Program-made: the position numbers and the translations under genes | Assembly (NCBI GenBank): GCA_003345545.1 | Contig: PRDH01000081.1 | Span: 1-64,000 of the forward strand | Direction of reading: 5' to 3' | DNA length: 64,000 nucleotides | Source: Candidatus Thorarchaeota archaeon | GTDB taxonomy: Archaea; Asgardarchaeota; Thorarchaeia; Thorarchaeales; Thorarchaeaceae | Notes under the pieces: model-generated | What the model was told of the DNA's origin: nothing | Database searches by the model: none | What the model saw: the letters and a program-made list of their open reading frames with translations, nothing else | Shown: one piece after another, positions 1 through 64,000 of the stretch | Layout: the number at the start of each line of letters is the position of its first letter | Position numbering within the stretch: position 1 is the first letter of the stretch

Positions 1-2
1 CG

Positions 3-539
3 GTTGGAACAGTGAGATGGGGGATTCAAGTCCGTGCTGGGAAGATTGACCTAGGACTTGACGAGCTCATTGACTCTCCTATCATGGTGAGCGAACGTGA
101 TCCGACCCTGTTCAGGGTTGAAACGACTACTCCCACAGTGTCTCTGGCCGTCATAAGCAGGTCTGATGCTCCCGTCTATTGGGGATATGTAGCCAGTCGA
201 ACTGGAAGCCTGCTTGAGCTACTTAAGGACTCCAGCGATACGACACGAATCGGCTTCTCGAGAAAGGCACCCCCCTTCCAGAGACTGGAGAAAGATCTGA
301 AGTCCACAGTATCCAATACGGGCTCAGTCCTTGCTGTATTTGGAAGCCCAGACAGAGGTATCCTTGAGCTCTGTGACTCAGAGAGAGAGGAAGTCAAACA
401 CCATATTGACTTCTGGGCAAATACGATAGATGATCAAGGGTCCGAAACTGTCCGTCTGGAAGAGGCCCTTACAGTCAGCCTAGGTCTCTTGAACAACACA
501 GTAGGAAAGGTGATTGCACGACCTGGCTTCTATGGGTAA
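3..539 (+). CDS. C-terminal part of COG2106/DUF171 SPOUT-type RNA methyltransferase (truncated by window edge)
   Basis: C-terminal SPOUT-like motifs 'LAVFGSPDRGILEL...DFWANTIDDQGSETVRLEEALTVSLGLLN'; archaeal homologues commonly precede rpl3; frame open to the left edge. Confidence 0.75.
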   Translation, partial: VGTVRWGIQVRAGKIDLGLDELIDSPIMVSERDPTLFRVETTTPTVSLAVISRSDAPVYWGYVASRTGSLLELLKDSSDTTRIGFSRKAPPFQRLEKDLKSTVSNTGSVLAVFGSPDRGILELCDSEREEVKHHIDFWANTIDDQGSETVRLEEALTVSLGLLNNTVGKVIARPGFYG

Positions 540-589
540 TCTGTTCTCATACGCGACCTTTTTAGATGAATAGGGAAGCATCTATCAAC

Positions 590-603
590 TCGATGCGCAT
601 CGA
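590..603. promoter_or_regulatory. 14-bp perfect palindrome TCGATGCGCATCGA upstream of the glycyl radical enzyme gene, nested in GGGAAGC/GCTTCCC inverted repeat (573-579/619-625)
   Basis: Read directly from sequence; lies 26-56 bp upstream of ATG at 629. Confidence 0.5.
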
Positions 604-628
604 AGAAGATTAGCCGAGGCTTCCCACA

Positions 629-2995
629 ATGCAGACTGAACGTGTCCAACGACTACGAGAACAGAGTGTGAGCACAAAGCCCTATATCTGCACAGAACGT
701 GCTGAACTCCTAACCGACTTCTATCAGAGTGGCGGAGCAGACACGGTTTCCACTCCAGTTGCGAGGGCACTGGCCTTCAAGCACATCCTCGAGAACAAGA
801 CAATCATCATCAATGATGGGGAGTTGATAGTAGGCGAACGCGGTTCAGCCCCACGAGCCACCCCCACTTATCCTGAGTTGTGTTGTCATTCAGTCAATGA
901 CCTTGAGATAGCCAGCTCACGAGAGCGAACCCCCTTTCTGGTTACCAACGAGGCTCTCAGTACATATCGTGATGAGATTATTCCGTTCTGGGCTGGCAGG
1001 ACAATGCGCGAACGTGTCTTTAGTGCAATGTCTGATGAGTGGATGAGCGCTTTTGAGGCCGGCGTTTTCACAGAGTTCATGGAACAGCGAGCTCCTGGCC
1101 ATGCAATTCTTGATGATAAGATCTATCGGCGAGGGCTCTTTGAATTCATTGACGACATCAAGCAAGCTCTGTTGAGGCTGGACTATTATAGTGACCCCGA
1201 AGCGTATGCGAAAGAACAAGAACTCAAGGCCATGCAGATTGCCGCAGAGGCAGTAGTATTCTTCGCACAGCGACACGCAGAGAAGGCAAGGGAACTTGTG
1301 GAGTCTGAAACCGATCCTGTCCGCAGAAACGAACTGGTACGGATTGCAGAGATCTGTACCCGCGTTCCCGGAAACGCGCCTCGTACCTTCTGGGAGGCGC
1401 TACAGGCATACTGGTTTGTCCACCTGGGGGTAATCATCGAGCTGAACGTCTGGGACAGTTTCAATCCTGGACGTCTGGATGTGAATCTCAATCCATTCTA
1501 TCTGAAAGGCATCAGTGATGGAACACTCACTAGGGAGTCTGCAAAAGAGCTCTTGCAGTGCTTCTGGGTCAAGTTCAATAACCACCCCGCTCCTCCCAAG
1601 GTGGAGATCACTGAACAGCAGAGCGGCACATACCAGGACTTCGCTCTCATAAACACTGGAGGCCTGAAGCCAGATGGCACGGATGCTGTCAACGAGGTTT
1701 CCTATCTCATCCTTGAGGTCTGTAATGAGATGCGGCTCATACAACCAAGCATCTGCATCCAGATGAGCACGAAGAATCCCGATCGTTTCCTGATGTCTGC
1801 TGTCGATGTTGTGAAGGAAGGTTTCGGTCAGCCCTCCATGTTCAATACTGATATGATCATCAAGGAGTTGCTGCGCGCAGGAAAGTCCATTGAAGATGCT
1901 AGGGCAGGAGGCCCGAGTGGTTGTGTCGAGATTAGTGCCTTTGGGAAAGAGAGCTGTATCTTGACGGGCTACTGCAACTGGCCAAAGATACTCGAGATTA
2001 CACTGCACAACGGCATAGATCCTCGCACAGGCAAACAGGTAGGGATTCAGACTGGACGTGCCACTGATTTCAAATCATTTGAGGAGTTGTTCTCTGCGTA
2101 CAAGAAGCAGCTTCGATACTTCATCGATACCAAGATCAAAGGCAACAACATCATTGAACGGCTGTACGCAGAGCATATGCCTGCCCCCTTCATGTCTCTA
2201 TTAATCAACGACTGCATTGCAAAGGGTAAGGATTACCATGATGGTGGTCCCCGCTACAACTCCACGTACATACAAGGTGTGGGAATGGGAACAGTCACCG
2301 ACTCACTCTCCGCAATCAAATACCACATCTTCTGTCAACAGAGCTATACCATGGCTGCATTACTTGAAGCGATGAAAACTGATTTCAGAACAGACGAAGT
2401 CATGAGAATGGCCCTACTGAACAAGACACCAAAGTACGGAAATGATGATGATTTTGCAGATGAGATAGCACGATCAGTGTTCGAGACGTATTTTGATTCG
2501 ATTGATGGTCGTCCAAATACAAAGGGTGGTGAACATCGCGTCAACCTTCTCCCGACCACAGTGCACATCTACTTTGGACAGATGACTGGCGCTACACCTG
2601 ATGGCAGAAAGGCTGGTAGTCCATTGTCTGATGGAATCTCCCCAAGTCATGGTGCTGACAAGAATGGACCTACAGCGGTGATCAAATCTGCTGCAAAGAT
2701 TGACCATTCCAAGACAGGAGGGACGCTCCTCAATCAGAAGTTCATGCCTGACATACTTGCAGGCCAGGAGGGAAGGCGAAAGCTTGCAGATCTTGTCCGT
2801 ACATACTTCAAACTAGGTGGTCATCATATCCAGTTCAATGTCATCAAGGCTGAAACCCTGCGAGATGCGCAAGCTCATCCTGAATCCTATCAGAACCTCA
2901 TCGTCAGAGTGGCTGGTTATTCGGATTACTTCGTCAACATAGGGAAGGACCTGCAAAACGAGATTCTCGCTAGAACCGAACAGAGTCATTTCTAG
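629..2995 (+). CDS. Glycyl radical enzyme (pyruvate formate-lyase/glycerol dehydratase family; hydroxyproline dehydratase-like features)
   Basis: Active-site Cys 'GGPSGCVEISAFGKE', C-terminal glycyl radical motif 'VRVAGYSDYF', 'TGGTLLNQKFMP'. Confidence 0.92.
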   Translation: MQTERVQRLREQSVSTKPYICTERAELLTDFYQSGGADTVSTPVARALAFKHILENKTIIINDGELIVGERGSAPRATPTYPELCCHSVNDLEIASSRERTPFLVTNEALSTYRDEIIPFWAGRTMRERVFSAMSDEWMSAFEAGVFTEFMEQRAPGHAILDDKIYRRGLFEFIDDIKQALLRLDYYSDPEAYAKEQELKAMQIAAEAVVFFAQRHAEKARELVESETDPVRRNELVRIAEICTRVPGNAPRTFWEALQAYWFVHLGVIIELNVWDSFNPGRLDVNLNPFYLKGISDGTLTRESAKELLQCFWVKFNNHPAPPKVEITEQQSGTYQDFALINTGGLKPDGTDAVNEVSYLILEVCNEMRLIQPSICIQMSTKNPDRFLMSAVDVVKEGFGQPSMFNTDMIIKELLRAGKSIEDARAGGPSGCVEISAFGKESCILTGYCNWPKILEITLHNGIDPRTGKQVGIQTGRATDFKSFEELFSAYKKQLRYFIDTKIKGNNIIERLYAEHMPAPFMSLLINDCIAKGKDYHDGGPRYNSTYIQGVGMGTVTDSLSAIKYHIFCQQSYTMAALLEAMKTDFRTDEVMRMALLNKTPKYGNDDDFADEIARSVFETYFDSIDGRPNTKGGEHRVNLLPTTVHIYFGQMTGATPDGRKAGSPLSDGISPSHGADKNGPTAVIKSAAKIDHSKTGGTLLNQKFMPDILAGQEGRRKLADLVRTYFKLGGHHIQFNVIKAETLRDAQAHPESYQNLIVRVAGYSDYFVNIGKDLQNEILARTEQSHF

Positions 2996-3199
2996 TGCTT
3001 CTTCGTGCTCTTACTCTCCCTGCGTCATGTAAGATTGCCACACAATGAGGACACCCCCGTTCCTAGGCCGGATATGCACGTACTGCAAATGGTCTTGAGA
3101 ACAACGTTAAAAAGGATATCAAAACGCGGTCTTAGCCTGTAGTACGAATAGCCCTAGTTGATTGGCCATTCGATACGGATACTAAAAGTGGTGTTTGAG

Positions 3200-4210
3200 T
3201 TGGCGCACAGAAAAAAGGAAGCACCGAGACGTGGCAGTCTAGCATACTTGCCACGAGGTAGGGCCTCTAAATTTGTGCCCCGTATCAAGAATTGGCCTGA
3301 GTATAAGGACTCGGCTGCAAAACTACTCGGCTTCATCGGTTACAAGGCAGGCATGACTCACGCCGTTGTGACAATAAACAATCCTGAGAGTCCATTCAAT
3401 GGACAGGAAACCGTCGTCCCAGTCACAGTGATCGACGCCCCACCGATTAGGCCGTTCTCAGTTCGCGGTTATGAAGCGACTCCCTATGGCTTGAGGCTTG
3501 TATCAGAAGTTCTTGCCAGCAGTTTGTCGGAAGATCTTCGAAAGACATTGCCGCTGCCAAAAGAGTACAGCCATGAAACCAAGATGAATGAGTTCGAGTC
3601 AAAGCTCGACTCGTTTACCGAAATCCGGATGCTTGTACATACTCAGCCAAGACTTGCGGGACTATCGAAGAAGAAGCCTGATGTAACGGAATATAAGGTA
3701 GGCACTGATGGTAATGTCAGAGCGGCCTTTGAGTATGCCAAGAGCATTCTTGGCACCGATGTCCGTGTGGCAGACATCCTTAACGAGGGAATTCTCATTG
3801 ATACGATTGCCGTGACCAAGGGTCATGGTTTTCAGGGCGTAGTCCGCCGTTGGGGTGTTGCAATTCTTCAGCACAAATCTAGAAAGACAAAGCGTGGAGT
3901 AGCCTGTATCGGTCCATGGACCCCATCCAGTATTAGATACACAGTACCTAGATCAGGTCAGACTGGTTTCCACACCCGTACAAGTTACAACAATGAGGTG
4001 CTGAAGATGGGTGAACGTGGCGAGGAAATCACACCCTCTGGTGGATTTGTGAACTACGGAGTGATTCGCGGCGACTACATAATGCTTCATGGATCAGTTC
4101 CTGGTACAATAAAGCGACCAGTGCGACTCAGACTTGCCATACGTCCAAAGATGGGCCAGAAAGAAGGCCCGATGCAGGTGAGTTACATCAGTACTTCATC
4201 GAAGCAGTAG
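3200..4210 (+). CDS. rpl3: 50S ribosomal protein L3 (uL3)
   Basis: 'AHRKKEAPRRGSLAYLPRGRA' N-terminus; 'TKGHGFQGVVRRWGV'; likely TTG start at 3200; first of L3-L4-L23-L2. Confidence 0.95.
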   Translation: MAHRKKEAPRRGSLAYLPRGRASKFVPRIKNWPEYKDSAAKLLGFIGYKAGMTHAVVTINNPESPFNGQETVVPVTVIDAPPIRPFSVRGYEATPYGLRLVSEVLASSLSEDLRKTLPLPKEYSHETKMNEFESKLDSFTEIRMLVHTQPRLAGLSKKKPDVTEYKVGTDGNVRAAFEYAKSILGTDVRVADILNEGILIDTIAVTKGHGFQGVVRRWGVAILQHKSRKTKRGVACIGPWTPSSIRYTVPRSGQTGFHTRTSYNNEVLKMGERGEEITPSGGFVNYGVIRGDYIMLHGSVPGTIKRPVRLRLAIRPKMGQKEGPMQVSYISTSSKQ

Positions 4211-4223
4211 GAGGATGGCATCT

Positions 4224-5015
4224 ATGGCAAATGTAAAGACTTACACATTAACTGGAAAGGCCAGTAAGGAAACAATCGAACTACCGCCCCATTTTGATAC
4301 TCCCTATCGTCCGGATGTAATCAGGAGGGCAGTGTTGGCAGTTCAGTCACGTAGATTCCAACCACATGGTGTTGATGAACTCGCAGGCAAGCGCAACACT
4401 GCTCAGAGTTGGCAGACTGGTCACGCCAAGGCCAGAGTACCAAGAATCAAGGGCAGTGGAACAGGCGCAGCTAACAAAGCGGGCTTTGCTCCTAGTACCG
4501 TGGGTGGCAGAATGGCGCATCCTCCAGAGGCACGAAGAGTCCTTCTTGAGCGTGTGAATGTCAAAGAGAATCGACTGGCCATCCGCTCAGCAATTGCGGC
4601 TACTGCAAACCCGGAGTTCGTGAAGAAGAGAGGCCACAAGATAGACAGTGTACCTATAATCCCCCTCGTTGTGAGTAGCAAGCTTGAATCAGTTGCTACC
4701 ACAAAGGAAGCATATGATACACTTACGGCCTTGGGGCTTGGCGATGATCTTGAGAGAGCTAGCAACGGCCGTATCGTCAGAGCTGGCAAAGGAAAGATGC
4801 GAGGTCGTAAGATGAAGACCCCGAAATCGTTACTGATCGTCGTCGGTACCGACTCTGGAATTGGCGCAGCCGCGAGGAATCTTCCTGGAGTGGACATTAC
4901 TGAAGTCCAGGGTCTGAATGCAGAGCTCTTGGCTCCTGGAACACATGCCGGTCGCCTGGTGGTCTGGACAACTTCAGCCATTGACAGGCTTGGAAAGGAG
5001 AATCTATTCATCTGA
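4224..5015 (+). CDS. rpl4: 50S ribosomal protein L4 (uL4)
   Basis: Archaeal L4 sequence; GGAGG spaced for ATG at 4224; synteny. Confidence 0.95.
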   Translation: MANVKTYTLTGKASKETIELPPHFDTPYRPDVIRRAVLAVQSRRFQPHGVDELAGKRNTAQSWQTGHAKARVPRIKGSGTGAANKAGFAPSTVGGRMAHPPEARRVLLERVNVKENRLAIRSAIAATANPEFVKKRGHKIDSVPIIPLVVSSKLESVATTKEAYDTLTALGLGDDLERASNGRIVRAGKGKMRGRKMKTPKSLLIVVGTDSGIGAAARNLPGVDITEVQGLNAELLAPGTHAGRLVVWTTSAIDRLGKENLFI

Positions 5016-5026
5016 GGTGAGCTATC

Positions 5027-5290
5027 ATGAGAGATCCAAATGAAGTGATTATCCGACCAGTTGTGACAGAGGCCAGTCTTGAGGCCGTTGATAGAGAGAA
5101 TAAGCTTGTATTCTATGTTGCTTTCAATGCCAACAAGAACACGATTCGGTGGGCAGTGGAATCCCTCTACGATGTTGTAGTGGCTAAAGTGAACACGCTC
5201 ATAATGCCTGATGGAAGAAAGAAGGCATTTGTGAGATTGGCACCAGAGTATAGTGCTGCAGAGGTTGCGACCAACCTCGGGATATTCTAA
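5027..5290 (+). CDS. rpl23: 50S ribosomal protein L23 (uL23)
   Basis: 'VIIRPVVTEASLEAVDRENKLVFYVAFNANKNTIRWAVESLYDVVVAKVNTLI'. Confidence 0.95.
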   Translation: MRDPNEVIIRPVVTEASLEAVDRENKLVFYVAFNANKNTIRWAVESLYDVVVAKVNTLIMPDGRKKAFVRLAPEYSAAEVATNLGIF

Positions 5291-5302
5291 GGGGGCTTAT
5301 GA

Positions 5303-6013
5303 ATGGGCAGACGTATACTTGTACAACGAAAAGGGAGAGGTACTACTCAGTGGAGGTCTCCGGGCCACAAGAAGATTGCACCGGCTCGACATCCCAAATG
5401 GGCACCCGGCAAGACCTATGTGGGAACAATTGTCAATCTCCACCACGAATCAGGTAGAGGAGCACCTCTTGCTATAGTGCGATACGGGGGCGAAACCAAG
5501 CTTCACTACATGGTAGCACCCGAAGGAGCGCAGGTTGGCCAGATACTAGAGTGTGGCGAGAATGCACATCTAGAGAATGGCAACACCATGATGCTTGAAT
5601 ACATCCCAGAAGGCACACCTGTCTATAACATAGAGGGCAGTCCTGGTGACGGTGGGAAGTATGTCAAGGCATCAGGCCTTACTGCGACGATTGTGTCAAT
5701 CGACAAGACAAGGGCAATGATCAGACTTCCAAGCGGCGCCCAGAAGGCATTCAGTCCGCGATGTCGAGCAACAATCGGTATCGTCGCTGGTGGTGGTCGG
5801 CCAGAAAAGCCATTCTTGAGAGCAGGTGCGGCCTGGCATTCTGTCAGCGGAACAGCACAAAAGTGGCCTGTGGTCCGAGGTACTGCGATGAATGCGTGCT
5901 CACATCCACACGGTGGTCATTCTCATAAACCAAAGACGACTAGTAGGAATGATCCTCCCGGTCGTAAGGTGGGTAGCATCGCAGCTCGAAGAACTGGTCT
6001 CAAGTCAAAGTAA
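5303..6013 (+). CDS. rpl2: 50S ribosomal protein L2 (uL2)
   Basis: 'PVVRGTAMNACSHPHGGHSHKPKTTSRNDPPGRKVGSIAARRTG'. Confidence 0.97.
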   Translation: MGRRILVQRKGRGTTQWRSPGHKKIAPARHPKWAPGKTYVGTIVNLHHESGRGAPLAIVRYGGETKLHYMVAPEGAQVGQILECGENAHLENGNTMMLEYIPEGTPVYNIEGSPGDGGKYVKASGLTATIVSIDKTRAMIRLPSGAQKAFSPRCRATIGIVAGGGRPEKPFLRAGAAWHSVSGTAQKWPVVRGTAMNACSHPHGGHSHKPKTTSRNDPPGRKVGSIAARRTGLKSK

Positions 6014-6022
6014 GAATCCATT

Positions 6023-6058
6023 AGAGAAGAGGCTACTCTTCTCTTCTTCTCTTTTTTT
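6023..6058 (+). terminator. Hairpin plus T-tract terminator after rpl2
   Basis: AGAGAAGAG-GCTA-CTCTTCTCT followed by TCTTCTCTTTTTTT. Confidence 0.75.
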
Positions 6059-6129
6059 AACTCAATCAGTACGTGAGTATTACACACAGCCATATGCCAC
6101 TTGTTCCTCAATTGCACAGAGGACTCGCG

Positions 6130-6315
6130 ATGCGGCTCATAGCAGTGCACTTGCCCGATAGGATTCTGGACGATATCCAACAACTGGTCAAAAATGGTCT
6201 CTACCCTAATCGGTCCGAGGCAATCAGAATTGCCATCCGTGACCTTCTGAAACGGGAGCTATGGGACCAAAGCATGCTTCCTAAGGAGCGAATCAGTGAG
6301 GTCGTGGGACAATGA
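6130..6315 (+). CDS. Ribbon-helix-helix (CopG/Arc) transcriptional regulator, CdrS-like context
   Basis: 'MRLIAVHLPDRILDDIQQLVKNGLYPNRSEAIRIAIRDLLKREL'; ATGA overlap with ftsZ start. Confidence 0.85.
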   Translation: MRLIAVHLPDRILDDIQQLVKNGLYPNRSEAIRIAIRDLLKRELWDQSMLPKERISEVVGQ

Positions 6316-7568
6316 CATCTTTCATCGATTCTGCTCGCGAGAACAGCCATATCGAGCGAGGATCCTCTACCTCGCGTGATGTGGGCCAGGCCCGCATCGT
6401 TGTAGTGGGCTGTGGAGGCGCTGGAAACAACACCGTGAAGAGACTCATGACCATAGGAATTCAGGGTGCTGAGTGCATAGCAATCAACACAGATCGACAG
6501 CATTTGGCTGTTACAACAGCGCATAGGAAACTGCTGATTGGTGAGAGAATCACTCGGGGGCTTGGAGCCGGAGGTTATCCCCATGTTGGTCAAGCTGCGG
6601 CAGAGGAGTCTGCGGGGCAGCTGACAGAACTGCTTCGTGATGCTGACCTTGTCTTTATTGCGGCAGGCTTGGGTGGCGGTACAGGGACTGGCAGTGCTCC
6701 TGTTGTTGCAGAGATTGCGAAGAAAAACGATGCCATTGTCGTGGGCGTTGTGACAATGCCCTTCAGTCTCGAACGAACCCGAATCGATAAGGCCAAGGCT
6801 GGCCTTGCTCGCCTGCAGGAAAATGTCGATACAGCAGTAGTAATTGATAATCAGAAGCTCATGGAACTGGTTCCCGATCTCCCATTGGAGGAGGCATTTG
6901 GAGTTGCCGATGAAGTTCTTGCAAACATGGTCAAGGGCATTACTGAGACCATCACTATGCCGAGTCTCATCAATCTGGACTATGCTGATGTACGGTCAAT
7001 CATCTGCAACGGTGGAGTTGCTCTTGTGGGTCTTGGAGAGGCCACAGGACCTGAACGAGTTCACGAGGCAATCAAGAACGCACTCAACAGCCCATTGCTT
7101 GAAGTGGAGTGGGACGGCGCAACTGGTGCCTTGATTCACATCACTGGCGGTCCAGATATGAGCCTTGCAGAGGCCAACAAGGTAGGAGAGATCCTTTCCG
7201 AAAAGATGAGCCCGAATGCGAATGTCATCTGGGGGGCACGTGTTGACCCAAGACTGGGTGGTATACTACGTGTCATGCTCATACTCACTGGTGTGAAGAG
7301 TCCACAGCTACTTCCGCGTTCCAAGGAAGAATCTGGAATTTCAGTGGCAACAAAACGGCTGGCTGAGTATGGGGTTATTGGATCAAGAACAGAAACACTA
7401 GAATTATCTCAAGCACGAGCAAAAGTCTTTGGCAAGCTCCCAGAATCCACTCGTGGAAGCTGGGAAGATCGTCTAAAACCCCTAGAACGGACACTCTCTA
7501 GTCGAAAACAGAACGAATGGGCGAAGAAGAAGGAGCTCGAAGAGCTCGGTCTCCGCAAGCTTCTCTAG
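6312..7568 (+). CDS. ftsZ: Cell division protein FtsZ
   Basis: 'GCGGAGNNTVKRL', tubulin signature 'GGGTGTGSAPVVAEIAK'. Confidence 0.96.
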   Translation: MTSFIDSARENSHIERGSSTSRDVGQARIVVVGCGGAGNNTVKRLMTIGIQGAECIAINTDRQHLAVTTAHRKLLIGERITRGLGAGGYPHVGQAAAEESAGQLTELLRDADLVFIAAGLGGGTGTGSAPVVAEIAKKNDAIVVGVVTMPFSLERTRIDKAKAGLARLQENVDTAVVIDNQKLMELVPDLPLEEAFGVADEVLANMVKGITETITMPSLINLDYADVRSIICNGGVALVGLGEATGPERVHEAIKNALNSPLLEVEWDGATGALIHITGGPDMSLAEANKVGEILSEKMSPNANVIWGARVDPRLGGILRVMLILTGVKSPQLLPRSKEESGISVATKRLAEYGVIGSRTETLELSQARAKVFGKLPESTRGSWEDRLKPLERTLSSRKQNEWAKKKELEELGLRKLL

Positions 7569-7683
7569 ACGAAGCTATCGTGGTGAAGCAATAGAGTTGG
7601 CCGTTTGATGCAGCAATGAACCTAGATTGACCTAGTCATGACTTGAGTTGTCTTCCGTGTCTGCCGATGTTTCTGATTACTGC

Positions 7684-8118
7684 TTATGCAAGACCATGTT
7701 CTTTCAGCCATTCATCCGCAATGGCTGCCACACGTTCGTACAGAGGCCCTGACCCATCTACACCCTCAGGTGTTATTCGTATCTTGTTCATCACTACGAT
7801 GACTCCAGTTTCAGGATAGAAGTTTACGCCTCCTGGTGGAAATGTCTTCTCTAGCTCCTTAGCAAGGCCCTCAAGACTAATCTCTTTCTGGGCTACTGAG
7901 AATGTACTGATACTACTACCATAGATGAAGATCTTCGGGATGTTTGCCCCGCCACCTGCGACAACAACATCTGATAGGATGATGCTCAGGGTTGCCTGAT
8001 CAATTCCCTTGAGAGTGCCTTGGTAGACCTTTCCTTCCTTTGTCGTGACTTCGACTGTTGCACCGACAACCGCTGCTAATTCACGGTTGAAGGTTCTCAT
8101 TGCTGCGACATCTGACAT
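7684..8118 (-). CDS. Sm-like archaeal protein (LSM domain plus C-terminal domain, SmAP3-like)
   Basis: Sm motifs 'GATVEVTTKEGKVYQGTLKGIDQATLSIIL...IPKIFIYGSSIS' plus about 70-aa C-terminal domain. Confidence 0.75.
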   Translation of the reverse strand: MSDVAAMRTFNRELAAVVGATVEVTTKEGKVYQGTLKGIDQATLSIILSDVVVAGGGANIPKIFIYGSSISTFSVAQKEISLEGLAKELEKTFPPGGVNFYPETGVIVVMNKIRITPEGVDGSGPLYERVAAIADEWLKEHGLA

Positions 8119-8338
8119 AAAGTTTCACCACTAAAGCAAATAGCTTTGGAGGTGAGGGCTGCCGGTTTCCTGTTTTAAAATTGCTGATAGAGTCTGAACT
8201 TGTCGAGCACCAAAAGAACACACTGATGCGACCAGTGACTTCTGCGCCACCGCCTCATTGTGTGAACTCAGTCTATCGGGGCTTAAATTGCTTGAACCAT
8301 CATGACAAATCAATTCATACAGGAGCAGTGGGCTTCCT

Positions 8339-9304
8339 ATGGTGACAAGACAGACCCAAGAACTGGCAGAATCAGCAACACGCAAGTCCTCTATCTGGGC
8401 TTCAATTCAGCTCATTAGACTTGGAGCAGTCATGCTATCTATTGCAGTGGTCTGGAGAATAGTTGATCAGTTTGTATTGAATCTTGGCAGCACTTGGATG
8501 AATATTCTCCCCTCAAAGCTGTTCCCGTTCCTAATCATTCTTCGTTTCTTCTGGAAATATCGTCCACGGGAACTTGCATCAGTCCTTGGTCTCTCGCGGG
8601 ATAGAATCCGGGCTCAACTTGCACTCGGGTTTCTAATTGGTGTAGTATTTGCAGTAGGCATTGATTTTGGGGGAACCATTGTATATGCACTGTTCTTCGA
8701 TGCGGCATACCCCCTTGAACTCCGTATCCTGAACCAAGGACTACTCGGGTATACTCTCATCTTCTTCCTAACGAACGCATTTCTTGAAGAAACCCTGTTC
8801 AGAGGTCTTCTCCTGAATGCCTTCAAGACTCGCCTTACAGCAAAGCTGTCAATCATGCTATCCGCCATCGTGTTCGGCATTTGGCATGCTGGCTGGCCTA
8901 TCATCAATGGCGGCTCTGATGTTCTTGGTCAAGTCGCTTCCATTGTATTCTTTACAACTATACTTGGAATACTCTTTGGTGTCTATTATGAGCGCTTCAG
9001 TTCTGCCCGCTCTCTTGTAGGACCAATAACCGTTCACACACTTGCCAACTTCTTCAGTGAGAGTTTCAAACTTGGTCCAGAACCGGTAATTCAAGGTCCA
9101 GATTTGGCCTTTTTGAATAGTGGACTGATGGCATCAACATTTCTAATGTTTCTAATAGTATTCATTCCACTAATCATATTCCTCTGGAAATACAAGATTG
9201 AACAGGTGACAGACATGTTGCAGAGAGTGATAGGTAGGAATGGCAGGGTGACAGCGGGGTATGATGATAGATCCCGCAATACTGACAAGAGGAACGAGGA
9301 ATAG
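8339..9304 (+). CDS. CPBP family intramembrane metalloprotease
   Basis: 'NAFLEETLFRGLLLNAF' and 'SAIVFGIWHAG' motifs in a multi-TM protein. Confidence 0.85.
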   Translation: MVTRQTQELAESATRKSSIWASIQLIRLGAVMLSIAVVWRIVDQFVLNLGSTWMNILPSKLFPFLIILRFFWKYRPRELASVLGLSRDRIRAQLALGFLIGVVFAVGIDFGGTIVYALFFDAAYPLELRILNQGLLGYTLIFFLTNAFLEETLFRGLLLNAFKTRLTAKLSIMLSAIVFGIWHAGWPIINGGSDVLGQVASIVFFTTILGILFGVYYERFSSARSLVGPITVHTLANFFSESFKLGPEPVIQGPDLAFLNSGLMASTFLMFLIVFIPLIIFLWKYKIEQVTDMLQRVIGRNGRVTAGYDDRSRNTDKRNEE

Positions 9305-9307
9305 AAA

Positions 9308-9994
9308 ATGCAAGCAGGCACTGATTTGGTACTTATTTCGAGCATAGCAACAATCCTGGTTTCTGGGGTGATCAGTGTGTATCTGGGCCGGCAATGGTAT
9401 CGCCAGAAGGCCAGGCTCATCACTGATTTACCATTGGTCTTTGCAATCTCCTTTGTAAGCCAGACTCTCAACATGATGATACTGACACTTCCAAACGTTG
9501 GGCTCTTAGAACCATCTATGGCACTCTTTCGGCTTCGTTCCGTTGTGATCAGTGGTGCAACTGTGCCGGTTCTGGGCGCTCTTCTCCAAATATGGGCACC
9601 TTCTATTCAAAAATACCACAATCGACTTGTGTATCTCCTTCTCTTATACTGGGTTTCTGTTGCGCTCTTTGGGGCAACAGAGCAGTTCGTCATGATAATG
9701 ACGATTCCTGTGATACTAATCATCGGCGTCATGATGATGGCCACATTTGCCATAACTTGGAAGACGGGTCGTCTCAAAGAGGTACGAAGCGACCTCATGA
9801 TCATATCTGTCCTCTTCGGTATGATGAGCCAAGTCTTGCGAGTCCCCTTTATCTCCACTCCCTTCTTTTACATTCCTGATGTACTTCTGACTATCTCAAT
9901 GGTTGTAGGTGCACTGGCCCTAACCAATCCGTGGTACCATCGGGAGAGAAAGGTCAGAGTGGAAGAGTCCTCACAATTAACAACAGTCGTTTGA
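9308..9994 (+). CDS. Multi-spanning membrane protein of unknown function
   Basis: Several hydrophobic segments; close spacing to preceding CDS. Confidence 0.6.
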   Translation: MQAGTDLVLISSIATILVSGVISVYLGRQWYRQKARLITDLPLVFAISFVSQTLNMMILTLPNVGLLEPSMALFRLRSVVISGATVPVLGALLQIWAPSIQKYHNRLVYLLLLYWVSVALFGATEQFVMIMTIPVILIIGVMMMATFAITWKTGRLKEVRSDLMIISVLFGMMSQVLRVPFISTPFFYIPDVLLTISMVVGALALTNPWYHRERKVRVEESSQLTTVV

Positions 9995-10052
9995 AACCAA
10001 AGACAACCTGTATTCTTTACAAATAGAGGAAGTCCTGACTAGAAGGGCAGTC

Positions 10053-10622
10053 CTAGAGTGATTCACCCTCTTCTTTCATGCTCTTCTTGGATTCTGCCCA
10101 CCAATCACGGGATTCTTTCTGTTCTGTCCAAGGTTTGGTCGGTTCCGGTAGTGGTGCTCTCCAGAGAATTAGTAGACCCACTATCATCTGAATCGGCAAT
10201 GGGATGAGGAACCAGTCTGGAAAAGAGAGAGAGAGAGAAGTAATTAAGGCTACTATGTTACCTGGTAGATACACGCCATCGCCAATGAGAATGATGAGCG
10301 CAGTTACTTTTCTTGTCGAATTTCCACGATAATATCTGATCATCTGAAGGACTGGTACTAATCGTAAGCAGAGAAATGGTAGTACTCCATCGAAAAAATG
10401 GTTGATTCTAAATAGCCTGAATGAATCTAGAGCACCATCCCAAAGAAGGGCAATGAAGTAATAATTCGTTTCATAGCCAATGCGAGAGATGATTAACGAG
10501 ATTGGAGCTGCAAGTGCTAAGATTGCCATAATTGTTCCCCAAAGTAGTGTTCTTCGAGACCCGACTTGCTTTGATTCTCCATCCTCTGCAGGCTCTCTCC
10601 GAGTTTCACCCAACGCAACCAC
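10053..10622 (-). CDS. Membrane protein of unknown function
   Basis: Hydrophobic segments; fills intergenic space. Confidence 0.5.
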   Translation of the reverse strand: MVALGETRREPAEDGESKQVGSRRTLLWGTIMAILALAAPISLIISRIGYETNYYFIALLWDGALDSFRLFRINHFFDGVLPFLCLRLVPVLQMIRYYRGNSTRKVTALIILIGDGVYLPGNIVALITSLSLSFPDWFLIPLPIQMIVGLLILWRAPLPEPTKPWTEQKESRDWWAESKKSMKEEGESL

Positions 10623-10750
10623 TGAGTAGGGAGTATTGATGCATTGTATTGTATCTTTTGTAAAACCTGAGAATCAATTAGGAGCTGACGTTCCACTTCC
10701 CTAAGGAATGGATTATTAACTTAGCACATCACGAATGCGATTGTCTAAGG

Positions 10751-11590
10751 GTGAATGCAATGTCCTTACACTCAAAGCACTTTGCACTGCCATATCTGCG
10801 TGAAGAAACCCTTCCGAGCACCTTTTGCAGTGGGTGTGGCGCAGGGGAAGTAACAAATGCCCTCATCAGAGCAGTGAAGGATCTTGGTCACGCTGACCTC
10901 AGCAAGTTCTCCTTCGTTTCAGGCATTGGCTGCAGTTCTTGGATTACGTCACCCTACTTCAGGGCTGACACTCTTCATACCACTCATGGCAGAGCTATTG
11001 CGTTCGCCACAGGATTGAAGCTTGCTAATCCAGACTTGAAGGTAATTGTGATCAGCGGTGACGGTGATCTTGCAGCCATTGGTGGAAATCACCTCATCCA
11101 TGCAGCAAGACGCAACATCGATATGGTCGTCATCTGTGTCAACAATTATATCTATGGCATGACTGGCGGACAGGTCGGTCCGACGACCTTTACTGGAGAC
11201 CGGACAAGTACGTCTCCCTATGGAAATCCAGAACGTCCTTTCGATCTTGCTCGTCTTGTTGCTGCAGCGGGCGCCAACTATGTGGCCCGATGGACAACTG
11301 CTCACCCTGTTCAAGCCGCACGTGCCATAAGAACAGCCATTGAAAAGAAAGGATTCTCCTTTGTCGAGATGATATCCCAATGTCCAACAGCGTATGGCCG
11401 TCGGACCGGTACCGGTAGCCCTGAAGAGATGATTGCTTGGTTCAAGAAGTACCCCGTGCGCAAGAAAGACGAGCCAGTAGAGCAGAGAATTCCCACGAGG
11501 GATGGACTGGATCTGGGAGTCTTCGCAGACCGCAATGAGATTGAGTTCATTGACTCAATGAGAGCAATCTACAGGAATTTGGAGGCATAG
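10751..11590 (+). CDS. korB: 2-oxoacid:ferredoxin oxidoreductase beta subunit (2-oxoglutarate type)
   Basis: 'FCSGCGAGEVTNALIRAV', TPP-binding 'GDGDLAAIGGNHLIHAARRNIDMVVICVNNYIYGMTGGQ'. Confidence 0.9.
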   Translation: MNAMSLHSKHFALPYLREETLPSTFCSGCGAGEVTNALIRAVKDLGHADLSKFSFVSGIGCSSWITSPYFRADTLHTTHGRAIAFATGLKLANPDLKVIVISGDGDLAAIGGNHLIHAARRNIDMVVICVNNYIYGMTGGQVGPTTFTGDRTSTSPYGNPERPFDLARLVAAAGANYVARWTTAHPVQAARAIRTAIEKKGFSFVEMISQCPTAYGRRTGTGSPEEMIAWFKKYPVRKKDEPVEQRIPTRDGLDLGVFADRNEIEFIDSMRAIYRNLEA

Positions 11591-11596
11591 GCCCTG

Positions 11597-12121
11597 ATGA
11601 GAACTGAGATTCGCATTGCAGGCACAGGCGGAATGGGCGTTGTTCTTGCGGGTGTGATTCTCGGGCACGCAGCAGTTGTGTATGGCGGACTTGATGCCGT
11701 CCAGAGTCAGAGCTACGGTCCTGAGGCACGCGGTACAGCTGCTAAGAGCGAAGTGATAATCAGCGATAAACCGATTCAATACCCAAAGGTCCGTCAATCA
11801 GACTATTTCGTTGCCATGTCACAAAAGGCATTTGAGATGTACCTGGGTGGTTCGAAGAAGGGCAGCGTCATCATTGCTGATCCCGACCTTGTGGAGACTG
11901 AGAGTATCAAAGGTTTTGAGATTGTGAAGGTGCCGGCGATGAAGACCGCTGATGAACTCGGTCTCAGACTTGTTTCGAATATGGTGATGCTCGGAGCTCT
12001 CGTGAAGAAGGCTGAGCTCTTTCCACTTGATGTTCTGGAAAAGACACTGCCTGAGTTCGTGCCTCCAAAGGCGCTAGAGCTCAACATCAATGCAGTTCGT
12101 GCCGGTGCAAAATTCATCTAA
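11597..12121 (+). CDS. korC: 2-oxoacid:ferredoxin oxidoreductase gamma subunit
   Basis: 'IAGTGGMGVVLAGVILGHAAV...VQSQSYGPEARGTAAKSEVIISD'. Confidence 0.9.
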   Translation: MRTEIRIAGTGGMGVVLAGVILGHAAVVYGGLDAVQSQSYGPEARGTAAKSEVIISDKPIQYPKVRQSDYFVAMSQKAFEMYLGGSKKGSVIIADPDLVETESIKGFEIVKVPAMKTADELGLRLVSNMVMLGALVKKAELFPLDVLEKTLPEFVPPKALELNINAVRAGAKFI

Positions 12122-12396
12122 CCGCCATGGACCAGCGGTACTATCATAATGACGTCTCCATCGTCTATCAACGAACCGAGCCCTCCGGTCACTCCGATGT
12201 CCACCTCATTGCAGAGTATCATTGAGTCACGGTCAATCTCAGCGGGGCTATTCCATATAGTCTGCAAGTACGAGTCCTCCCGTATCAACAAACTCAGCAG
12301 CTCAGATGCAGTGATAGTGTCCTGAACCTTGACTTCCACAGAGCCGCCCGTAATGCGCCCCGCGATGGGACCCCGGAAACGAACAATCACTGTCAT
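12118..12396 (-). CDS. Beta-grasp ubiquitin-like/sulfur-carrier protein (MoaD/ThiS/Urm1-like) with terminal GG
   Basis: 92 aa ending 'LIDDGDVIMIVPLVHGG'; resembles Urm1 '...LHGG' terminus. Confidence 0.75.
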   Translation of the reverse strand: MTVIVRFRGPIAGRITGGSVEVKVQDTITASELLSLLIREDSYLQTIWNSPAEIDRDSMILCNEVDIGVTGGLGSLIDDGDVIMIVPLVHGG

Positions 12397-12496
12397 CGTG
12401 TTTCATCACTCTTGGTTGCTGAGAGAATGCTTGATAAAAGGCTTGTTTCATGTTCAAGTGTCCCTTCGCTACAGGGAATGACCGGAGGCGGCGCCC

Positions 12497-14002
12497 ATGA
12501 CTCTAGAGAACAAGCCCTGCCAGCCTGAGGTATCATCGAGCAGATACGCTCGTATGTTTGGTCTGGAAGGAGCAACATCCGATGCTGTTCGTCTAGTGAA
12601 GATATTATTTGTCCTGCTCCCCGCCTTTGGAGCAAGCTTTCAAATCAGCACCACATTCTGGATGATCTTCATTGCAGAGTCACTAGGAAGCGGCGATTAC
12701 ATCGCTGGGCTCACACTTGTCGGAATCCTTGTTGTCATTCAGATGGCAGTTCAGACCATTCTTGACTATCCTACAGGCGTGGTGGGGGATTGGATTGGCC
12801 AGAGATACATACTGGCCTCTGCCCTCCTCTGCTATGCCGCAGCATTCTGGCTCTCTGCACAGATTGTCAAGGACACTCCGGCTCCCTTCCCCATCTATGT
12901 GGCAATCTATTTCCTCTTCGGACTTGGTGCCTCGCAGGAGAGTGGAGCTTTCAACGCTTGGTTCGATAACAACTATCGGGTAGCAATGCCCCATGATGAA
13001 GGCCGTAAGATGTACGGCGTGTTTTGGGGCCGCATGGGTATGATCTGGCAGGTGTCATCAACACTGGTCCTGATCCCTGGCTCCTGGCTTGCATGGTATT
13101 TTAGTGAACAATGGGTCTTCAATCTCCAGGCCATCTTTGCAGTCTTTCTGGCGATAGTTGTGTTCAGACTCATCCGCGACTTGCCTGGGGTCCGAAAAGA
13201 GCAGGAGAACCGCCCAACCATCAAAGAGTATGGTACCCTACTAAAGGATGGATTCAAGTTTCTGTGGTCCTCTCGGTTCGTTACATACATTGTCCTAGGC
13301 GGGGTGGTGCTATGGAGCACTGGGCCTGTCTGGTGGAACCTGATTCTATTCCCTCTATATTTCAGTTATCTTGTCACAATGGTGGCTGTTTCTGCATTCC
13401 GTACCTTCATCTTCATCCCCGAAGCCATTGAAACCGAAAGAAGTGGTGTGCTGGCGAAGAGGTTCGAGCCAAAGAAATGGATTCCACGTTTCAGGTTCCT
13501 GCAGTTCACGGGTGTCATCTTCTATTTACTTCTGGCGTTGATTGTCTACGTCTTCCCTAGAGCAGACCCAGACACTACTGAATTCGTGAGTGTTCTGATT
13601 CCCTTTACGAGTCTTCCTTTGATTGAGATTCCTGTCCAGACCCTGGTCCCCATAGTTCTCATCTTCATTCTCTTTGTGGCTCTGAACATGTTTGGGGCAA
13701 TTGCAGACATTCTTACTCAACGTGTTATGCTGGATGTCGTTCCAAATCGAATTCGTAACTCACTGTATTCCCTACAGCCCACACTGGTCATGGTGATCTC
13801 AATGCCTCTCATCGTGTTCTTCGGATGGCTCTTGCCTCAATCTGGCGGATTCACACTGAGCCTAGTCATCTGTGCGTTCATCTCTCTCATAGGAACGTTG
13901 ATGATAAGAGAGGCTTTCAAGAACCCAATCCCGGTCGCTGAAGCTGTGGTTGAGGCAGGCAAGAAAGAGAGTGAGGAAGTTCAGAAGATGGAAGTCACCT
14001 AG
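12497..14002 (+). CDS. MFS-type transporter
   Basis: About 12 TM segments, MFS-like architecture. Confidence 0.75.
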   Translation: MTLENKPCQPEVSSSRYARMFGLEGATSDAVRLVKILFVLLPAFGASFQISTTFWMIFIAESLGSGDYIAGLTLVGILVVIQMAVQTILDYPTGVVGDWIGQRYILASALLCYAAAFWLSAQIVKDTPAPFPIYVAIYFLFGLGASQESGAFNAWFDNNYRVAMPHDEGRKMYGVFWGRMGMIWQVSSTLVLIPGSWLAWYFSEQWVFNLQAIFAVFLAIVVFRLIRDLPGVRKEQENRPTIKEYGTLLKDGFKFLWSSRFVTYIVLGGVVLWSTGPVWWNLILFPLYFSYLVTMVAVSAFRTFIFIPEAIETERSGVLAKRFEPKKWIPRFRFLQFTGVIFYLLLALIVYVFPRADPDTTEFVSVLIPFTSLPLIEIPVQTLVPIVLIFILFVALNMFGAIADILTQRVMLDVVPNRIRNSLYSLQPTLVMVISMPLIVFFGWLLPQSGGFTLSLVICAFISLIGTLMIREAFKNPIPVAEAVVEAGKKESEEVQKMEVT

Positions 14003-14012
14003 TATCTGTATC

Positions 14013-14966
14013 TCACATACCGAGAGAGAGATGAAGAACTTCGGGATTTAGTCCTCCTGCATGATATACCGCTCCACTCTCAATGTGATTGAATGTGACC
14101 TCGGCAGGACCGAAGAGCAGTGGGTCCACCCTGTTGAAGTCAGAGTTGACACTCTTGAACAGATCATAGAAGGGTCGACCGTATTGGCTCGATGTGGATG
14201 ACGGTAGTTTCTCTACAATTGCCCTCAGATCATCACTATCCTTGTCCACATGGTAAAAAGTTCTCCCACCGTACAATATGCAGTCATTACCCAGAGCCTT
14301 TGCCCTGTTGTCATTCTTTGTCACTGGTGCGATCGGGGCAACACCATGACCTCTCTTGATTCGGTTGAGGTCGAATCCAATCTGGCGAAGCTTGTGAAGT
14401 CCGACCCCGACAACTCTTGAGGAACTCTGAACCGAACCCGCAACACTCGCTGTAGGCACCAAGATACAATACAGGCTCGATGGTGCAATTCCACATTTTT
14501 CGGCGATATACTCAGTTACTTCTTCTGTGGGTGCCACCCTCGTTTCAAGTACAATCACGCCCTCCTTTGAAACATCATGATAGTCTATGTTCTCATAGAG
14601 TTCCTTCTCCTCCCGTGCCAAGGATCTAGCTGGACCGGCGCCCATTGCATGAAACTTGCCCACTTTGATATTCCATCCCGCGTATTGCGAACCAAGTGTG
14701 GCAATCTTCGGTTGCTCGGCGCTGACTATGACTGCAGGCAAGTCGAGGTCTCCAACGAACATTCTGGTCAGTCTGACGACTCCGAGTCCACCAAGACAGG
14801 TCTCTCCGATGAGTCTTCCAAGCTCTGGCGTCCCCGCGCAATCAATTCCTGCATCAATCAGTGTAGTTCCCGACCCTATCTCCTTCACGATGCAGAGGAG
14901 TTCCTCCTTTCTGTCAAGTATCTCCTTGACGACCTCAAGTGCTCCCTGATTCACACTATGATGCAT
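14013..14966 (-). CDS. mch: Methenyltetrahydromethanopterin cyclohydrolase
   Basis: 'GTTLIDAGIDCAGTPELGRLIGETCLGGLG', 'GAGPARSLAREEKELY', 'YGGRTFYHV'. Confidence 0.9.
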   Translation of the reverse strand: MHHSVNQGALEVVKEILDRKEELLCIVKEIGSGTTLIDAGIDCAGTPELGRLIGETCLGGLGVVRLTRMFVGDLDLPAVIVSAEQPKIATLGSQYAGWNIKVGKFHAMGAGPARSLAREEKELYENIDYHDVSKEGVIVLETRVAPTEEVTEYIAEKCGIAPSSLYCILVPTASVAGSVQSSSRVVGVGLHKLRQIGFDLNRIKRGHGVAPIAPVTKNDNRAKALGNDCILYGGRTFYHVDKDSDDLRAIVEKLPSSTSSQYGRPFYDLFKSVNSDFNRVDPLLFGPAEVTFNHIESGAVYHAGGLNPEVLHLSLGM

Positions 14967-15116
14967 ATCTGGTCACCTTGGTGAACGGTTTGTTTTTCAA
15001 AGAACACACGCACATTCCTTTGCTTGTCACGCAGAAATCTATTGTGCACTTGTCATGTTTCATACCATACCAGATTATTAAGTAGAGAGTGTTCAGGATA
15101 CGTGGATGCATCATCA

Positions 15117-15731
15117 ATGGAAGAGATCACTCTCTGGGGCGAAACAAAAAGGGGTGGGAGAGTAGTAGAACGGGTCGACCCCAGTACAACATCAATCAAT
15201 CTTGGCGACAAGCGAATTGGTTCAATTGACCTTGCCCCGCTCGGCCAGTTTCTGAATCTTGAAGTATTGACACTCTCTGGAAACGAGATTCAGAGCCTTG
15301 ACCTCTCAGTCCTACATGGCAATGGCAGTCTGCTGGAACTCAACCTCGGGAGCAATGAACTTGAGGTCATTGACCTCTCACCTTTGGAAGGCTGTACTGG
15401 TCTGATGCATCTGGACCTCTCATTCAACAAACTCAGAACTCTCGATCTTGCACCTCTAGGGGGCTGTACTAGCCTGCAAGCACTCCATCTCTACGAAAAC
15501 AAGATTGAGCGCATAGACCTCTCACCCCTCAAGAAGTGCAAGAAACTGCGGAACCTAACTCTGACGAAGAACGAACTCACCTCTTTGGATATATCGGCTC
15601 TGTTCGATTGTCCAAGTCTTATGCAGTTGGGCCTGGATTCAGAGGTGACTCTGACTGCAGCTGCCAAATTCAAAGGAGCCAAGACACCTCGTGCTCTAGC
15701 ACTACTTCTAGGCAAGATTCAGTGGCGATAG
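15117..15731 (+). CDS. Leucine-rich repeat protein
   Basis: Tandem ~22-23-aa repeats 'LxxLxLSxNxLxxLDLSPLxGC'; ATG at 15117 in frame. Confidence 0.85.
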   Translation: MEEITLWGETKRGGRVVERVDPSTTSINLGDKRIGSIDLAPLGQFLNLEVLTLSGNEIQSLDLSVLHGNGSLLELNLGSNELEVIDLSPLEGCTGLMHLDLSFNKLRTLDLAPLGGCTSLQALHLYENKIERIDLSPLKKCKKLRNLTLTKNELTSLDISALFDCPSLMQLGLDSEVTLTAAAKFKGAKTPRALALLLGKIQWR

Positions 15732-15761
15732 CGCTCTCCGAATTTGACTTGGATGACATCC

Positions 15762-16019
15762 TTATTTCTCCTCCTCAAGCCAAGTGCTGCTTGGTGCCTG
15801 AGTATTCTGGAGTGCTCCTCTTGATTGTAAATTCCGGCTTCTCCAGCAGAGGGCCAGCCACGCAATCGCGGTGAAAACAAACAACCATAGATTTAGAACT
15901 ACTGCCTGCTGCATCCACACTGGATGCATGTTTGTTACAAACGTCCCTCCAATCAGGAATCCTATCCCCTCAATAATCAACACGGCTTTCAGGAAGGAAC
16001 AGATATCTCTTTTCTCCAA
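15762..16019 (-). CDS. Small membrane protein
   Basis: Two hydrophobic helices in an 85-aa ORF. Confidence 0.4.
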   Translation of the reverse strand: MEKRDICSFLKAVLIIEGIGFLIGGTFVTNMHPVWMQQAVVLNLWLFVFTAIAWLALCWRSRNLQSRGALQNTQAPSSTWLEEEK

Positions 16020-16485
16020 GATTCACGCCCTGTATATTTCGATGGCTCTTGCCTATAACTTCTCACCTGGGAAGTCCTTACTCTCAACGAGTGGCCATTC
16101 ATCAGGGTCTGGAGAGTACGCAGTTGTTCATTTTGTTCAGATGGACCTTGCCAGTTTCAGTGATGAGCCTAGCAAGAGTGATCATGATCATCCGTGGAAA
16201 GAACTATGAAAACGCTCTCTGTCGCTGGGAGTGATGGACCAGCATCGGCACAGGAGAAGGAAGCCAGGTCTGTATGAGGGATTCAATCCCGATGACGTAG
16301 ACAGCGTTCCTGCTAATTCTAGGTTTCGTTTGAGGTTTGGGAGGGGGCGACACTGGCAGGAGAAGGGCAGAATACAGGTTTCTTGCTGTTGGTGGTATGT
16401 CCACAACAAAAAGGAAGAAACGGGTCATCGGTAGCTTAGCTGGTTATTACATTGCATCGATGCCAGCTAGTGAACAAGAAAGTGG

Positions 16486-16590
16486 AGCCCTTGGCGAGAT
16501 TTGTTCCACATTGAGTAAATCCCAACGTGCTTGAACTCGCGACTTCCTCCTTACCAAGGAGGCGATCTAACCGGTCTAAGCTACAAGGGC
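16486..16590 (-). tRNA. tRNA-Thr(GGT) with T-loop intron (about 16501-16530); CCA encoded at 16483-16485
   Basis: Acceptor GCCCTTG/CAAGGGC, anticodon arm CCTCC-TTGGTAA-GGAGG, T stem GCGAG/CTCGC interrupted after TTCAA by a ~30-nt BHB-like hairpin. Confidence 0.88.
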
Positions 16591-16864
16591 GTTCATCGAG
16601 AGGGCGGCGAGAATGCTGAGATAAAGGTTTCGAAGAGGTGATGTTGTTCAGTCACCCAAAGACCAGTCACCAACCATGCAGAGTTTGTTCCTCCCTCTAA
16701 AGATGGCCTAGAACTCGATGAGAGGCTGATTAGGTAGGTAACGGCTCTTTTTGCATAATAATCATATCTTATCCCGTACCATGTTTTCCGGCTTTCCAAA
16801 ACTGCTGTTCACTGTAGAGGAGGTTCGCGCAAATCAGTCGATTTTACCTCCCCATAGCAACAGT

Positions 16865-17107
16865 CTAGTCGTCGGACAAATCGTCATCATCAAGATTGTG
16901 CTCAAATCCGGCAAAGAGATATTGATGCATCAAGGGTGGAAGTCTTTGAATGCCTGGAGCTATTGAGATATGCTGTCTGGGCTCAATCTCTGCCTGTTGC
17001 TCAAGTGTAATTTTCTGCCGACGATCTACCTCTTCTGCAATGACCACAATCATCACAATGAACACGATTGCCAATAGCCAGAGCAAGACTGATTCCTCCC
17101 TACGCAA
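16865..17107 (-). CDS. Small single-TM protein
   Basis: 'SVLLWLLAIVFIVMIVVIAEEVDRRQ' followed by acidic tail. Confidence 0.4.
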   Translation of the reverse strand: MRREESVLLWLLAIVFIVMIVVIAEEVDRRQKITLEQQAEIEPRQHISIAPGIQRLPPLMHQYLFAGFEHNLDDDDLSDD

Positions 17108-17229
17108 GGTATCTGCATTACTCTATTGAACTGAAACCATTTAGTTCTTGTGAGTGGTCTGGGTAGAGCCGCGTGTTGATTCCAGATTGATTTGGCGGTG
17201 TGCGCCTACGTCTTGCCTTGAAATAGGAA

Positions 17230-17586
17230 TCACTCTGTGCCATCCAACTGAGGGGACTCTGCTGCAGGTTTCTCTCTGACTCCGTAATACGTTGCAATGC
17301 AGATCAATGCGTAACAGAAGATTGTGGTGAATATCACAGACCCACCATAGAGGAGATTGAGCCACTGACACTCAGAATCATGAAATAGGTTCCAGAGCAC
17401 AGATATCACAGCAGTAGACAGGACGACTAGTATGAAGACGAATATCATGATTCTTGCCTCTCTCCTCGTTAGTCCGGCTTTCCGCGAGCTCCCTAGCCAG
17501 TAGAGCGCGCACATTATGCCAAGAAACAGTAGACTACCGACAAGGAGGGGTATGGTGGAATTGGATCCATCAACAATCGTTTCCAT
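17230..17586 (-). CDS. Small membrane protein, unknown
   Basis: Three hydrophobic segments in 118 aa. Confidence 0.45.
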   Translation of the reverse strand: METIVDGSNSTIPLLVGSLLFLGIMCALYWLGSSRKAGLTRREARIMIFVFILVVLSTAVISVLWNLFHDSECQWLNLLYGGSVIFTTIFCYALICIATYYGVREKPAAESPQLDGTE

Positions 17587-17644
17587 TTCCGGAAGTCCTC
17601 CTCAGGGCATGAAGGAATATCAATCGATCCGGAGATAAACGACA

Positions 17645-18052
17645 CTAAGAAGGCACTGAGTCAGCAGTTTCTACCTTATGCTCGATAGAGAACCATCTCG
17701 AGTTGTATTCTTCCACCAGATAAGCAACATCCTTGCACGATTTTCGGAGTCGTTCATCTTCTCTGATTTTCTTTAGAGATTGAATCACAATATAGGCACC
17801 TAGAAACGAGAGCGCGACTATACCAATCAGGAATACGGCAGCGAACAACAGAACCGATTCAATTGCGTAGTAATCGGATGTAGCAATGAGAATAGTCACC
17901 AACGACATGGGGACAGTGAGAATGCCAATGCCTGTTCTCAGCTCTGCAAAATGTGTCCGTTTCTCGGCGTCGATTGTCCGGATGAGTGCAAGCAGGGTTG
18001 ACATATCCTTGGTTTCGTCGGTCAAGTGCCTTGTCATTTCTTTCTCATTCAT
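17645..18052 (-). CDS. Membrane protein, unknown
   Basis: Two TM segments; overlaps upstream ORF 18045-18305 by a few bases (operon-like). Confidence 0.5.
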   Translation of the reverse strand: MNEKEMTRHLTDETKDMSTLLALIRTIDAEKRTHFAELRTGIGILTVPMSLVTILIATSDYYAIESVLLFAAVFLIGIVALSFLGAYIVIQSLKKIREDERLRKSCKDVAYLVEEYNSRWFSIEHKVETADSVPS

Positions 18053-18305
18053 CTCTGAGCCAAGGGTCGCCTGGCTTCAGTTGTTTTCCGTGCACTCTGC
18101 GGTTGCCTATCAGTCGTGATGCCTCTTCTGGACCCACCAGTTCAGCTATCTTCTTGAATGCCTGTGGAGAATCTATCTTGTCCAACCACCTTGCAATCTC
18201 TTTTTCCACAGAGGGAGGGAGGTCCTTTGCTAGCTTCTTCTTCCTCTCCTTCTCGTTGAGATTGAAGTCATCAGGTCCTAGTAAGCTCATATTACTCACT
18301 ATCAA
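18045..18305 (-). CDS. Hypothetical protein, charged
   Basis: 86 aa; overlaps next CDS start. Confidence 0.45.
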   Translation of the reverse strand: MIVSNMSLLGPDDFNLNEKERKKKLAKDLPPSVEKEIARWLDKIDSPQAFKKIAELVGPEEASRLIGNRRVHGKQLKPGDPWLRDE

Positions 18306-18389
18306 CTACTGATTGACCGTTATGACCTTATTCATACATGAACTCCTAATCACTCGGCCAAAGGAATAAGAAATAGAACGAGGCTCCTG

Positions 18390-20117
18390 GTGGCCGAATT
18401 GTGTGAGGAATCTTCATTGTCGAACCCCTCTCTTGAAATCCTACCATGGTGGAAGACGACCACAGTCTATCAGATCTATCCACGAAGTTTCAAGGACAGT
18501 ACAGGTGATGGAATTGGAGACATCCCCGGAATCATCTCGAAACTGGACTATCTCCAGGATCTAGGAGTTGGAACAATCTGGTTCTCTCCCTTCTTTTCCA
18601 GTCCCCAGGCAGACCATGGGTATGATGTGAGCGACTACAGACGTATCGCTCCTGAATATGGAACTATGCTGGACTGTGAAAGACTCATACATGAGATTCA
18701 CAATCGAGGCATGCATGTTGTCCTTGATATGGTTCTCAACCACACTAGCAATCAACACCCCTGGTTCCTAGAATCACGGTCGAGCAGAGAGAGTCCAAAG
18801 CGCGACTGGTACATATGGCGTGATGGTCGAAGATCCAGAGGAAGAAAGCCACCGAACAATTGGAAGGCTGTTGTGGGGGGTTCAGGATGGCATTATGATG
18901 AACAGACCGATCAATGGTATTGGGCTCAGTTCTTACCCTTTCAACCAGATCTCAACTATCGTAATTCTGAGGTGAAACAAGAGATGTTTGATATTGTTCG
19001 TTTCTGGTTGAACAAGGGTGTTGATGGGTTTCGTTTAGACATCATTAATGCGATATATGAAGATGAAGCTCTTCGGGATAATCCATTCGTTTTGAAGTTG
19101 TTTCCCTCTGAGGAATACGAAAAGAGCTTCTTCCAAAACAGGATCCACACTGTCAACCACTCTGACAATTTTGCCTTTGTGAAGGAGCTTCGAAGTGTCA
19201 TGGATGAATACTCAGACCCTGAGCGGTTTTTGGTTGGCGAAGTAGCAGCATCCCTTGAAACGCTCAAGAGGTACTGTGGCGAGGAAATAAACACGAACCA
19301 GACCAATGGGCTCCATCTCACATTCCTGTTTCAGTCCCTTGACGCAGATTTTGATGCACACACATTTCGTAACCTAATCAGTAGATACGAGCAGTATTTC
19401 GCAGAGCCGTATTCTCCGACTTGGGTCTTCTCCAACCACGATCAGATGCGTCGTATTAGTAGATTAAGGAATGACGTGGACAAGGCAAAGCTCAATGTGA
19501 CACTGCAACTGACAGTAAGAGGAGTTCCCTACATCTACTACGGTGAGGAGATTGGAATGCCAAATCATAGACTTCCTCTAAAGACCGCACAAGACCCTGT
19601 AGCTCTGAAGTACAGCTGGATTCCCCAGTTTCTTGTCAATCTACTGACAAGAAGTGGTTCCGTTTTGCTCAATCGTGATGATTGCAGGACCCCAATGCAA
19701 TGGAACTCATCACCTAACGCAGGCTTTTGTTCCGAAGAATCGGAACCTTGGCTGCCAGTAGAACCGAGATACGAAACGATCAATGTGGACTACGAAGAGT
19801 CACAGCCCAATTCATTGTTGCATTGCTACAAATCTCTTCTACGACTCCGCAGGCAGATGCCAGCTCTTCATTCAGGCTCATTGCATCTCATCAATCTCTT
19901 CCTACACAAGAAGTCGATTCTCTCTTTCGAACGGAAGTATGACAAGCAAGTAGTACAGATATGGTTGAACTTCTCTGATAGGCCGATCCAGATAGAAGAG
20001 ATTCAGGGGAGGGCAGAACTGATATTCTCCACTCGTAGGGAACCGACTCCACTCAACAACACTGGTATTCACCTTGAACCATTTCAGGGAATCATTCTTG
20101 AAACGCATCATGACTGA
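18390..20117 (+). CDS. GH13 family alpha-glucosidase / oligo-1,6-glucosidase-like
   Basis: 'WWKTTTVYQIYPRSFKDSTGDGIGDIPGIISKLDYL', 'GVDGFRLDIINAIYED', 'VFSNHDQMR'. Confidence 0.92.
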   Translation: MAELCEESSLSNPSLEILPWWKTTTVYQIYPRSFKDSTGDGIGDIPGIISKLDYLQDLGVGTIWFSPFFSSPQADHGYDVSDYRRIAPEYGTMLDCERLIHEIHNRGMHVVLDMVLNHTSNQHPWFLESRSSRESPKRDWYIWRDGRRSRGRKPPNNWKAVVGGSGWHYDEQTDQWYWAQFLPFQPDLNYRNSEVKQEMFDIVRFWLNKGVDGFRLDIINAIYEDEALRDNPFVLKLFPSEEYEKSFFQNRIHTVNHSDNFAFVKELRSVMDEYSDPERFLVGEVAASLETLKRYCGEEINTNQTNGLHLTFLFQSLDADFDAHTFRNLISRYEQYFAEPYSPTWVFSNHDQMRRISRLRNDVDKAKLNVTLQLTVRGVPYIYYGEEIGMPNHRLPLKTAQDPVALKYSWIPQFLVNLLTRSGSVLLNRDDCRTPMQWNSSPNAGFCSEESEPWLPVEPRYETINVDYEESQPNSLLHCYKSLLRLRRQMPALHSGSLHLINLFLHKKSILSFERKYDKQVVQIWLNFSDRPIQIEEIQGRAELIFSTRREPTPLNNTGIHLEPFQGIILETHHD

Positions 20118-20192
20118 GAGCACAAATCCGTTCTCTTTCCACGGTTTCGGAGATATTCTTATAACCGGAGCTGAGAGCACACCCAAACATAA

Positions 20193-20330
20193 GGGTCGGT
20201 TGTCTAGCTTGGCTACAGTCAGTCATTCGTGACCGGTTGCCAAAAATGATTCTTGGTTTGGGTCGCCGCTTGGCGCCAACCAAGCCCGCAAGAATCCAAG
20301 AGGTCCCCGGTTCAAATCCGGGCCGGCCCA
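20193..20330 (+). tRNA. tRNA-Pro(TGG) with two introns: D-loop (about 20216-20246) and anticodon loop 37/38 (about 20263-20294); CCA encoded at 20331-20333
   Basis: Acceptor GGGTCGG/CCGGCCC, anticodon stem CTTGG/CCAAG with TTTGGG before intron, T arm CCCGG-TTCAAAT-CCGGG; removing both inserts gives 75 nt. Confidence 0.88.
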
Positions 20331-20475
20331 CCACTTCTTTTCGCATCCTCCACTTTCTCAGAAGGTGGAATGATGCATCACGAGCAGAGAGATACAATCA
20401 TCGAGTACGACAAACTCATCTCAACATCGTCAAAAGTCGAAATGCTTATGTTCATCGGGCTCTGAAAATCGTGTA

Positions 20476-21201
20476 ATGTCGTATCAATCATCAGTTCGAG
20501 ACCGCCTAGCAAGACGAATAGCAGGCGAGATTGCACTGTCCGTCAGTCCAGGTAAGTCAATGCGAGTTTGGCGTGAGCGTTTTAGACTTCCCCAGATTGT
20601 ACTTGCAGGGCACCTTGGTATAAGTCCAAGCGTCATAAGCGACTATGAATCGGGAAGACGGAAGTCCCCTGGCACTTCGACGATACGACGGTTTGTGATG
20701 GCCCTTCTCAGTATTGATGAGCGTAATGGCGGTCAAACCATGGCGGCCTTTGTAAGACTGATGGATGTGAGCCTTGTGGATCTCAATATAGTTCTCGCCA
20801 TGAGTGATTTCTCATTGCCTATCAGCTCGAGGGAATTCTGCAAACAACTGAAGTGTACGGTTGTCGCAGGAGAGAAGTACATTGATAGACCAATTTACGG
20901 GTATACCTTGGTCGATGTAGAACGTGCCGTGAAAGAGCTAAACAGCGATGCTTTTCTCAAGCTCTTTGGTGCCACTACCGAGCGATGTCTTCTGTTTACG
21001 AATGTCAATACAGGCAGGGCTCCCATGATTGCTATCAAGTCGCAGGAGTTCAAACCCGCTCTTGTCATCCTCCACGGCGTGGGAGAGGTAGACCGTCTAG
21101 CATTGGAATTGTCTGAACAGATGCGGATACCCCTCGCTGTCAGCAAGATAGGCTCTCTGGATACGCTGACTAGGGAGCTGCGAGGCCTGGAACCGACCTA
21201 A
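20476..21201 (+). CDS. XRE-type HTH transcriptional regulator (archaeal)
   Basis: 'RERFRLPQIVLAGHLGISPSVISDYESGRRKSPGTSTIRRFV'. Confidence 0.85.
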   Translation: MSYQSSVRDRLARRIAGEIALSVSPGKSMRVWRERFRLPQIVLAGHLGISPSVISDYESGRRKSPGTSTIRRFVMALLSIDERNGGQTMAAFVRLMDVSLVDLNIVLAMSDFSLPISSREFCKQLKCTVVAGEKYIDRPIYGYTLVDVERAVKELNSDAFLKLFGATTERCLLFTNVNTGRAPMIAIKSQEFKPALVILHGVGEVDRLALELSEQMRIPLAVSKIGSLDTLTRELRGLEPT

Positions 21202-22118
21202 CCAAGAATCATCTTTAGAATAGCCATGCGAACGATGACTCCATTATAGACCTGGTCAAAGTACTTTGCCTGCGGAAGACTATCTATCTCAGTGCTCAGT
21301 TCATCTACTCTCGGGAGTGGATGTAAGATGATCGCATCATCTCGCATCAGCTTGACATCTGCAGCTGAGATACTGAATTTGCCCGACACCTTGTCATATT
21401 CTCTGGGATCCGGAAACCTCTCCTTCTGAATCCGAGTCATATAGACTACATCTGTATCTTTGACTGCTTCTTCAATGGTGTCCACTTCGACAACTTTCAC
21501 GCCTGCTTTCCTCATCTGTTCGATTACCGCAGGTTTCATTCTCAGTGATGGTGGAGCCGCTAGCTTGATTGTGACATCATAATTCGTGAGCGCCATGCCG
21601 AGAGAGTGTACAGTTCTGCCATACTTCAGGTCGCCACAGAGAGAGATTGATATTCCATCAAGTCTTCCCTTGAGTTTCTTGATGGAGTAGAGGTCCAATA
21701 GTGCCTGTGTTGGATGTTCCTCGGAACCACTTCCGGCATTGATGACAGGGATGCTAGAGAACTCCGCAGCGACTCTGGCAGAGCCGTCCAACGGGTGGCG
21801 CATGACGATTACGTCGGCATATCTCTCCACAGTCCTGATGGTATCAGCAAGTGTTTCTCCTTTTCCACCTGCACTTGACGTTCCAGCGTCCGCAAATCCA
21901 AGCACGCTTCCACCAAGGCGTAACATTGCGCTCTCAAATGAGAGGCGAGTGCGTGTCGAGGGTTCAAAAAACAGTGTTGCCATAATCTTGGACTCAAGGT
22001 CCTTGCTTCGTTTCACAGCCACGGCTTCCATCTTGGCTGCGTTAACCATGATTGAATCAATCTGTTTCTTCTCTAGGTCAAGTATGCTAATCAGATTCCG
22101 GAGTTCGAGCATTTTCAC
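21198..22118 (-). CDS. pyrB: Aspartate carbamoyltransferase catalytic subunit
   Basis: 'FFEPSTRTRLSFESAMLRLGG', 'HPTQALLDLYSI', 'HPLPRVDELS'. Confidence 0.95.
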   Translation of the reverse strand: MKMLELRNLISILDLEKKQIDSIMVNAAKMEAVAVKRSKDLESKIMATLFFEPSTRTRLSFESAMLRLGGSVLGFADAGTSSAGGKGETLADTIRTVERYADVIVMRHPLDGSARVAAEFSSIPVINAGSGSEEHPTQALLDLYSIKKLKGRLDGISISLCGDLKYGRTVHSLGMALTNYDVTIKLAAPPSLRMKPAVIEQMRKAGVKVVEVDTIEEAVKDTDVVYMTRIQKERFPDPREYDKVSGKFSISAADVKLMRDDAIILHPLPRVDELSTEIDSLPQAKYFDQVYNGVIVRMAILKMILG

Positions 22119-22177
22119 GTACCTAGAGATGAAGTTGCAGGGAGGTCTCTCTTTAAGCTTTCCAGAAATGTTGTCGC

Positions 22178-22669
22178 TCAGAATTCTCTTGCGGACTTGC
22201 TGCTATTTCTCCCGTAGACTCTTGGAATCTGAATCTGACGAAGAATCAGTTTTGACTCCTTGAGCATTTGTGCTGCCAGATCATCCGCGTATTCATCAAC
22301 ATAGATAATCTCGTCAATGCCTGCATTGATGATCATCTTTGTGCAGATACTACAGGGTCTCGTTGTACAATACATCTTTGCCCCTCTGACACTTATTCCG
22401 TGATATGCTGCCTGAATGATGGCGTTCTGCTCGGCATGAAGGCCTCTACACAACTCGTGACGTTCTCCGGATTTTATGCCCATCTGGTCCCTTAGGCACC
22501 CAACCTCCGAACAATGCGGGAGTCCCTTTGGAGCGCCATTATAGCCCGTACTTAGAATCTGGGACTCCTTCACGATAACAGCACCCACTTGGTCCCTGAG
22601 ACAAGTACTTCGCGATGACACAAGGTCCGCAATCTCCGCAAAATACACATCCTTGCTCTTTCTGTTCAA
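22178..22669 (-). CDS. dCMP/cytidine deaminase family protein
   Basis: Zinc motifs '[15 protein letters not shown]' and '[17 protein letters not shown]'. Confidence 0.92.
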
Positions 22670-22825
22670 CTCACTAGCATCCTCTGTTCGGTCATCTTAC
22701 GAGCCTGCTCAGATGCTTAAGAAGTTCCCTCTCATCATGACTACGGTTCTCGAAGACTAGCCTCATGGGAAAGATAAAAAGTGCAAAAGCATGAGAAACA
22801 GCACTGGAACTCGGGTGCTTTCACC

Positions 22826-23179
22826 ATGAAAAAACATGACAGGATGCTCATCTTCTGGCCAGCGTATTTCGAGAAGAACTATACGCGACTTCAGGGCAGA
22901 AAGATACCGAGCAACCTTGCTGCTTCAGATGTCACAATAGATACTCTTGAAGAGGCCGCAGAGTCTTCAGGATTCGAGTATGAAACTGAGCACGATAAGA
23001 GATACCCCCGTAATTGGAGTGAGAAAAGAGGGTGTATCGTAGTCACCAGTGATGAGGGCCACAAGAAGAAGAGAGTCATGTTGATGCTGGCAAAGGGCGT
23101 CCGAAGAGTTGTCGCCGCCCGAGAGTCCGCCCGTCTGGCTGAAACAACGAAAAAGGAAAAGAAGAAGCATCGAAAGTAG
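22826..23179 (+). CDS. srp19: Signal recognition particle 19 kDa protein
   Basis: 'LIFWPAYFEKNYTRLQGRKIP', 'KRYPRNWSEKRGCIVV'. Confidence 0.9.
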   Translation: MKKHDRMLIFWPAYFEKNYTRLQGRKIPSNLAASDVTIDTLEEAAESSGFEYETEHDKRYPRNWSEKRGCIVVTSDEGHKKKRVMLMLAKGVRRVVAARESARLAETTKKEKKKHRK

Positions 23180-23201
23180 TGCATGATTGGAGGAGATCTG
23201 T

Positions 23202-23438
23202 ATGCGGCGGTTAGGAACTGTACTCCACATCTCACATCGCGGGTCAATCATCGTCCGCACAGAGAAGGCCCCGCCTGTGGGCGACAAGTCCATTGTATTT
23301 GACAAACAGGCACAAGAAATAGGATCAATCATCGACGTCTTTGGGCCAGTCAAGAATCCGTATGTGGCAATCCGCCCTCGCAAGGAGTTAGAGTCAAAAC
23401 GACTCCTTGGACAGGTCATCTATATGCACAAGAAGTGA
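23202..23438 (+). CDS. gar1: H/ACA RNP protein Gar1/Naf1-like
   Basis: 'GTVLHISHRGSIIVRTEKAPPVGDKSIVFDKQAQEIGSIIDVFGPVKNPYVAIRP'; GGAGG before ATG. Confidence 0.88.
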   Translation: MRRLGTVLHISHRGSIIVRTEKAPPVGDKSIVFDKQAQEIGSIIDVFGPVKNPYVAIRPRKELESKRLLGQVIYMHKK

Positions 23439-23502
23439 ATGGTCACAAGTGTACATCCATGTCACTTCTGATACGACACTTGTCGATAGTGGCTAGTATC
23501 TT

Positions 23503-23520
23503 CCGATAGTTAAATATCGG
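23503..23520. promoter_or_regulatory. Inverted repeat CCGATA-GTTAAA-TATCGG overlapping a TATA-like element upstream of the TFE-beta-like gene
   Basis: Read directly from sequence. Confidence 0.4.
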
Positions 23521-23570
23521 TCGGTGTAGTTTCTTTGATGTTGTCATTTGTTAATCTAAAGGTCATTTCA

Positions 23571-23918
23571 ATGAAGGACTTAGCTGGCCTGATACTAAGC
23601 GAAATAAAAGCCGCAGAGAGGGCCGGTCTCACCATCACGGACCTTGTAGAGCGACTTGACATTAGTCCCAAGAAAATCACGTCAGCTATCACAGCTCTGA
23701 TGTCCGAGGGAATGATAATGCAGAAGCAAGAAGTAGAAAATGAAAGGTACATCGCGAAGGATGCGCTCGCAGAGGAATCAGAGTCCATTGGTCTGACTGA
23801 CATGAATGGCTGCCCCTGTTTCCACTGCCTGAAGATAACCAAGTGTGGTGTTAGGCAACCAGACTCTCCAATCTTTTGCCGGGGACTGGAAGAGTGGGTG
23901 GGTACTGACATTCAATAG
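23571..23918 (+). CDS. TFE-beta / RPC34 (hRPC39)-like transcription factor: winged helix plus 4-Cys (FeS) domain
   Basis: N-terminal WH 'LTITDLVERLDISPKKITSAITALMSEGMI' and C-terminal 'CPCFHCLKITKCGVRQPDSPIFCRGLEEWV'. Confidence 0.78.
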   Translation: MKDLAGLILSEIKAAERAGLTITDLVERLDISPKKITSAITALMSEGMIMQKQEVENERYIAKDALAEESESIGLTDMNGCPCFHCLKITKCGVRQPDSPIFCRGLEEWVGTDIQ

Positions 23919-23925
23919 TACCAGC

Positions 23926-24552
23926 TCACAGATTTTTCGCATCTGAACGTTTTCTGATTGGCGCAGTGGCCAGTAGATATATCTCTGCACTTGTCTTACG
24001 TGATGCATCCGGTTTGATCAGTTTCACTGTACGGAACATTGACCGGATTTCTGCAACGAATTCCTGAAAGCCCTGTCCCTGGAACACCTTTGCTAGAGTC
24101 TTACCATTTGGTCCAAGAACTCGGTTGCCAATCTCGAATGTTCTCTCTGCAAGTTCAAGCTGTCTTGCAACATCGAGCTCCCAATGACCTGATACATTTG
24201 GTGAGCAGTCTGATAGCACGAGATCGAAAGACCCACCGGTCAATCCCTCAGCTCTTCTGATTATTCCATCATCAAGAATGCTTCCTTGTATGAATTGCAC
24301 ACCTTCAATGGGCAGCATGGCTTCCAAATCTATTGCCACAATTCGCAGGCTCCCATTGAGTTCCCGCAAGACTTGGGTCCAGCCTCCAGGAGCACTACAC
24401 AGCTCCAGAACAGTTTCGACACCGCGTAGCAGGCCTTCCTTCCTAGCCATCTGCATGATTTTGAAGGCGGATCTACTCCGATAGCCTGCCTTCTTTGCTG
24501 CTCTATAATAGTGCTCTCGCTTACGACGTTCGCCTTCGGCCCCTCTTGCCAC
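23926..24552 (-). CDS. FtsJ/RlmE-type 2'-O-ribose methyltransferase
   Basis: 'YYRAAKKAGYRSRSAFKIMQM', 'VLELCSAPGGWTQVL', 'DLVLSDCSPNVSGHW'. Confidence 0.93.
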   Translation of the reverse strand: MARGAEGERRKREHYYRAAKKAGYRSRSAFKIMQMARKEGLLRGVETVLELCSAPGGWTQVLRELNGSLRIVAIDLEAMLPIEGVQFIQGSILDDGIIRRAEGLTGGSFDLVLSDCSPNVSGHWELDVARQLELAERTFEIGNRVLGPNGKTLAKVFQGQGFQEFVAEIRSMFRTVKLIKPDASRKTSAEIYLLATAPIRKRSDAKNL

Positions 24553-24558
24553 TCACTA

Positions 24559-25764
24559 TCACCTTCTCATTAGACTCGCTATCGCAGATGTCACTTCATG
24601 TACGGATGCATTGGTTCTAATTGCAGTCGGGCTGAAGTGTGTTCTGGCTACACTGTGCCCTGCGTCTTTGAGACACTCGAGGATATCATAGTTACTCGGT
24701 GGTGTAAGATTATGCAAGTCACACAGAGAATGAAGGTCTATGAATGGAAAATCTGTCAGAGTACTCTCCTCCAGCATCTCTTCTAGGATTCTTGGAACCC
24801 GCTTGTGATACAAGCTTGCATCATCGTCTTTGAAAGACTCTTGTGCATGCTCTAGATACTCCTTGTTGAACAGGTCCCCAATCCATAGTGGTCCTGCAAT
24901 CCGTATCGGCCCCCTACAATCAGGAATCGCATGTTCGAAGGCAATATCCTCGTATCTGGCTCTCTGTGGGATTGTCTGGGTCTGCATACACCCCTCGCAG
25001 TATCTGATGACACCAAGGCTCTCAGCTTGGCTGTTGGCTCTCTCTCTGTCAGCTTCAACCTTGACCCATACTCTGACATAATGGTCCGTACTCAAGATGG
25101 CGAGAGGCAACATAGAGCAGTCATTGAGACCTGCCACTCGAAATACGAAGCCCTCAAGAAGTCTCACTGCGATCTCGTGAACAAAGGGTGCCTTGATGGA
25201 GAATCCCCCATATCTTCGCAATGCAACCTTTTGATACGTTCCACAGAGAACTGGCATATCGGTGGCAGTCAGAGCTAGGAGCCCGCCGTCTGGGTTCAAT
25301 GACTGTATGGCTGCGTTAAGATATGGCGCGGGAGTTCCAAATGGGTCAACATCCACATAATCAAATCGTTCCTCTCTGGATTCCGATAATAGTAGGAGTC
25401 TGGCATCACCTCTCAGTACTTTAGCCCTATTCTCAAGGTTGAGTAGTCTGATGTTCTTTTGCACAACTTCTACGGCATTGGGATTCACATCGAACATCTT
25501 TGCGGTGAAGTTTCCGGGGACCTCCTTCAGGTATCGGAGGGTTCTGACACCAGAACCTGTCAAGGGTTCACACAAACTTCTAATCGTGTTGTCTCTCAGG
25601 TACGAAGAGAGAAAGAGCACGGACATATCGCGATTGAGTCTCATCCTTGGATTATAGAAGACGGGCAGATTCGCTCTGATCTGCTTCTTATCTCCACTAT
25701 AGTACTCTACATCTGCGCTCAGGAACGTGGTCCTGCCTTCAGTATATTCTCTCTCGACGGTCAT
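24559..25764 (-). CDS. trm1: tRNA (guanine-26 N2)-dimethyltransferase
   Basis: 'VFYNPRMRLNRDMSVLF', 'FDYVDVDPFGTPAPYLNAAI', 'LLALTATDMPVLCG'. Confidence 0.94.
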   Translation of the reverse strand: MTVEREYTEGRTTFLSADVEYYSGDKKQIRANLPVFYNPRMRLNRDMSVLFLSSYLRDNTIRSLCEPLTGSGVRTLRYLKEVPGNFTAKMFDVNPNAVEVVQKNIRLLNLENRAKVLRGDARLLLLSESREERFDYVDVDPFGTPAPYLNAAIQSLNPDGGLLALTATDMPVLCGTYQKVALRRYGGFSIKAPFVHEIAVRLLEGFVFRVAGLNDCSMLPLAILSTDHYVRVWVKVEADRERANSQAESLGVIRYCEGCMQTQTIPQRARYEDIAFEHAIPDCRGPIRIAGPLWIGDLFNKEYLEHAQESFKDDDASLYHKRVPRILEEMLEESTLTDFPFIDLHSLCDLHNLTPPSNYDILECLKDAGHSVARTHFSPTAIRTNASVHEVTSAIASLMRR

Positions 25765-25914
25765 CTGTATCGTGGACTCCCTGTATCTGCTAATAAGCCG
25801 ATAGGCAACGATGCAAAATGTTCGGGAACTGTGCCTCCGGAACGCCTAAGAGGAGAGAAGGGGCGCCTGTGAGGAGCAATTGTGTTCGCTGACCACGTTG
25901 AAAGGTGTTGAAGT

Positions 25915-26403
25915 TTGCCAACAAGAATCAAAATTCAAACAAATCGGGGCGATATTCTCGCTGAATTCTGGAACGATGATGCAATTAACACGGTCAAGAA
26001 CTTTGTCACTCTCGCCAAAAGCGGATATTATAATGGACTGACCTTCCATAGAGTCGTGGACAAATTTGTGATTCAGGGTGGCGACCCTACTGGCACAGGA
26101 TCCGGTGGACCGGGGTACGCTATACCCTGTGAAACACGAGGGCCTCGACAGAAGCACAAGAATGGTGCCTTCTCGATGGCACATGCTGGAAAGGACACCG
26201 GCGGAAGTCAGTTCTTTGTAGTCCTTGACGAGAACAACACAAAACATCTTGATGGAAAGCATACAGTCTTCGGTCAGACGATTCAGGGGTTTGACGTTGT
26301 TCAGAAGATTCGACAGGGGGACAAGATGCTCAAGGTTGAGGTCCTTGAGGTAGATCCCAAGATTGAAGCTCACGAGCTTCAGAAACTGAGGTCACGGCGT
26401 TGA
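25915..26403 (+). CDS. Cyclophilin-type peptidyl-prolyl cis-trans isomerase
   Basis: 'YYNGLTFHRVVDKFVIQGGDPTGTGSGGPGY', 'FSMAHAGKDTGGSQFFV'; TTG start. Confidence 0.95.
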   Translation: MPTRIKIQTNRGDILAEFWNDDAINTVKNFVTLAKSGYYNGLTFHRVVDKFVIQGGDPTGTGSGGPGYAIPCETRGPRQKHKNGAFSMAHAGKDTGGSQFFVVLDENNTKHLDGKHTVFGQTIQGFDVVQKIRQGDKMLKVEVLEVDPKIEAHELQKLRSRR

Positions 26404-26450
26404 ATTCAGGTATGTTCCTGCAGAAGACCGGGGTTTCCTATTCGTTCAGG

Positions 26451-27125
26451 CTACTCTAGTCTGTATTCCTCTCCCTCTCTGAGCAAGACAACCTTCGTGG
26501 ATGATTTCGACCCAACTTCCCTCTTGAAGATCTCCGGGTCCGTATCCCAAAGGTGCATCGGTATTGCGACCTTTGGTCTTATTACTGAAGCCGCCTTTGC
26601 AGCCTCTTTGATGTCCATCGTATATGTATCTCCACCTGGAAGTAGAGCGACCTCCACGCCAACTCCGCTCAGTTTCTCCATTTCCGGAATCAGATCGGTA
26701 TCCCCTGCATGGTATATTCTCTTTCCCTCTACCGTCAAGAGATACCCCACACCAAATCCCTTTGGATGGAATGGCTGACCATTGGGTCGGAATCTCTTCA
26801 CGTTGTATGCCTCTGTGGCCAACACATCGACCCCGCCGGCTGTCATCACATGTTCTCCTGGCTTCAGGCTCAAAGCCAGTCCGCCGCCTATCTCCCTCCT
26901 AACTTTCTCTGGGGCAATGATCTGAGACCCTGGACCTCGAATCTTCTTGACGAGGTCCTTCTCAAAATGGTCGTAGTGTCCATGCGTGATCAGTATTAGG
27001 TCTGCAGATTTCAAATCGTCCATCCTCACACCAGTATCCTTCGTGGAGGGATCAATGTAGATGTTCTGCGTTTCTGTCTTGATCTGGAAACTCGCATGAG
27101 CCAAGCATCTAACAGTCACACCCAA
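26451..27125 (-). CDS. Metallo-beta-lactamase superfamily hydrolase (UPF0173-like)
   Basis: 'LILITHGHYDHFE', 'IYHAGDTDLIPEM', 'VAIPMHLW'. Confidence 0.9.
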   Translation of the reverse strand: MGVTVRCLAHASFQIKTETQNIYIDPSTKDTGVRMDDLKSADLILITHGHYDHFEKDLVKKIRGPGSQIIAPEKVRREIGGGLALSLKPGEHVMTAGGVDVLATEAYNVKRFRPNGQPFHPKGFGVGYLLTVEGKRIYHAGDTDLIPEMEKLSGVGVEVALLPGGDTYTMDIKEAAKAASVIRPKVAIPMHLWDTDPEIFKREVGSKSSTKVVLLREGEEYRLE

Positions 27126-27230
27126 TCAAATCACCTAGTCTTAGTATGACGCAGTTGTCTATATGTGTTTCACAAGATGGCATACTTTATGGGTCACGCT
27201 GCTCTCTGAGTATAAGGAGATGGTCATCAA

Positions 27231-28169
27231 GTGCCCCTTCGTTTTGGCATAGCAGCGTTTGAATTTCAGTCAACAGCAGACCAGATTATCGTCGATGGAG
27301 TTCCTGATTTCTCTCGCTTCAGCATCGAGAATGAGATACGTACTGCTGTACAGGCAGGGTACTCTGTTCTCGAGCTCGGGATGGATGCAAAGTACATGAT
27401 TCCGGGCGCACTCACACCAGAGTCATTCAATCGTCTTCTTGAACTACAGACAGAACTCGGGCATTCATACACAGTACATCTGCCATTTTGGTCTGTGGAA
27501 TTGGCCACGTTCAATGAGCCTGTCCGAGAAGGAAGCATCAAGAGCATAGTCGATTGTATCAGATCTGCAGAAGTCTTACAGCCTGAAACCTACGTCTTGC
27601 ATGCAACTGGAAGCCTGGCTGCAGAATTCTCCACACTACGGTTCTCAAGCAAGATTGTACATCTGATTTGCACGCTACTTGCAGGATTCTCAAATAGGGG
27701 CATCGAGGACATCATCACTCAGACTGAGATAAGTCCACGAAAGTTCGCGATTGAGAACTGCGTGTTTCCGTTTGTAATAATGCGGGATCTCGTTGATGAT
27801 TTGGACACAAGCATCTGTTTTGACACTGCTCATCTCATAACACGCATGTCTGGAACGGAGTCGGTCATGGAGTTCTACAGGGCTCACAGGGACAGAATCG
27901 CAGAGATTCATCTGCAGGACGGTAGCTACTCTGAGCACAGGGGAGTGGTTTCACGTGAGGACCATATTGCATTGGGACGAGGCATCATGGGAGATAACGT
28001 ATTGCGAGAGTTCTTGACGGAACTTGTCAAAGACAAATTCACAGGCCCTATCATCTTCGAGCTCCCACAAGGTGACGCCAATGAGTCTCTAGCAAGAATC
28101 AGGGATGTGGTTCCGGAAGTGTTGAGAAGAACCGGAAAGGCAAGAGGTATTGGCCCGCATAAGGACTAG
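27231..28169 (+). CDS. Sugar phosphate isomerase/epimerase (xylose isomerase-like TIM barrel)
   Basis: 'FAIENCVFPF', 'CFDTAHLI', 'IAEIHLQDGSYSEHRGVVSREDHIALGRGIM'. Confidence 0.8.
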   Translation: MPLRFGIAAFEFQSTADQIIVDGVPDFSRFSIENEIRTAVQAGYSVLELGMDAKYMIPGALTPESFNRLLELQTELGHSYTVHLPFWSVELATFNEPVREGSIKSIVDCIRSAEVLQPETYVLHATGSLAAEFSTLRFSSKIVHLICTLLAGFSNRGIEDIITQTEISPRKFAIENCVFPFVIMRDLVDDLDTSICFDTAHLITRMSGTESVMEFYRAHRDRIAEIHLQDGSYSEHRGVVSREDHIALGRGIMGDNVLREFLTELVKDKFTGPIIFELPQGDANESLARIRDVVPEVLRRTGKARGIGPHKD

Positions 28170-28239
28170 TTAGTAAGATTGAAGAGAATACTCTCGGTTC
28201 CTGCAGGTATATCCTATCACATATCGGAGCGATTGACGG

Positions 28240-30468
28240 ATGTCAGAACAAGGACCAATCTATCTCGACTACAATGCTACTACACCCATCGATAAGGAGG
28301 TAGCAGCGGCGATGGCTCCCTATCTGTATCAGCACTTTGGAAATCCATCTAGCAGTCATCCGTACGGGACCACCACAAAACGAGCCATTGAAAATGCAAG
28401 ATCTCAGGTTGCAGGACTCTTGGGCTGTCAACCGTCAGAAGTGATATTCACAAGTGGTGGCACAGAGAGTAACAACTATGCCATAAAGGGCGCTGCCTTG
28501 GCCTCTAGAAATCGGGGCAATCATATCATCACATCAGCAATCGAGCATCCTGCTGTAGTAGAAGTCTGCGCGTGGTTGGAAGAACAGGGCTTTCGAATCA
28601 CTGTATTACCTGTCGACGAGTATGGTCTTGTAGACCCCATAGATCTGGAGAATGCGATTTCGCCAGACACCATTCTCGTCACAATTATGCATTCTAATAA
28701 TGAAGTGGGAAGCATTCAACCAATCTCGGAACTCTCAAAGATTGCACATCGCTATGGTGCGATTATGCATACTGATGCGGCTCAGTCAGTTGGCAAAACC
28801 CGCGTGAATGTGAATGAACTGGGTGTTGATCTACTCTCAGTAGCAGGACACAAGCTCTATGCTCCAAAGGGGATAGGTGTCCTCTATGTTCGCAGTGGCA
28901 CAGACCTGAAACAATTGATGCATGGCGCGGCCCATGAAGGTGGCCGCAGGCCTGGCACCGAGAATGTCCTTGAAATCGTGGGTCTGGGGCAGGCATCTGA
29001 AATCGCTGCGCGTGACCTTGACAAGAACATGGCGCATCTTCATGAAACGAGAGATAGGCTTTACAGCATTCTTATTGATGCGTTGGGCACTGATATGGTC
29101 AGGCTCAACGGACATCCTGAACACCGTCTTCCGAATACTCTGAGTCTTAGTTTTCGTGGCATTGAAGCCACCACGCTTCTCTCGGAAATCAGCAATAGAG
29201 TTGCAGCCTCAGCAGGTGCGGCTTGTCATGCTGATGAAGTTGACATATCTGCAGTTCTTCAGGCCATGAAGGTCCCAGTAGAATGGGCAATGGGCACAGT
29301 TCGTTTCTCCACGGGCAGGTATACAACTTTTGGGGAGATCGATGAAGCAGCACGAACCATAATCGATGCAGTTAGAAGACTGCAGCCCGAAACTGCTGGC
29401 ACTTCTCCTGAACCATCTTCCAAGGTAGATGATTATAGGCTTACAAGGTATACTCATGGTCTGGGTTGTGCCTGCAAACTCCGTCCCCAGGCACTTGAAG
29501 AGGTCCTACGTGGCCTACCAATGTCTAAAGACCCAGCTGTCTTGGTTGGAATAGAAACAGCAGATGATGCAGCGGTCTACCGCCTGAGCGACGAACTGGC
29601 AATAGTTGAGACCGTGGATTTCTTCACGCCAGTAGTAGATGATCCTTACTGGTTCGGTGCTATCTCTGCAGCCAACTCCCTAAGCGACATCTATGCAATG
29701 GGAGCAAAACCGCTCTTTGCATTGAACATTGTGGGATTTCCCTCTAGTAGACTTCCACTGTCTGTCTTACACGATATTCTTCGTGGAGCGCAGGACAAGG
29801 CTGACGAAGCTGGAATCAGTATCATCGGAGGTCATACTGTTGAAGATATAGAACCCAAGTTTGGTCTGGCTGTGACTGGTGTAGTCCATCCCGATAGGGT
29901 CATGCGTAATAGTACTGCACGGCCCCGCGATGTGCTTGTTCTGACGAAACCAATTGGACTGGGGATAATCTCCACAGCGGTCAAACGCGGGCTGGCTGAC
30001 AAAGAGACTGCAGAGAAGGCGACTCATCTGATGGCCACACTGAACCAGAAGGCCGCAGAGGTAATGATGGAAGTAGGAGCCAATGCATGCACTGATGTCA
30101 CTGGTTTTGGGCTCTTGGGGCACTTACATGAGATGGCTGCTGGAAGCGGCATGGATGTAAAGATTCGAGCAAGTGCGGTACCTGTGTTGAAAGAGGCACA
30201 GACTTTTGCTGGGGCTGATGTTGTACCAGGAGGAACCATCAGCAATCTAGAGTATGTTGAACCCTTCGTCGACTTCGCCTCAAACATATCTCGCACCACA
30301 AGACTAGTCCTAGCAGATGCTCAGACTTCAGGTGGGCTCTTGATCAGCTTACCTGCGAAGCGAGGTGAGCATTTGATTGAGCTGCTCAAATCATCTGGCG
30401 TGAATGATGCAGCAATAATAGGAACAGTGACTGGAAAGGGGACTGGACGAATTCTTGTCGAGCCCTAG
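28240..30468 (+). CDS. Fusion: cysteine desulfurase (NifS/IscS-like) + selenide,water dikinase (SelD)
   Basis: N-half 'IYLDYNATTPID', 'HTDAAQSVGKTRVNVNELGVDLLSVAGHKLYAPKGIGVLYVR'; C-half 'HGLGCACKL', 'DFFTPVVDDPYWFGAISAANSLSDIYAMGAKPLFAL', 'GGHTVEDIEPKFGLAVTG'. Confidence 0.94.
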   Translation: MSEQGPIYLDYNATTPIDKEVAAAMAPYLYQHFGNPSSSHPYGTTTKRAIENARSQVAGLLGCQPSEVIFTSGGTESNNYAIKGAALASRNRGNHIITSAIEHPAVVEVCAWLEEQGFRITVLPVDEYGLVDPIDLENAISPDTILVTIMHSNNEVGSIQPISELSKIAHRYGAIMHTDAAQSVGKTRVNVNELGVDLLSVAGHKLYAPKGIGVLYVRSGTDLKQLMHGAAHEGGRRPGTENVLEIVGLGQASEIAARDLDKNMAHLHETRDRLYSILIDALGTDMVRLNGHPEHRLPNTLSLSFRGIEATTLLSEISNRVAASAGAACHADEVDISAVLQAMKVPVEWAMGTVRFSTGRYTTFGEIDEAARTIIDAVRRLQPETAGTSPEPSSKVDDYRLTRYTHGLGCACKLRPQALEEVLRGLPMSKDPAVLVGIETADDAAVYRLSDELAIVETVDFFTPVVDDPYWFGAISAANSLSDIYAMGAKPLFALNIVGFPSSRLPLSVLHDILRGAQDKADEAGISIIGGHTVEDIEPKFGLAVTGVVHPDRVMRNSTARPRDVLVLTKPIGLGIISTAVKRGLADKETAEKATHLMATLNQKAAEVMMEVGANACTDVTGFGLLGHLHEMAAGSGMDVKIRASAVPVLKEAQTFAGADVVPGGTISNLEYVEPFVDFASNISRTTRLVLADAQTSGGLLISLPAKRGEHLIELLKSSGVNDAAIIGTVTGKGTGRILVEP

Positions 30469-30605
30469 GAGTGCTGGAATCAAAGGAATGTGACGATAAT
30501 GAGATTCCGCACAATCCGCGTATCATAGTATCACGAGATAGTATCTGATTCATATTCACAACCTTTTTATCGCCAGCAAAGACAAACCGAAAACGCGAAC
30601 GCACT

Positions 30606-30709
30606 GGGCCCGTGGCTTAGACTGGTTATAGCGCCGCTCTGATAAGGCGGATATCGCGCGTTCAAACAGATAGGGAATTTCCCCTCTGGAATTCATCGCG
30701 TCGGGCCCA
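30606..30709 (+). tRNA. tRNA-Ile(GAT) with T-loop intron (about 30666-30695); CCA encoded at 30710-30712
   Basis: Acceptor GGGCCCG/CGGGCCC, anticodon arm CCGCT-CTGATAA-GGCGG, T stem GCGCG/CGCGT split by a ~29-nt hairpin insert. Confidence 0.88.
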
Positions 30710-30718
30710 CCACTTCTT

Positions 30719-31093
30719 CTACTGCGACTGTTTTGACAGTTCACTGACTTGTCTCTCTCTTCTCAGAAACCGACCGACAAATACTGTATATGCTAGTGCC
30801 ATATTGATTCCAATGAGTATTGCTAGAGATACTATGAATACAGGGAGAAGAAGAGGGTCACTTGGATTTCCCTGAAATGTGCTTGCCAATATCAGGAGGA
30901 AAATGCCTGTCATTAGAATGAAAATGGCTGATATCAGCGTAATTCGACGATAGCTGCCAGCGGCAAAACACTTGAACGAGCAATACTGATGCCTGTTGCC
31001 GCTCCATACGATCTGCACTTCTGATTTTCCACACCAATCACATGTATATGGTGGCTCTTCGCCATCTATCCCCAGACACTCTCTAAACGACAC
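30719..31093 (-). CDS. Zinc-ribbon-like N-terminus plus two TM segments, unknown function
   Basis: 'YTCDWCGKSEVQIVWSGNRHQYCSFKCFAAG' followed by TMs. Confidence 0.6.
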   Translation of the reverse strand: MSFRECLGIDGEEPPYTCDWCGKSEVQIVWSGNRHQYCSFKCFAAGSYRRITLISAIFILMTGIFLLILASTFQGNPSDPLLLPVFIVSLAILIGINMALAYTVFVGRFLRRERQVSELSKQSQ

Positions 31094-31221
31094 AAATTCT
31101 TCCCTCTCTCTATTGGTGAAACTGGAGCCTAATGATTCTATTCGTGCTAGGTTCGGAGCAATTGCTCATTCTCTCTAGGACCTTATATTCGTAAGTCATC
31201 ACAGAGAATTGGGTCACAAGA

Positions 31222-31476
31222 ATGGATCTTACATTGCTTCTCCAGTCTCCATTGGCCAATTTTGCTCAGATGATTGGTCGGTATCTTGCCGAGATCTGGG
31301 ACTTTCTCATCTTCATCGGGCAGGTTTCAGGAGTCATAATTGTTCTTGCTGGAGCTATCCTCTGGTTCACTGAAACCAACCAGAGCAGGGGGAAGGGACT
31401 CGTCTTCAGTGGCATCCTTCTCTCGATTGTTGTGGAGTACTTCATCATCTTCCCGCCGAGTTTTGTCATCGCATGA
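31222..31476 (+). CDS. Small membrane protein
   Basis: Two hydrophobic segments in 84 aa. Confidence 0.45.
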   Translation: MDLTLLLQSPLANFAQMIGRYLAEIWDFLIFIGQVSGVIIVLAGAILWFTETNQSRGKGLVFSGILLSIVVEYFIIFPPSFVIA

Positions 31477-31714
31477 CTTGCGGTCCAGATTCAACCATCA
31501 CCATGGCTTTTCCCTTATCTTTCTGAACCTGGTCCAACGCATTCCTGAGCTCATTTCGTAGTAGTTCTATCATATCAGGAGCATTACAGGCTCCAAACTG
31601 ACCGTGATAGTCTCTGAACTCCTCGGGGTCCAGTAGTTTCAGAATCTTGTCGATTGCCTCAAGTTGTTCTCTGGAAAAATGAATCATGACCGATGAGAGA
31701 GCTGTATCTGTCAT
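31466..31714 (-). CDS. Hypothetical protein
   Basis: 82-aa ORF; soluble composition. Confidence 0.35.
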   Translation of the reverse strand: MTDTALSSVMIHFSREQLEAIDKILKLLDPEEFRDYHGQFGACNAPDMIELLRNELRNALDQVQKDKGKAMVMVESGPQVMR

Positions 31715-31797
31715 GCTCTCCAGTCTGCCATACTGGATTTATTCTCGTCAGAAATATCTAGGTGCTTATTAGATGGCATCATGATTGATTATTGTAC

Positions 31798-31860
31798 GGC
31801 GCCACAGATTCCAAACTGCTTTTGCTGTCTGTCGTGTCCGCTTCCCGGCGGTGTGGCGCC
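31798..31860. repeat. Inverted repeat GGCGCCACA ... TGTGGCGCC (9-bp perfect arms, ~45-bp spacer)
   Basis: Read directly; upstream of the nucleotidyltransferase-like gene. Confidence 0.6.
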
Positions 31861-31929
31861 CTCACCTCTTCTCGCTCAGATAATCACGCTTTAATGTACC
31901 ATTTCCCGCGCTCTCGCCAGAGGAAACGC

Positions 31930-32754
31930 TTGGTGACCGATAGTCAGATACTAATTGTGAAGAGTATTCATGAAATTGACGATAAGATGGTTTGCGAGCG
32001 CCTTGAAGGCTTAATCAAAGAGCCCTATGTTCTTGGCGTGATGTTGTGGGGGAGCAGGGCGACAGGCTTTGGAGCTCCGACAGCAGACTGGGATGCACTC
32101 ATCTATGTCACTGAGGAATATTATAACACTCTCAAGCTCAAGGACACAATCTGGTTGGAGTTCGATGAGTCTGTAGAGCCTCGCAAGCTGGTGATTGATT
32201 TCTCTCCTGTGTCTGACGCTTGGTTCAGACAGCAGATCGAATCTCCCCTTGATATGGACCACTTTCCATATGTCGAAGGTGTTGTGATTCATGATCCAAC
32301 GGGCAAGCTTGAGGAGTGGCGGAAGAGACTCGCTAGATATCCCGAGGAGGAACACCTCGACCGGCTCAAGAACAAGTACTGCACTCTGCTTGGTTCTTTA
32401 GGATATGCTGATATCAACAGCAGACGAGGCCACATATACGACTCGAAATTGAATGCTTTCCGCTCGGTCGTGGCTGCTGCCAATCTGTGGTTCACAATAC
32501 AGAAACAATGGACCCCTCCTCTGAAGTGGTGGACTCCCCATGTGAAGAATATGGGCATGTCTGAGGAAACCTACAAGTTGTTCTGTCACGCATTGGATGA
32601 TCCAAAGTTTGAAACTGCTCTTGAACTGTTTAAGAAACTGAAGCAGGAAATCCTTGAGAAGGACTATGATTTTCCCAACGATTCAATGTCAACCTTCCTC
32701 GAAACAATCCATGTGAACGGTCGTCCTGCCCAGATTCGTCACACCTATCTCTAG
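31930..32754 (+). CDS. Nucleotidyltransferase-fold protein
   Basis: 'VLGVMLWGSRATGFGAPTADWDALIYV' (GS...D.D pattern); in-frame TTG/GTG starts at 31930/31933. Confidence 0.7.
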   Translation: MVTDSQILIVKSIHEIDDKMVCERLEGLIKEPYVLGVMLWGSRATGFGAPTADWDALIYVTEEYYNTLKLKDTIWLEFDESVEPRKLVIDFSPVSDAWFRQQIESPLDMDHFPYVEGVVIHDPTGKLEEWRKRLARYPEEEHLDRLKNKYCTLLGSLGYADINSRRGHIYDSKLNAFRSVVAAANLWFTIQKQWTPPLKWWTPHVKNMGMSEETYKLFCHALDDPKFETALELFKKLKQEILEKDYDFPNDSMSTFLETIHVNGRPAQIRHTYL

Positions 32755-32875
32755 ACAGCATTGGCGCTATATCACGGTCTTCTCTCTGAGAACAACCCTC
32801 TTGATGGCTCTCATCTTGAACGAAGAAGTAGCCGAGGCAGTGCTGCCCCAGAGCATTGATCAATAGCCCCTTCTA

Positions 32876-34762
32876 CTACAACTTCAGTCGAAAGACGTAC
32901 TCCTCATCCTGTATCGAGATCTTGCTCTCTACAACCTTGCCCGTCTTATGGATGAAACGAATCATCGGTTGGTTCTGAGGATGCACAATGGCGATGAATG
33001 CCTCAACCCCCTTACTCTTTGCAATCCTCATCAGATGATTCAACAGGAATGTACCTATGCCCTTGCCTTGGTAGTCATCGTTTATGAGCAGAGCAAATTC
33101 AGCTTCGTTGGTGCTCCTGTCGAGGACGTATCTGCCTGCTCCAATAATCCGTTCAGTTTCGCCATCTGTATCCGACTTTATCACTGCTACAACACTGATA
33201 TCACGGGACTGGTCCACATTATAGAAGTCCTGGAGTGTCTGCCTTCTTAGACTCCTCAGCGGGGTGAGGAACCTGAAGTAGATACTCTCCTCGCTGAGCC
33301 CATAGAACAGCTCTTTGATTCGGTCAGTATCGTCAGGTCGGATAAGTCTAAAGTGTACATCAACTGGTCCCTCGGGACCTTTGAATCTCTCAGTCATCTC
33401 ATACTCGGAGGCAAAGTACGTTCCCTGTACTAGAAACGGGACCTGATCCTCAAAGACATAGCGCATCTTCTTTGCGGCCTCAAGGAGCTCATTTCGGAAC
33501 TTGGGGTGTGCAATAGCTATGAGGGATAATACACGTTCTCGGATAGTCTTCCCATACATGTTTGCCAGGCCATACTCCGTTATTATTACGTCTACATCTC
33601 CACGAGTAGTTACGACGCCGGCTCCCTCGCTCAGTTGCGGAACGATTCTTGACACTGTTCCATCAACAGCTGTGGAGGGCAAACAAATGATGGCCTTCCC
33701 TCCCACAGACCTCTTGGCTCCTCGAATGAAGTCAACTTGTCCTCCGATTCCACTGTAGAACCTGTGACCAATCGAGTCTGCACAGACCTGACCCGTGAGG
33801 TCGACCTCCAATGCGGAGTTTATTGCGATCATCTTTCTATTCTGCCCGATGACGTACGGGTCATTGACATACGCTGTGTCATGGAACTGGAAGAGAGGAT
33901 TGTCGTCAATGTACTCGTACAGCTTGCTAGACCCCATGGCGAAGCTCGCTATCACTTTTCCCTTGTTGATTGACTTCTTCTTGTTGGTCACAATACCAGC
34001 GTCTATCAGAGGAAGCAGGCTATCACTGAACATCTCTGTATGGATGCCCAAGTCTCGGACTCCCGAGTCCAAAAGGTTGTTACATACAGACTGTGGGAGT
34101 GCTCCAATTCCAAGCTCAAGAGTCGATTCATTCTCAACCAGTCTTGCTACATATTTACCAATGAGGTCTACTGTCTCTGTAATCTCATCACCTTGGAACT
34201 CTCTCAGTGGTTCGTTGAAGGGGACAAGATAGTCAATCTCTCGTATATCTACGAACGAGTCACCATGTGTTATTGGCATTTTGTCATTGACCTGTGCTAT
34301 GACGATATCAGCACTCTCGGAGGCAGCTTTTGTGATATCCACTGAGATACCCAGGGAACAGTATCCATAGCGGTCGGGTGGGCTAATCTGTATCATGGCG
34401 ACATCGAGAGGCATTCTCTTCTGTCTGAAGAGGTCAGGAATATCGGACAGCATCATGGGTGTATAGTCCGCGCGTCCCTCTGCGACTGCATCTCTGATGT
34501 TTGCGCTGACAAAGAACGTGTTGTGACGGAACTGGCTCTGGAATTTTGGATCTGCAGAAGGTGTATCTCCAAGAGTGAGAAGGTGTACAATCTCGTTGTC
34601 TGCCATCTGGTCGGCATGAGCTGCCAATTCTTGCACAAGATGATATGGTACGCCGCATCCCGTTCCCAAGAAGATTCTCGATCCTCGCCTAATCTTCTTG
34701 ATGGCCTTTGAGGCTGTCAGGATTTTGCTCTTGTATTGTTCAGTCCAATCAACCGCGACCAT
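32876..34762 (-). CDS. Acetyl-CoA hydrolase/CoA-transferase family protein fused to C-terminal GNAT acetyltransferase domain
   Basis: CoA-transferase region 'GIGALPQSVCNNLLDSGVRDLGIHTEMFSD...GIGGQVDFIRGA'; GNAT 'AEFALLINDDYQGKGIGTFLLNHLMRIAKSKGVEAF'. Confidence 0.9.
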   Translation of the reverse strand: MVAVDWTEQYKSKILTASKAIKKIRRGSRIFLGTGCGVPYHLVQELAAHADQMADNEIVHLLTLGDTPSADPKFQSQFRHNTFFVSANIRDAVAEGRADYTPMMLSDIPDLFRQKRMPLDVAMIQISPPDRYGYCSLGISVDITKAASESADIVIAQVNDKMPITHGDSFVDIREIDYLVPFNEPLREFQGDEITETVDLIGKYVARLVENESTLELGIGALPQSVCNNLLDSGVRDLGIHTEMFSDSLLPLIDAGIVTNKKKSINKGKVIASFAMGSSKLYEYIDDNPLFQFHDTAYVNDPYVIGQNRKMIAINSALEVDLTGQVCADSIGHRFYSGIGGQVDFIRGAKRSVGGKAIICLPSTAVDGTVSRIVPQLSEGAGVVTTRGDVDVIITEYGLANMYGKTIRERVLSLIAIAHPKFRNELLEAAKKMRYVFEDQVPFLVQGTYFASEYEMTERFKGPEGPVDVHFRLIRPDDTDRIKELFYGLSEESIYFRFLTPLRSLRRQTLQDFYNVDQSRDISVVAVIKSDTDGETERIIGAGRYVLDRSTNEAEFALLINDDYQGKGIGTFLLNHLMRIAKSKGVEAFIAIVHPQNQPMIRFIHKTGKVVESKISIQDEEYVFRLKL

Positions 34763-34931
34763 CGTAGTTTCCTCTGTGAATGTGCTTCTCCCTTAGGCTC
34801 GCTATATAGGCATTTCCACATGGCATACTAAGCAAAGGGCGGTTGATTGTGTACCTAGAAGACGGAAGACTTTTAGTGCAGAACTATTCGCAAGCGATGT
34901 AGTATCTGACACATTACTAGGTGGATATCAT

Positions 34932-36197
34932 ATGTCGGAAGAAAAGATAGGAAATCGAAACCTGGTCGTACTCGGCGCAATCATAGTACAGCTCTGCCTT
35001 GGATCTATCTATGCATGGGGGATATTTCAGAATGAGCTGTACAGGCTTGACGGCTTGTATGGATGGGATAAGTTGTGGTCTAATCTGCCATTTGCAGCTG
35101 GTCTTGCATCATTTGCGATTGTCATGATATATGCTGGTCGCAGACAAGACCGTGTAGGCCCCCGTAAGGTTGCCACACTTGGGGGTGTCCTACTAGGAAT
35201 AGGTGTAATCCTCTCTGGATTAGTTGACATACTTGGGTTCGGAGCTGATATGGTTCAAGGTACACTGTATCTGATAATCACCTATGGTATCGTTGGTGGT
35301 GCTGGAATTGGGTTTGCCTACGTCTGTCCAATTGCAGCTCTTGTAAAATGGTTCCCTGACAAAAAAGGATTCATGACCGGAATCGCAGTTGCTGGTTTTG
35401 GTGGCGGTGCATTGATTTTCAACTTTGTTGAACAGGGTCTAATCAGTTACTTTGGATATGTCATTGGATATCCATTGATGATTCTTGGAGCAATCTATCT
35501 CATATTCACAGTACTCGGTGCTCAACTGCTAGTCAATCCCCCGGTTGGTTGGCTTCCTCAGGGCTTCACACCTCCCGCAACAACAGCGGACGGCAAAGGT
35601 ACAGGATGCGTGCCAGGTGTAATGATTCGAACGAGTAGTTTTTGGGTTCTCTGGTTGATGTTCATCTTTGCTGCAACAGCTGGTCTGATGACCCTTGGCA
35701 ATGTTGTATCAGCAGCTAGAGGCATCGATCTGACCATCACAGCGTTCATCGCCGCTCTGATTCCAAGTATTATGGCAATCTTCAATGCAGCTGGAAGAAT
35801 AGTCTGGGGGACAGTTTCTGATAGGATTGGGAGAATCTCTACCTTCATCATGATGTTCTCGATTCTTGCCTTAGCTATGTTTGGACTTGCATTCATTCCA
35901 ACAGGGACTTCATGGATTGTGATCACTCTCATAGCATCTGTTGTAGGATTCTGCTTTGGAGGCAACTTTGCTCTATTCCCATCCGCAACAGCAGATTACT
36001 TCGGCTCTGCAAACGTTGGTAAAAACTACGGTGTCGTCTTCACTGCCTATGGAATTGCAGGAATTACTGGTGCTCTAGTTGCAGGCACATTTGGTCAAGC
36101 CTTCGGCTACTCAATGGCCTTTCTTGTAACAGGAATTCTTGCCGTTATAGCAGTACTACTGACTTTCGCTCTAAAATCGTGCAGAAAGAATGCATAA
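34932..36197 (+). CDS. MFS transporter, OFA (oxalate/formate antiporter-like) family
   Basis: 'LCLGSIYAWGIFQNEL', 'GIGFAYVCPIAALVKWFPDKKGFMTGIAVAGFGGGALIF'. Confidence 0.9.
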   Translation: MSEEKIGNRNLVVLGAIIVQLCLGSIYAWGIFQNELYRLDGLYGWDKLWSNLPFAAGLASFAIVMIYAGRRQDRVGPRKVATLGGVLLGIGVILSGLVDILGFGADMVQGTLYLIITYGIVGGAGIGFAYVCPIAALVKWFPDKKGFMTGIAVAGFGGGALIFNFVEQGLISYFGYVIGYPLMILGAIYLIFTVLGAQLLVNPPVGWLPQGFTPPATTADGKGTGCVPGVMIRTSSFWVLWLMFIFAATAGLMTLGNVVSAARGIDLTITAFIAALIPSIMAIFNAAGRIVWGTVSDRIGRISTFIMMFSILALAMFGLAFIPTGTSWIVITLIASVVGFCFGGNFALFPSATADYFGSANVGKNYGVVFTAYGIAGITGALVAGTFGQAFGYSMAFLVTGILAVIAVLLTFALKSCRKNA

Positions 36198-36208
36198 TCA
36201 GTACCATG

Positions 36209-36255
36209 AGAGGTCAGAGGATGTGAATTCTCCGACCTCTTGTCACTCTTTTTTG
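36209..36255 (+). terminator. Hairpin AGAGGTC...GACCTCT followed by T-rich tract
   Basis: Read directly, immediately downstream of the MFS gene. Confidence 0.65.
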
Positions 36256-36355
36256 GGAACTAACCCTCTGAACAATTTCCGTTCCGATTGGACAAGCTTC
36301 ATATAGTACATTTCTTGTGGCCGGTCAAATCATCTACCGGATTTGGTGACCGATT

Positions 36356-38344
36356 TTGTCAACAGATAAGAAGATTACAGTTTACAGCCAAGAGGAAAGG
36401 CATTTTCCACCTCCAAAGAGCTTCTCCAAGAAGGCTTACATAAAGAGCCAAGAAGAGCGGATGAAGATGTGGAAGGAGTCTATAGAAAAGCCTGACACCT
36501 TCTGGCTAAAGGCAGCAAAGGAATTGTGTTACTGGAAGAAGGAGCCGACCAAGGCTCTCGATTGGAAGGACCCCAAGAATGCAGTATTCACGTGGTTCGA
36601 AGACGGTGTGACCAACATGGCTTACAACTGTCTTGACAAGCATGTGAAAGCAGGTAAGGGCGATCAGATTGCACTCATCTGGCAGGGCGAGCCTTTGGAT
36701 GAGTCAAGGACCTTCACCTACAAACAGCTTCTCAGCGAGGTCAACAAGGCTGCGAATATTCTGAAGAGCCTCGGGGTCAAGAAGGGCGACAGAGTCACGA
36801 TCTATCTCCCGATGATTCCTGAGCTCGGAATCATCATGCTTGCATGTGTGAGGATTGGCGCGGTCCACAGCGTCGTCTTTGGCGGGTTCAGTGCTGATTC
36901 CTTGGTGGATAGGATTACAGACTCTCAAGGCAAGGTCCTAGTCACGGCTGATGGTTACTACCGCAGTGGCAAGGTTGTCCCACAAAAGGCAGGTGCTGAC
37001 AAAGCACTCGAATCTGTTCCTGTGGTAGAGAAGGTTCTTGTTATCAAGAGAGTTGGAATCGACGTTCCATGGGTCAAGGGCAGAGATGTCTGGTACCATG
37101 AAGAGCAAGCAAAAGTCAATGACAAGTGTGAGACCGAGTGGATGAAGGCTGAAGATCCCCTATTCATCCTCTATACTTCAGGTTCTACTGGCAAACCAAA
37201 GGGTGTGCTTCACACACTTGCGGGATTCATGGTCTACACAACTCAATCCTTTCTCTATATCTTTGACTGGCACCCTGGAGATGTCTACTGGTGTACTGCT
37301 GACATCGGCTGGATTACAGGTCATTCCTACATCTTGTATGGCCCTCTCTCAGCTGGAGCGACAACTCTGATGTATGAGTCGGTACCTACATACCCTGACA
37401 ATGACCGCTTCTGGCATGAAGTAGAACACTGGAAAGTGAACGAGTTCTACACGGCTCCTACTGCACTTCGTGCACTAATGAGATTCGGTGATGGCCCCGT
37501 ACTGAAGCACAATCTGTCAAGCCTGAAACTTCTCGGGACCGTTGGTGAGCCAATCAATCCGGAGGCCTGGATGTGGTATCATAGGGTAGTTGGCAAAGAG
37601 AAATGCCCGATTGTTGACACCTACTGGCAGACTGAAACGGGTGGTGTGATTCTCACACCTCTACCTGGTGCAACGTCAACAATCCCCGGTTCAGCCACTT
37701 TCCCCTACTTTGGTCTTGAGCCCCTCATCGTTGCCGAAGACGGAGTACCCGTAGGTCCAAACGAGGGTGGCTATCTCTGCTTCAAGAAACCTTGGCCAGG
37801 TCTCATGAGGACTGTCTATGGCAACCACAAACGATTCATCGAAACTTACTGGGTCCAGTTCAAGAACCCCGAAGACAAGAAGCCGATGTACTACACTGGT
37901 GATGGCGCTCGATTCAACCAAGATGGCTACTACTTTGTTATGGGCCGTCTAGACGATGTCTTGAAAGTTTCCGGCCATAGACTCGGAACTGCAGAGATTG
38001 AGTCTTCACTCGTCAAGCATCCTGCTGTTGCGGAGTGTGCAGTTGTTGGATTCCCACACGAGATCAAGGGAGAAGACATCTACTGCTTCGTGACCCTCAA
38101 GGTGGGTGTTGAGAAGACTGATGCGCTCCGTCAGGAACTCAAGAACCACGTTCGTAATGATGTAGGCCCCATCGCAACCCCGGCCAAGATACAGTTTGCA
38201 GATGCTTTACCCAAGACTCGCTCCGGCAAGATCATGCGCCGCATTCTGAAGCGCATTGCTGCGGGTCAGATAGACGATCTCGGTGATGTCACCACGTTGG
38301 CAGACCCATCAGTCGTCGATACCTTAGTCAGTGAGCGTCAGTAG
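36356..38344 (+). CDS. acs: Acetyl-CoA synthetase (AMP-forming)
   Basis: 'YTSGSTGKPKGVLHT', 'DTYWQTETGGVILTPLPG', 'LPKTRSGKIMRRILKRIA'; TTG start. Confidence 0.96.
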   Translation: MSTDKKITVYSQEERHFPPPKSFSKKAYIKSQEERMKMWKESIEKPDTFWLKAAKELCYWKKEPTKALDWKDPKNAVFTWFEDGVTNMAYNCLDKHVKAGKGDQIALIWQGEPLDESRTFTYKQLLSEVNKAANILKSLGVKKGDRVTIYLPMIPELGIIMLACVRIGAVHSVVFGGFSADSLVDRITDSQGKVLVTADGYYRSGKVVPQKAGADKALESVPVVEKVLVIKRVGIDVPWVKGRDVWYHEEQAKVNDKCETEWMKAEDPLFILYTSGSTGKPKGVLHTLAGFMVYTTQSFLYIFDWHPGDVYWCTADIGWITGHSYILYGPLSAGATTLMYESVPTYPDNDRFWHEVEHWKVNEFYTAPTALRALMRFGDGPVLKHNLSSLKLLGTVGEPINPEAWMWYHRVVGKEKCPIVDTYWQTETGGVILTPLPGATSTIPGSATFPYFGLEPLIVAEDGVPVGPNEGGYLCFKKPWPGLMRTVYGNHKRFIETYWVQFKNPEDKKPMYYTGDGARFNQDGYYFVMGRLDDVLKVSGHRLGTAEIESSLVKHPAVAECAVVGFPHEIKGEDIYCFVTLKVGVEKTDALRQELKNHVRNDVGPIATPAKIQFADALPKTRSGKIMRRILKRIAAGQIDDLGDVTTLADPSVVDTLVSERQ

Positions 38345-38360
38345 TAATTCGCTATTTTAC

Positions 38361-38398
38361 GAGAGACCTACAAAGGTCTCTCGAGTTCTTCTTTTTCA
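38361..38398 (+). terminator. Hairpin GAGAGACC-TACAAA-GGTCTCTC plus T-rich tract
   Basis: Read directly, 17 bp after acs stop. Confidence 0.75.
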
Positions 38399-38704
38399 GA
38401 GTGATCACATGTTTCGACAACGCTCGGCTATCGAGCGGGTTCAGTCAGAGTTTCCGAGAAGGATAATGACCATTGATATACGCATCATCTCAAAGTCCGT
38501 GTCTACTACTGTATCTGACAAGAGATAAGCTACCAGACGGTCTTGGGACGTCTCAGAACGTTTCTTCCAATGATTTCTCTTTTGAGTTCGGCAATCACGA
38601 TACTCGTTCTTGGAAGCGTAGATGTGCTGCAATACTCTGCTGGTTTGGGGAAAACCATGACACCTCTCAAGCATTGGATTGAACATGGTGTTCGATACTG
38701 ATGT

Positions 38705-40801
38705 CTACTTGCAGATTTCGCCATACTTCCTCTTGAAGTTCGCAGCCATCTCCGGAAAACCATACTTGACCCAGGCTCTGTACGCCAAATCGAATGTTTC
38801 CCTTGCCAGTTGAGGGTACTTCTTGTTGTCCAGTCGCTTGCACGCGTCCATTAGTATCCCTACATACTGGCTCGACATCATGGCTACCTCGTAGTCGTAT
38901 TTTGTTGGGTCTTGAACTGCAATTCGGTTGAGTGCAATCACCCTGTCTACGACTTCTTCCAACTCCTTCGCCTTCAAGGACCCCGTGACCAGAGAGGCAT
39001 GAAAACTAGCAGACATTATATCATCCCTGCAGATTATGCCCCTAGAAACAAACCACTCTTGGGTGTCCAATATGACCTCCACGCATCTCTTGAGAACTAC
39101 TATCCTCTCATCGCGCTTGAGCAGCCTTGCAGCAAGCGCAGTCAGTGCAGTTACTGCATTTCCGAGGCTTGTGGCATAGGCCTCTGGTTTTGTTATCTGT
39201 TCTGCGTCAATCGTATTGACGTCAAGCGATTTCATAGCGATATAGATCAGACGCGTTTCATCTTCAGATAAGATGTCTGCCCTTGTAAGAATCGGACTAA
39301 GAGAATTCGCAACTACGAATACCGAGAATTGCACCTGTGCCTTCTGCCATTCTCCGTCTATGGTACTATAGATATCCAAGAGAAACTCTAATGATTGATT
39401 CAGATGCTGTTCGCGAGCATCGCCAGTTGCCAAGAAGTAGTACTCTGCGTAAGCAACACCTAGACTCTGGAATACACTATCTAGTGTGTAGTTGAAGATG
39501 GGAATCTCAGTTGTCAGTAGGCTCCTGAAGTAGTCTCGATACAACATGAGGACTTCCTCGAGTATCTTCCTGCGTTCGTCTATTGTGAGCACAGGGGATT
39601 CAGCCAGGGCGGTAAGAATCGCGATGTAATTCTGCAGCTTCAGAGAAGCTGTGACACCAATCTCGATTCCCTTTCCCTCTTTCTTTAACTCCCATAACAG
39701 ATCCGGGTCAAGCACCCAGTTGATATTTCCAAGGATACCTGTAATCTTCGACTTATATGCTCCTAACTCGTCACGAAAACCATCATAGCTTGTGATTGAG
39801 TAGAGTTTTTTGAATAACTTGCCTCGTTCATCAATAGCCTCAATGAATGTACAATACACATCTGACTTCTCTCTATACATATCGAGTATTCTCGCGGCGA
39901 ACTCCGGGTAATCTACAACTCTCACATCAAAAAACAGAAAACCAAGTAGAAGATGCTCATCATCATTCCTGAACTCAAAATGCTTCACTGCCTCTCTGAA
40001 TGCCCGAGAGTAATCAGCAGGAATGAGGTCCCCAGCTGTAAAGCCTACGAGTGTCCGGGCAAGATCTGTGAAAGGATAGTCCTGTGGAAGAGCTGCGGCA
40101 ATTCTCTTCAGTTCTGCCATCGGAGGTGAAACCGCCTTAGTCATGGTATGCGTCAATGCACCCATCTTGAGACAGAAGACGCTGGCCAGTGCCCCCTCTT
40201 GACTCATCGCCACAGCACATGCTCTATCGAACTCTCCCTGAAGGGCCAATTCAAGTGCATCATCGAGAGTTCCCTTCGCTTTTGTCTTGAGATTATTCCA
40301 CTTCTCAATGGATTCTGCCCTACTGAAAAGTGACTCCACGTCCTGAAGAGCCTTGGAGAGTTTCTTATCTTGCATCAAGACCTTCAGTGTGGGATTCCAG
40401 ATGCCGTATATTGTTTCCGCGAATCCTGTTTCAATGTGATCTCGTGTATAGGTATGAAGAATCTGATCAATTGTCCTTGTGTGAGTGTCACCCACTAATC
40501 CATCTGCTGCCACTAAGTCCGAGTCATCAATTGCATCTGCTATCACTCGGAGGAGGCTATCCATGTAGTCTTCTGCCCTGTCTACAAGTGCGACAACTGT
40601 GTAGCCCTTCTTGCACTCCGTCACAATCAGAGTGTTCTCCCTAAAACCCAGCTTTCTGACCTCTCCGCTCCCTATGACATTACTCAGTGCCTTTGCAGCC
40701 TCTATCAGGGGGCCAAGGATCATCTCACCATCTGCATCCATTGAGCTCTTGATCTTGATAGGGACGCCGCCTGTGGTCAGGACACCGATGAGCCGAATCA
40801 T
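38705..40801 (-). CDS. Protein with N-terminal longin/roadblock-like domain and long helical C-terminal region, unknown function
   Basis: N-term 'MIRLIGVLTTGGVPIKIKSS..ILGPLIEAAKALSNVIG..VRKLGFRENTLIVTECKKGYTVVALVDRAEDYMDSLLRVIADAI' shows beta-beta-alpha-beta-beta-beta-alpha pattern. Confidence 0.5.
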   Translation of the reverse strand: MIRLIGVLTTGGVPIKIKSSMDADGEMILGPLIEAAKALSNVIGSGEVRKLGFRENTLIVTECKKGYTVVALVDRAEDYMDSLLRVIADAIDDSDLVAADGLVGDTHTRTIDQILHTYTRDHIETGFAETIYGIWNPTLKVLMQDKKLSKALQDVESLFSRAESIEKWNNLKTKAKGTLDDALELALQGEFDRACAVAMSQEGALASVFCLKMGALTHTMTKAVSPPMAELKRIAAALPQDYPFTDLARTLVGFTAGDLIPADYSRAFREAVKHFEFRNDDEHLLLGFLFFDVRVVDYPEFAARILDMYREKSDVYCTFIEAIDERGKLFKKLYSITSYDGFRDELGAYKSKITGILGNINWVLDPDLLWELKKEGKGIEIGVTASLKLQNYIAILTALAESPVLTIDERRKILEEVLMLYRDYFRSLLTTEIPIFNYTLDSVFQSLGVAYAEYYFLATGDAREQHLNQSLEFLLDIYSTIDGEWQKAQVQFSVFVVANSLSPILTRADILSEDETRLIYIAMKSLDVNTIDAEQITKPEAYATSLGNAVTALTALAARLLKRDERIVVLKRCVEVILDTQEWFVSRGIICRDDIMSASFHASLVTGSLKAKELEEVVDRVIALNRIAVQDPTKYDYEVAMMSSQYVGILMDACKRLDNKKYPQLARETFDLAYRAWVKYGFPEMAANFKRKYGEICK

Positions 40802-40997
40802 ATGGGCACTCCTCTATAGACCTCTCTACATACTATAGCATGTGAAAAGGGTTCTTACGACTTAGTGCTGTGACTCAGTCTACTGATGCTAATACTCCTT
40901 CAGAATCCGGAGAAAAACAGGCATAGCTCTTGAAGCAAGCCTGATCATGCAATGATTCGGCATCATTTCCCTCTGGCGGGAGTCTTAAATATCGCAA

Positions 40998-41921
40998 TTG
41001 AATTCAGAAGGTATTACTCTCCCGAAGACTGAATTGAATACGGCGATGAAAATGTGTCAATGGTGTTTCAAACACGGCGATGGCGGCAAGTGGTACAACA
41101 ATGCCCGGCTCTACCGGAACGAACTGGCTGATGAGTATAATGCGAGTGAGTACCTGCAGGAACAGTGGAAGAACATGGAAACCCTCTTTATTCGTAAGAT
41201 TATGGGATTCAACTCCATTGGCCTAGGTTACAAGATGCAGATGCCAATCATAGGGCGAGTCATTCGCAAGGTCGTTGAGGCTCAGATACATAGTGAGAAG
41301 AAGAACAGAAATCCAGTACGTGCCGACGGCCACTTCGGACAGGTTGTCCCCCTCGAAGATGCTCAGCACATCCTTGGGAATCTTGCGGCTGAACCTATCA
41401 TCAAGAACTACTGTGTCTGCAGATGGATGCAGAGAGGAGTAAAGGATGCAGTCTGCATCAACTTCGGTCAGTTGTCAGGGATAATTGAGAAATGCACGCG
41501 ATATATCCCTGAGGGCGTGAAGTATAAACTCGACCGTGAAGAAGCAATCCAAGCGCTTCAAGAGCAGAACCAAAAAGGCTACGTTGCGACGGTCTGGTTC
41601 CAACCAATACCCTACATCAATGCGGTCTGTTCCTGTGAGAGTCCCGAGTGCGGAGGTCTCAGACTGAGAAACGACTTCAATCTGAGGACCGTGTACAAGG
41701 GTGAGTACGTCATCAACATTGATATTGACAAATGCCAAGGCTGCCAGTCGTGCGTCAAGATGTGTCAGTTCAGCGCGCTCAGATATCTTCCATCTGTGAA
41801 GCGGACCATTGTAGACCTAGACAAGTGTTTTGGGTGTGGTGTCTGTCGGCATGCATGTAAGCATGATGCGCTCAGCTTAGTCCCGAGAGAGTCTGTCCCC
41901 GGGCAAGCCGGGAGGTACTGA
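40998..41921 (+). CDS. Cys-rich iron-sulfur protein with C-terminal 2x[4Fe-4S] ferredoxin domain
   Basis: 'CQGCQSCVKMCQFSA', 'CFGCGVCRHACKHDA' plus additional Cys clusters upstream. Confidence 0.75.
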   Translation: MNSEGITLPKTELNTAMKMCQWCFKHGDGGKWYNNARLYRNELADEYNASEYLQEQWKNMETLFIRKIMGFNSIGLGYKMQMPIIGRVIRKVVEAQIHSEKKNRNPVRADGHFGQVVPLEDAQHILGNLAAEPIIKNYCVCRWMQRGVKDAVCINFGQLSGIIEKCTRYIPEGVKYKLDREEAIQALQEQNQKGYVATVWFQPIPYINAVCSCESPECGGLRLRNDFNLRTVYKGEYVINIDIDKCQGCQSCVKMCQFSALRYLPSVKRTIVDLDKCFGCGVCRHACKHDALSLVPRESVPGQAGRY

Positions 41922-41922
41922 G

Positions 41923-42216
41923 GTGTGTGAAATGGTCAAGAGAACGAGCATCAAGATTGACTATTCCAAATGTCATAGTGGAGCTAGCACAGACCCGCGC
42001 GAGTGCAGAAAATGTCTCTTTGTCTGTGACCCCGCAGTATATCTGATGCATCCGACGTTGGAGAACCACCCAGACCCCTATAATCCTGAGATCTGGCGCA
42101 TTGACGCGATTTGGCTCTCAAAATGCACTGGATGCATGAAATGTGTCGAAGTCTGCCCGGAGAAAGCAATCACAGTGAAACCTGGAGACTCGCTCATGAC
42201 GATCAGGGGATACTGA
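41923..42216 (+). CDS. Ferredoxin-like 4Fe-4S protein
   Basis: 'CTGCMKCVEVCPEKAI' and 'CRKCLFVCDP'; directly follows preceding FeS gene. Confidence 0.8.
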   Translation: MCEMVKRTSIKIDYSKCHSGASTDPRECRKCLFVCDPAVYLMHPTLENHPDPYNPEIWRIDAIWLSKCTGCMKCVEVCPEKAITVKPGDSLMTIRGY

Positions 42217-43195
42217 GAGTAGTTATCGGTCGTGATTGAAGAATCACAATCTCACCGTCTGATTTGATACACCACTCGATGTCTTGGGGTGTTCCCATCA
42301 TCTGCTCAATCTCCAGTCCTATCTGTGCCACCTTCAGCACTAATCGATTATCCAGAGTGAACTCCTCACGTTTCTCCCTGGGCGTATCGTGTGTTGTGGC
42401 CTTAGCGCTGTTCTCTGAGACTGAAGCAATACTAGTAATCATCTTCGTTCCTAGTTCTCTCTGTAGGACACGTCGCGGTTTCTTGGATAGTATGAAGGTG
42501 TCGGGAATGACTCTCCCCGATACTAGTGTTTCTCCTAGTCCCCAAGTTGCGTTGATCAACATCTCGTTCGTGTTGCTATTCACTACATTAGCTGTGAACA
42601 TTACACCTGAAACAACGGCAGGTATCATCTCCTGAACTACTACAGCCATCTTGACTTGTTTCAATGGAATTCCCTTGGACTTCAGATAGATTGCTGCGCT
42701 TGGAGAGTATGCTGATCTCCAGACCCGTTTCACAGCTTCAAATATGTCTGAAGTGTTTCTGATACAGAGAAGAGTTTCTGCTTGACCTGCAAAGGAAATA
42801 TCACTGCGGTCTTCGATTGTGGCTGACGAACGAACCGCATAACCTGCCTTAGAGCCGGTTGTTGATTCCTGCATACTCTGAAGTCCCTTCATAATCTCGG
42901 ATTTCAGATCCTCCCCCAACTGACAGAGACTCACCAGTGTCTGGATCTTTTCTGCAAGAAGAAGCATCTCTTCGAAGTCATCCACAGATTCGATTTTATC
43001 AAGCAGTCTGATCACATCTGGAATTCTATCTCTCATCCGAACGAAGTTATGACTCGAGATTGAAAACCCTCTTGGTGTACGAAACCCCTCACGGCGCAGA
43101 TGGGCAAGGCTCGTTGCCTTACCACCATGAGTTTCAATATCCTCTGGTCGAATGCTGTCCAGAGATTGAATCAGAGGAATCTTGCAGTTGTCCAA
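42203..43195 (-). CDS. PEP synthase/PPDK N-terminal (ATP-grasp, pyruvate/PEP-binding) domain protein, standalone
   Basis: 'GGKATSLAHLRREGFRTPRGFSIS', 'VRSSATIEDRSDISFAGQAETLL', 'SGVMFTANVVNSN', 'QDIEWCI'. Confidence 0.88.
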   Translation of the reverse strand: MDNCKIPLIQSLDSIRPEDIETHGGKATSLAHLRREGFRTPRGFSISSHNFVRMRDRIPDVIRLLDKIESVDDFEEMLLLAEKIQTLVSLCQLGEDLKSEIMKGLQSMQESTTGSKAGYAVRSSATIEDRSDISFAGQAETLLCIRNTSDIFEAVKRVWRSAYSPSAAIYLKSKGIPLKQVKMAVVVQEMIPAVVSGVMFTANVVNSNTNEMLINATWGLGETLVSGRVIPDTFILSKKPRRVLQRELGTKMITSIASVSENSAKATTHDTPREKREEFTLDNRLVLKVAQIGLEIEQMMGTPQDIEWCIKSDGEIVILQSRPITTLSIP

Positions 43196-43212
43196 GTGTT
43201 GATGCGCCTCAA

Positions 43213-43563
43213 CTATTCGCCTACATAGAGAACCCCTGAAGCACCCTCTTCAGGCTTGATCATGGCATGTTTTCCATTGAGCCCTTCTGGGTCCTCTATC
43301 TTCACCCCCATCAGTGCCGGTATCTCAAACTCACGAGTGACAATGGCTAGGTGTGATCCCAATGCCCCAGACCTGCACACAACGCCTGCCAATCTTGAGA
43401 GAACTGGCGCAAGGAAAGTGGTGCCTGCATCATCTACGAGTACTATCTTTCCATCGGGCCCTTCTTTCAAAAGCTTGACCACTTCCTGAACAGAGGTAAT
43501 GTACCTGAGTTCACCCTCTGCACTCAGTTTCAATGAGATAAGTCCATCTCCAACTCGTTTCAA
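43213..43563 (-). CDS. PEP-utilising enzyme mobile (phosphohistidine swivel) domain protein, standalone
   Basis: 'RLAGVVCRSGALGSHLAIVTREFEIPALMGV'. Confidence 0.85.
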   Translation of the reverse strand: MKRVGDGLISLKLSAEGELRYITSVQEVVKLLKEGPDGKIVLVDDAGTTFLAPVLSRLAGVVCRSGALGSHLAIVTREFEIPALMGVKIEDPEGLNGKHAMIKPEEGASGVLYVGE

Positions 43564-43676
43564 CAGAAATCGGCCACCCGGGGCTTTCTTTGTTTAGGAA
43601 TATCCGAATTATAAGACTGCTTATGCTTTCGAACAACTTAATACTGACAGTGACTGCGGCATCATTTCAATGAGCA

Positions 43677-44858
43677 TTGCTCTCTGTGGAGATGAATGCA
43701 TTGGAAACCAGCGAGATTAACCAACAACTAACTCACCTGTCTCAAGTCTTCTCTGATATTCTTGCGGAACGTGGTCTTCTCGAGTCAAAGCTCTTCCCTG
43801 TGAACGAGTACATCTGTGTGAGTTTCTACCAGACGTATGAACATCTCTTTGATGTGATGACTCAGGTGTGGAAGAAGATTACTCCTGAGGTGCTTGCCAA
43901 GAAGAGCAAGACGCTTCTCTCAGAGATTCAGGCACTGTCAATCACCTACCTCTGGCTTTACTATGGTCTGGCACGGATGGGTGTGATTTTCAACAAATGT
44001 AATAGTGACCCCTCAAAAGAACCCACTGAGCGTCAGGAACAGTGGAAATGGATGCTTGAGCAGTGGTACAGACTAGGCACGAACTACTTCAACACAGGCA
44101 AGCCCACGGTTGCATCATCGGGAGGGGTGAACCTTGCCCTTCGCAATGACAGTATCAGCTGGTTGAAAGACCATCTAGAACCCGTGAGTGAGGAACAAGT
44201 ACGCAAGATTCGTCGTCAGATTGGTGCGGTCGATCTCTATGCCTTCATGGATGAGTGCGAGGCTAGAGCAAAGATCATTGATCACGGTCCGTACCCCGTT
44301 GGGCACAACGAGGTCCTCATCATCTCAGAGTATACTCATCTTCATGATGGAAAAGAGGCACTATGGCTACCTTGGTCTGACACAGAATCGAAACTTCCAT
44401 CCGCATCGCTTGGCATCGCTATGACCATGCGTGACTGTACGACCTTCTTCAATGACGTCGGTACTGCGACCGTTCAGCCTGGTGACTACTCCAAGCTGGT
44501 TACTAATGCTTGTGCATACACAAAACATGGCTCCAAGATTGTGGCACTAGGCTTGGATGAGCTCTCAGCATTTGCTGAGGCAGCTGATGCTGCTCAGACA
44601 GAGCTATACCTGAAGTTTGCAGAATGGGACAAGAAGACACTCATGATTGCGGGAGCTGAAGCATACTGGAGGTGCTATGCTCGCTATACAAATCAGGTTG
44701 GAATCACTAGTAAGATAGACTGGAAGATATCTCAGGCCGTCATAGACGAACATGTGCCGTTCTTCATGGATAATGATGCGGACCCAGCTTTCATGCGATT
44801 TGGCCGATTCGATGATGAAATGGAGGCAGACCCAACTCTCTACTTGCTTCCCGAGTAG
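43677..44858 (+). CDS. Conserved-looking protein of unknown function
   Basis: 393-aa ORF, adjacent to CrtC-like gene 44871-45767; family not recognised. Confidence 0.6.
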   Translation: MLSVEMNALETSEINQQLTHLSQVFSDILAERGLLESKLFPVNEYICVSFYQTYEHLFDVMTQVWKKITPEVLAKKSKTLLSEIQALSITYLWLYYGLARMGVIFNKCNSDPSKEPTERQEQWKWMLEQWYRLGTNYFNTGKPTVASSGGVNLALRNDSISWLKDHLEPVSEEQVRKIRRQIGAVDLYAFMDECEARAKIIDHGPYPVGHNEVLIISEYTHLHDGKEALWLPWSDTESKLPSASLGIAMTMRDCTTFFNDVGTATVQPGDYSKLVTNACAYTKHGSKIVALGLDELSAFAEAADAAQTELYLKFAEWDKKTLMIAGAEAYWRCYARYTNQVGITSKIDWKISQAVIDEHVPFFMDNDADPAFMRFGRFDDEMEADPTLYLLPE

Positions 44859-44870
44859 GAGTGAACGCAG

Positions 44871-45767
44871 TTGAGAAGACACCGTTTCACACAGAGCGAC
44901 GAATATGCGCATGAGGCAGATGAGCGCCCTGATTGGCGTGAGAGCTACTACTTCAACTGGGTCGATCTTGATGCACGGATATCTGGCTTCTCTACTATCG
45001 GCCTTCTTCCGAACACCAACAAGCGTGAGTTTGTGTGTGCACTCTTCTATGATGATGAGCGTGAGGTCCATTTCAATGAGCCACTCAGCTCAATCTCTGA
45101 TGACCTATCAGAGTCGTTGACCGATGGCGTACTATCGTACAACTTGGTCAAACCGATGAAGGAGTGGAGAATCACTTACAGAGGCAAGAGTCTCAATGCA
45201 GACATCATCTGGTCTGCTCGATTCCCACCTTATGACTTTGGCAGTGGAAGTGGGACATCCTGGGCCGGCCATTTCGAGCAATCTGGTGTGCCCCATGGTA
45301 CAGTCAAGTTCTCAGATGGGACTGCTGTGACGATACAGGGGTACGGCGAGCGTGACAAGAGCTGGGGCTCTCGAGACTGGCACATTGAGAGCTGGTTTGC
45401 TCTGCATGCACAGTTTGATGATATGTCAATAGGACTTCGACGTGACGTGGTCAAGGGTGAAGAGCATCCCTCTGGCGGAATCAGCAATATCGATGGCAAC
45501 GTTCCTATCAAGAGCGTGAAACTGGTGACAGAGACACACAAGGAGTCTGGAATACCCATCGGAGCGAAGGTCCGGATCATAGGCAGGGATGATGCTGTCT
45601 ACAATCTCAAGTCCCATCTGATTAGCCCCAAGAGTTTCGCGCGATTCGCTCGAGAGTTTCCGGGTGGCACCACCGAGCTCTACGAGGGGATGGCAGTCCA
45701 TGAGTGCAAGGAACTGGGTACCACTGGCACAGGATTACTTGAGTGGTTGTTCACTCATCCCAAGTAG
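44871..45767 (+). CDS. CrtC/DUF7064-like (lipocalin-like double domain) protein
   Basis: 'HFEQSGVPHGTVKFSDGTAVTIQGYGERDKSWGSRDWHIESWFALHAQFDD'. Confidence 0.65.
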   Translation: MRRHRFTQSDEYAHEADERPDWRESYYFNWVDLDARISGFSTIGLLPNTNKREFVCALFYDDEREVHFNEPLSSISDDLSESLTDGVLSYNLVKPMKEWRITYRGKSLNADIIWSARFPPYDFGSGSGTSWAGHFEQSGVPHGTVKFSDGTAVTIQGYGERDKSWGSRDWHIESWFALHAQFDDMSIGLRRDVVKGEEHPSGGISNIDGNVPIKSVKLVTETHKESGIPIGAKVRIIGRDDAVYNLKSHLISPKSFARFAREFPGGTTELYEGMAVHECKELGTTGTGLLEWLFTHPK

Positions 45768-45829
45768 TGACCCCTGTAGGCAATCCAGCAGCGATCTCAC
45801 CCCAGTTTGTTGTGACTCATCATAGTCTA

Positions 45830-47539
45830 TCATCTGAATGACAGTATTGATGCCAGTAACCATGCACATATCATTGCGTTGACCATCGCGCCAAGCCATC
45901 TGTTTCCTGTCAGACGGTATCCAAACATAGTGATCAGGGTGCATACTGCGAACCATGGTGTAAAGGCATAGAAGAACAACCACGAGTACCCAATCATACC
46001 TGGAATGACCGGCGCACCCGCAATCAGACCACCAAGAAACTCGATAGCGATCAGAGCGAGATATGGAATGCACTTGATGAAGACTGCTGTTACAGACCAC
46101 TCGAGCTGCACTCTTGCCCAGCTCCCCGTACTCTTTGGCAACATGATACTCGTGAACCAAGTTCCTTCTACGACGGAGTACACAAGAAATACAACAAAGT
46201 ATAGGGGTACTAGAATCGCTTGCAGCAATGTGAGGTCATGAAGCCCGGGCAGGAAACATCTCAGGTCCAATACGAAACCGAGATCGACCATCAAGGTCAG
46301 GGCGTATAGCCAGACAAAGACGATAGCTGTCAAGAGGACAAGTCTGACGATATCCGGAAGGCCTCTCTCAGTCCCTACTGATACCAATTTGCGAAGGCTG
46401 AGCTGTGGATTGCCTCGGCGTCTTAGCAGCAATGTAAGTGCCCCAGCCGCAATCAGCCCGCTCCCCAACATCCATGACATCACTGGCAGTCCATTGTATT
46501 GTGGGAAGGGAATGACTAATTGCAGTACTGTTCCAAGAATCAAGAAAGGAAAGAATGTTGCAACCCCGATTGCGCCGTAAAGTGTCCCATATGCCAGAAT
46601 GGATCCTGTGCTCTGTGCTTTCTCCTGAGGTAGAGTTCTACGCAGGTCCGAGAAAAATGGCAGGCTCAGTAGTATTGCCAGCAGAGGGAAGATTGTGAGT
46701 ATGGCACCAAGCAGTCCGAATAGGCCACCGATCAACCACGCTGAAAACAGAAGAATCGAACTGTCTATCCAGTGTTCGTCTTCAACGCCTCCCTTTAGGC
46801 TCATCCTCATCCAGTCAACACTCTCGCTCACGATGGTGGGGTCTATGGTTTCAAAGAGGTGATTGGTCGGAGGGAAAACAGCTCTCCTTGCTGTATTATT
46901 TGCGAAGTCACCATATGTGATACCAGGTACAACCCCAGTCACATTGAAGTATGGGTCAAGTTTAGTATGATTGCCGGGATAGCTCGAGAGTGAGTCAAAG
47001 CTACCGACTGCTACAAGCGTATTTGGTATGTAAACTGCAGTTGGGCTGAAGCCTGATCCAACAAGAACCAATGCACGCACATACACGCTTGAGCCTGCTA
47101 TGGCAGTCCACGCGATACCGCCTCCCATGCTGTGACCAATCAATCCAATCTCTGTGTTGTCGACATAGTCCAGTGAAGCGATATAGTCAAGTGCTGCAGG
47201 TCCACTTCCTGTACCTGGGTCAGAGTTGCCATGACCGTTGGCATCAATCGTGAGCACGACAAAGCCTCGTCGTGCGAGTTCAATGCCAAACGCCATCAGC
47301 CACTCCTTGTTCTGCAATGAGCCATGAATCACGACTACGCCCGGGAGAGGATTAGCGCTGGTGCCGTATATTGGACGTTGTAGTGTACTGTGAATTGTAG
47401 AGCCGTCCGCAGCCTGAAAATCGACTTCGGTGACACTCACAGTCCCATGACCGCTCTGGGTATATGCCGCCACACTGACCCCTGCTGACAGCATTATGAG
47501 ACCAAGGATCAGTACTAGGTATCTCCTTCTGATTGCCAT
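45830..47539 (-). CDS. Alpha/beta hydrolase fused to multi-TM C-terminal region
   Basis: 'VVVIHGSLQNKEWLMAFGIELARRGFVVLTIDANGHGNSD', 'IGLIGHSMGGGIAW' then many TM segments. Confidence 0.88.
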   Translation of the reverse strand: MAIRRRYLVLILGLIMLSAGVSVAAYTQSGHGTVSVTEVDFQAADGSTIHSTLQRPIYGTSANPLPGVVVIHGSLQNKEWLMAFGIELARRGFVVLTIDANGHGNSDPGTGSGPAALDYIASLDYVDNTEIGLIGHSMGGGIAWTAIAGSSVYVRALVLVGSGFSPTAVYIPNTLVAVGSFDSLSSYPGNHTKLDPYFNVTGVVPGITYGDFANNTARRAVFPPTNHLFETIDPTIVSESVDWMRMSLKGGVEDEHWIDSSILLFSAWLIGGLFGLLGAILTIFPLLAILLSLPFFSDLRRTLPQEKAQSTGSILAYGTLYGAIGVATFFPFLILGTVLQLVIPFPQYNGLPVMSWMLGSGLIAAGALTLLLRRRGNPQLSLRKLVSVGTERGLPDIVRLVLLTAIVFVWLYALTLMVDLGFVLDLRCFLPGLHDLTLLQAILVPLYFVVFLVYSVVEGTWFTSIMLPKSTGSWARVQLEWSVTAVFIKCIPYLALIAIEFLGGLIAGAPVIPGMIGYSWLFFYAFTPWFAVCTLITMFGYRLTGNRWLGAMVNAMICAWLLASILSFR

Positions 47540-47632
47540 CGACGAGAGAACTCCTGAGATTTGTGAGTCCGATGTAACGACTCCGGTCTTTTATTTACCC
47601 CGATACTTGATAGTATTCATATAAATCACAGA

Positions 47633-48283
47633 ATGACAACTCCCAGTACCATGCCTACCTGGGATAGTATCTTCAGAGAACAAGGGTACTTGTTTGTTGA
47701 TCCTCACCCAGATATGGCAAGGATTGCTGTTCTCTTCAAGGAACATGGTGTCAAGAGAGTCCTTGACCTAGGTTGTGGCACTGGCCGACATCTTGTGTAT
47801 CTATCAAGACTGGACTTTCAGATGGATGGCCTTGATTCTTCCTCACATGCTCTTGCACTCTCCAATAGATGGTTGGATGAAGAGGGTCTTTCTGCAAGCC
47901 TGAGAGAGCATCTGATAGAACGGCCATTTCCTTACCCAGACGGAATGTTCGACGCTCTGATTTCGATACAAGTGATTCATCACAATCTGCTCAAGGACAT
48001 TGTCTTCACAGTTTCTGAGATCGAACGTGTTCTGAAACCTGGCGCTTTCGTCTTCATCACTGTTCCCACACTAGGGCTGAAGCGGGAGAATCATGAGGAG
48101 GACTGGCAGCTTCGTCAAGTCGAGGATGGAACCTACATTCCAATGGGAGGCCGTGAGAGTGGTATACCTCATCACTACTTCACCGAGAATGAACTACGTG
48201 AAGTGTTCGGCAGTTTTGAAATTCTTGAGATCTTTCTGGACAGTACTGGCCACAGGTGTCTCTTGGGTTCTAAGAGAGTGTAG
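47633..48283 (+). CDS. SAM-dependent methyltransferase
   Basis: 'VKRVLDLGCGTGRHLVYLSRLDFQMDGLDSSSHAL'. Confidence 0.88.
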   Translation: MTTPSTMPTWDSIFREQGYLFVDPHPDMARIAVLFKEHGVKRVLDLGCGTGRHLVYLSRLDFQMDGLDSSSHALALSNRWLDEEGLSASLREHLIERPFPYPDGMFDALISIQVIHHNLLKDIVFTVSEIERVLKPGAFVFITVPTLGLKRENHEEDWQLRQVEDGTYIPMGGRESGIPHHYFTENELREVFGSFEILEIFLDSTGHRCLLGSKRV

Positions 48284-48293
48284 GCGCTGATGG

Positions 48294-49574
48294 TCACTCT
48301 AGCCCGAACACGGGGAATATGAGTTCCTTCACCTTATTGATGGCATCATCAACAGCACGCTTGACCTTGGGATAGTGCTTCTCGTCCATCCTACTTGGCC
48401 TGTCAGTCCAGCCATCCCGCCCCATCTTGAGGCCATACTTCTCAATCAGCACTAGCCATTTGTTCGGCAGTACTGGCGGCAGTGCCATATCTGCAAGACC
48501 TGCAAGCACTATTGTCCATACCTTCGCTGTTGTTACAGGGTTGTAGCCTCCACCCCCTACAGCAACAAGCTTTCTTTCTCCCTCATGTACAAGCTGTCGG
48601 ACTGTCATAGTCAGGCGATGGTATGTATCAAAGGTGAGCATTAGGTCTGCTAAGGGATCGCCAAAATGTGCATCCGCTCCGACGTTCCAGAACACAAGGT
48701 CTGGTTTGTAGACCTGCCAGATGGGAACAATGGCATCTTCGAAGGCCCTCCAGTACTCAACATCATCGGTCAGTGGTGGAAGGGGGACATTGACGGAGTA
48801 GCCTTTTCCTTCACCTATCCCCATTTCTTCTGGTTTTCCAGTTCCAGGGAAGAATCCCATGCTCTTCTCGTGAAGTGATATGGTGAGAACATCCGGGTCG
48901 GCATAGAACGCTTTCTGTGTACCATCACCATGATGAACATCCGTGTCGAGATACAGAACCTTCTTGCCCGGATTCACTTCTTTGTATTTCTTGATGGCAA
49001 CTACCGTGTCATTGAGGTAACAGAATCCTGCAGCTTGGCTCTCCATAGCATGATGGAAACCGCCAACAAACGACATCGCATTTTTGAACTTCCCCTTGGC
49101 AACACCTATTGTGGCATCAATCACTCCCCCTACTGGTAGACGTGCGTACCTATGAACCCCCGGAAAAACAGGGCAATCATCAGTATCAAGACCAAATCGG
49201 GCAGAGAATGCTGACCCTGTGTTCCCAAAGAGATCAAGCGTTTCTACAAAGGATGGATCGTGGAAGGTCAGCAATTCCTCCTTGGTCGCCTCCCTCATTT
49301 GCTGGAGAGAGATCTTCGAACTCTCGGTCATTCCTGCCATCACTGGAAGACTCCACGTGACATCAAGACGTGCTCTATTCCAGAAGGGATTGACTACTGC
49401 CTTCATCCTCTCCAGCTCATCGATACCATCTAGAGCTAAGAGGCTCTCAGGACTATAGAGGGCTGTGCGTTCAGTCACTTGGTTCCCACCGCATGCAAAT
49501 AGGTACTGCCTTTCTCCAACATGAAGTCTACTTATGTGTGATGGCATATCACTCTTCGAAAGCCTCATTATCAT
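48294..49574 (-). CDS. Histone deacetylase/AcuC family protein
   Basis: 'VLYLDTDVHHGDGTQKAFYADPDVLTISLHEKS', 'FHHAMESQAAGFCYLND', 'VGGGGYNPVTTAKVWTIVLAGL'. Confidence 0.93.
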   Translation of the reverse strand: MIMRLSKSDMPSHISRLHVGERQYLFACGGNQVTERTALYSPESLLALDGIDELERMKAVVNPFWNRARLDVTWSLPVMAGMTESSKISLQQMREATKEELLTFHDPSFVETLDLFGNTGSAFSARFGLDTDDCPVFPGVHRYARLPVGGVIDATIGVAKGKFKNAMSFVGGFHHAMESQAAGFCYLNDTVVAIKKYKEVNPGKKVLYLDTDVHHGDGTQKAFYADPDVLTISLHEKSMGFFPGTGKPEEMGIGEGKGYSVNVPLPPLTDDVEYWRAFEDAIVPIWQVYKPDLVFWNVGADAHFGDPLADLMLTFDTYHRLTMTVRQLVHEGERKLVAVGGGGYNPVTTAKVWTIVLAGLADMALPPVLPNKWLVLIEKYGLKMGRDGWTDRPSRMDEKHYPKVKRAVDDAINKVKELIFPVFGLE

Positions 49575-49596
49575 GAATGGAGATTGAAGATGTGTT

Positions 49597-50610
49597 ATGT
49601 CGAAGTATGAACTTCTGAAGGAAACATTTCTTGGAAACCTTGGGGAGCAGATACCTGTTTCCCTATGGAAGCATCACCCCGACCTGGATCGTACCCCTGA
49701 GGGACTGGCAAATGCTGAGATTGAGTTTCACAGAAAGTTTGACCATGATCTCCTCAAAGTATCCTTCTTTGGTCACTATCCATGCATTGACTTTGGATGT
49801 ACTGCAGAATACGATGGTGCCAGCACTGGGTCTACTACATTGACTTCTTATCCCATTAAGGACTCAGCTGGCTGGGAGGTCCTTGAGCCAGTCGATGTGA
49901 ATGCCGGTGAATTCGGCAACCAGGTTAGGGCAGTAGAACTGATTCAGAGGTATGCACACGGGAAAGTCCCAACTATGGCCACCCTCTTCGATCCTGCCAT
50001 GGTTGCTGATAGACTGTGTGGTCAGAATCTAGTCAAGTATGCGGATGAGGTCCCTGTCATCCTGAAGAGAGCTCTTGATCTGATCTGTGACGTGATGATT
50101 GATTTTGCACGAGCTACGCTTGAATCAGGGGCTGATGGACTGTTCATCGCCAGCCAGCACTCGACTCTTTCATCAATTTCAGATAAACACTATAATACCT
50201 TCATCTATCCCTATCATCTGAGGATGGTTTCCAAGCTGCGTAGCAAGGCCAAGTTCATCATCATGCATCTCCATACGAGAGAGGAGAGAGAAGAGATTCG
50301 ATTCAACAGAATCGCTGAAACTCCCGGGGTTGTTGGCATCAACTGGGAGGATCGGAGTTCTTCGCTGTCACTCAGAGAAGGCAAGAGAAGATCACGAAAG
50401 ACTGTGCTGGGCGGTATCGACCATAATGGCGTATTGAGGACCGGGACGCCCCATGAGGCCGAGAAACAGGTCTTGAATGCAGTGGATGAGGCTGGGTTCG
50501 AACACCTCATTGTGGCTCCAGGCTGCGTAATCACTGTCGATACACCGCCTGAAAACGTACTAGCTGTCAGGGATGCAATACGGTCCATCGACCCATTCAG
50601 AGGCAAATAG
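49597..50610 (+). CDS. Uroporphyrinogen decarboxylase/MtaA-like family protein
   Basis: URO-D-like pattern 'AGEFGNQVRAVELIQRYAHGKVPTMATLFDPAMVADRL', 'VDTPPENVLAVRDAI'. Confidence 0.75.
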   Translation: MSKYELLKETFLGNLGEQIPVSLWKHHPDLDRTPEGLANAEIEFHRKFDHDLLKVSFFGHYPCIDFGCTAEYDGASTGSTTLTSYPIKDSAGWEVLEPVDVNAGEFGNQVRAVELIQRYAHGKVPTMATLFDPAMVADRLCGQNLVKYADEVPVILKRALDLICDVMIDFARATLESGADGLFIASQHSTLSSISDKHYNTFIYPYHLRMVSKLRSKAKFIIMHLHTREEREEIRFNRIAETPGVVGINWEDRSSSLSLREGKRRSRKTVLGGIDHNGVLRTGTPHEAEKQVLNAVDEAGFEHLIVAPGCVITVDTPPENVLAVRDAIRSIDPFRGK

Positions 50611-50620
50611 GAGGAAGAGA

Positions 50621-52339
50621 TTGTTGACAAGAAACGCTGAGGTTGCACGAGTCCTGAAGGAAATAGGCCTGCTTCTAGAGTTCGAGGGAAAGGAACCCTT
50701 CAAGGTCAAGGCATACCAGCGAGCTGTCAGATCCATCGCAGCTCTTGGTGAAGATGTTGCTGTACTAGCAGAACGTCGAGAGCTCACCAGTATTGCAGGC
50801 ATTGGTAAAGGTCTTGCTGAAGTCATCACGAGCTATCTCGAAACCGGGCATGTTGCGGTTCTCGATGAATTGAGAACACGTGTTCCAATAAGAATCATGG
50901 AGCTCGATGCTATTCCGGGCGTTGGCATCAAGACAATCAAGTTGGTCTATGAGAGGCTAGGAGTCACTAATCTGGACTCACTCGAGAAAGCCGCCAACGA
51001 GAACAAGCTATCACAGCTGCCTGGTCTTGGAGCGAAGACACAAGAACAGATCATTGAGGGGATTCAAGTCGCGCGAGGTGGTCTGAGCAGGACCCTTCTA
51101 GCTGATGCGCTGTCAATCGCCAGTGACGTGGAGAAACAACTTCGCAGGTTACCCGTGGTTCGCCAGTTCGTCATTGCAGGTTCCATGCGTAGGAGAAAGG
51201 AAACGATTGGTGACATTGACATACTTGTCGAAGCGACTGATTCAAAGCTAGTGATGGACACATTTGTAACCCTTAAGGAGGTGTCAAGTATCTCTGCCCA
51301 TGGTGAGACCAAATCCTCAGTACGGCTCTCAGGTGGAATTCAGGTGGACCTCCGAGTGCTGCCTGCTGACAGCTTTGGTGCTGGTCTTCAATACTTCACT
51401 GGCAGTATCGACCACAATGTGAAACTACGTGCCATTGCACAGAAGAAGGGGCACAGACTGAACGAGTACGGTCTCTTTAGAGGGGAAGAGAAGATTGCTG
51501 GAAAAGACGAGTCTGGCATATACCGCAGCTTGGGAATGGACACAATCCCACCAGAGCTCAGAGAAGACTGGGGTGAGATAGAGGCAGCTCAGAACGGGAC
51601 TCTACCTACGCTCATCGAGTTGAAGGATATACGTGGCGACCTTCACAGCCACACTGATCAGTCTGATGGAAAGAATACCATTGATGAGATGCTGGATGCG
51701 GCCCAAGCAAAGAGGTACGAATACTATTGCGTATCGGACCACACGCAGAGCCTCACGATTGCCAATGGAATGGATGAGGACCGATTGTTGAGGCGCATTG
51801 ATGAGATTGATGAACTGAATGCCTCTGGTCGCTGGAAGATGAAGATTCTCAAGGGTGCAGAGGTGGATATCTTGTCTGATGGTTCATTAGACATCAAGGA
51901 TGAGGTCCTGTCTCAACTCGACATTGTCACAGCGTCAATCCACAGTAGAATGAAGGATGACCGGAAGACCATGACTGAACGTGTCTGCCGAGCTCTTGAG
52001 AGCAAATATGTGCATATCCTCGGTCACCCTACTGGTCGCATGCTTTTGAAGAGAACAGAGTTTGAGATTGACCTTGAGGCAGTATTTGAGTCCGCTAAGA
52101 AGAACAATATTGTGATGGAGTTGAATGCACACCCAGAGCGTCTCGATCTCAATGCCAGCAATTTGCGGGCTGCAACCAAGGTGGGCCTGCGCATTGCAGT
52201 TAACACTGACGCTCACTGGACAACAGAACTCGACCATATGCAATTCGGGGTCTACCAAGCACGGCGTGGCTGGCTGTCAAGAGACGATGTCATCAATACC
52301 TATCCCCTGAAGAAGATGATGAGCACAATCAGAAAGTAA
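50621..52339 (+). CDS. polX: Family X DNA polymerase with C-terminal PHP domain
   Basis: HhH 'GIGKGLAEVITSYLETG', Pol beta-type 'GSMRRRKETIGDIDILVEA', PHP 'IRGDLHSHTDQSDGKNTIDEML'; TTG start with GAGGAAG. Confidence 0.93.
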   Translation: MLTRNAEVARVLKEIGLLLEFEGKEPFKVKAYQRAVRSIAALGEDVAVLAERRELTSIAGIGKGLAEVITSYLETGHVAVLDELRTRVPIRIMELDAIPGVGIKTIKLVYERLGVTNLDSLEKAANENKLSQLPGLGAKTQEQIIEGIQVARGGLSRTLLADALSIASDVEKQLRRLPVVRQFVIAGSMRRRKETIGDIDILVEATDSKLVMDTFVTLKEVSSISAHGETKSSVRLSGGIQVDLRVLPADSFGAGLQYFTGSIDHNVKLRAIAQKKGHRLNEYGLFRGEEKIAGKDESGIYRSLGMDTIPPELREDWGEIEAAQNGTLPTLIELKDIRGDLHSHTDQSDGKNTIDEMLDAAQAKRYEYYCVSDHTQSLTIANGMDEDRLLRRIDEIDELNASGRWKMKILKGAEVDILSDGSLDIKDEVLSQLDIVTASIHSRMKDDRKTMTERVCRALESKYVHILGHPTGRMLLKRTEFEIDLEAVFESAKKNNIVMELNAHPERLDLNASNLRAATKVGLRIAVNTDAHWTTELDHMQFGVYQARRGWLSRDDVINTYPLKKMMSTIRK

Positions 52340-52419
52340 GAATCAAGAGAGATTGGTCGGATTCAATAACTCTTGTTCAATAATCGACAGTATCTATCAT
52401 AGTTCCTGTAATACCGCCT

Positions 52420-53334
52420 CTATGAGATCATTTCAATGAAATTGTATTGCTTGAGAGATATCAAGCACTCGACAGTTATCTTTCCTGCCCATTCCTTTTT
52501 TGCATGTGACCAGCTATCCATGTATTGACCCCACTCCCATGTTGGCCACCAACCCCCATCATCGGATTGTTTCTGTATCTGGGAGGCGATTAGCCCAGTC
52601 ACTCTGTCGGGGTAAAGTCGGTACAAGAGTGATTGAGGATCTGGAGCTATCACAAAGACCCGGACCTCTCGTAATACTTGTTCAATCGTCGGCATAATCT
52701 TTCGCAGAGTTCTTTCAATCTTATCAGTAGCCTTCCTTCTCAAGGCATCAGGAAGGTATGAATATGCACGATTCCAACATACGATATCGTAAATCAGACC
52801 TTCAATATATGTTGAACTCTCAAGATTGAGAAGGGCACGCCGATTTACAGCGATTAGAACGTCCTTCGGAACATGTATTGCGTACTTGTTCATATAGCCC
52901 ACAAGCTCTGCATTTGGATTCGGCCATCCTGCCTCTGATGGCGAAATGACGCTCTCTACATGCCACCAAGGTGCATGTGGCTCTTCATTTACATTCATAA
53001 ATGTGGGCGGCCAATATCCGCCATCTGATTGATATGTAGATACAAGATACTTCATCGCCGATTCAATGATTGGGTCAGCAGAGTCTAATTCAATTTGAGT
53101 GCAGTACTGTAATCCTACTGATGTTGCCATTGGAGAAGATGCTTTGAGTCGAAAATCGGGGTCTATCGCATTACCAAATCCTCCGTCTGGATTTTGGTAC
53201 TTTACTAAGGCCTTACGTACTTCCTTCTCTGATTCGTTTCCAAATTGAGATTCAATCAGTTTCCTATCCAGTTCTCTTGCATTGTTCTTGACAAACTCAA
53301 ATGCTTGCAAGAATTCTTCACGTTTGAGTAACAT
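52420..53334 (-). CDS. Terpenoid cyclase/prenyltransferase-like alpha-alpha toroid protein
   Basis: 'LVKYQNPDGGFGNAIDPDFRL', 'YQSDGGYWPPT', 'QSDDGGWWPTWEWGQYM' repeats. Confidence 0.75.
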   Translation of the reverse strand: MLLKREEFLQAFEFVKNNARELDRKLIESQFGNESEKEVRKALVKYQNPDGGFGNAIDPDFRLKASSPMATSVGLQYCTQIELDSADPIIESAMKYLVSTYQSDGGYWPPTFMNVNEEPHAPWWHVESVISPSEAGWPNPNAELVGYMNKYAIHVPKDVLIAVNRRALLNLESSTYIEGLIYDIVCWNRAYSYLPDALRRKATDKIERTLRKIMPTIEQVLREVRVFVIAPDPQSLLYRLYPDRVTGLIASQIQKQSDDGGWWPTWEWGQYMDSWSHAKKEWAGKITVECLISLKQYNFIEMIS

Positions 53335-53500
53335 TTCAGATCATCGATGAGTTGTTTTATTCTCGATGGCACAACTGACCTGCTGCAGTCTCTCGCCTTA
53401 ATCAGTATTGTTTAGTGTATACCTTACTGCATTGCAGGGAGTTCAATATTCAGAATAATATGCAATCCGCCTACCTTTGATATTCTTGAAGAAGGAATGG

Positions 53501-53649
53501 TGCCGAGAATGGGATTTTCGGATCAGATGCAAACCATCTAATCCTTCGAACCCATGAACCCCTACGAGAGTGGATTTCTCCTGGGAGTCAAGCCGGCAGC
53601 TTGAACGATCTTGAGCCCACCGCCTTTAACCGGGCTTGGCTATCTCGGC
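53501..53649 (-). tRNA. tRNA-Leu(CAA) with two introns: anticodon loop 37/38 (about 53576-53609) and T-loop (about 53515-53544); CCA encoded at 53498-53500
   Basis: Acceptor GCCGAGA/TCTCGGC, anticodon stem GTGGG/TCCAC with CTCAAG, variable arm TCTCGTAGGGGTTC, T stem ATGGG/CCCAT split by BHB-like hairpin; 85 nt after removing both inserts. Confidence 0.88.
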
Positions 53650-54011
53650 TTGGACTCCCAGAAATCCAATCAGTATATAGTCATTTTGGACAGACGCACA
53701 GCGATGATGGAACCATCCTTGCTAATCTGTGCAAATAAGGAAAAGGAGCGCCACTTTGGACACGATGAACCGTTCGAGAGCGAGTAATCGATTTTGATGT
53801 TATACTAATAGAGATGAGATTCACATTGAGGATGGCGAAGAAAGGACTGCCTCCAATATGACGAATAAAGAGCCCACCAACGACCGATGACTGGTTCAAA
53901 AATGAAGAGGGTGGCTCAAAACAAACAGCAAGGGTAAGTTCCCTGATATGATTTTTGAGAATTGGAAATCATACACTCTATGGTGCCGGTAATCGTCTGG
54001 ATGGATAGACC

Positions 54012-54437
54012 ATGAAGAGATCAGTTTTGATCATGACTGGGATATCTTTGCTTGCTACTTTGATTGCACTCACTATTGAAGTATACTATATTATTCTTCA
54101 GACTGAACCCATAGAACTCGATGTAAGGACTAGAGGGGTTACGGAAATTCTTCTCTTTCTCATAAGTGCTCCCTTATTTGCTGCAGCCTGGAATTTGAAG
54201 CAGAAGACAGACAAGACTGTAGTGCTCATTCTGATAGCGATTGGGATTCTCGGCGCCAGTGGAACTTGGGTATTTCACGATTCACTTGCAAGTATTTTCT
54301 TTCCGAAATTGTCCATAATCACATTCTTGATCATCGATTTTGCATGGTTTTGTTTTGTTGGCTTCTTTCTATGGGTTCGTCGGTTGGGCACTCCAGCCAA
54401 ACGAGAGCTAGAGAATCCCCTAAAGATAACAAACTAA
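54012..54437 (+). CDS. Small multi-TM membrane protein
   Basis: Hydrophobic segments, 141 aa. Confidence 0.5.
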   Translation: MKRSVLIMTGISLLATLIALTIEVYYIILQTEPIELDVRTRGVTEILLFLISAPLFAAAWNLKQKTDKTVVLILIAIGILGASGTWVFHDSLASIFFPKLSIITFLIIDFAWFCFVGFFLWVRRLGTPAKRELENPLKITN

Positions 54438-54604
54438 CGAAAAAAAGGAAGGGTGGCTCAACAGCGACAAGCTAAGGGAGAGTTCGACGATTACCTGACC
54501 CCATCGAAAGCCCGCACCTCTGCCTGTCTGAAGCAAGGACAAACAAGAGGATGCGCCAGTCTGCTTTGACGTTCGGAATTACAGGTGAAGAATATCATTG
54601 CACT

Positions 54605-54696
54605 AGCCCAATGAGAGTGGATGTCTCATCGGAGACAAGCCAGCAGCCTGAATGACCTTGAATCCACGGCCTTTAACCGGATTTGGCTACCTCGGC
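54605..54696 (-). pseudogene. Truncated tRNA-Leu(CAA) 5' part (acceptor 5' strand, D arm, intron-containing anticodon arm); T arm and 3' acceptor absent
   Basis: GCCGAGG-TA-GCCAAATCCGGTTAAAGGC-C-GTGGA-TTCAAG...TCCAC aligns with the intact copy 53501-53649; no matching T arm or CCTCGGC follows. Confidence 0.75.
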
Positions 54697-54717
54697 CCAT
54701 ATAGCCAGAAATGAATT
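54684..54717. repeat. Direct repeat unit A: TGGCTACCTCGGCCCATATAGCCAGAAATGAATT
   Basis: Near-identical to 55315-55347. Confidence 0.8.
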
Positions 54718-54776
54718 ACCTGTTACTATTTCAATAGTCCTTCGACGAATATTTCTTTCATACTCGTCTTGAATTT

Positions 54777-55289
54777 CTAGTTGGAATCCTCAACAACTGT
54801 TGATTCATCCCATGGAGAATCTAGCTTTTTCACAACTTTGGACACAAGCAGTAGGGCTATTATCCCTGTACTGGGGACGGGGATACACAGGAGAGGGTTT
54901 GTCGAGATTGGGCAAGGAATGAATATCCAAATGATTAGTATATAGACTACCTGCAATAGAAGAACTTGTTCCAAGTATGTATATCTACTCAAGTTTGGAT
55001 TCTTGAATCCACGCCACACATACGTTGCAACAATAATTCCAGGTGAATAGAACGGAAACATGAAGAGAGTTAGCAAGATTGATACGACAATTGGAGAGGT
55101 TGAGTAGGGATTGCTTGGAAGATATGACCATAGACCAGCATAGATGATGATATTCAGGTTGCCCGAAGTGGGAAGTATGATCTTCAGTGGAGTGAGAAGA
55201 TTCCAAATATGCAAGAAGACTGTTGTTCGTGCTGGAGACCACAAGACCATCCCATTATTCCCCTGAACGTTTCGCCCTCGTTTGCCCAT
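54777..55289 (-). CDS. Small multi-TM membrane protein
   Basis: Hydrophobic segments, 170 aa; lies between direct repeat units. Confidence 0.5.
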   Translation of the reverse strand: MGKRGRNVQGNNGMVLWSPARTTVFLHIWNLLTPLKIILPTSGNLNIIIYAGLWSYLPSNPYSTSPIVVSILLTLFMFPFYSPGIIVATYVWRGFKNPNLSRYTYLEQVLLLQVVYILIIWIFIPCPISTNPLLCIPVPSTGIIALLLVSKVVKKLDSPWDESTVVEDSN

Positions 55290-55314
55290 CTACGGTCTAA
55301 ACTCCGACGCTAGA

Positions 55315-55347
55315 TGGCTACCTCGCCCATATAGCCAGAACTGAATT
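55315..55347. repeat. Direct repeat unit B: TGGCTACCTCGCCCATATAGCCAGAACTGAATT
   Basis: Near-identical to 54684-54717 (one indel, one substitution). Confidence 0.8.
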
Positions 55348-55378
55348 GTCTATAGTATTTAGCCATTTCCGTAGAAAA

Positions 55379-55669
55379 TCAGGGACCTTCGAGGTGTGGC
55401 CTGATTATTTCATAGAACTCGGAGATGATCTTGGACTTGGGATCCTCGGTTTCTAGAATGAACAGGCGTATCTGCTGCCCGACCTTGATCTCCTTGACAA
55501 TACCCATGTCAACCAGAGGCTGCATCACACGATGGATGGTAGAATGTGCCAGACCTGTTTCCTTCGCGACTCTACTGAGGTTGAAGAAATCCTTTGGACG
55601 GTCCAAGAAATGCTGGACCACACGTGTCTGAGCTCGGGATGCGAAAACTTTCTCAAGTAACTTCTTCAA
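55379..55669 (-). CDS. Winged-helix transcriptional regulator
   Basis: 'RVVQHFLDRPKDFFNLSRVAKETGLAHSTIHRVMQPLVDMGIVKE'. Confidence 0.8.
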   Translation of the reverse strand: MKKLLEKVFASRAQTRVVQHFLDRPKDFFNLSRVAKETGLAHSTIHRVMQPLVDMGIVKEIKVGQQIRLFILETEDPKSKIISEFYEIIRPHLEGP

Positions 55670-55675
55670 GTCATT

Positions 55676-56377
55676 CTACCTCTGCTTTGCATTATCATAT
55701 ACAACTCGGGTACCAATCTTTTCTCCACGAAAGGCTCGCGAGAAATTGCTTGCATCTGTCCCATCGAAAATGATCGTAGGTATCTTTGATCGCTCAACAA
55801 CCCTAATGGCGACCGGATCGAACAGCTTGTACTCTCCAGCTTTTGTACCTCCGGCTTCGAGTATCTTTCGCAACTTGTCAATGGTGACAGACTCCAGTTT
55901 TACAGCGCCCGTCTTCTTAGGATCTCTGTCATAGACCCCATCGACATTGGTTGCATTAAACAGAATCTCTGCTCGAACAGTTTCGGCTGCTACTGCTGCG
56001 ACTGCATTGGTGGACTGTGCTGGTATCAGGCCTCCCATTAATACAACCTTGTTCAAGTTGACAGCGACTTCAAGCTCATCAAGGGTTTCCACTATCGTCG
56101 GATACGCAATACTGCCAAGGGCTGCGCATAACAGCTCTGCATTGTCCCTAGCTAGTTTAATTCCAAGCCAGTCACACTGAGCCTCGGTTGCTCCGAGAGA
56201 CCGAGCTGCATCTATGAACGTTCGTGCTGGCTTGCCGCCACCGACCACGACAATAATGGAATGGCCCTCTTTCACCAAGGACTTGATGATATTGGCATAG
56301 TCCTTCACTCTATCGACGATTACACTGCCGTCTTTGTCATAGAGGAGAGACCCTCCAAGTTTCAACACTGCTCTCAT
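55676..56377 (-). CDS. pyrH: UMP kinase
   Basis: 'MRAVLKLGGSLLYDKDG', 'IIVVVGGGKPARTFIDAARSLGATEAQCDWLGIKLARDNAELL', 'ATNVDGVYDRDPKK'. Confidence 0.92.
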   Translation of the reverse strand: MRAVLKLGGSLLYDKDGSVIVDRVKDYANIIKSLVKEGHSIIVVVGGGKPARTFIDAARSLGATEAQCDWLGIKLARDNAELLCAALGSIAYPTIVETLDELEVAVNLNKVVLMGGLIPAQSTNAVAAVAAETVRAEILFNATNVDGVYDRDPKKTGAVKLESVTIDKLRKILEAGGTKAGEYKLFDPVAIRVVERSKIPTIIFDGTDASNFSRAFRGEKIGTRVVYDNAKQR

Positions 56378-56614
56378 GGCAAGTCCTCTTGGTATGCCTT
56401 GTGGATAGTTTTCCTTCTGACCATTAAAGAAGCTTTCTTGAATGCACCAGTTCGCCGAATTTTCGAACACTACCAGTTTTCTCCCAGAATCCCTGTAATG
56501 TCATGCGGGCCACATAGGCAAATAGAACTGACCAAAGCCCTTTTAGGTGGAATAACCTCAGCGAGTCTAAGCGGCGAGAGCCGACCCTTGTTGACATCAA
56601 GGAGATTGATCCTT

Positions 56615-59086
56615 TTGTCGAACTTAGAACCCAAAATCAAGTCCAAACGGTGGACACCTGAATCAGAGGCTGAACTGCTGGAAACTTGGGCAAAGGAAGA
56701 TACATACGAGTTCAATATGGACTCAGGGAAGAAGATCTACACGGTTGATACTCCCCCTCCCTATCTCTCAGGCCCCATGCACGTAGGGCAGGTCACGCAC
56801 TATACACAGATTGACGCTATTGCACGCTACAGACGAATGCAGGGGTTCGAGGTCAATTTCCCACTTGGAATTGATCGTAATGGTCTACCGGTAGAGATTC
56901 GAGTCGAGAAGGATCTCGGTATTAGTATGCACAGGACACCCCGTGATGAGTTTCTCCACCTGTGCAAGAAACGTCTAGATGATGATGAAAAGATAGCTAT
57001 TCGTGCCTTCAAGAGACTTGGAATCGCCTTCAACACGTATGAGGATAGGGGCAGTTATCGTACCGATAGCCCACGATTCAGGGCTGTGACTCAGGCCACG
57101 TTCATTGAGATTTGGAACAAGGGACTCGTGTATTCTGATGTACGTCCAAACAACTGGTGCTTTGAGTGTGGTACAACTATCGCAGATGCTGAAGTGGAGT
57201 ACTCTGAGCGTCAGACTACCCTGAACTATCTACACTTTGAGGTAGAAGGACTTGATCCGATTGAGATTGCTACAACAAGACCTGAGCTACTCTGTGCATG
57301 TGGCGCAGTGTTTGTTCATCCTGATGATGCACGATATTCTGCTTATCATGGAAAGAAAGCCAGGGTTCCAATCTTCAACATTGAAGTACCCATAATAGCA
57401 AGCTCTGCTGCTCAGATGGAGTTTGCCACAGGAGCTCTAATGGTCTGTAGTTATGGTGATCAGGCTGATGTGATGGCTTTCAGAGATCATGCGCTTACTC
57501 CGATTGCTGCTGTTACACCTGAGGGTACAATGACTGAGGCTGCTGGGAAATATGCCGGCATGACGATGGCTGACGCTAGGAAAGCAATTCTGGCTGATCT
57601 CAAGAAGAAGAAACTGCTTATCCGACAGGAACAGACAATGCAGAGGATACCCCTATGCTGGCGTAGTGGTACACCCATTGAGTTCATTGCGATGAACGAG
57701 TATTACGTGAAACAGGTGGAGTTCGTCGAGGACCTGCTGAAGATCGCCAGAGAAATGACCTTCTACCCACCATTTCACAGGCAGATTCTCATTGATTGGC
57801 TCAACAGAGTCACTGTAGACTGGCCAGTCAGCAGACGCAGATACTATGGCACTGAAATCCCAATCTGGTACTGCAAGTCATGCGGAGCGGCTGTTCTTCC
57901 TGAGCTGACTGGAGAGCCTAAGTATTACCAACCATGGCGAGAGAATCCTCCCTTCTCTAAGTGTCCCAAGTGTGGTGTGGAAGAGGGATTCAGAGGAGAA
58001 GAACGCACCTTTGATACATGGATGGACTCGTCTACTACTGGCCTCCAAATCATAGGATTCATGCGTAATGAAAAGCTGTTCAAGAAAGCCTTTGGAAACG
58101 TACTTCGCCCACAGGGAAAGGACATTGTAAGGACTTGGCTCTATTACTCTCTTCTCCGGACTCTGCAGCTGACAGGGAAGCCTGCGTTTAAAGAAGCATG
58201 GATTTCCGGTCATGTAGTGGATGAAAACGGCGAAACAATGAGCAAGTCCAAAGGCAACTCACCACCTCCGATGCCATTCGTCGAGAAGTATGGTGCCGAT
58301 GCGATGCGTATGTTCGGAATTCTTGAGGCTGGACTCGGCAGCGATGTTCGTTTCTCCGAGGATCGCTTGGCTGGAGTATCGAAATTCATGACCAAGCTCT
58401 GGAATATCGCTCGTTTCATCTCGATGTTTCCAATACCCAAAGAGATGGGATTCAAGAAGCTCACTAGTGTGGATCAATGGATTCTTGCAGAACTGAACAA
58501 GGTCTTGGAGCGAATAGTGCCTGAATGTGATCTTCTTGACTTTCACAAGCCCGCAACAGAAGTCCGAGGATTCACTTGGAACTTCTTCGCGGACATTGTC
58601 ATGGAGATGATCAAGGGACGTGCACTCAATACGAACGGCACCTTTTCAGCAGATGAACAGAAATCTGCCTGGTCCACCTTACATGAGGTATTGAAGAAAG
58701 TGACTCGAGCACTGGCTCCAATTACTCCCTTCATCACTGATCGAATCTACAGAGAGCTCTATGATGAGAGAGGAGTTCACAGACAGAGCTATCCCTTAGT
58801 GCGTAAGGACTGGGAGTCAGATTTGACGGAACACACAGTGCTCTTGCTTCAGACAAACCAAGCACTCTGGAAATTCAAGCGTGAGAATGGGATTTCACTG
58901 AGACAGGGACTCCCTGAGGCCTATATCCCAGAGAATCTTAGACCTTGGTCAAAGGACCTTCAGGCAATGCATGGCATTGAGAGAATCAGCTTTGGACAGC
59001 CCAACGATGCCAAGTTTGTGGAAGTCAAGTTTCTTGAGGTGGAAGGTGCAATCTACATTCGTCCCCCGGCAGAGAATAAGACATGA
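56615..59086 (+). CDS. valS: Valyl-tRNA synthetase
   Basis: 'PPPYLSGPMHVGQVTHYTQIDAIARYRRMQGFEVNFPLGIDRNGLPVE', 'FDTWMDSSTTGLQ', 'GETMSKSKGN'; TTG at 56615 preceded by AGGAG. Confidence 0.88.
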   Translation: MSNLEPKIKSKRWTPESEAELLETWAKEDTYEFNMDSGKKIYTVDTPPPYLSGPMHVGQVTHYTQIDAIARYRRMQGFEVNFPLGIDRNGLPVEIRVEKDLGISMHRTPRDEFLHLCKKRLDDDEKIAIRAFKRLGIAFNTYEDRGSYRTDSPRFRAVTQATFIEIWNKGLVYSDVRPNNWCFECGTTIADAEVEYSERQTTLNYLHFEVEGLDPIEIATTRPELLCACGAVFVHPDDARYSAYHGKKARVPIFNIEVPIIASSAAQMEFATGALMVCSYGDQADVMAFRDHALTPIAAVTPEGTMTEAAGKYAGMTMADARKAILADLKKKKLLIRQEQTMQRIPLCWRSGTPIEFIAMNEYYVKQVEFVEDLLKIAREMTFYPPFHRQILIDWLNRVTVDWPVSRRRYYGTEIPIWYCKSCGAAVLPELTGEPKYYQPWRENPPFSKCPKCGVEEGFRGEERTFDTWMDSSTTGLQIIGFMRNEKLFKKAFGNVLRPQGKDIVRTWLYYSLLRTLQLTGKPAFKEAWISGHVVDENGETMSKSKGNSPPPMPFVEKYGADAMRMFGILEAGLGSDVRFSEDRLAGVSKFMTKLWNIARFISMFPIPKEMGFKKLTSVDQWILAELNKVLERIVPECDLLDFHKPATEVRGFTWNFFADIVMEMIKGRALNTNGTFSADEQKSAWSTLHEVLKKVTRALAPITPFITDRIYRELYDERGVHRQSYPLVRKDWESDLTEHTVLLLQTNQALWKFKRENGISLRQGLPEAYIPENLRPWSKDLQAMHGIERISFGQPNDAKFVEVKFLEVEGAIYIRPPAENKT

Positions 59087-59107
59087 TAATGCCCGCTCCA
59101 CTCGATT

Positions 59108-59542
59108 CTATCCCACTGTCACTTCATTTACATGCTCAGTTGGACACTTCATGCTGTTGGACACAAGGCAGTACTTCCCAGCGAGTTCCAACGCTCGTTC
59201 TGCCTTTGGTATGAGATCTTCAGTGTCGACCGTCACCTTTGTTCTCAGAAGAAGCTTGGTGAACTGAAAGCCCTTCTCCACCTTCTCCAGCGTTCCAAGC
59301 CCTTCACAGGCGAATGACTTGAATTCAACGTGTACTTTCTTTGCGAATGTAATGAAGGTTGTCAGGAAACATGAGGTGGCAGCTGCTACAAAGAGGTCCT
59401 CTGGACTGATGATTCCTTCAGGTCCATCGAATTCAGGAGGTGCTGAGATCTGTATCTTGGGTTTTCCTTTTACAGTCAGATCTCCAACCCTACCGTGTGT
59501 CCAATCAATCTTCACAAGATACTCGTGTGACTCGTCACTCAT
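59108..59542 (-). CDS. OsmC-like protein
   Basis: 'SPEDLFVAAATSCFLTTFITFAKKVHVEFKSFACEGLGTLEK', 'SMKCPTEHVNEVTV'. Confidence 0.88.
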   Translation of the reverse strand: MSDESHEYLVKIDWTHGRVGDLTVKGKPKIQISAPPEFDGPEGIISPEDLFVAAATSCFLTTFITFAKKVHVEFKSFACEGLGTLEKVEKGFQFTKLLLRTKVTVDTEDLIPKAERALELAGKYCLVSNSMKCPTEHVNEVTVG

Positions 59543-59603
59543 CTCTTTCGCCGTAGTTTCTAGCCTTCATCTCCATGAAAAAAGGATTTGGTTCTTGCCG
59601 CAA

Positions 59604-60038
59604 CTACAGAACAACAATCTCAACATCATGTGAGATTGGGCACTTCATACTGTTACCAACAAAACAATACTTCTTTGCTAGCTCTAGGGCCCGACCAATC
59701 TTATCACGAAGCTCTTCGGATTCAATCTGGGCTCTAGCCCTTATCCGAATTCTGGTTATCTCAAAGCTGCGACCGACCTTCTCCAGTGTCCCGACAGCAT
59801 CACATGTGAATGCCTTGAAATCGATGTGCATCTTTCTTGTGAAATCGACGAAGCCATTCATGTAGCAGACTGATGCGGAGGCTACAAAGAGGTCTTCTGG
59901 AGAATGATAGTTCGCCTCCTCAGGATCGCTTGATGAGGTACCAGTTCTTATGACTGCTTTCCCCTCGACTGATAACTTGCCGGTCCTTCCACCGGTCCAG
60001 ACAAGGCTCACAGGAAAAAGTGTTGGCTCTTCACTCAT
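59604..60038 (-). CDS. OsmC-like protein (tandem paralogue)
   Basis: 'SPEDLFVASASVCYMNGFVDFTRKMHIDFKAFTCDAVGTLEK', 'SMKCPISHDVEIVV'. Confidence 0.88.
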   Translation of the reverse strand: MSEEPTLFPVSLVWTGGRTGKLSVEGKAVIRTGTSSSDPEEANYHSPEDLFVASASVCYMNGFVDFTRKMHIDFKAFTCDAVGTLEKVGRSFEITRIRIRARAQIESEELRDKIGRALELAKKYCFVGNSMKCPISHDVEIVVL

Positions 60039-60098
60039 TCAATACACCTATCCTTTCTCTTGCATAGTCCTGAAAAAGCATTTAGGCGTGGCAACGCT

Positions 60099-60872
60099 CT
60101 ATCCCTTTTCGCCCTTGAAGACGGCAAAGAACGGAATTCGATGCTCTCGATCAAAGAACGCATCATCAGCTGTTGGCTGGGGCTCTCTGAAGGCTACGAG
60201 ATTGAAGCCAGAAGCAATTAGCGCATTCAGGTATGTGCCAAGAGTTCTGTGAAAGAAGCTTATTGCTGCTGGAAATCTCTCGCCTGTCCGAGTGGTCCAA
60301 TAACGTTCGTACTCTCTCTCATCAAAGTACTTGTCGACTTTGAAGTACACCCCCTCTCTTCTTCCAGTCTTAGGGTCTTTCTCACCCATCTCCCAAGAAC
60401 CAGGACCATAGAGATTGAAGGCAGGGTGCACGATGGAGAATACAAGATGTCCACCTTCTCGAAGGACTCGGTAGAACTCTCTGAGTGCCTCTCTGAGGCA
60501 TGGAACATTCAGAAGGACTAGATTTGCGAGCACAATGTCGAATTCGTGGTCTGGAATCGAATCCAGATGACATATGTCCGTCGCTCTGTATTCAACGATG
60601 ATTCCCTCGCGCTTTGCCAGGCTCCTAGACGTTTCTATTAGACGCTCAGATAAGTCGACAGCAGTGACAGAAGCTCCCTTCCCTGCGTAATATCGAGATA
60701 GGTATCCCTCTCCACACCCTGCATCAAGGAGCTTCTTGCCCTTGACATCACCGAGGAGCTGCTCGACGCATGGATTCAGAATGTGTCTGTGGTGAGGTGT
60801 ACCACTTTCTGCAATGAGATCCGCGAATGCCTCTGCATTAGCTTCCCACTGCTGTCGAAATCGGTCGTCCAT
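60099..60872 (-). CDS. SAM-dependent methyltransferase
   Basis: 'KLLDAGCGEGYLSRYYAGKGASVTAVDLSERLIE'. Confidence 0.9.
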   Translation of the reverse strand: MDDRFRQQWEANAEAFADLIAESGTPHHRHILNPCVEQLLGDVKGKKLLDAGCGEGYLSRYYAGKGASVTAVDLSERLIETSRSLAKREGIIVEYRATDICHLDSIPDHEFDIVLANLVLLNVPCLREALREFYRVLREGGHLVFSIVHPAFNLYGPGSWEMGEKDPKTGRREGVYFKVDKYFDEREYERYWTTRTGERFPAAISFFHRTLGTYLNALIASGFNLVAFREPQPTADDAFFDREHRIPFFAVFKGEKG

Positions 60873-61095
60873 GAGCTGTCAACCTAGATCGGCTCTTCTC
60901 AAGTTTTCGCTTGCCTAACCATATTCTATCCCAGGCCTTGCGGACCCGTTTTCTGGTCTTCCCAAGTACTGGGCAACGGTCTACTTGATTGCAGGCCCCA
61001 CTTCGGCTGCAATCTCGTTTTCTACGTGAATTCATGACAAATCAGACCAATCAAAATAAGAGGTCGTAGATATCCGTGCATTTTGGTAGTTCAAG

Positions 61096-62298
61096 ATGGT
61101 CATCGACGAACGGCACTCAGATGAAGCAAAAACAGAGAGAAATCCGGCATACGTGCTTGGACTCGCCTCTTTGCTTAATGATACTGGATCTGATATGATT
61201 GCTCCTATCTGGCCTGCCTTTCTTACCACTCAGCTTGGCATAGATCCCGGTGTTGTACAGATGATTGATGGTCTGGCATTGACAGTCACTTCCCTCTCAA
61301 AGCTAGGCGCTGGCTATGCTTCAGACAAAACAGGCAAACGGAAGCCATTCATTGCTCTGGGATATGCCCTGTCGTCTATTGCACGCATAGGATTCATTCT
61401 TGCCACCTTTGGATACCAGTTCTTCCAGATACTCCTCTGGAAGTCTATGGACCGACTTGGCAAAATGCGAGGGCCCCCACGTGATGCAATAGTTGCTGCT
61501 TACGCATCAGAGAAGAAACGGGGACGTACATTTGGTGTACTGCGGGCACTTGACACCACAGGTGCAGTTCTGGGCTCGTTTATTACCCTCCTTCTCTTTG
61601 CCTATTTAGGTTATACGGGGATTATCCTGTTGGCCGTTGTTCCAGGTCTCGGTTCCGTTGTTGTAGTTTCTGCACTTATAAAGGAAAGAAGAGGAAGAGA
61701 TGCCTTCAAGGGGGTGAATTTCCGTGGTCTTGACCGCAATCTTAAGGTATTTCTCGTGGCCTCTGTTCTCTTTGCTCTTGCGACTTTCAGCTACTCACTA
61801 TTGATTCTCTATTCAGCCACTTTTGGGCACACAGTCATTCAACAGACGGCTCTCTATCTGCTGTTCACGATTGTGTACGCTGCCACAGCATACCCCTTTG
61901 GCAGAATCTCGGATAGGGTGGGTCGAAAACCTGTACTAATTGCTGCCTTCCTCTTCTTGATACTGACAGCAGTCTGGGCCTACTCATTCACCACTGATAT
62001 GCTGACTATCGTGCCTCTCTTCATCCTCTTTGGACTGATGAATGGTGCTCTCGATCCTGTTCAGACAAGCCTGGTCGCTGACCTAGTGGAGGAGAAGCGC
62101 CGTGCGAGTGTCATTGGAGCATTTCAAATGGCGATTGGTATGTCCGCGCTTCCTGGGGGACTGATTATTGGATATCTCTGGGATCAATTCAATCCTCAAG
62201 CAGTCTTCCTGTATTCAATCGTTCTCACATTTCTAGCATTGATTCTACTGTTACTCATACGAACGAAAAGGAGCGAACTGGTAACCAGCGCAAGTTGA
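61096..62298 (+). CDS. MFS transporter
   Basis: 'ALGYALSSIARIGFILATF', 'RISDRVGRKPVLIAAFLFLILTAVWAYSF'. Confidence 0.9.
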   Translation: MVIDERHSDEAKTERNPAYVLGLASLLNDTGSDMIAPIWPAFLTTQLGIDPGVVQMIDGLALTVTSLSKLGAGYASDKTGKRKPFIALGYALSSIARIGFILATFGYQFFQILLWKSMDRLGKMRGPPRDAIVAAYASEKKRGRTFGVLRALDTTGAVLGSFITLLLFAYLGYTGIILLAVVPGLGSVVVVSALIKERRGRDAFKGVNFRGLDRNLKVFLVASVLFALATFSYSLLILYSATFGHTVIQQTALYLLFTIVYAATAYPFGRISDRVGRKPVLIAAFLFLILTAVWAYSFTTDMLTIVPLFILFGLMNGALDPVQTSLVADLVEEKRRASVIGAFQMAIGMSALPGGLIIGYLWDQFNPQAVFLYSIVLTFLALILLLLIRTKRSELVTSAS

Positions 62299-62304
62299 AG
62301 ATGG

Positions 62305-62408
62305 TGGACCGGGCGAGATTTGAACTCGCGGCCTTCTGAAGTGTCGGCCTGTGGCTAACACCAGCAAGCTTGCGAATCAGACGATCTACCGGTCTGATCT
62401 ACCGGCCC
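62305..62408 (-). tRNA. tRNA-Ala(CGC) with canonical 37/38 intron (about 62341-62370); CCA encoded at 62302-62304
   Basis: Acceptor GGGCCGG/CCGGTCC including G3:T70, anticodon stem TCTGA/TCAGA, loop TTCGCA + intron, T arm GCGAG-TTCAAAT-CTCGC. Confidence 0.9.
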
Positions 62409-62460
62409 ACTGAGATGCTTCTCCGTATGGATTTCTTAAAAGATTGTCTGCTCATATGAA

Positions 62461-62754
62461 TCAGATCTCAATCCCAAATGCCTCGGAGAACCGTTCCATT
62501 CTAAGGAACTCCCGAAGGAACTCTCTGCCTTTCTCTGTCAGCAGGTATGACCGATTGTTACTATCAGGGCCCACCTCTTGCACGAGTGCTTTTTCGACCA
62601 GTTCTTCCAGATATTGGGTCAATCGATCATGGGACAGATTTGCCGCGTAGAGTATCTTAGTCGGGCCTGTGCCTTCCTCCCCCTCACTCTGAATGGCACG
62701 CATCATATCTGCTAGGATGCGCATCTTTGAGCGATAGGGTCGCTTCTTACTCAT
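62461..62754 (-). CDS. Archaeal winged-helix DNA-binding protein
   Basis: 'GPTKILYAANLSHDRLTQYLEELVEKALVQEVGPDSNNRSYLLTEKGREFL'. Confidence 0.85.
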   Translation of the reverse strand: MSKKRPYRSKMRILADMMRAIQSEGEEGTGPTKILYAANLSHDRLTQYLEELVEKALVQEVGPDSNNRSYLLTEKGREFLREFLRMERFSEAFGIEI

Positions 62755-63368
62755 ACGTTTCGGCCTGCCTTATAGAGCATGACCAATAGCGACAAGAAAC
62801 CAAGGAATTGCGCTCCTTGGCTCAACAGATAGAGGCCGGGAGCTGCAGCGACTTGAGCCATCATAATGTGGCTCAATAGGATGAGGAAGAATCCAACTAG
62901 GACATAACGTGCGAACTTGCTACGCGTTGCCAAGTAGTTGAGGATGGCCTGGAGAACCACCACGACTAGTACCAGTATTGCAACGATCTCGAGACTCGGA
63001 TTGACCAGAAAGGTTGCCATCAACAGCATAGTGACACTTGCTGTGTCTTGGTTCTCTGTTTCCCTACGTGTGGGTTTCGTGGAGATTACGAAAATGGCAT
63101 AGGCCATGATTCTGGATACTCCGTAGGCTATTGTGACAATGTCGGAGATTACATCTGTTGGTTCCCTTACAAGAAAATACCATGTCCCAATCACTCGCCC
63201 GAACATGCCTGCAGATAGGACAAGGAATCCAGTAGATAGATCTGAGAGTCTCTTCTCACCAGTCAGTCGATATGCCTTTGTGGCATAGTAAGACACCATC
63301 AAGGCGATTATCCCACTGACTGCTTCAAAGAGTAAGTCTAGTCTGATGATTCCGGGATCTACTTGCAT
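62751..63368 (-). CDS. Multi-TM membrane protein, overlaps start of winged-helix gene
   Basis: About six hydrophobic segments; 4-bp overlap with 62461-62754. Confidence 0.65.
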   Translation of the reverse strand: MQVDPGIIRLDLLFEAVSGIIALMVSYYATKAYRLTGEKRLSDLSTGFLVLSAGMFGRVIGTWYFLVREPTDVISDIVTIAYGVSRIMAYAIFVISTKPTRRETENQDTASVTMLLMATFLVNPSLEIVAILVLVVVVLQAILNYLATRSKFARYVLVGFFLILLSHIMMAQVAAAPGLYLLSQGAQFLGFLSLLVMLYKAGRNV

Positions 63369-63700
63369 TGGGTGACGCCTGTCCTATTCTTGTCAGCTTT
63401 GGTCTTATTACTGGTGAATGAATCATCTATGGCTTTTCTCTAATTCGGTGACATAATCCCCTGCTTCAGACGGTCTTTAGTGCGGATACTTCTTCTAGAT
63501 GAATCATCTAGTGGTATCGTTCATCGCGCCTTTATATCGAGAATGCACTATACTTAACGTGCAAATCATGGAGCATGCCAAGAAGGCACTTGCATTCGTG
63601 GTTGCACAGATGGGCCGAACTCTCACGGCCCAACACATGATGGAAGAGTTCCGACAACTGCAAGATGAGCAGACAGGTAGACACTGTTTCTGCTTTGAAA

Positions 63701-63718
63701 GGCGGAGGAAACTCCGCC
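63701..63718. terminator. Hairpin GGCGGAG-GAAA-CTCCGCC (GNRA tetraloop), probable terminator between convergent units
   Basis: Read directly; flanked by T/A-rich tracts. Confidence 0.5.
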
Positions 63719-63736
63719 CTTCCATCGCCTTTTGTT

Positions 63737-63997
63737 CTATCCCTCTTTCTTCTCTAGCATAGACTCTATCTTGTCCAATCGGTCCTTGAGGTCTCTGTTT
63801 TGTTTCTCCAGTTCTTCTATACTCTTTTTCAGAGAATCGATTTCTTTTGGCTCCTTCTTCTTGCTCAGGTTTCTAATAGCAATCCTGCATCTACGAACGG
63901 TTCCACTCTCGGCAGCCTGCTCAGCAAGCCGTGACAGCGCAGGTATGAGAGATGCGTCCTCATAGTCTGAAATTGCGGAGATCGTCATGCTCTGCAC
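63737..63997 (-). CDS. C-terminal part of HEAT-like/coiled-coil protein (possibly truncated by window edge)
   Basis: 'AISDYEDASLIPALSRLAEQAAESGTVRRCRIAIRNLSKK' then coiled coil 'SLKKSIEELEKQNRDLKDRLDKIESML'; frame open to the edge. Confidence 0.6.
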   Translation of the reverse strand: MQSMTISAISDYEDASLIPALSRLAEQAAESGTVRRCRIAIRNLSKKKEPKEIDSLKKSIEELEKQNRDLKDRLDKIESMLEKKEG

Positions 63998-64000
63998 TCG

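Follow-up and report, generated by a model that had tools for sequence, protein, structure and literature searches.

A tRNA-Pro(TGG) gene of Thorarchaeota with two predicted introns, one of them in the D-loop

tRNA genes with several introns, and introns outside the canonical site, have been described in the Thermoproteales and in two Asgard classes other than Thorarchaeota. Non-canonical positions, 20/21 among them, have been documented in archaea, and the tRNA-Pro(UGG) of Pyrobaculum islandicum, a member of the Thermoproteales, carries three introns, one canonical and the others at 25/26 and 56/57 (PMC4090602). For the Asgard archaea, the accessible text of PMC11291895 describes introns, often non-canonical, in 92-95% of the tRNA genes of Atabeyarchaeia and Freyarchaeia; that text discusses neither the endonuclease loop nor intron turnover between close relatives. 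Close versions of the two-intron tRNA-Thr(GGU) gene of Caldiarchaeum subterraneum differ in intron number, and a mobile element has been proposed as the cause (PMC3293823). On the side of the enzyme, a loop lysine of the A. pernix endonuclease is required for broad specificity and for the use of relaxed substrates, and grafting of the loop onto another endonuclease conferred broad specificity (PMC6379350). A structural study from 2025 treats this loop as crenarchaeal and leaves Asgard archaea unmentioned (PMC12397907).

The locus described here belongs to a Thorarchaeota genome (GCA_003345545.1) and lies within the first 64,000 nucleotides of contig PRDH01000081.1, the stretch of DNA that was analysed and is referred to below as the window. 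Thorarchaeota resemble Atabeyarchaeia and Freyarchaeia in being Asgard archaea in whose tRNA genes non-canonical and multiple introns are numerous, but they form a class separate from these two. The gene shares with that of P. islandicum the isoacceptor, the pairing of a canonical 37/38 intron with non-canonical introns and the presence of both bulge-helix-bulge (BHB) and relaxed motifs; the crenarchaeal (alpha-beta)2 endonuclease of the Thermoproteales is counted as a further likeness. It differs in the non-canonical position used (20a/21 as opposed to 25/26 and 56/57) and in its host, which is not a crenarchaeon but an Asgard archaeon. As in C. subterraneum, close versions of the gene differ in intron number, but no mobile element was noticed at the Thorarchaeota locus.

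Table 1. Features of the tRNA-Pro(TGG) locus, in window coordinates (^, predicted cut within a bulge).
Feature	Position	Strand
tRNA-Pro(TGG) gene, 138 nt including two introns, mature form 75 nt	20193..20330	+
Exon 1: acceptor 5' strand, D-stem 5' strand, D-loop to position 20a	20193..20214	+
Intron 1, 31 nt, D-loop, between 20a and 21; TTGG/CCAA, bulges CT^A and AA^A	20215..20245	+
Exon 2: A21, D-stem 3' strand, anticodon stem 5' strand, anticodon TGG, G37	20246..20262	+
Intron 2, 32 nt, canonical 37/38; TTTG/CAAG, bulges GG^T and AA^T	20263..20294	+
Exon 3: position 38, anticodon stem 3' strand, variable loop, T-arm, acceptor 3' strand, discriminator A	20295..20330	+
CCA end, genomically encoded	20331..20333	+
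TATA-box-like TATTCTTATAACC, about 30 bases upstream of the tRNA gene	20154..20166	+

The original prediction of a tRNA-Pro(TGG) with two introns had the coordinates, the anticodon and both inserts right (Table 1). All seven pairs of the acceptor stem form and the T-arm reads CCCGG-TTCAAAT-CCGGG. Removal of both inserts yields the 75-nt product that had been foreseen; it adopts a cloverleaf in which the acceptor, anticodon and T stems fold, and it matches relatives without one or the other intron. The TATA-like box recurs with small changes upstream of most other tRNA-Pro(TGG) alleles. Judged from its sequence, the locus is very probably a genuine tRNA-Pro(TGG) gene that must lose two short introns.

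Both introns are bounded by a BHB motif, a central 4-bp helix with two 3-nt bulges at the splice sites; cut positions inside the bulges were predicted by the established archaeal rule. At intron 1, the helix forms between TTGG of the exon and CCAA from the 3' end of the intron and is flanked by the bulges CTA and AAA, which places the predicted cuts between 20214 and 20215 and between 20245 and 20246. The excised sequence (ACAGTC...CCAAAA) is shifted by one base from the insert first proposed, with the same product, and its body is the hairpin CAGTC-A-GTCA-TTCG-TGAC-C-GGTTG. The stems named in the original prediction are in place, both GTCA-TTCG-TGAC and the outer CAGTC/GGTTG pairing (with two G.U pairs), but the helix relevant to splicing, TTGG/CCAA with its 3-nt bulges, had been missed. 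The weight given to a UUCG cap finds no support. The loop is closed by A-T and not C-G, and relatives have CTCG, GTCA or TTAT instead; we therefore regard the UUCG as incidental, and a functional tetraloop was rejected.

Intron 2 combines the anticodon stem CTTGG/CCAAG with the central helix TTTG/CAAG and the bulges GGT and AAT. A GCTTGG/CCAAGC stem, pointed out earlier for this 37/38 insert, is likewise present, with TTTG/CAAG being the helix that matters for splicing. A strict hBHBh' motif would have an outer and an inner helix; at intron 2 the outer helix comprises 5 bp and the inner helix is short, with 2 bp beside the bulges followed by an internal loop in the source genome and in its two nearest relatives. 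The D-loop motif has a weak outer helix that is not contiguous, so that intron 1 is best described as having a relaxed form of the motif. When the naked precursor was folded at 37 C, the BHB fold reached -44.1 kcal/mol against a minimum of -56.8 kcal/mol and so lies 12.7 kcal/mol above the predicted optimum, because the anticodon sequence of the 5' exon can pair with the intron. A caveat of the same kind is that minimum-energy folds of the 37/38 intron often show a competing hairpin in place of the BHB form.

Homologues were sought in 47 genomes of the same family together with named Thorarchaeota assemblies. This search recovered 29 distinct Pro(TGG) sequences with matching exons: 10 with both introns, 5 with the D-loop intron only and 14 with the 37/38 intron only, one of the last group bearing an additional T-loop insert. 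None of the 29 lacked both introns. Since both or either, but never neither, recur in this way, the two-intron gene is not a chance occurrence. The comparative alignment suggested with the original prediction shows each insert to be precisely absent from some relatives. The same protein gene neighbours most Pro(TGG) loci; it encodes a helix-turn-helix protein with up to 91% identity to those of other Thorarchaeota assemblies. Turnover of the D-loop intron is clearest between two loci that are 93% identical over 5.3 kb downstream, one with the intron (L060) and one without it (L057), where the tRNAs differ by the 30-nt intron and a few point changes and the exon junction GGCT-ATGATT of L057 is intact. 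The tree of the neighbouring gene requires a minimum of five switches between presence and absence of the D-loop intron, and at least three of these are forced by well-supported branches. Such a pattern of presence and absence points to intron gain or loss, unlike the behaviour of a structural D-arm.

Conservation of the D-loop hairpin was assessed by pair counting on the structure given above, after alignment of 17 introns taken from both Pro(TGG) and Pro(CGG). The hairpin gave a covariation score of 0.240, compared with 0.144 (sd 0.018) for shuffled alignments and 0.011-0.100 for slid controls. Pairing was found in 86.9% of cells, with two-sided changes in 18 cells versus 8.3 in shuffles. 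RNAalifold recovered only the outer five pairs from this alignment because hairpin lengths and registers vary. For the 37/38 intron, all four pairs of the helix TTTG/CARR were present in 23 of the 24 Pro(TGG) alleles that carry it. Excision of the D-loop intron from Pro(CGG) leaves GTCTAGCTTGGTATGATT, identical to the D-arm in those Pro(GGG) and Pro(CGG) sister genes that have no intron. The similarity of the intron sequences in Pro(TGG) and Pro(CGG) suggests common descent or intron spread.

Could the locus instead be a tRNA pseudogene with a D-loop insertion, another gene supplying tRNA-Pro(TGG)? An insert left in place ought to inactivate the tRNA, and the standard finders do pass over the locus: neither ARAGORN nor the Rfam tRNA model at its gathering score detected a tRNA-Pro(TGG) at 20193-20330. 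The whole draft assembly (82 contigs, 92.9% complete, 5.4% estimated contamination) was searched for a tRNA-spaced anticodon loop and T-arm (TTTGGG, 8-66 bases, GTTCRANTC). Besides the locus itself, this returned matches without tRNA features; the closest T-arm look-alike (C43:12680) was rejected as a second gene, having no tRNA around it. No other intact Pro(TGG) gene, the finding that would have told against the original prediction, was present in the assembly as searched, and the locus is the only tRNA-Pro(TGG) found in it, with the proviso that a further gene could be missing at this level of completeness and contamination. The exons, CCA and TATA-like box are moreover kept across many species, the hairpin covaries, and at least one intron is found in every homologue recovered in the family, all of which argues against decay. 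We consider a pseudogene very improbable; the gene is probably essential to its host.

No better placed is the view that the 37/38 insert is the sole intron and that the D-loop insert is retained as an expanded D-arm of a working tRNA. The insert does form a hairpin and is common to many relatives, but its precise absence from close relatives with the flanking exon bases intact is hard to reconcile with a structural role. Furthermore, both of its ends fall in 3-nt bulges beside a conserved 4-bp helix, as at known archaeal splice sites; an insert of the same type in Pro(CGG) can be excised to give the D-arm of an intronless sister, and archaeal introns at position 20/21 are on record (PMC4090602). 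An assembly or binning artefact, to which the draft state and estimated contamination might lend some colour, is weaker still, as the locus lies inside a 120-kb contig and is contradicted by other, independent assemblies of Thorarchaeota (e.g. JAOUFI010000001.1 and JAEOUM010000054.1), where orthologues stand beside the same neighbour.

Two tRNA_int_endo (PF01974) genes are present in the genome, and nearly all of the 59 related genomes examined likewise have two. The first product, EndA alpha (G000:C12), is homologous over its full length to the catalytic chain of the (alpha-beta)2 enzyme from A. pernix (3p1z_B, E=1.7e-41; PDB 3p1z; PMC6379350, PMC12397907), with Tyr-His-Lys present. Its loop GIRKPK aligns with VEKPRG, so that K-P-K is placed at K44-P45-R46 and has the expected succession of a conserved Lys, then Pro or Val, then Lys or Arg. 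The second paralogue (G000:C16) is without the loop and the catalytic His, and is nearer to other EndA chains than to the crenarchaeal structural subunit. One subunit with the triad and one structural subunit are the pair expected for an (alpha-beta)2 enzyme, and we infer this assembly for Thorarchaeota; the A. pernix enzyme is crenarchaeal, the one predicted here Asgard. An RtcB gene is also present.

Taken together, the observed gene anatomy, motif geometry, covariation, presence or absence in relatives and enzyme genes are best explained by a single Pro(TGG) gene with two BHB introns that are cut by an (alpha-beta)2 EndA and followed by RtcB joining, a reading to which we assign a probability of roughly 0.93. 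In its favour, each intron is exactly present or absent among relatives, the D-loop hairpin covaries, BHB geometry is found at four of four splice sites, the TATA-like box is kept upstream and the genome encodes a matching splicing enzyme and ligase. The gene would be transcribed as a precursor with a 138-nt body carrying both introns. A heterotetrameric endonuclease, its alpha subunit bearing the conserved-lysine loop known from Crenarchaea, would cut the 37/38 intron at its BHB motif and the D-loop intron at the relaxed motif, whose outer helix would be the partly paired D-stem. RtcB would then ligate the exons to the 75-nt tRNA. Cleavage and ligation, and their order, are predictions.

The loop is the less expected part of these findings. 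In aligned Asgard EndA alpha, K-P-[KR] was present in 43 of 44 genomes and the triad was intact in all 44. The sole exception, EndA alpha of G054 (L267), has K-I-S. These counts were taken from the alignment since a scan with the GIRKPK pattern, although matching 100 of 149 genomes, allows Ser at one position and its reversed control also matches some. Our literature search found no published account of a K-P-[KR] loop in Asgard EndA; one key loop survey lay outside that search and an earlier report is possible. The crenarchaeal loop and that of eukaryotic TSEN2 are held to be of independent origin. If the supposedly Crenarchaea-specific loop is general in Asgard EndA, an (alpha-beta)2 enzyme that bore the loop and had relaxed specificity may be older than the divergence of Asgard archaea and Crenarchaea, a proposal for which we judge the odds to be even. 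Were it true, it would explain the proliferation of introns in Thorarchaeota tRNAs and would bear on the independent-origin view.

Non-canonical and multiple tRNA introns, well documented elsewhere, are thus extended to Thorarchaeota, in a series of species in which single introns cleanly appear or disappear, and are tied to an Asgard splicing enzyme whose loop has been taken for a crenarchaeal trait. Since no known lineage is regarded as closer to eukaryotes than the Asgard archaea, their EndA offers a direct test case for the origin of the eukaryotic tRNA splicing complex. In practical terms, tRNA finders that make no provision for D-loop introns miss genes of this type, and Asgard tRNA sets can therefore look incomplete.

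Other tRNA loci were noted in passing. In the same genome, tRNA-Pro(CGG) (G000:C7:13604-13707, L135) resembles Pro(TGG) in the kind of D-loop intron it carries, and D-arm inserts were seen by eye there and in tRNA-Thr(TGT), two tRNA-Arg and tRNA-Glu(CTC); several other tRNA genes have anticodon-loop introns. Of the two tRNA-Arg genes with D-loop inserts, L136 (G000:C16, end 43229) apparently has an anticodon-loop intron too, the other being L213 (G000:C27, end near 13145). The insert of tRNA-Glu(CTC) (L224; G000:C78, end near 39922) measures about 33 nt and lies near position 10, apparently splitting the 5' D-stem strand. Elsewhere among Asgard genomes, Pro tRNAs L067, L120, L121, L132 and L144 combine T-loop inserts of about 30 nt with a 37/38 intron. 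Two 3' tRNA fragments ending in GGTTCGAGTCCCGGTGGCCGCACCA, with no 5' half nearby (G000:C22:3036-3059, L209; G000:C40:2924-2947, L215), are possibly integration-site remnants or split-tRNA halves. Within the window, a tRNA-Ala at 62305-62408 (minus strand; anticodon CGC by eye) is interrupted at 37/38 by an intron of some 29 nt and has G3-U70.
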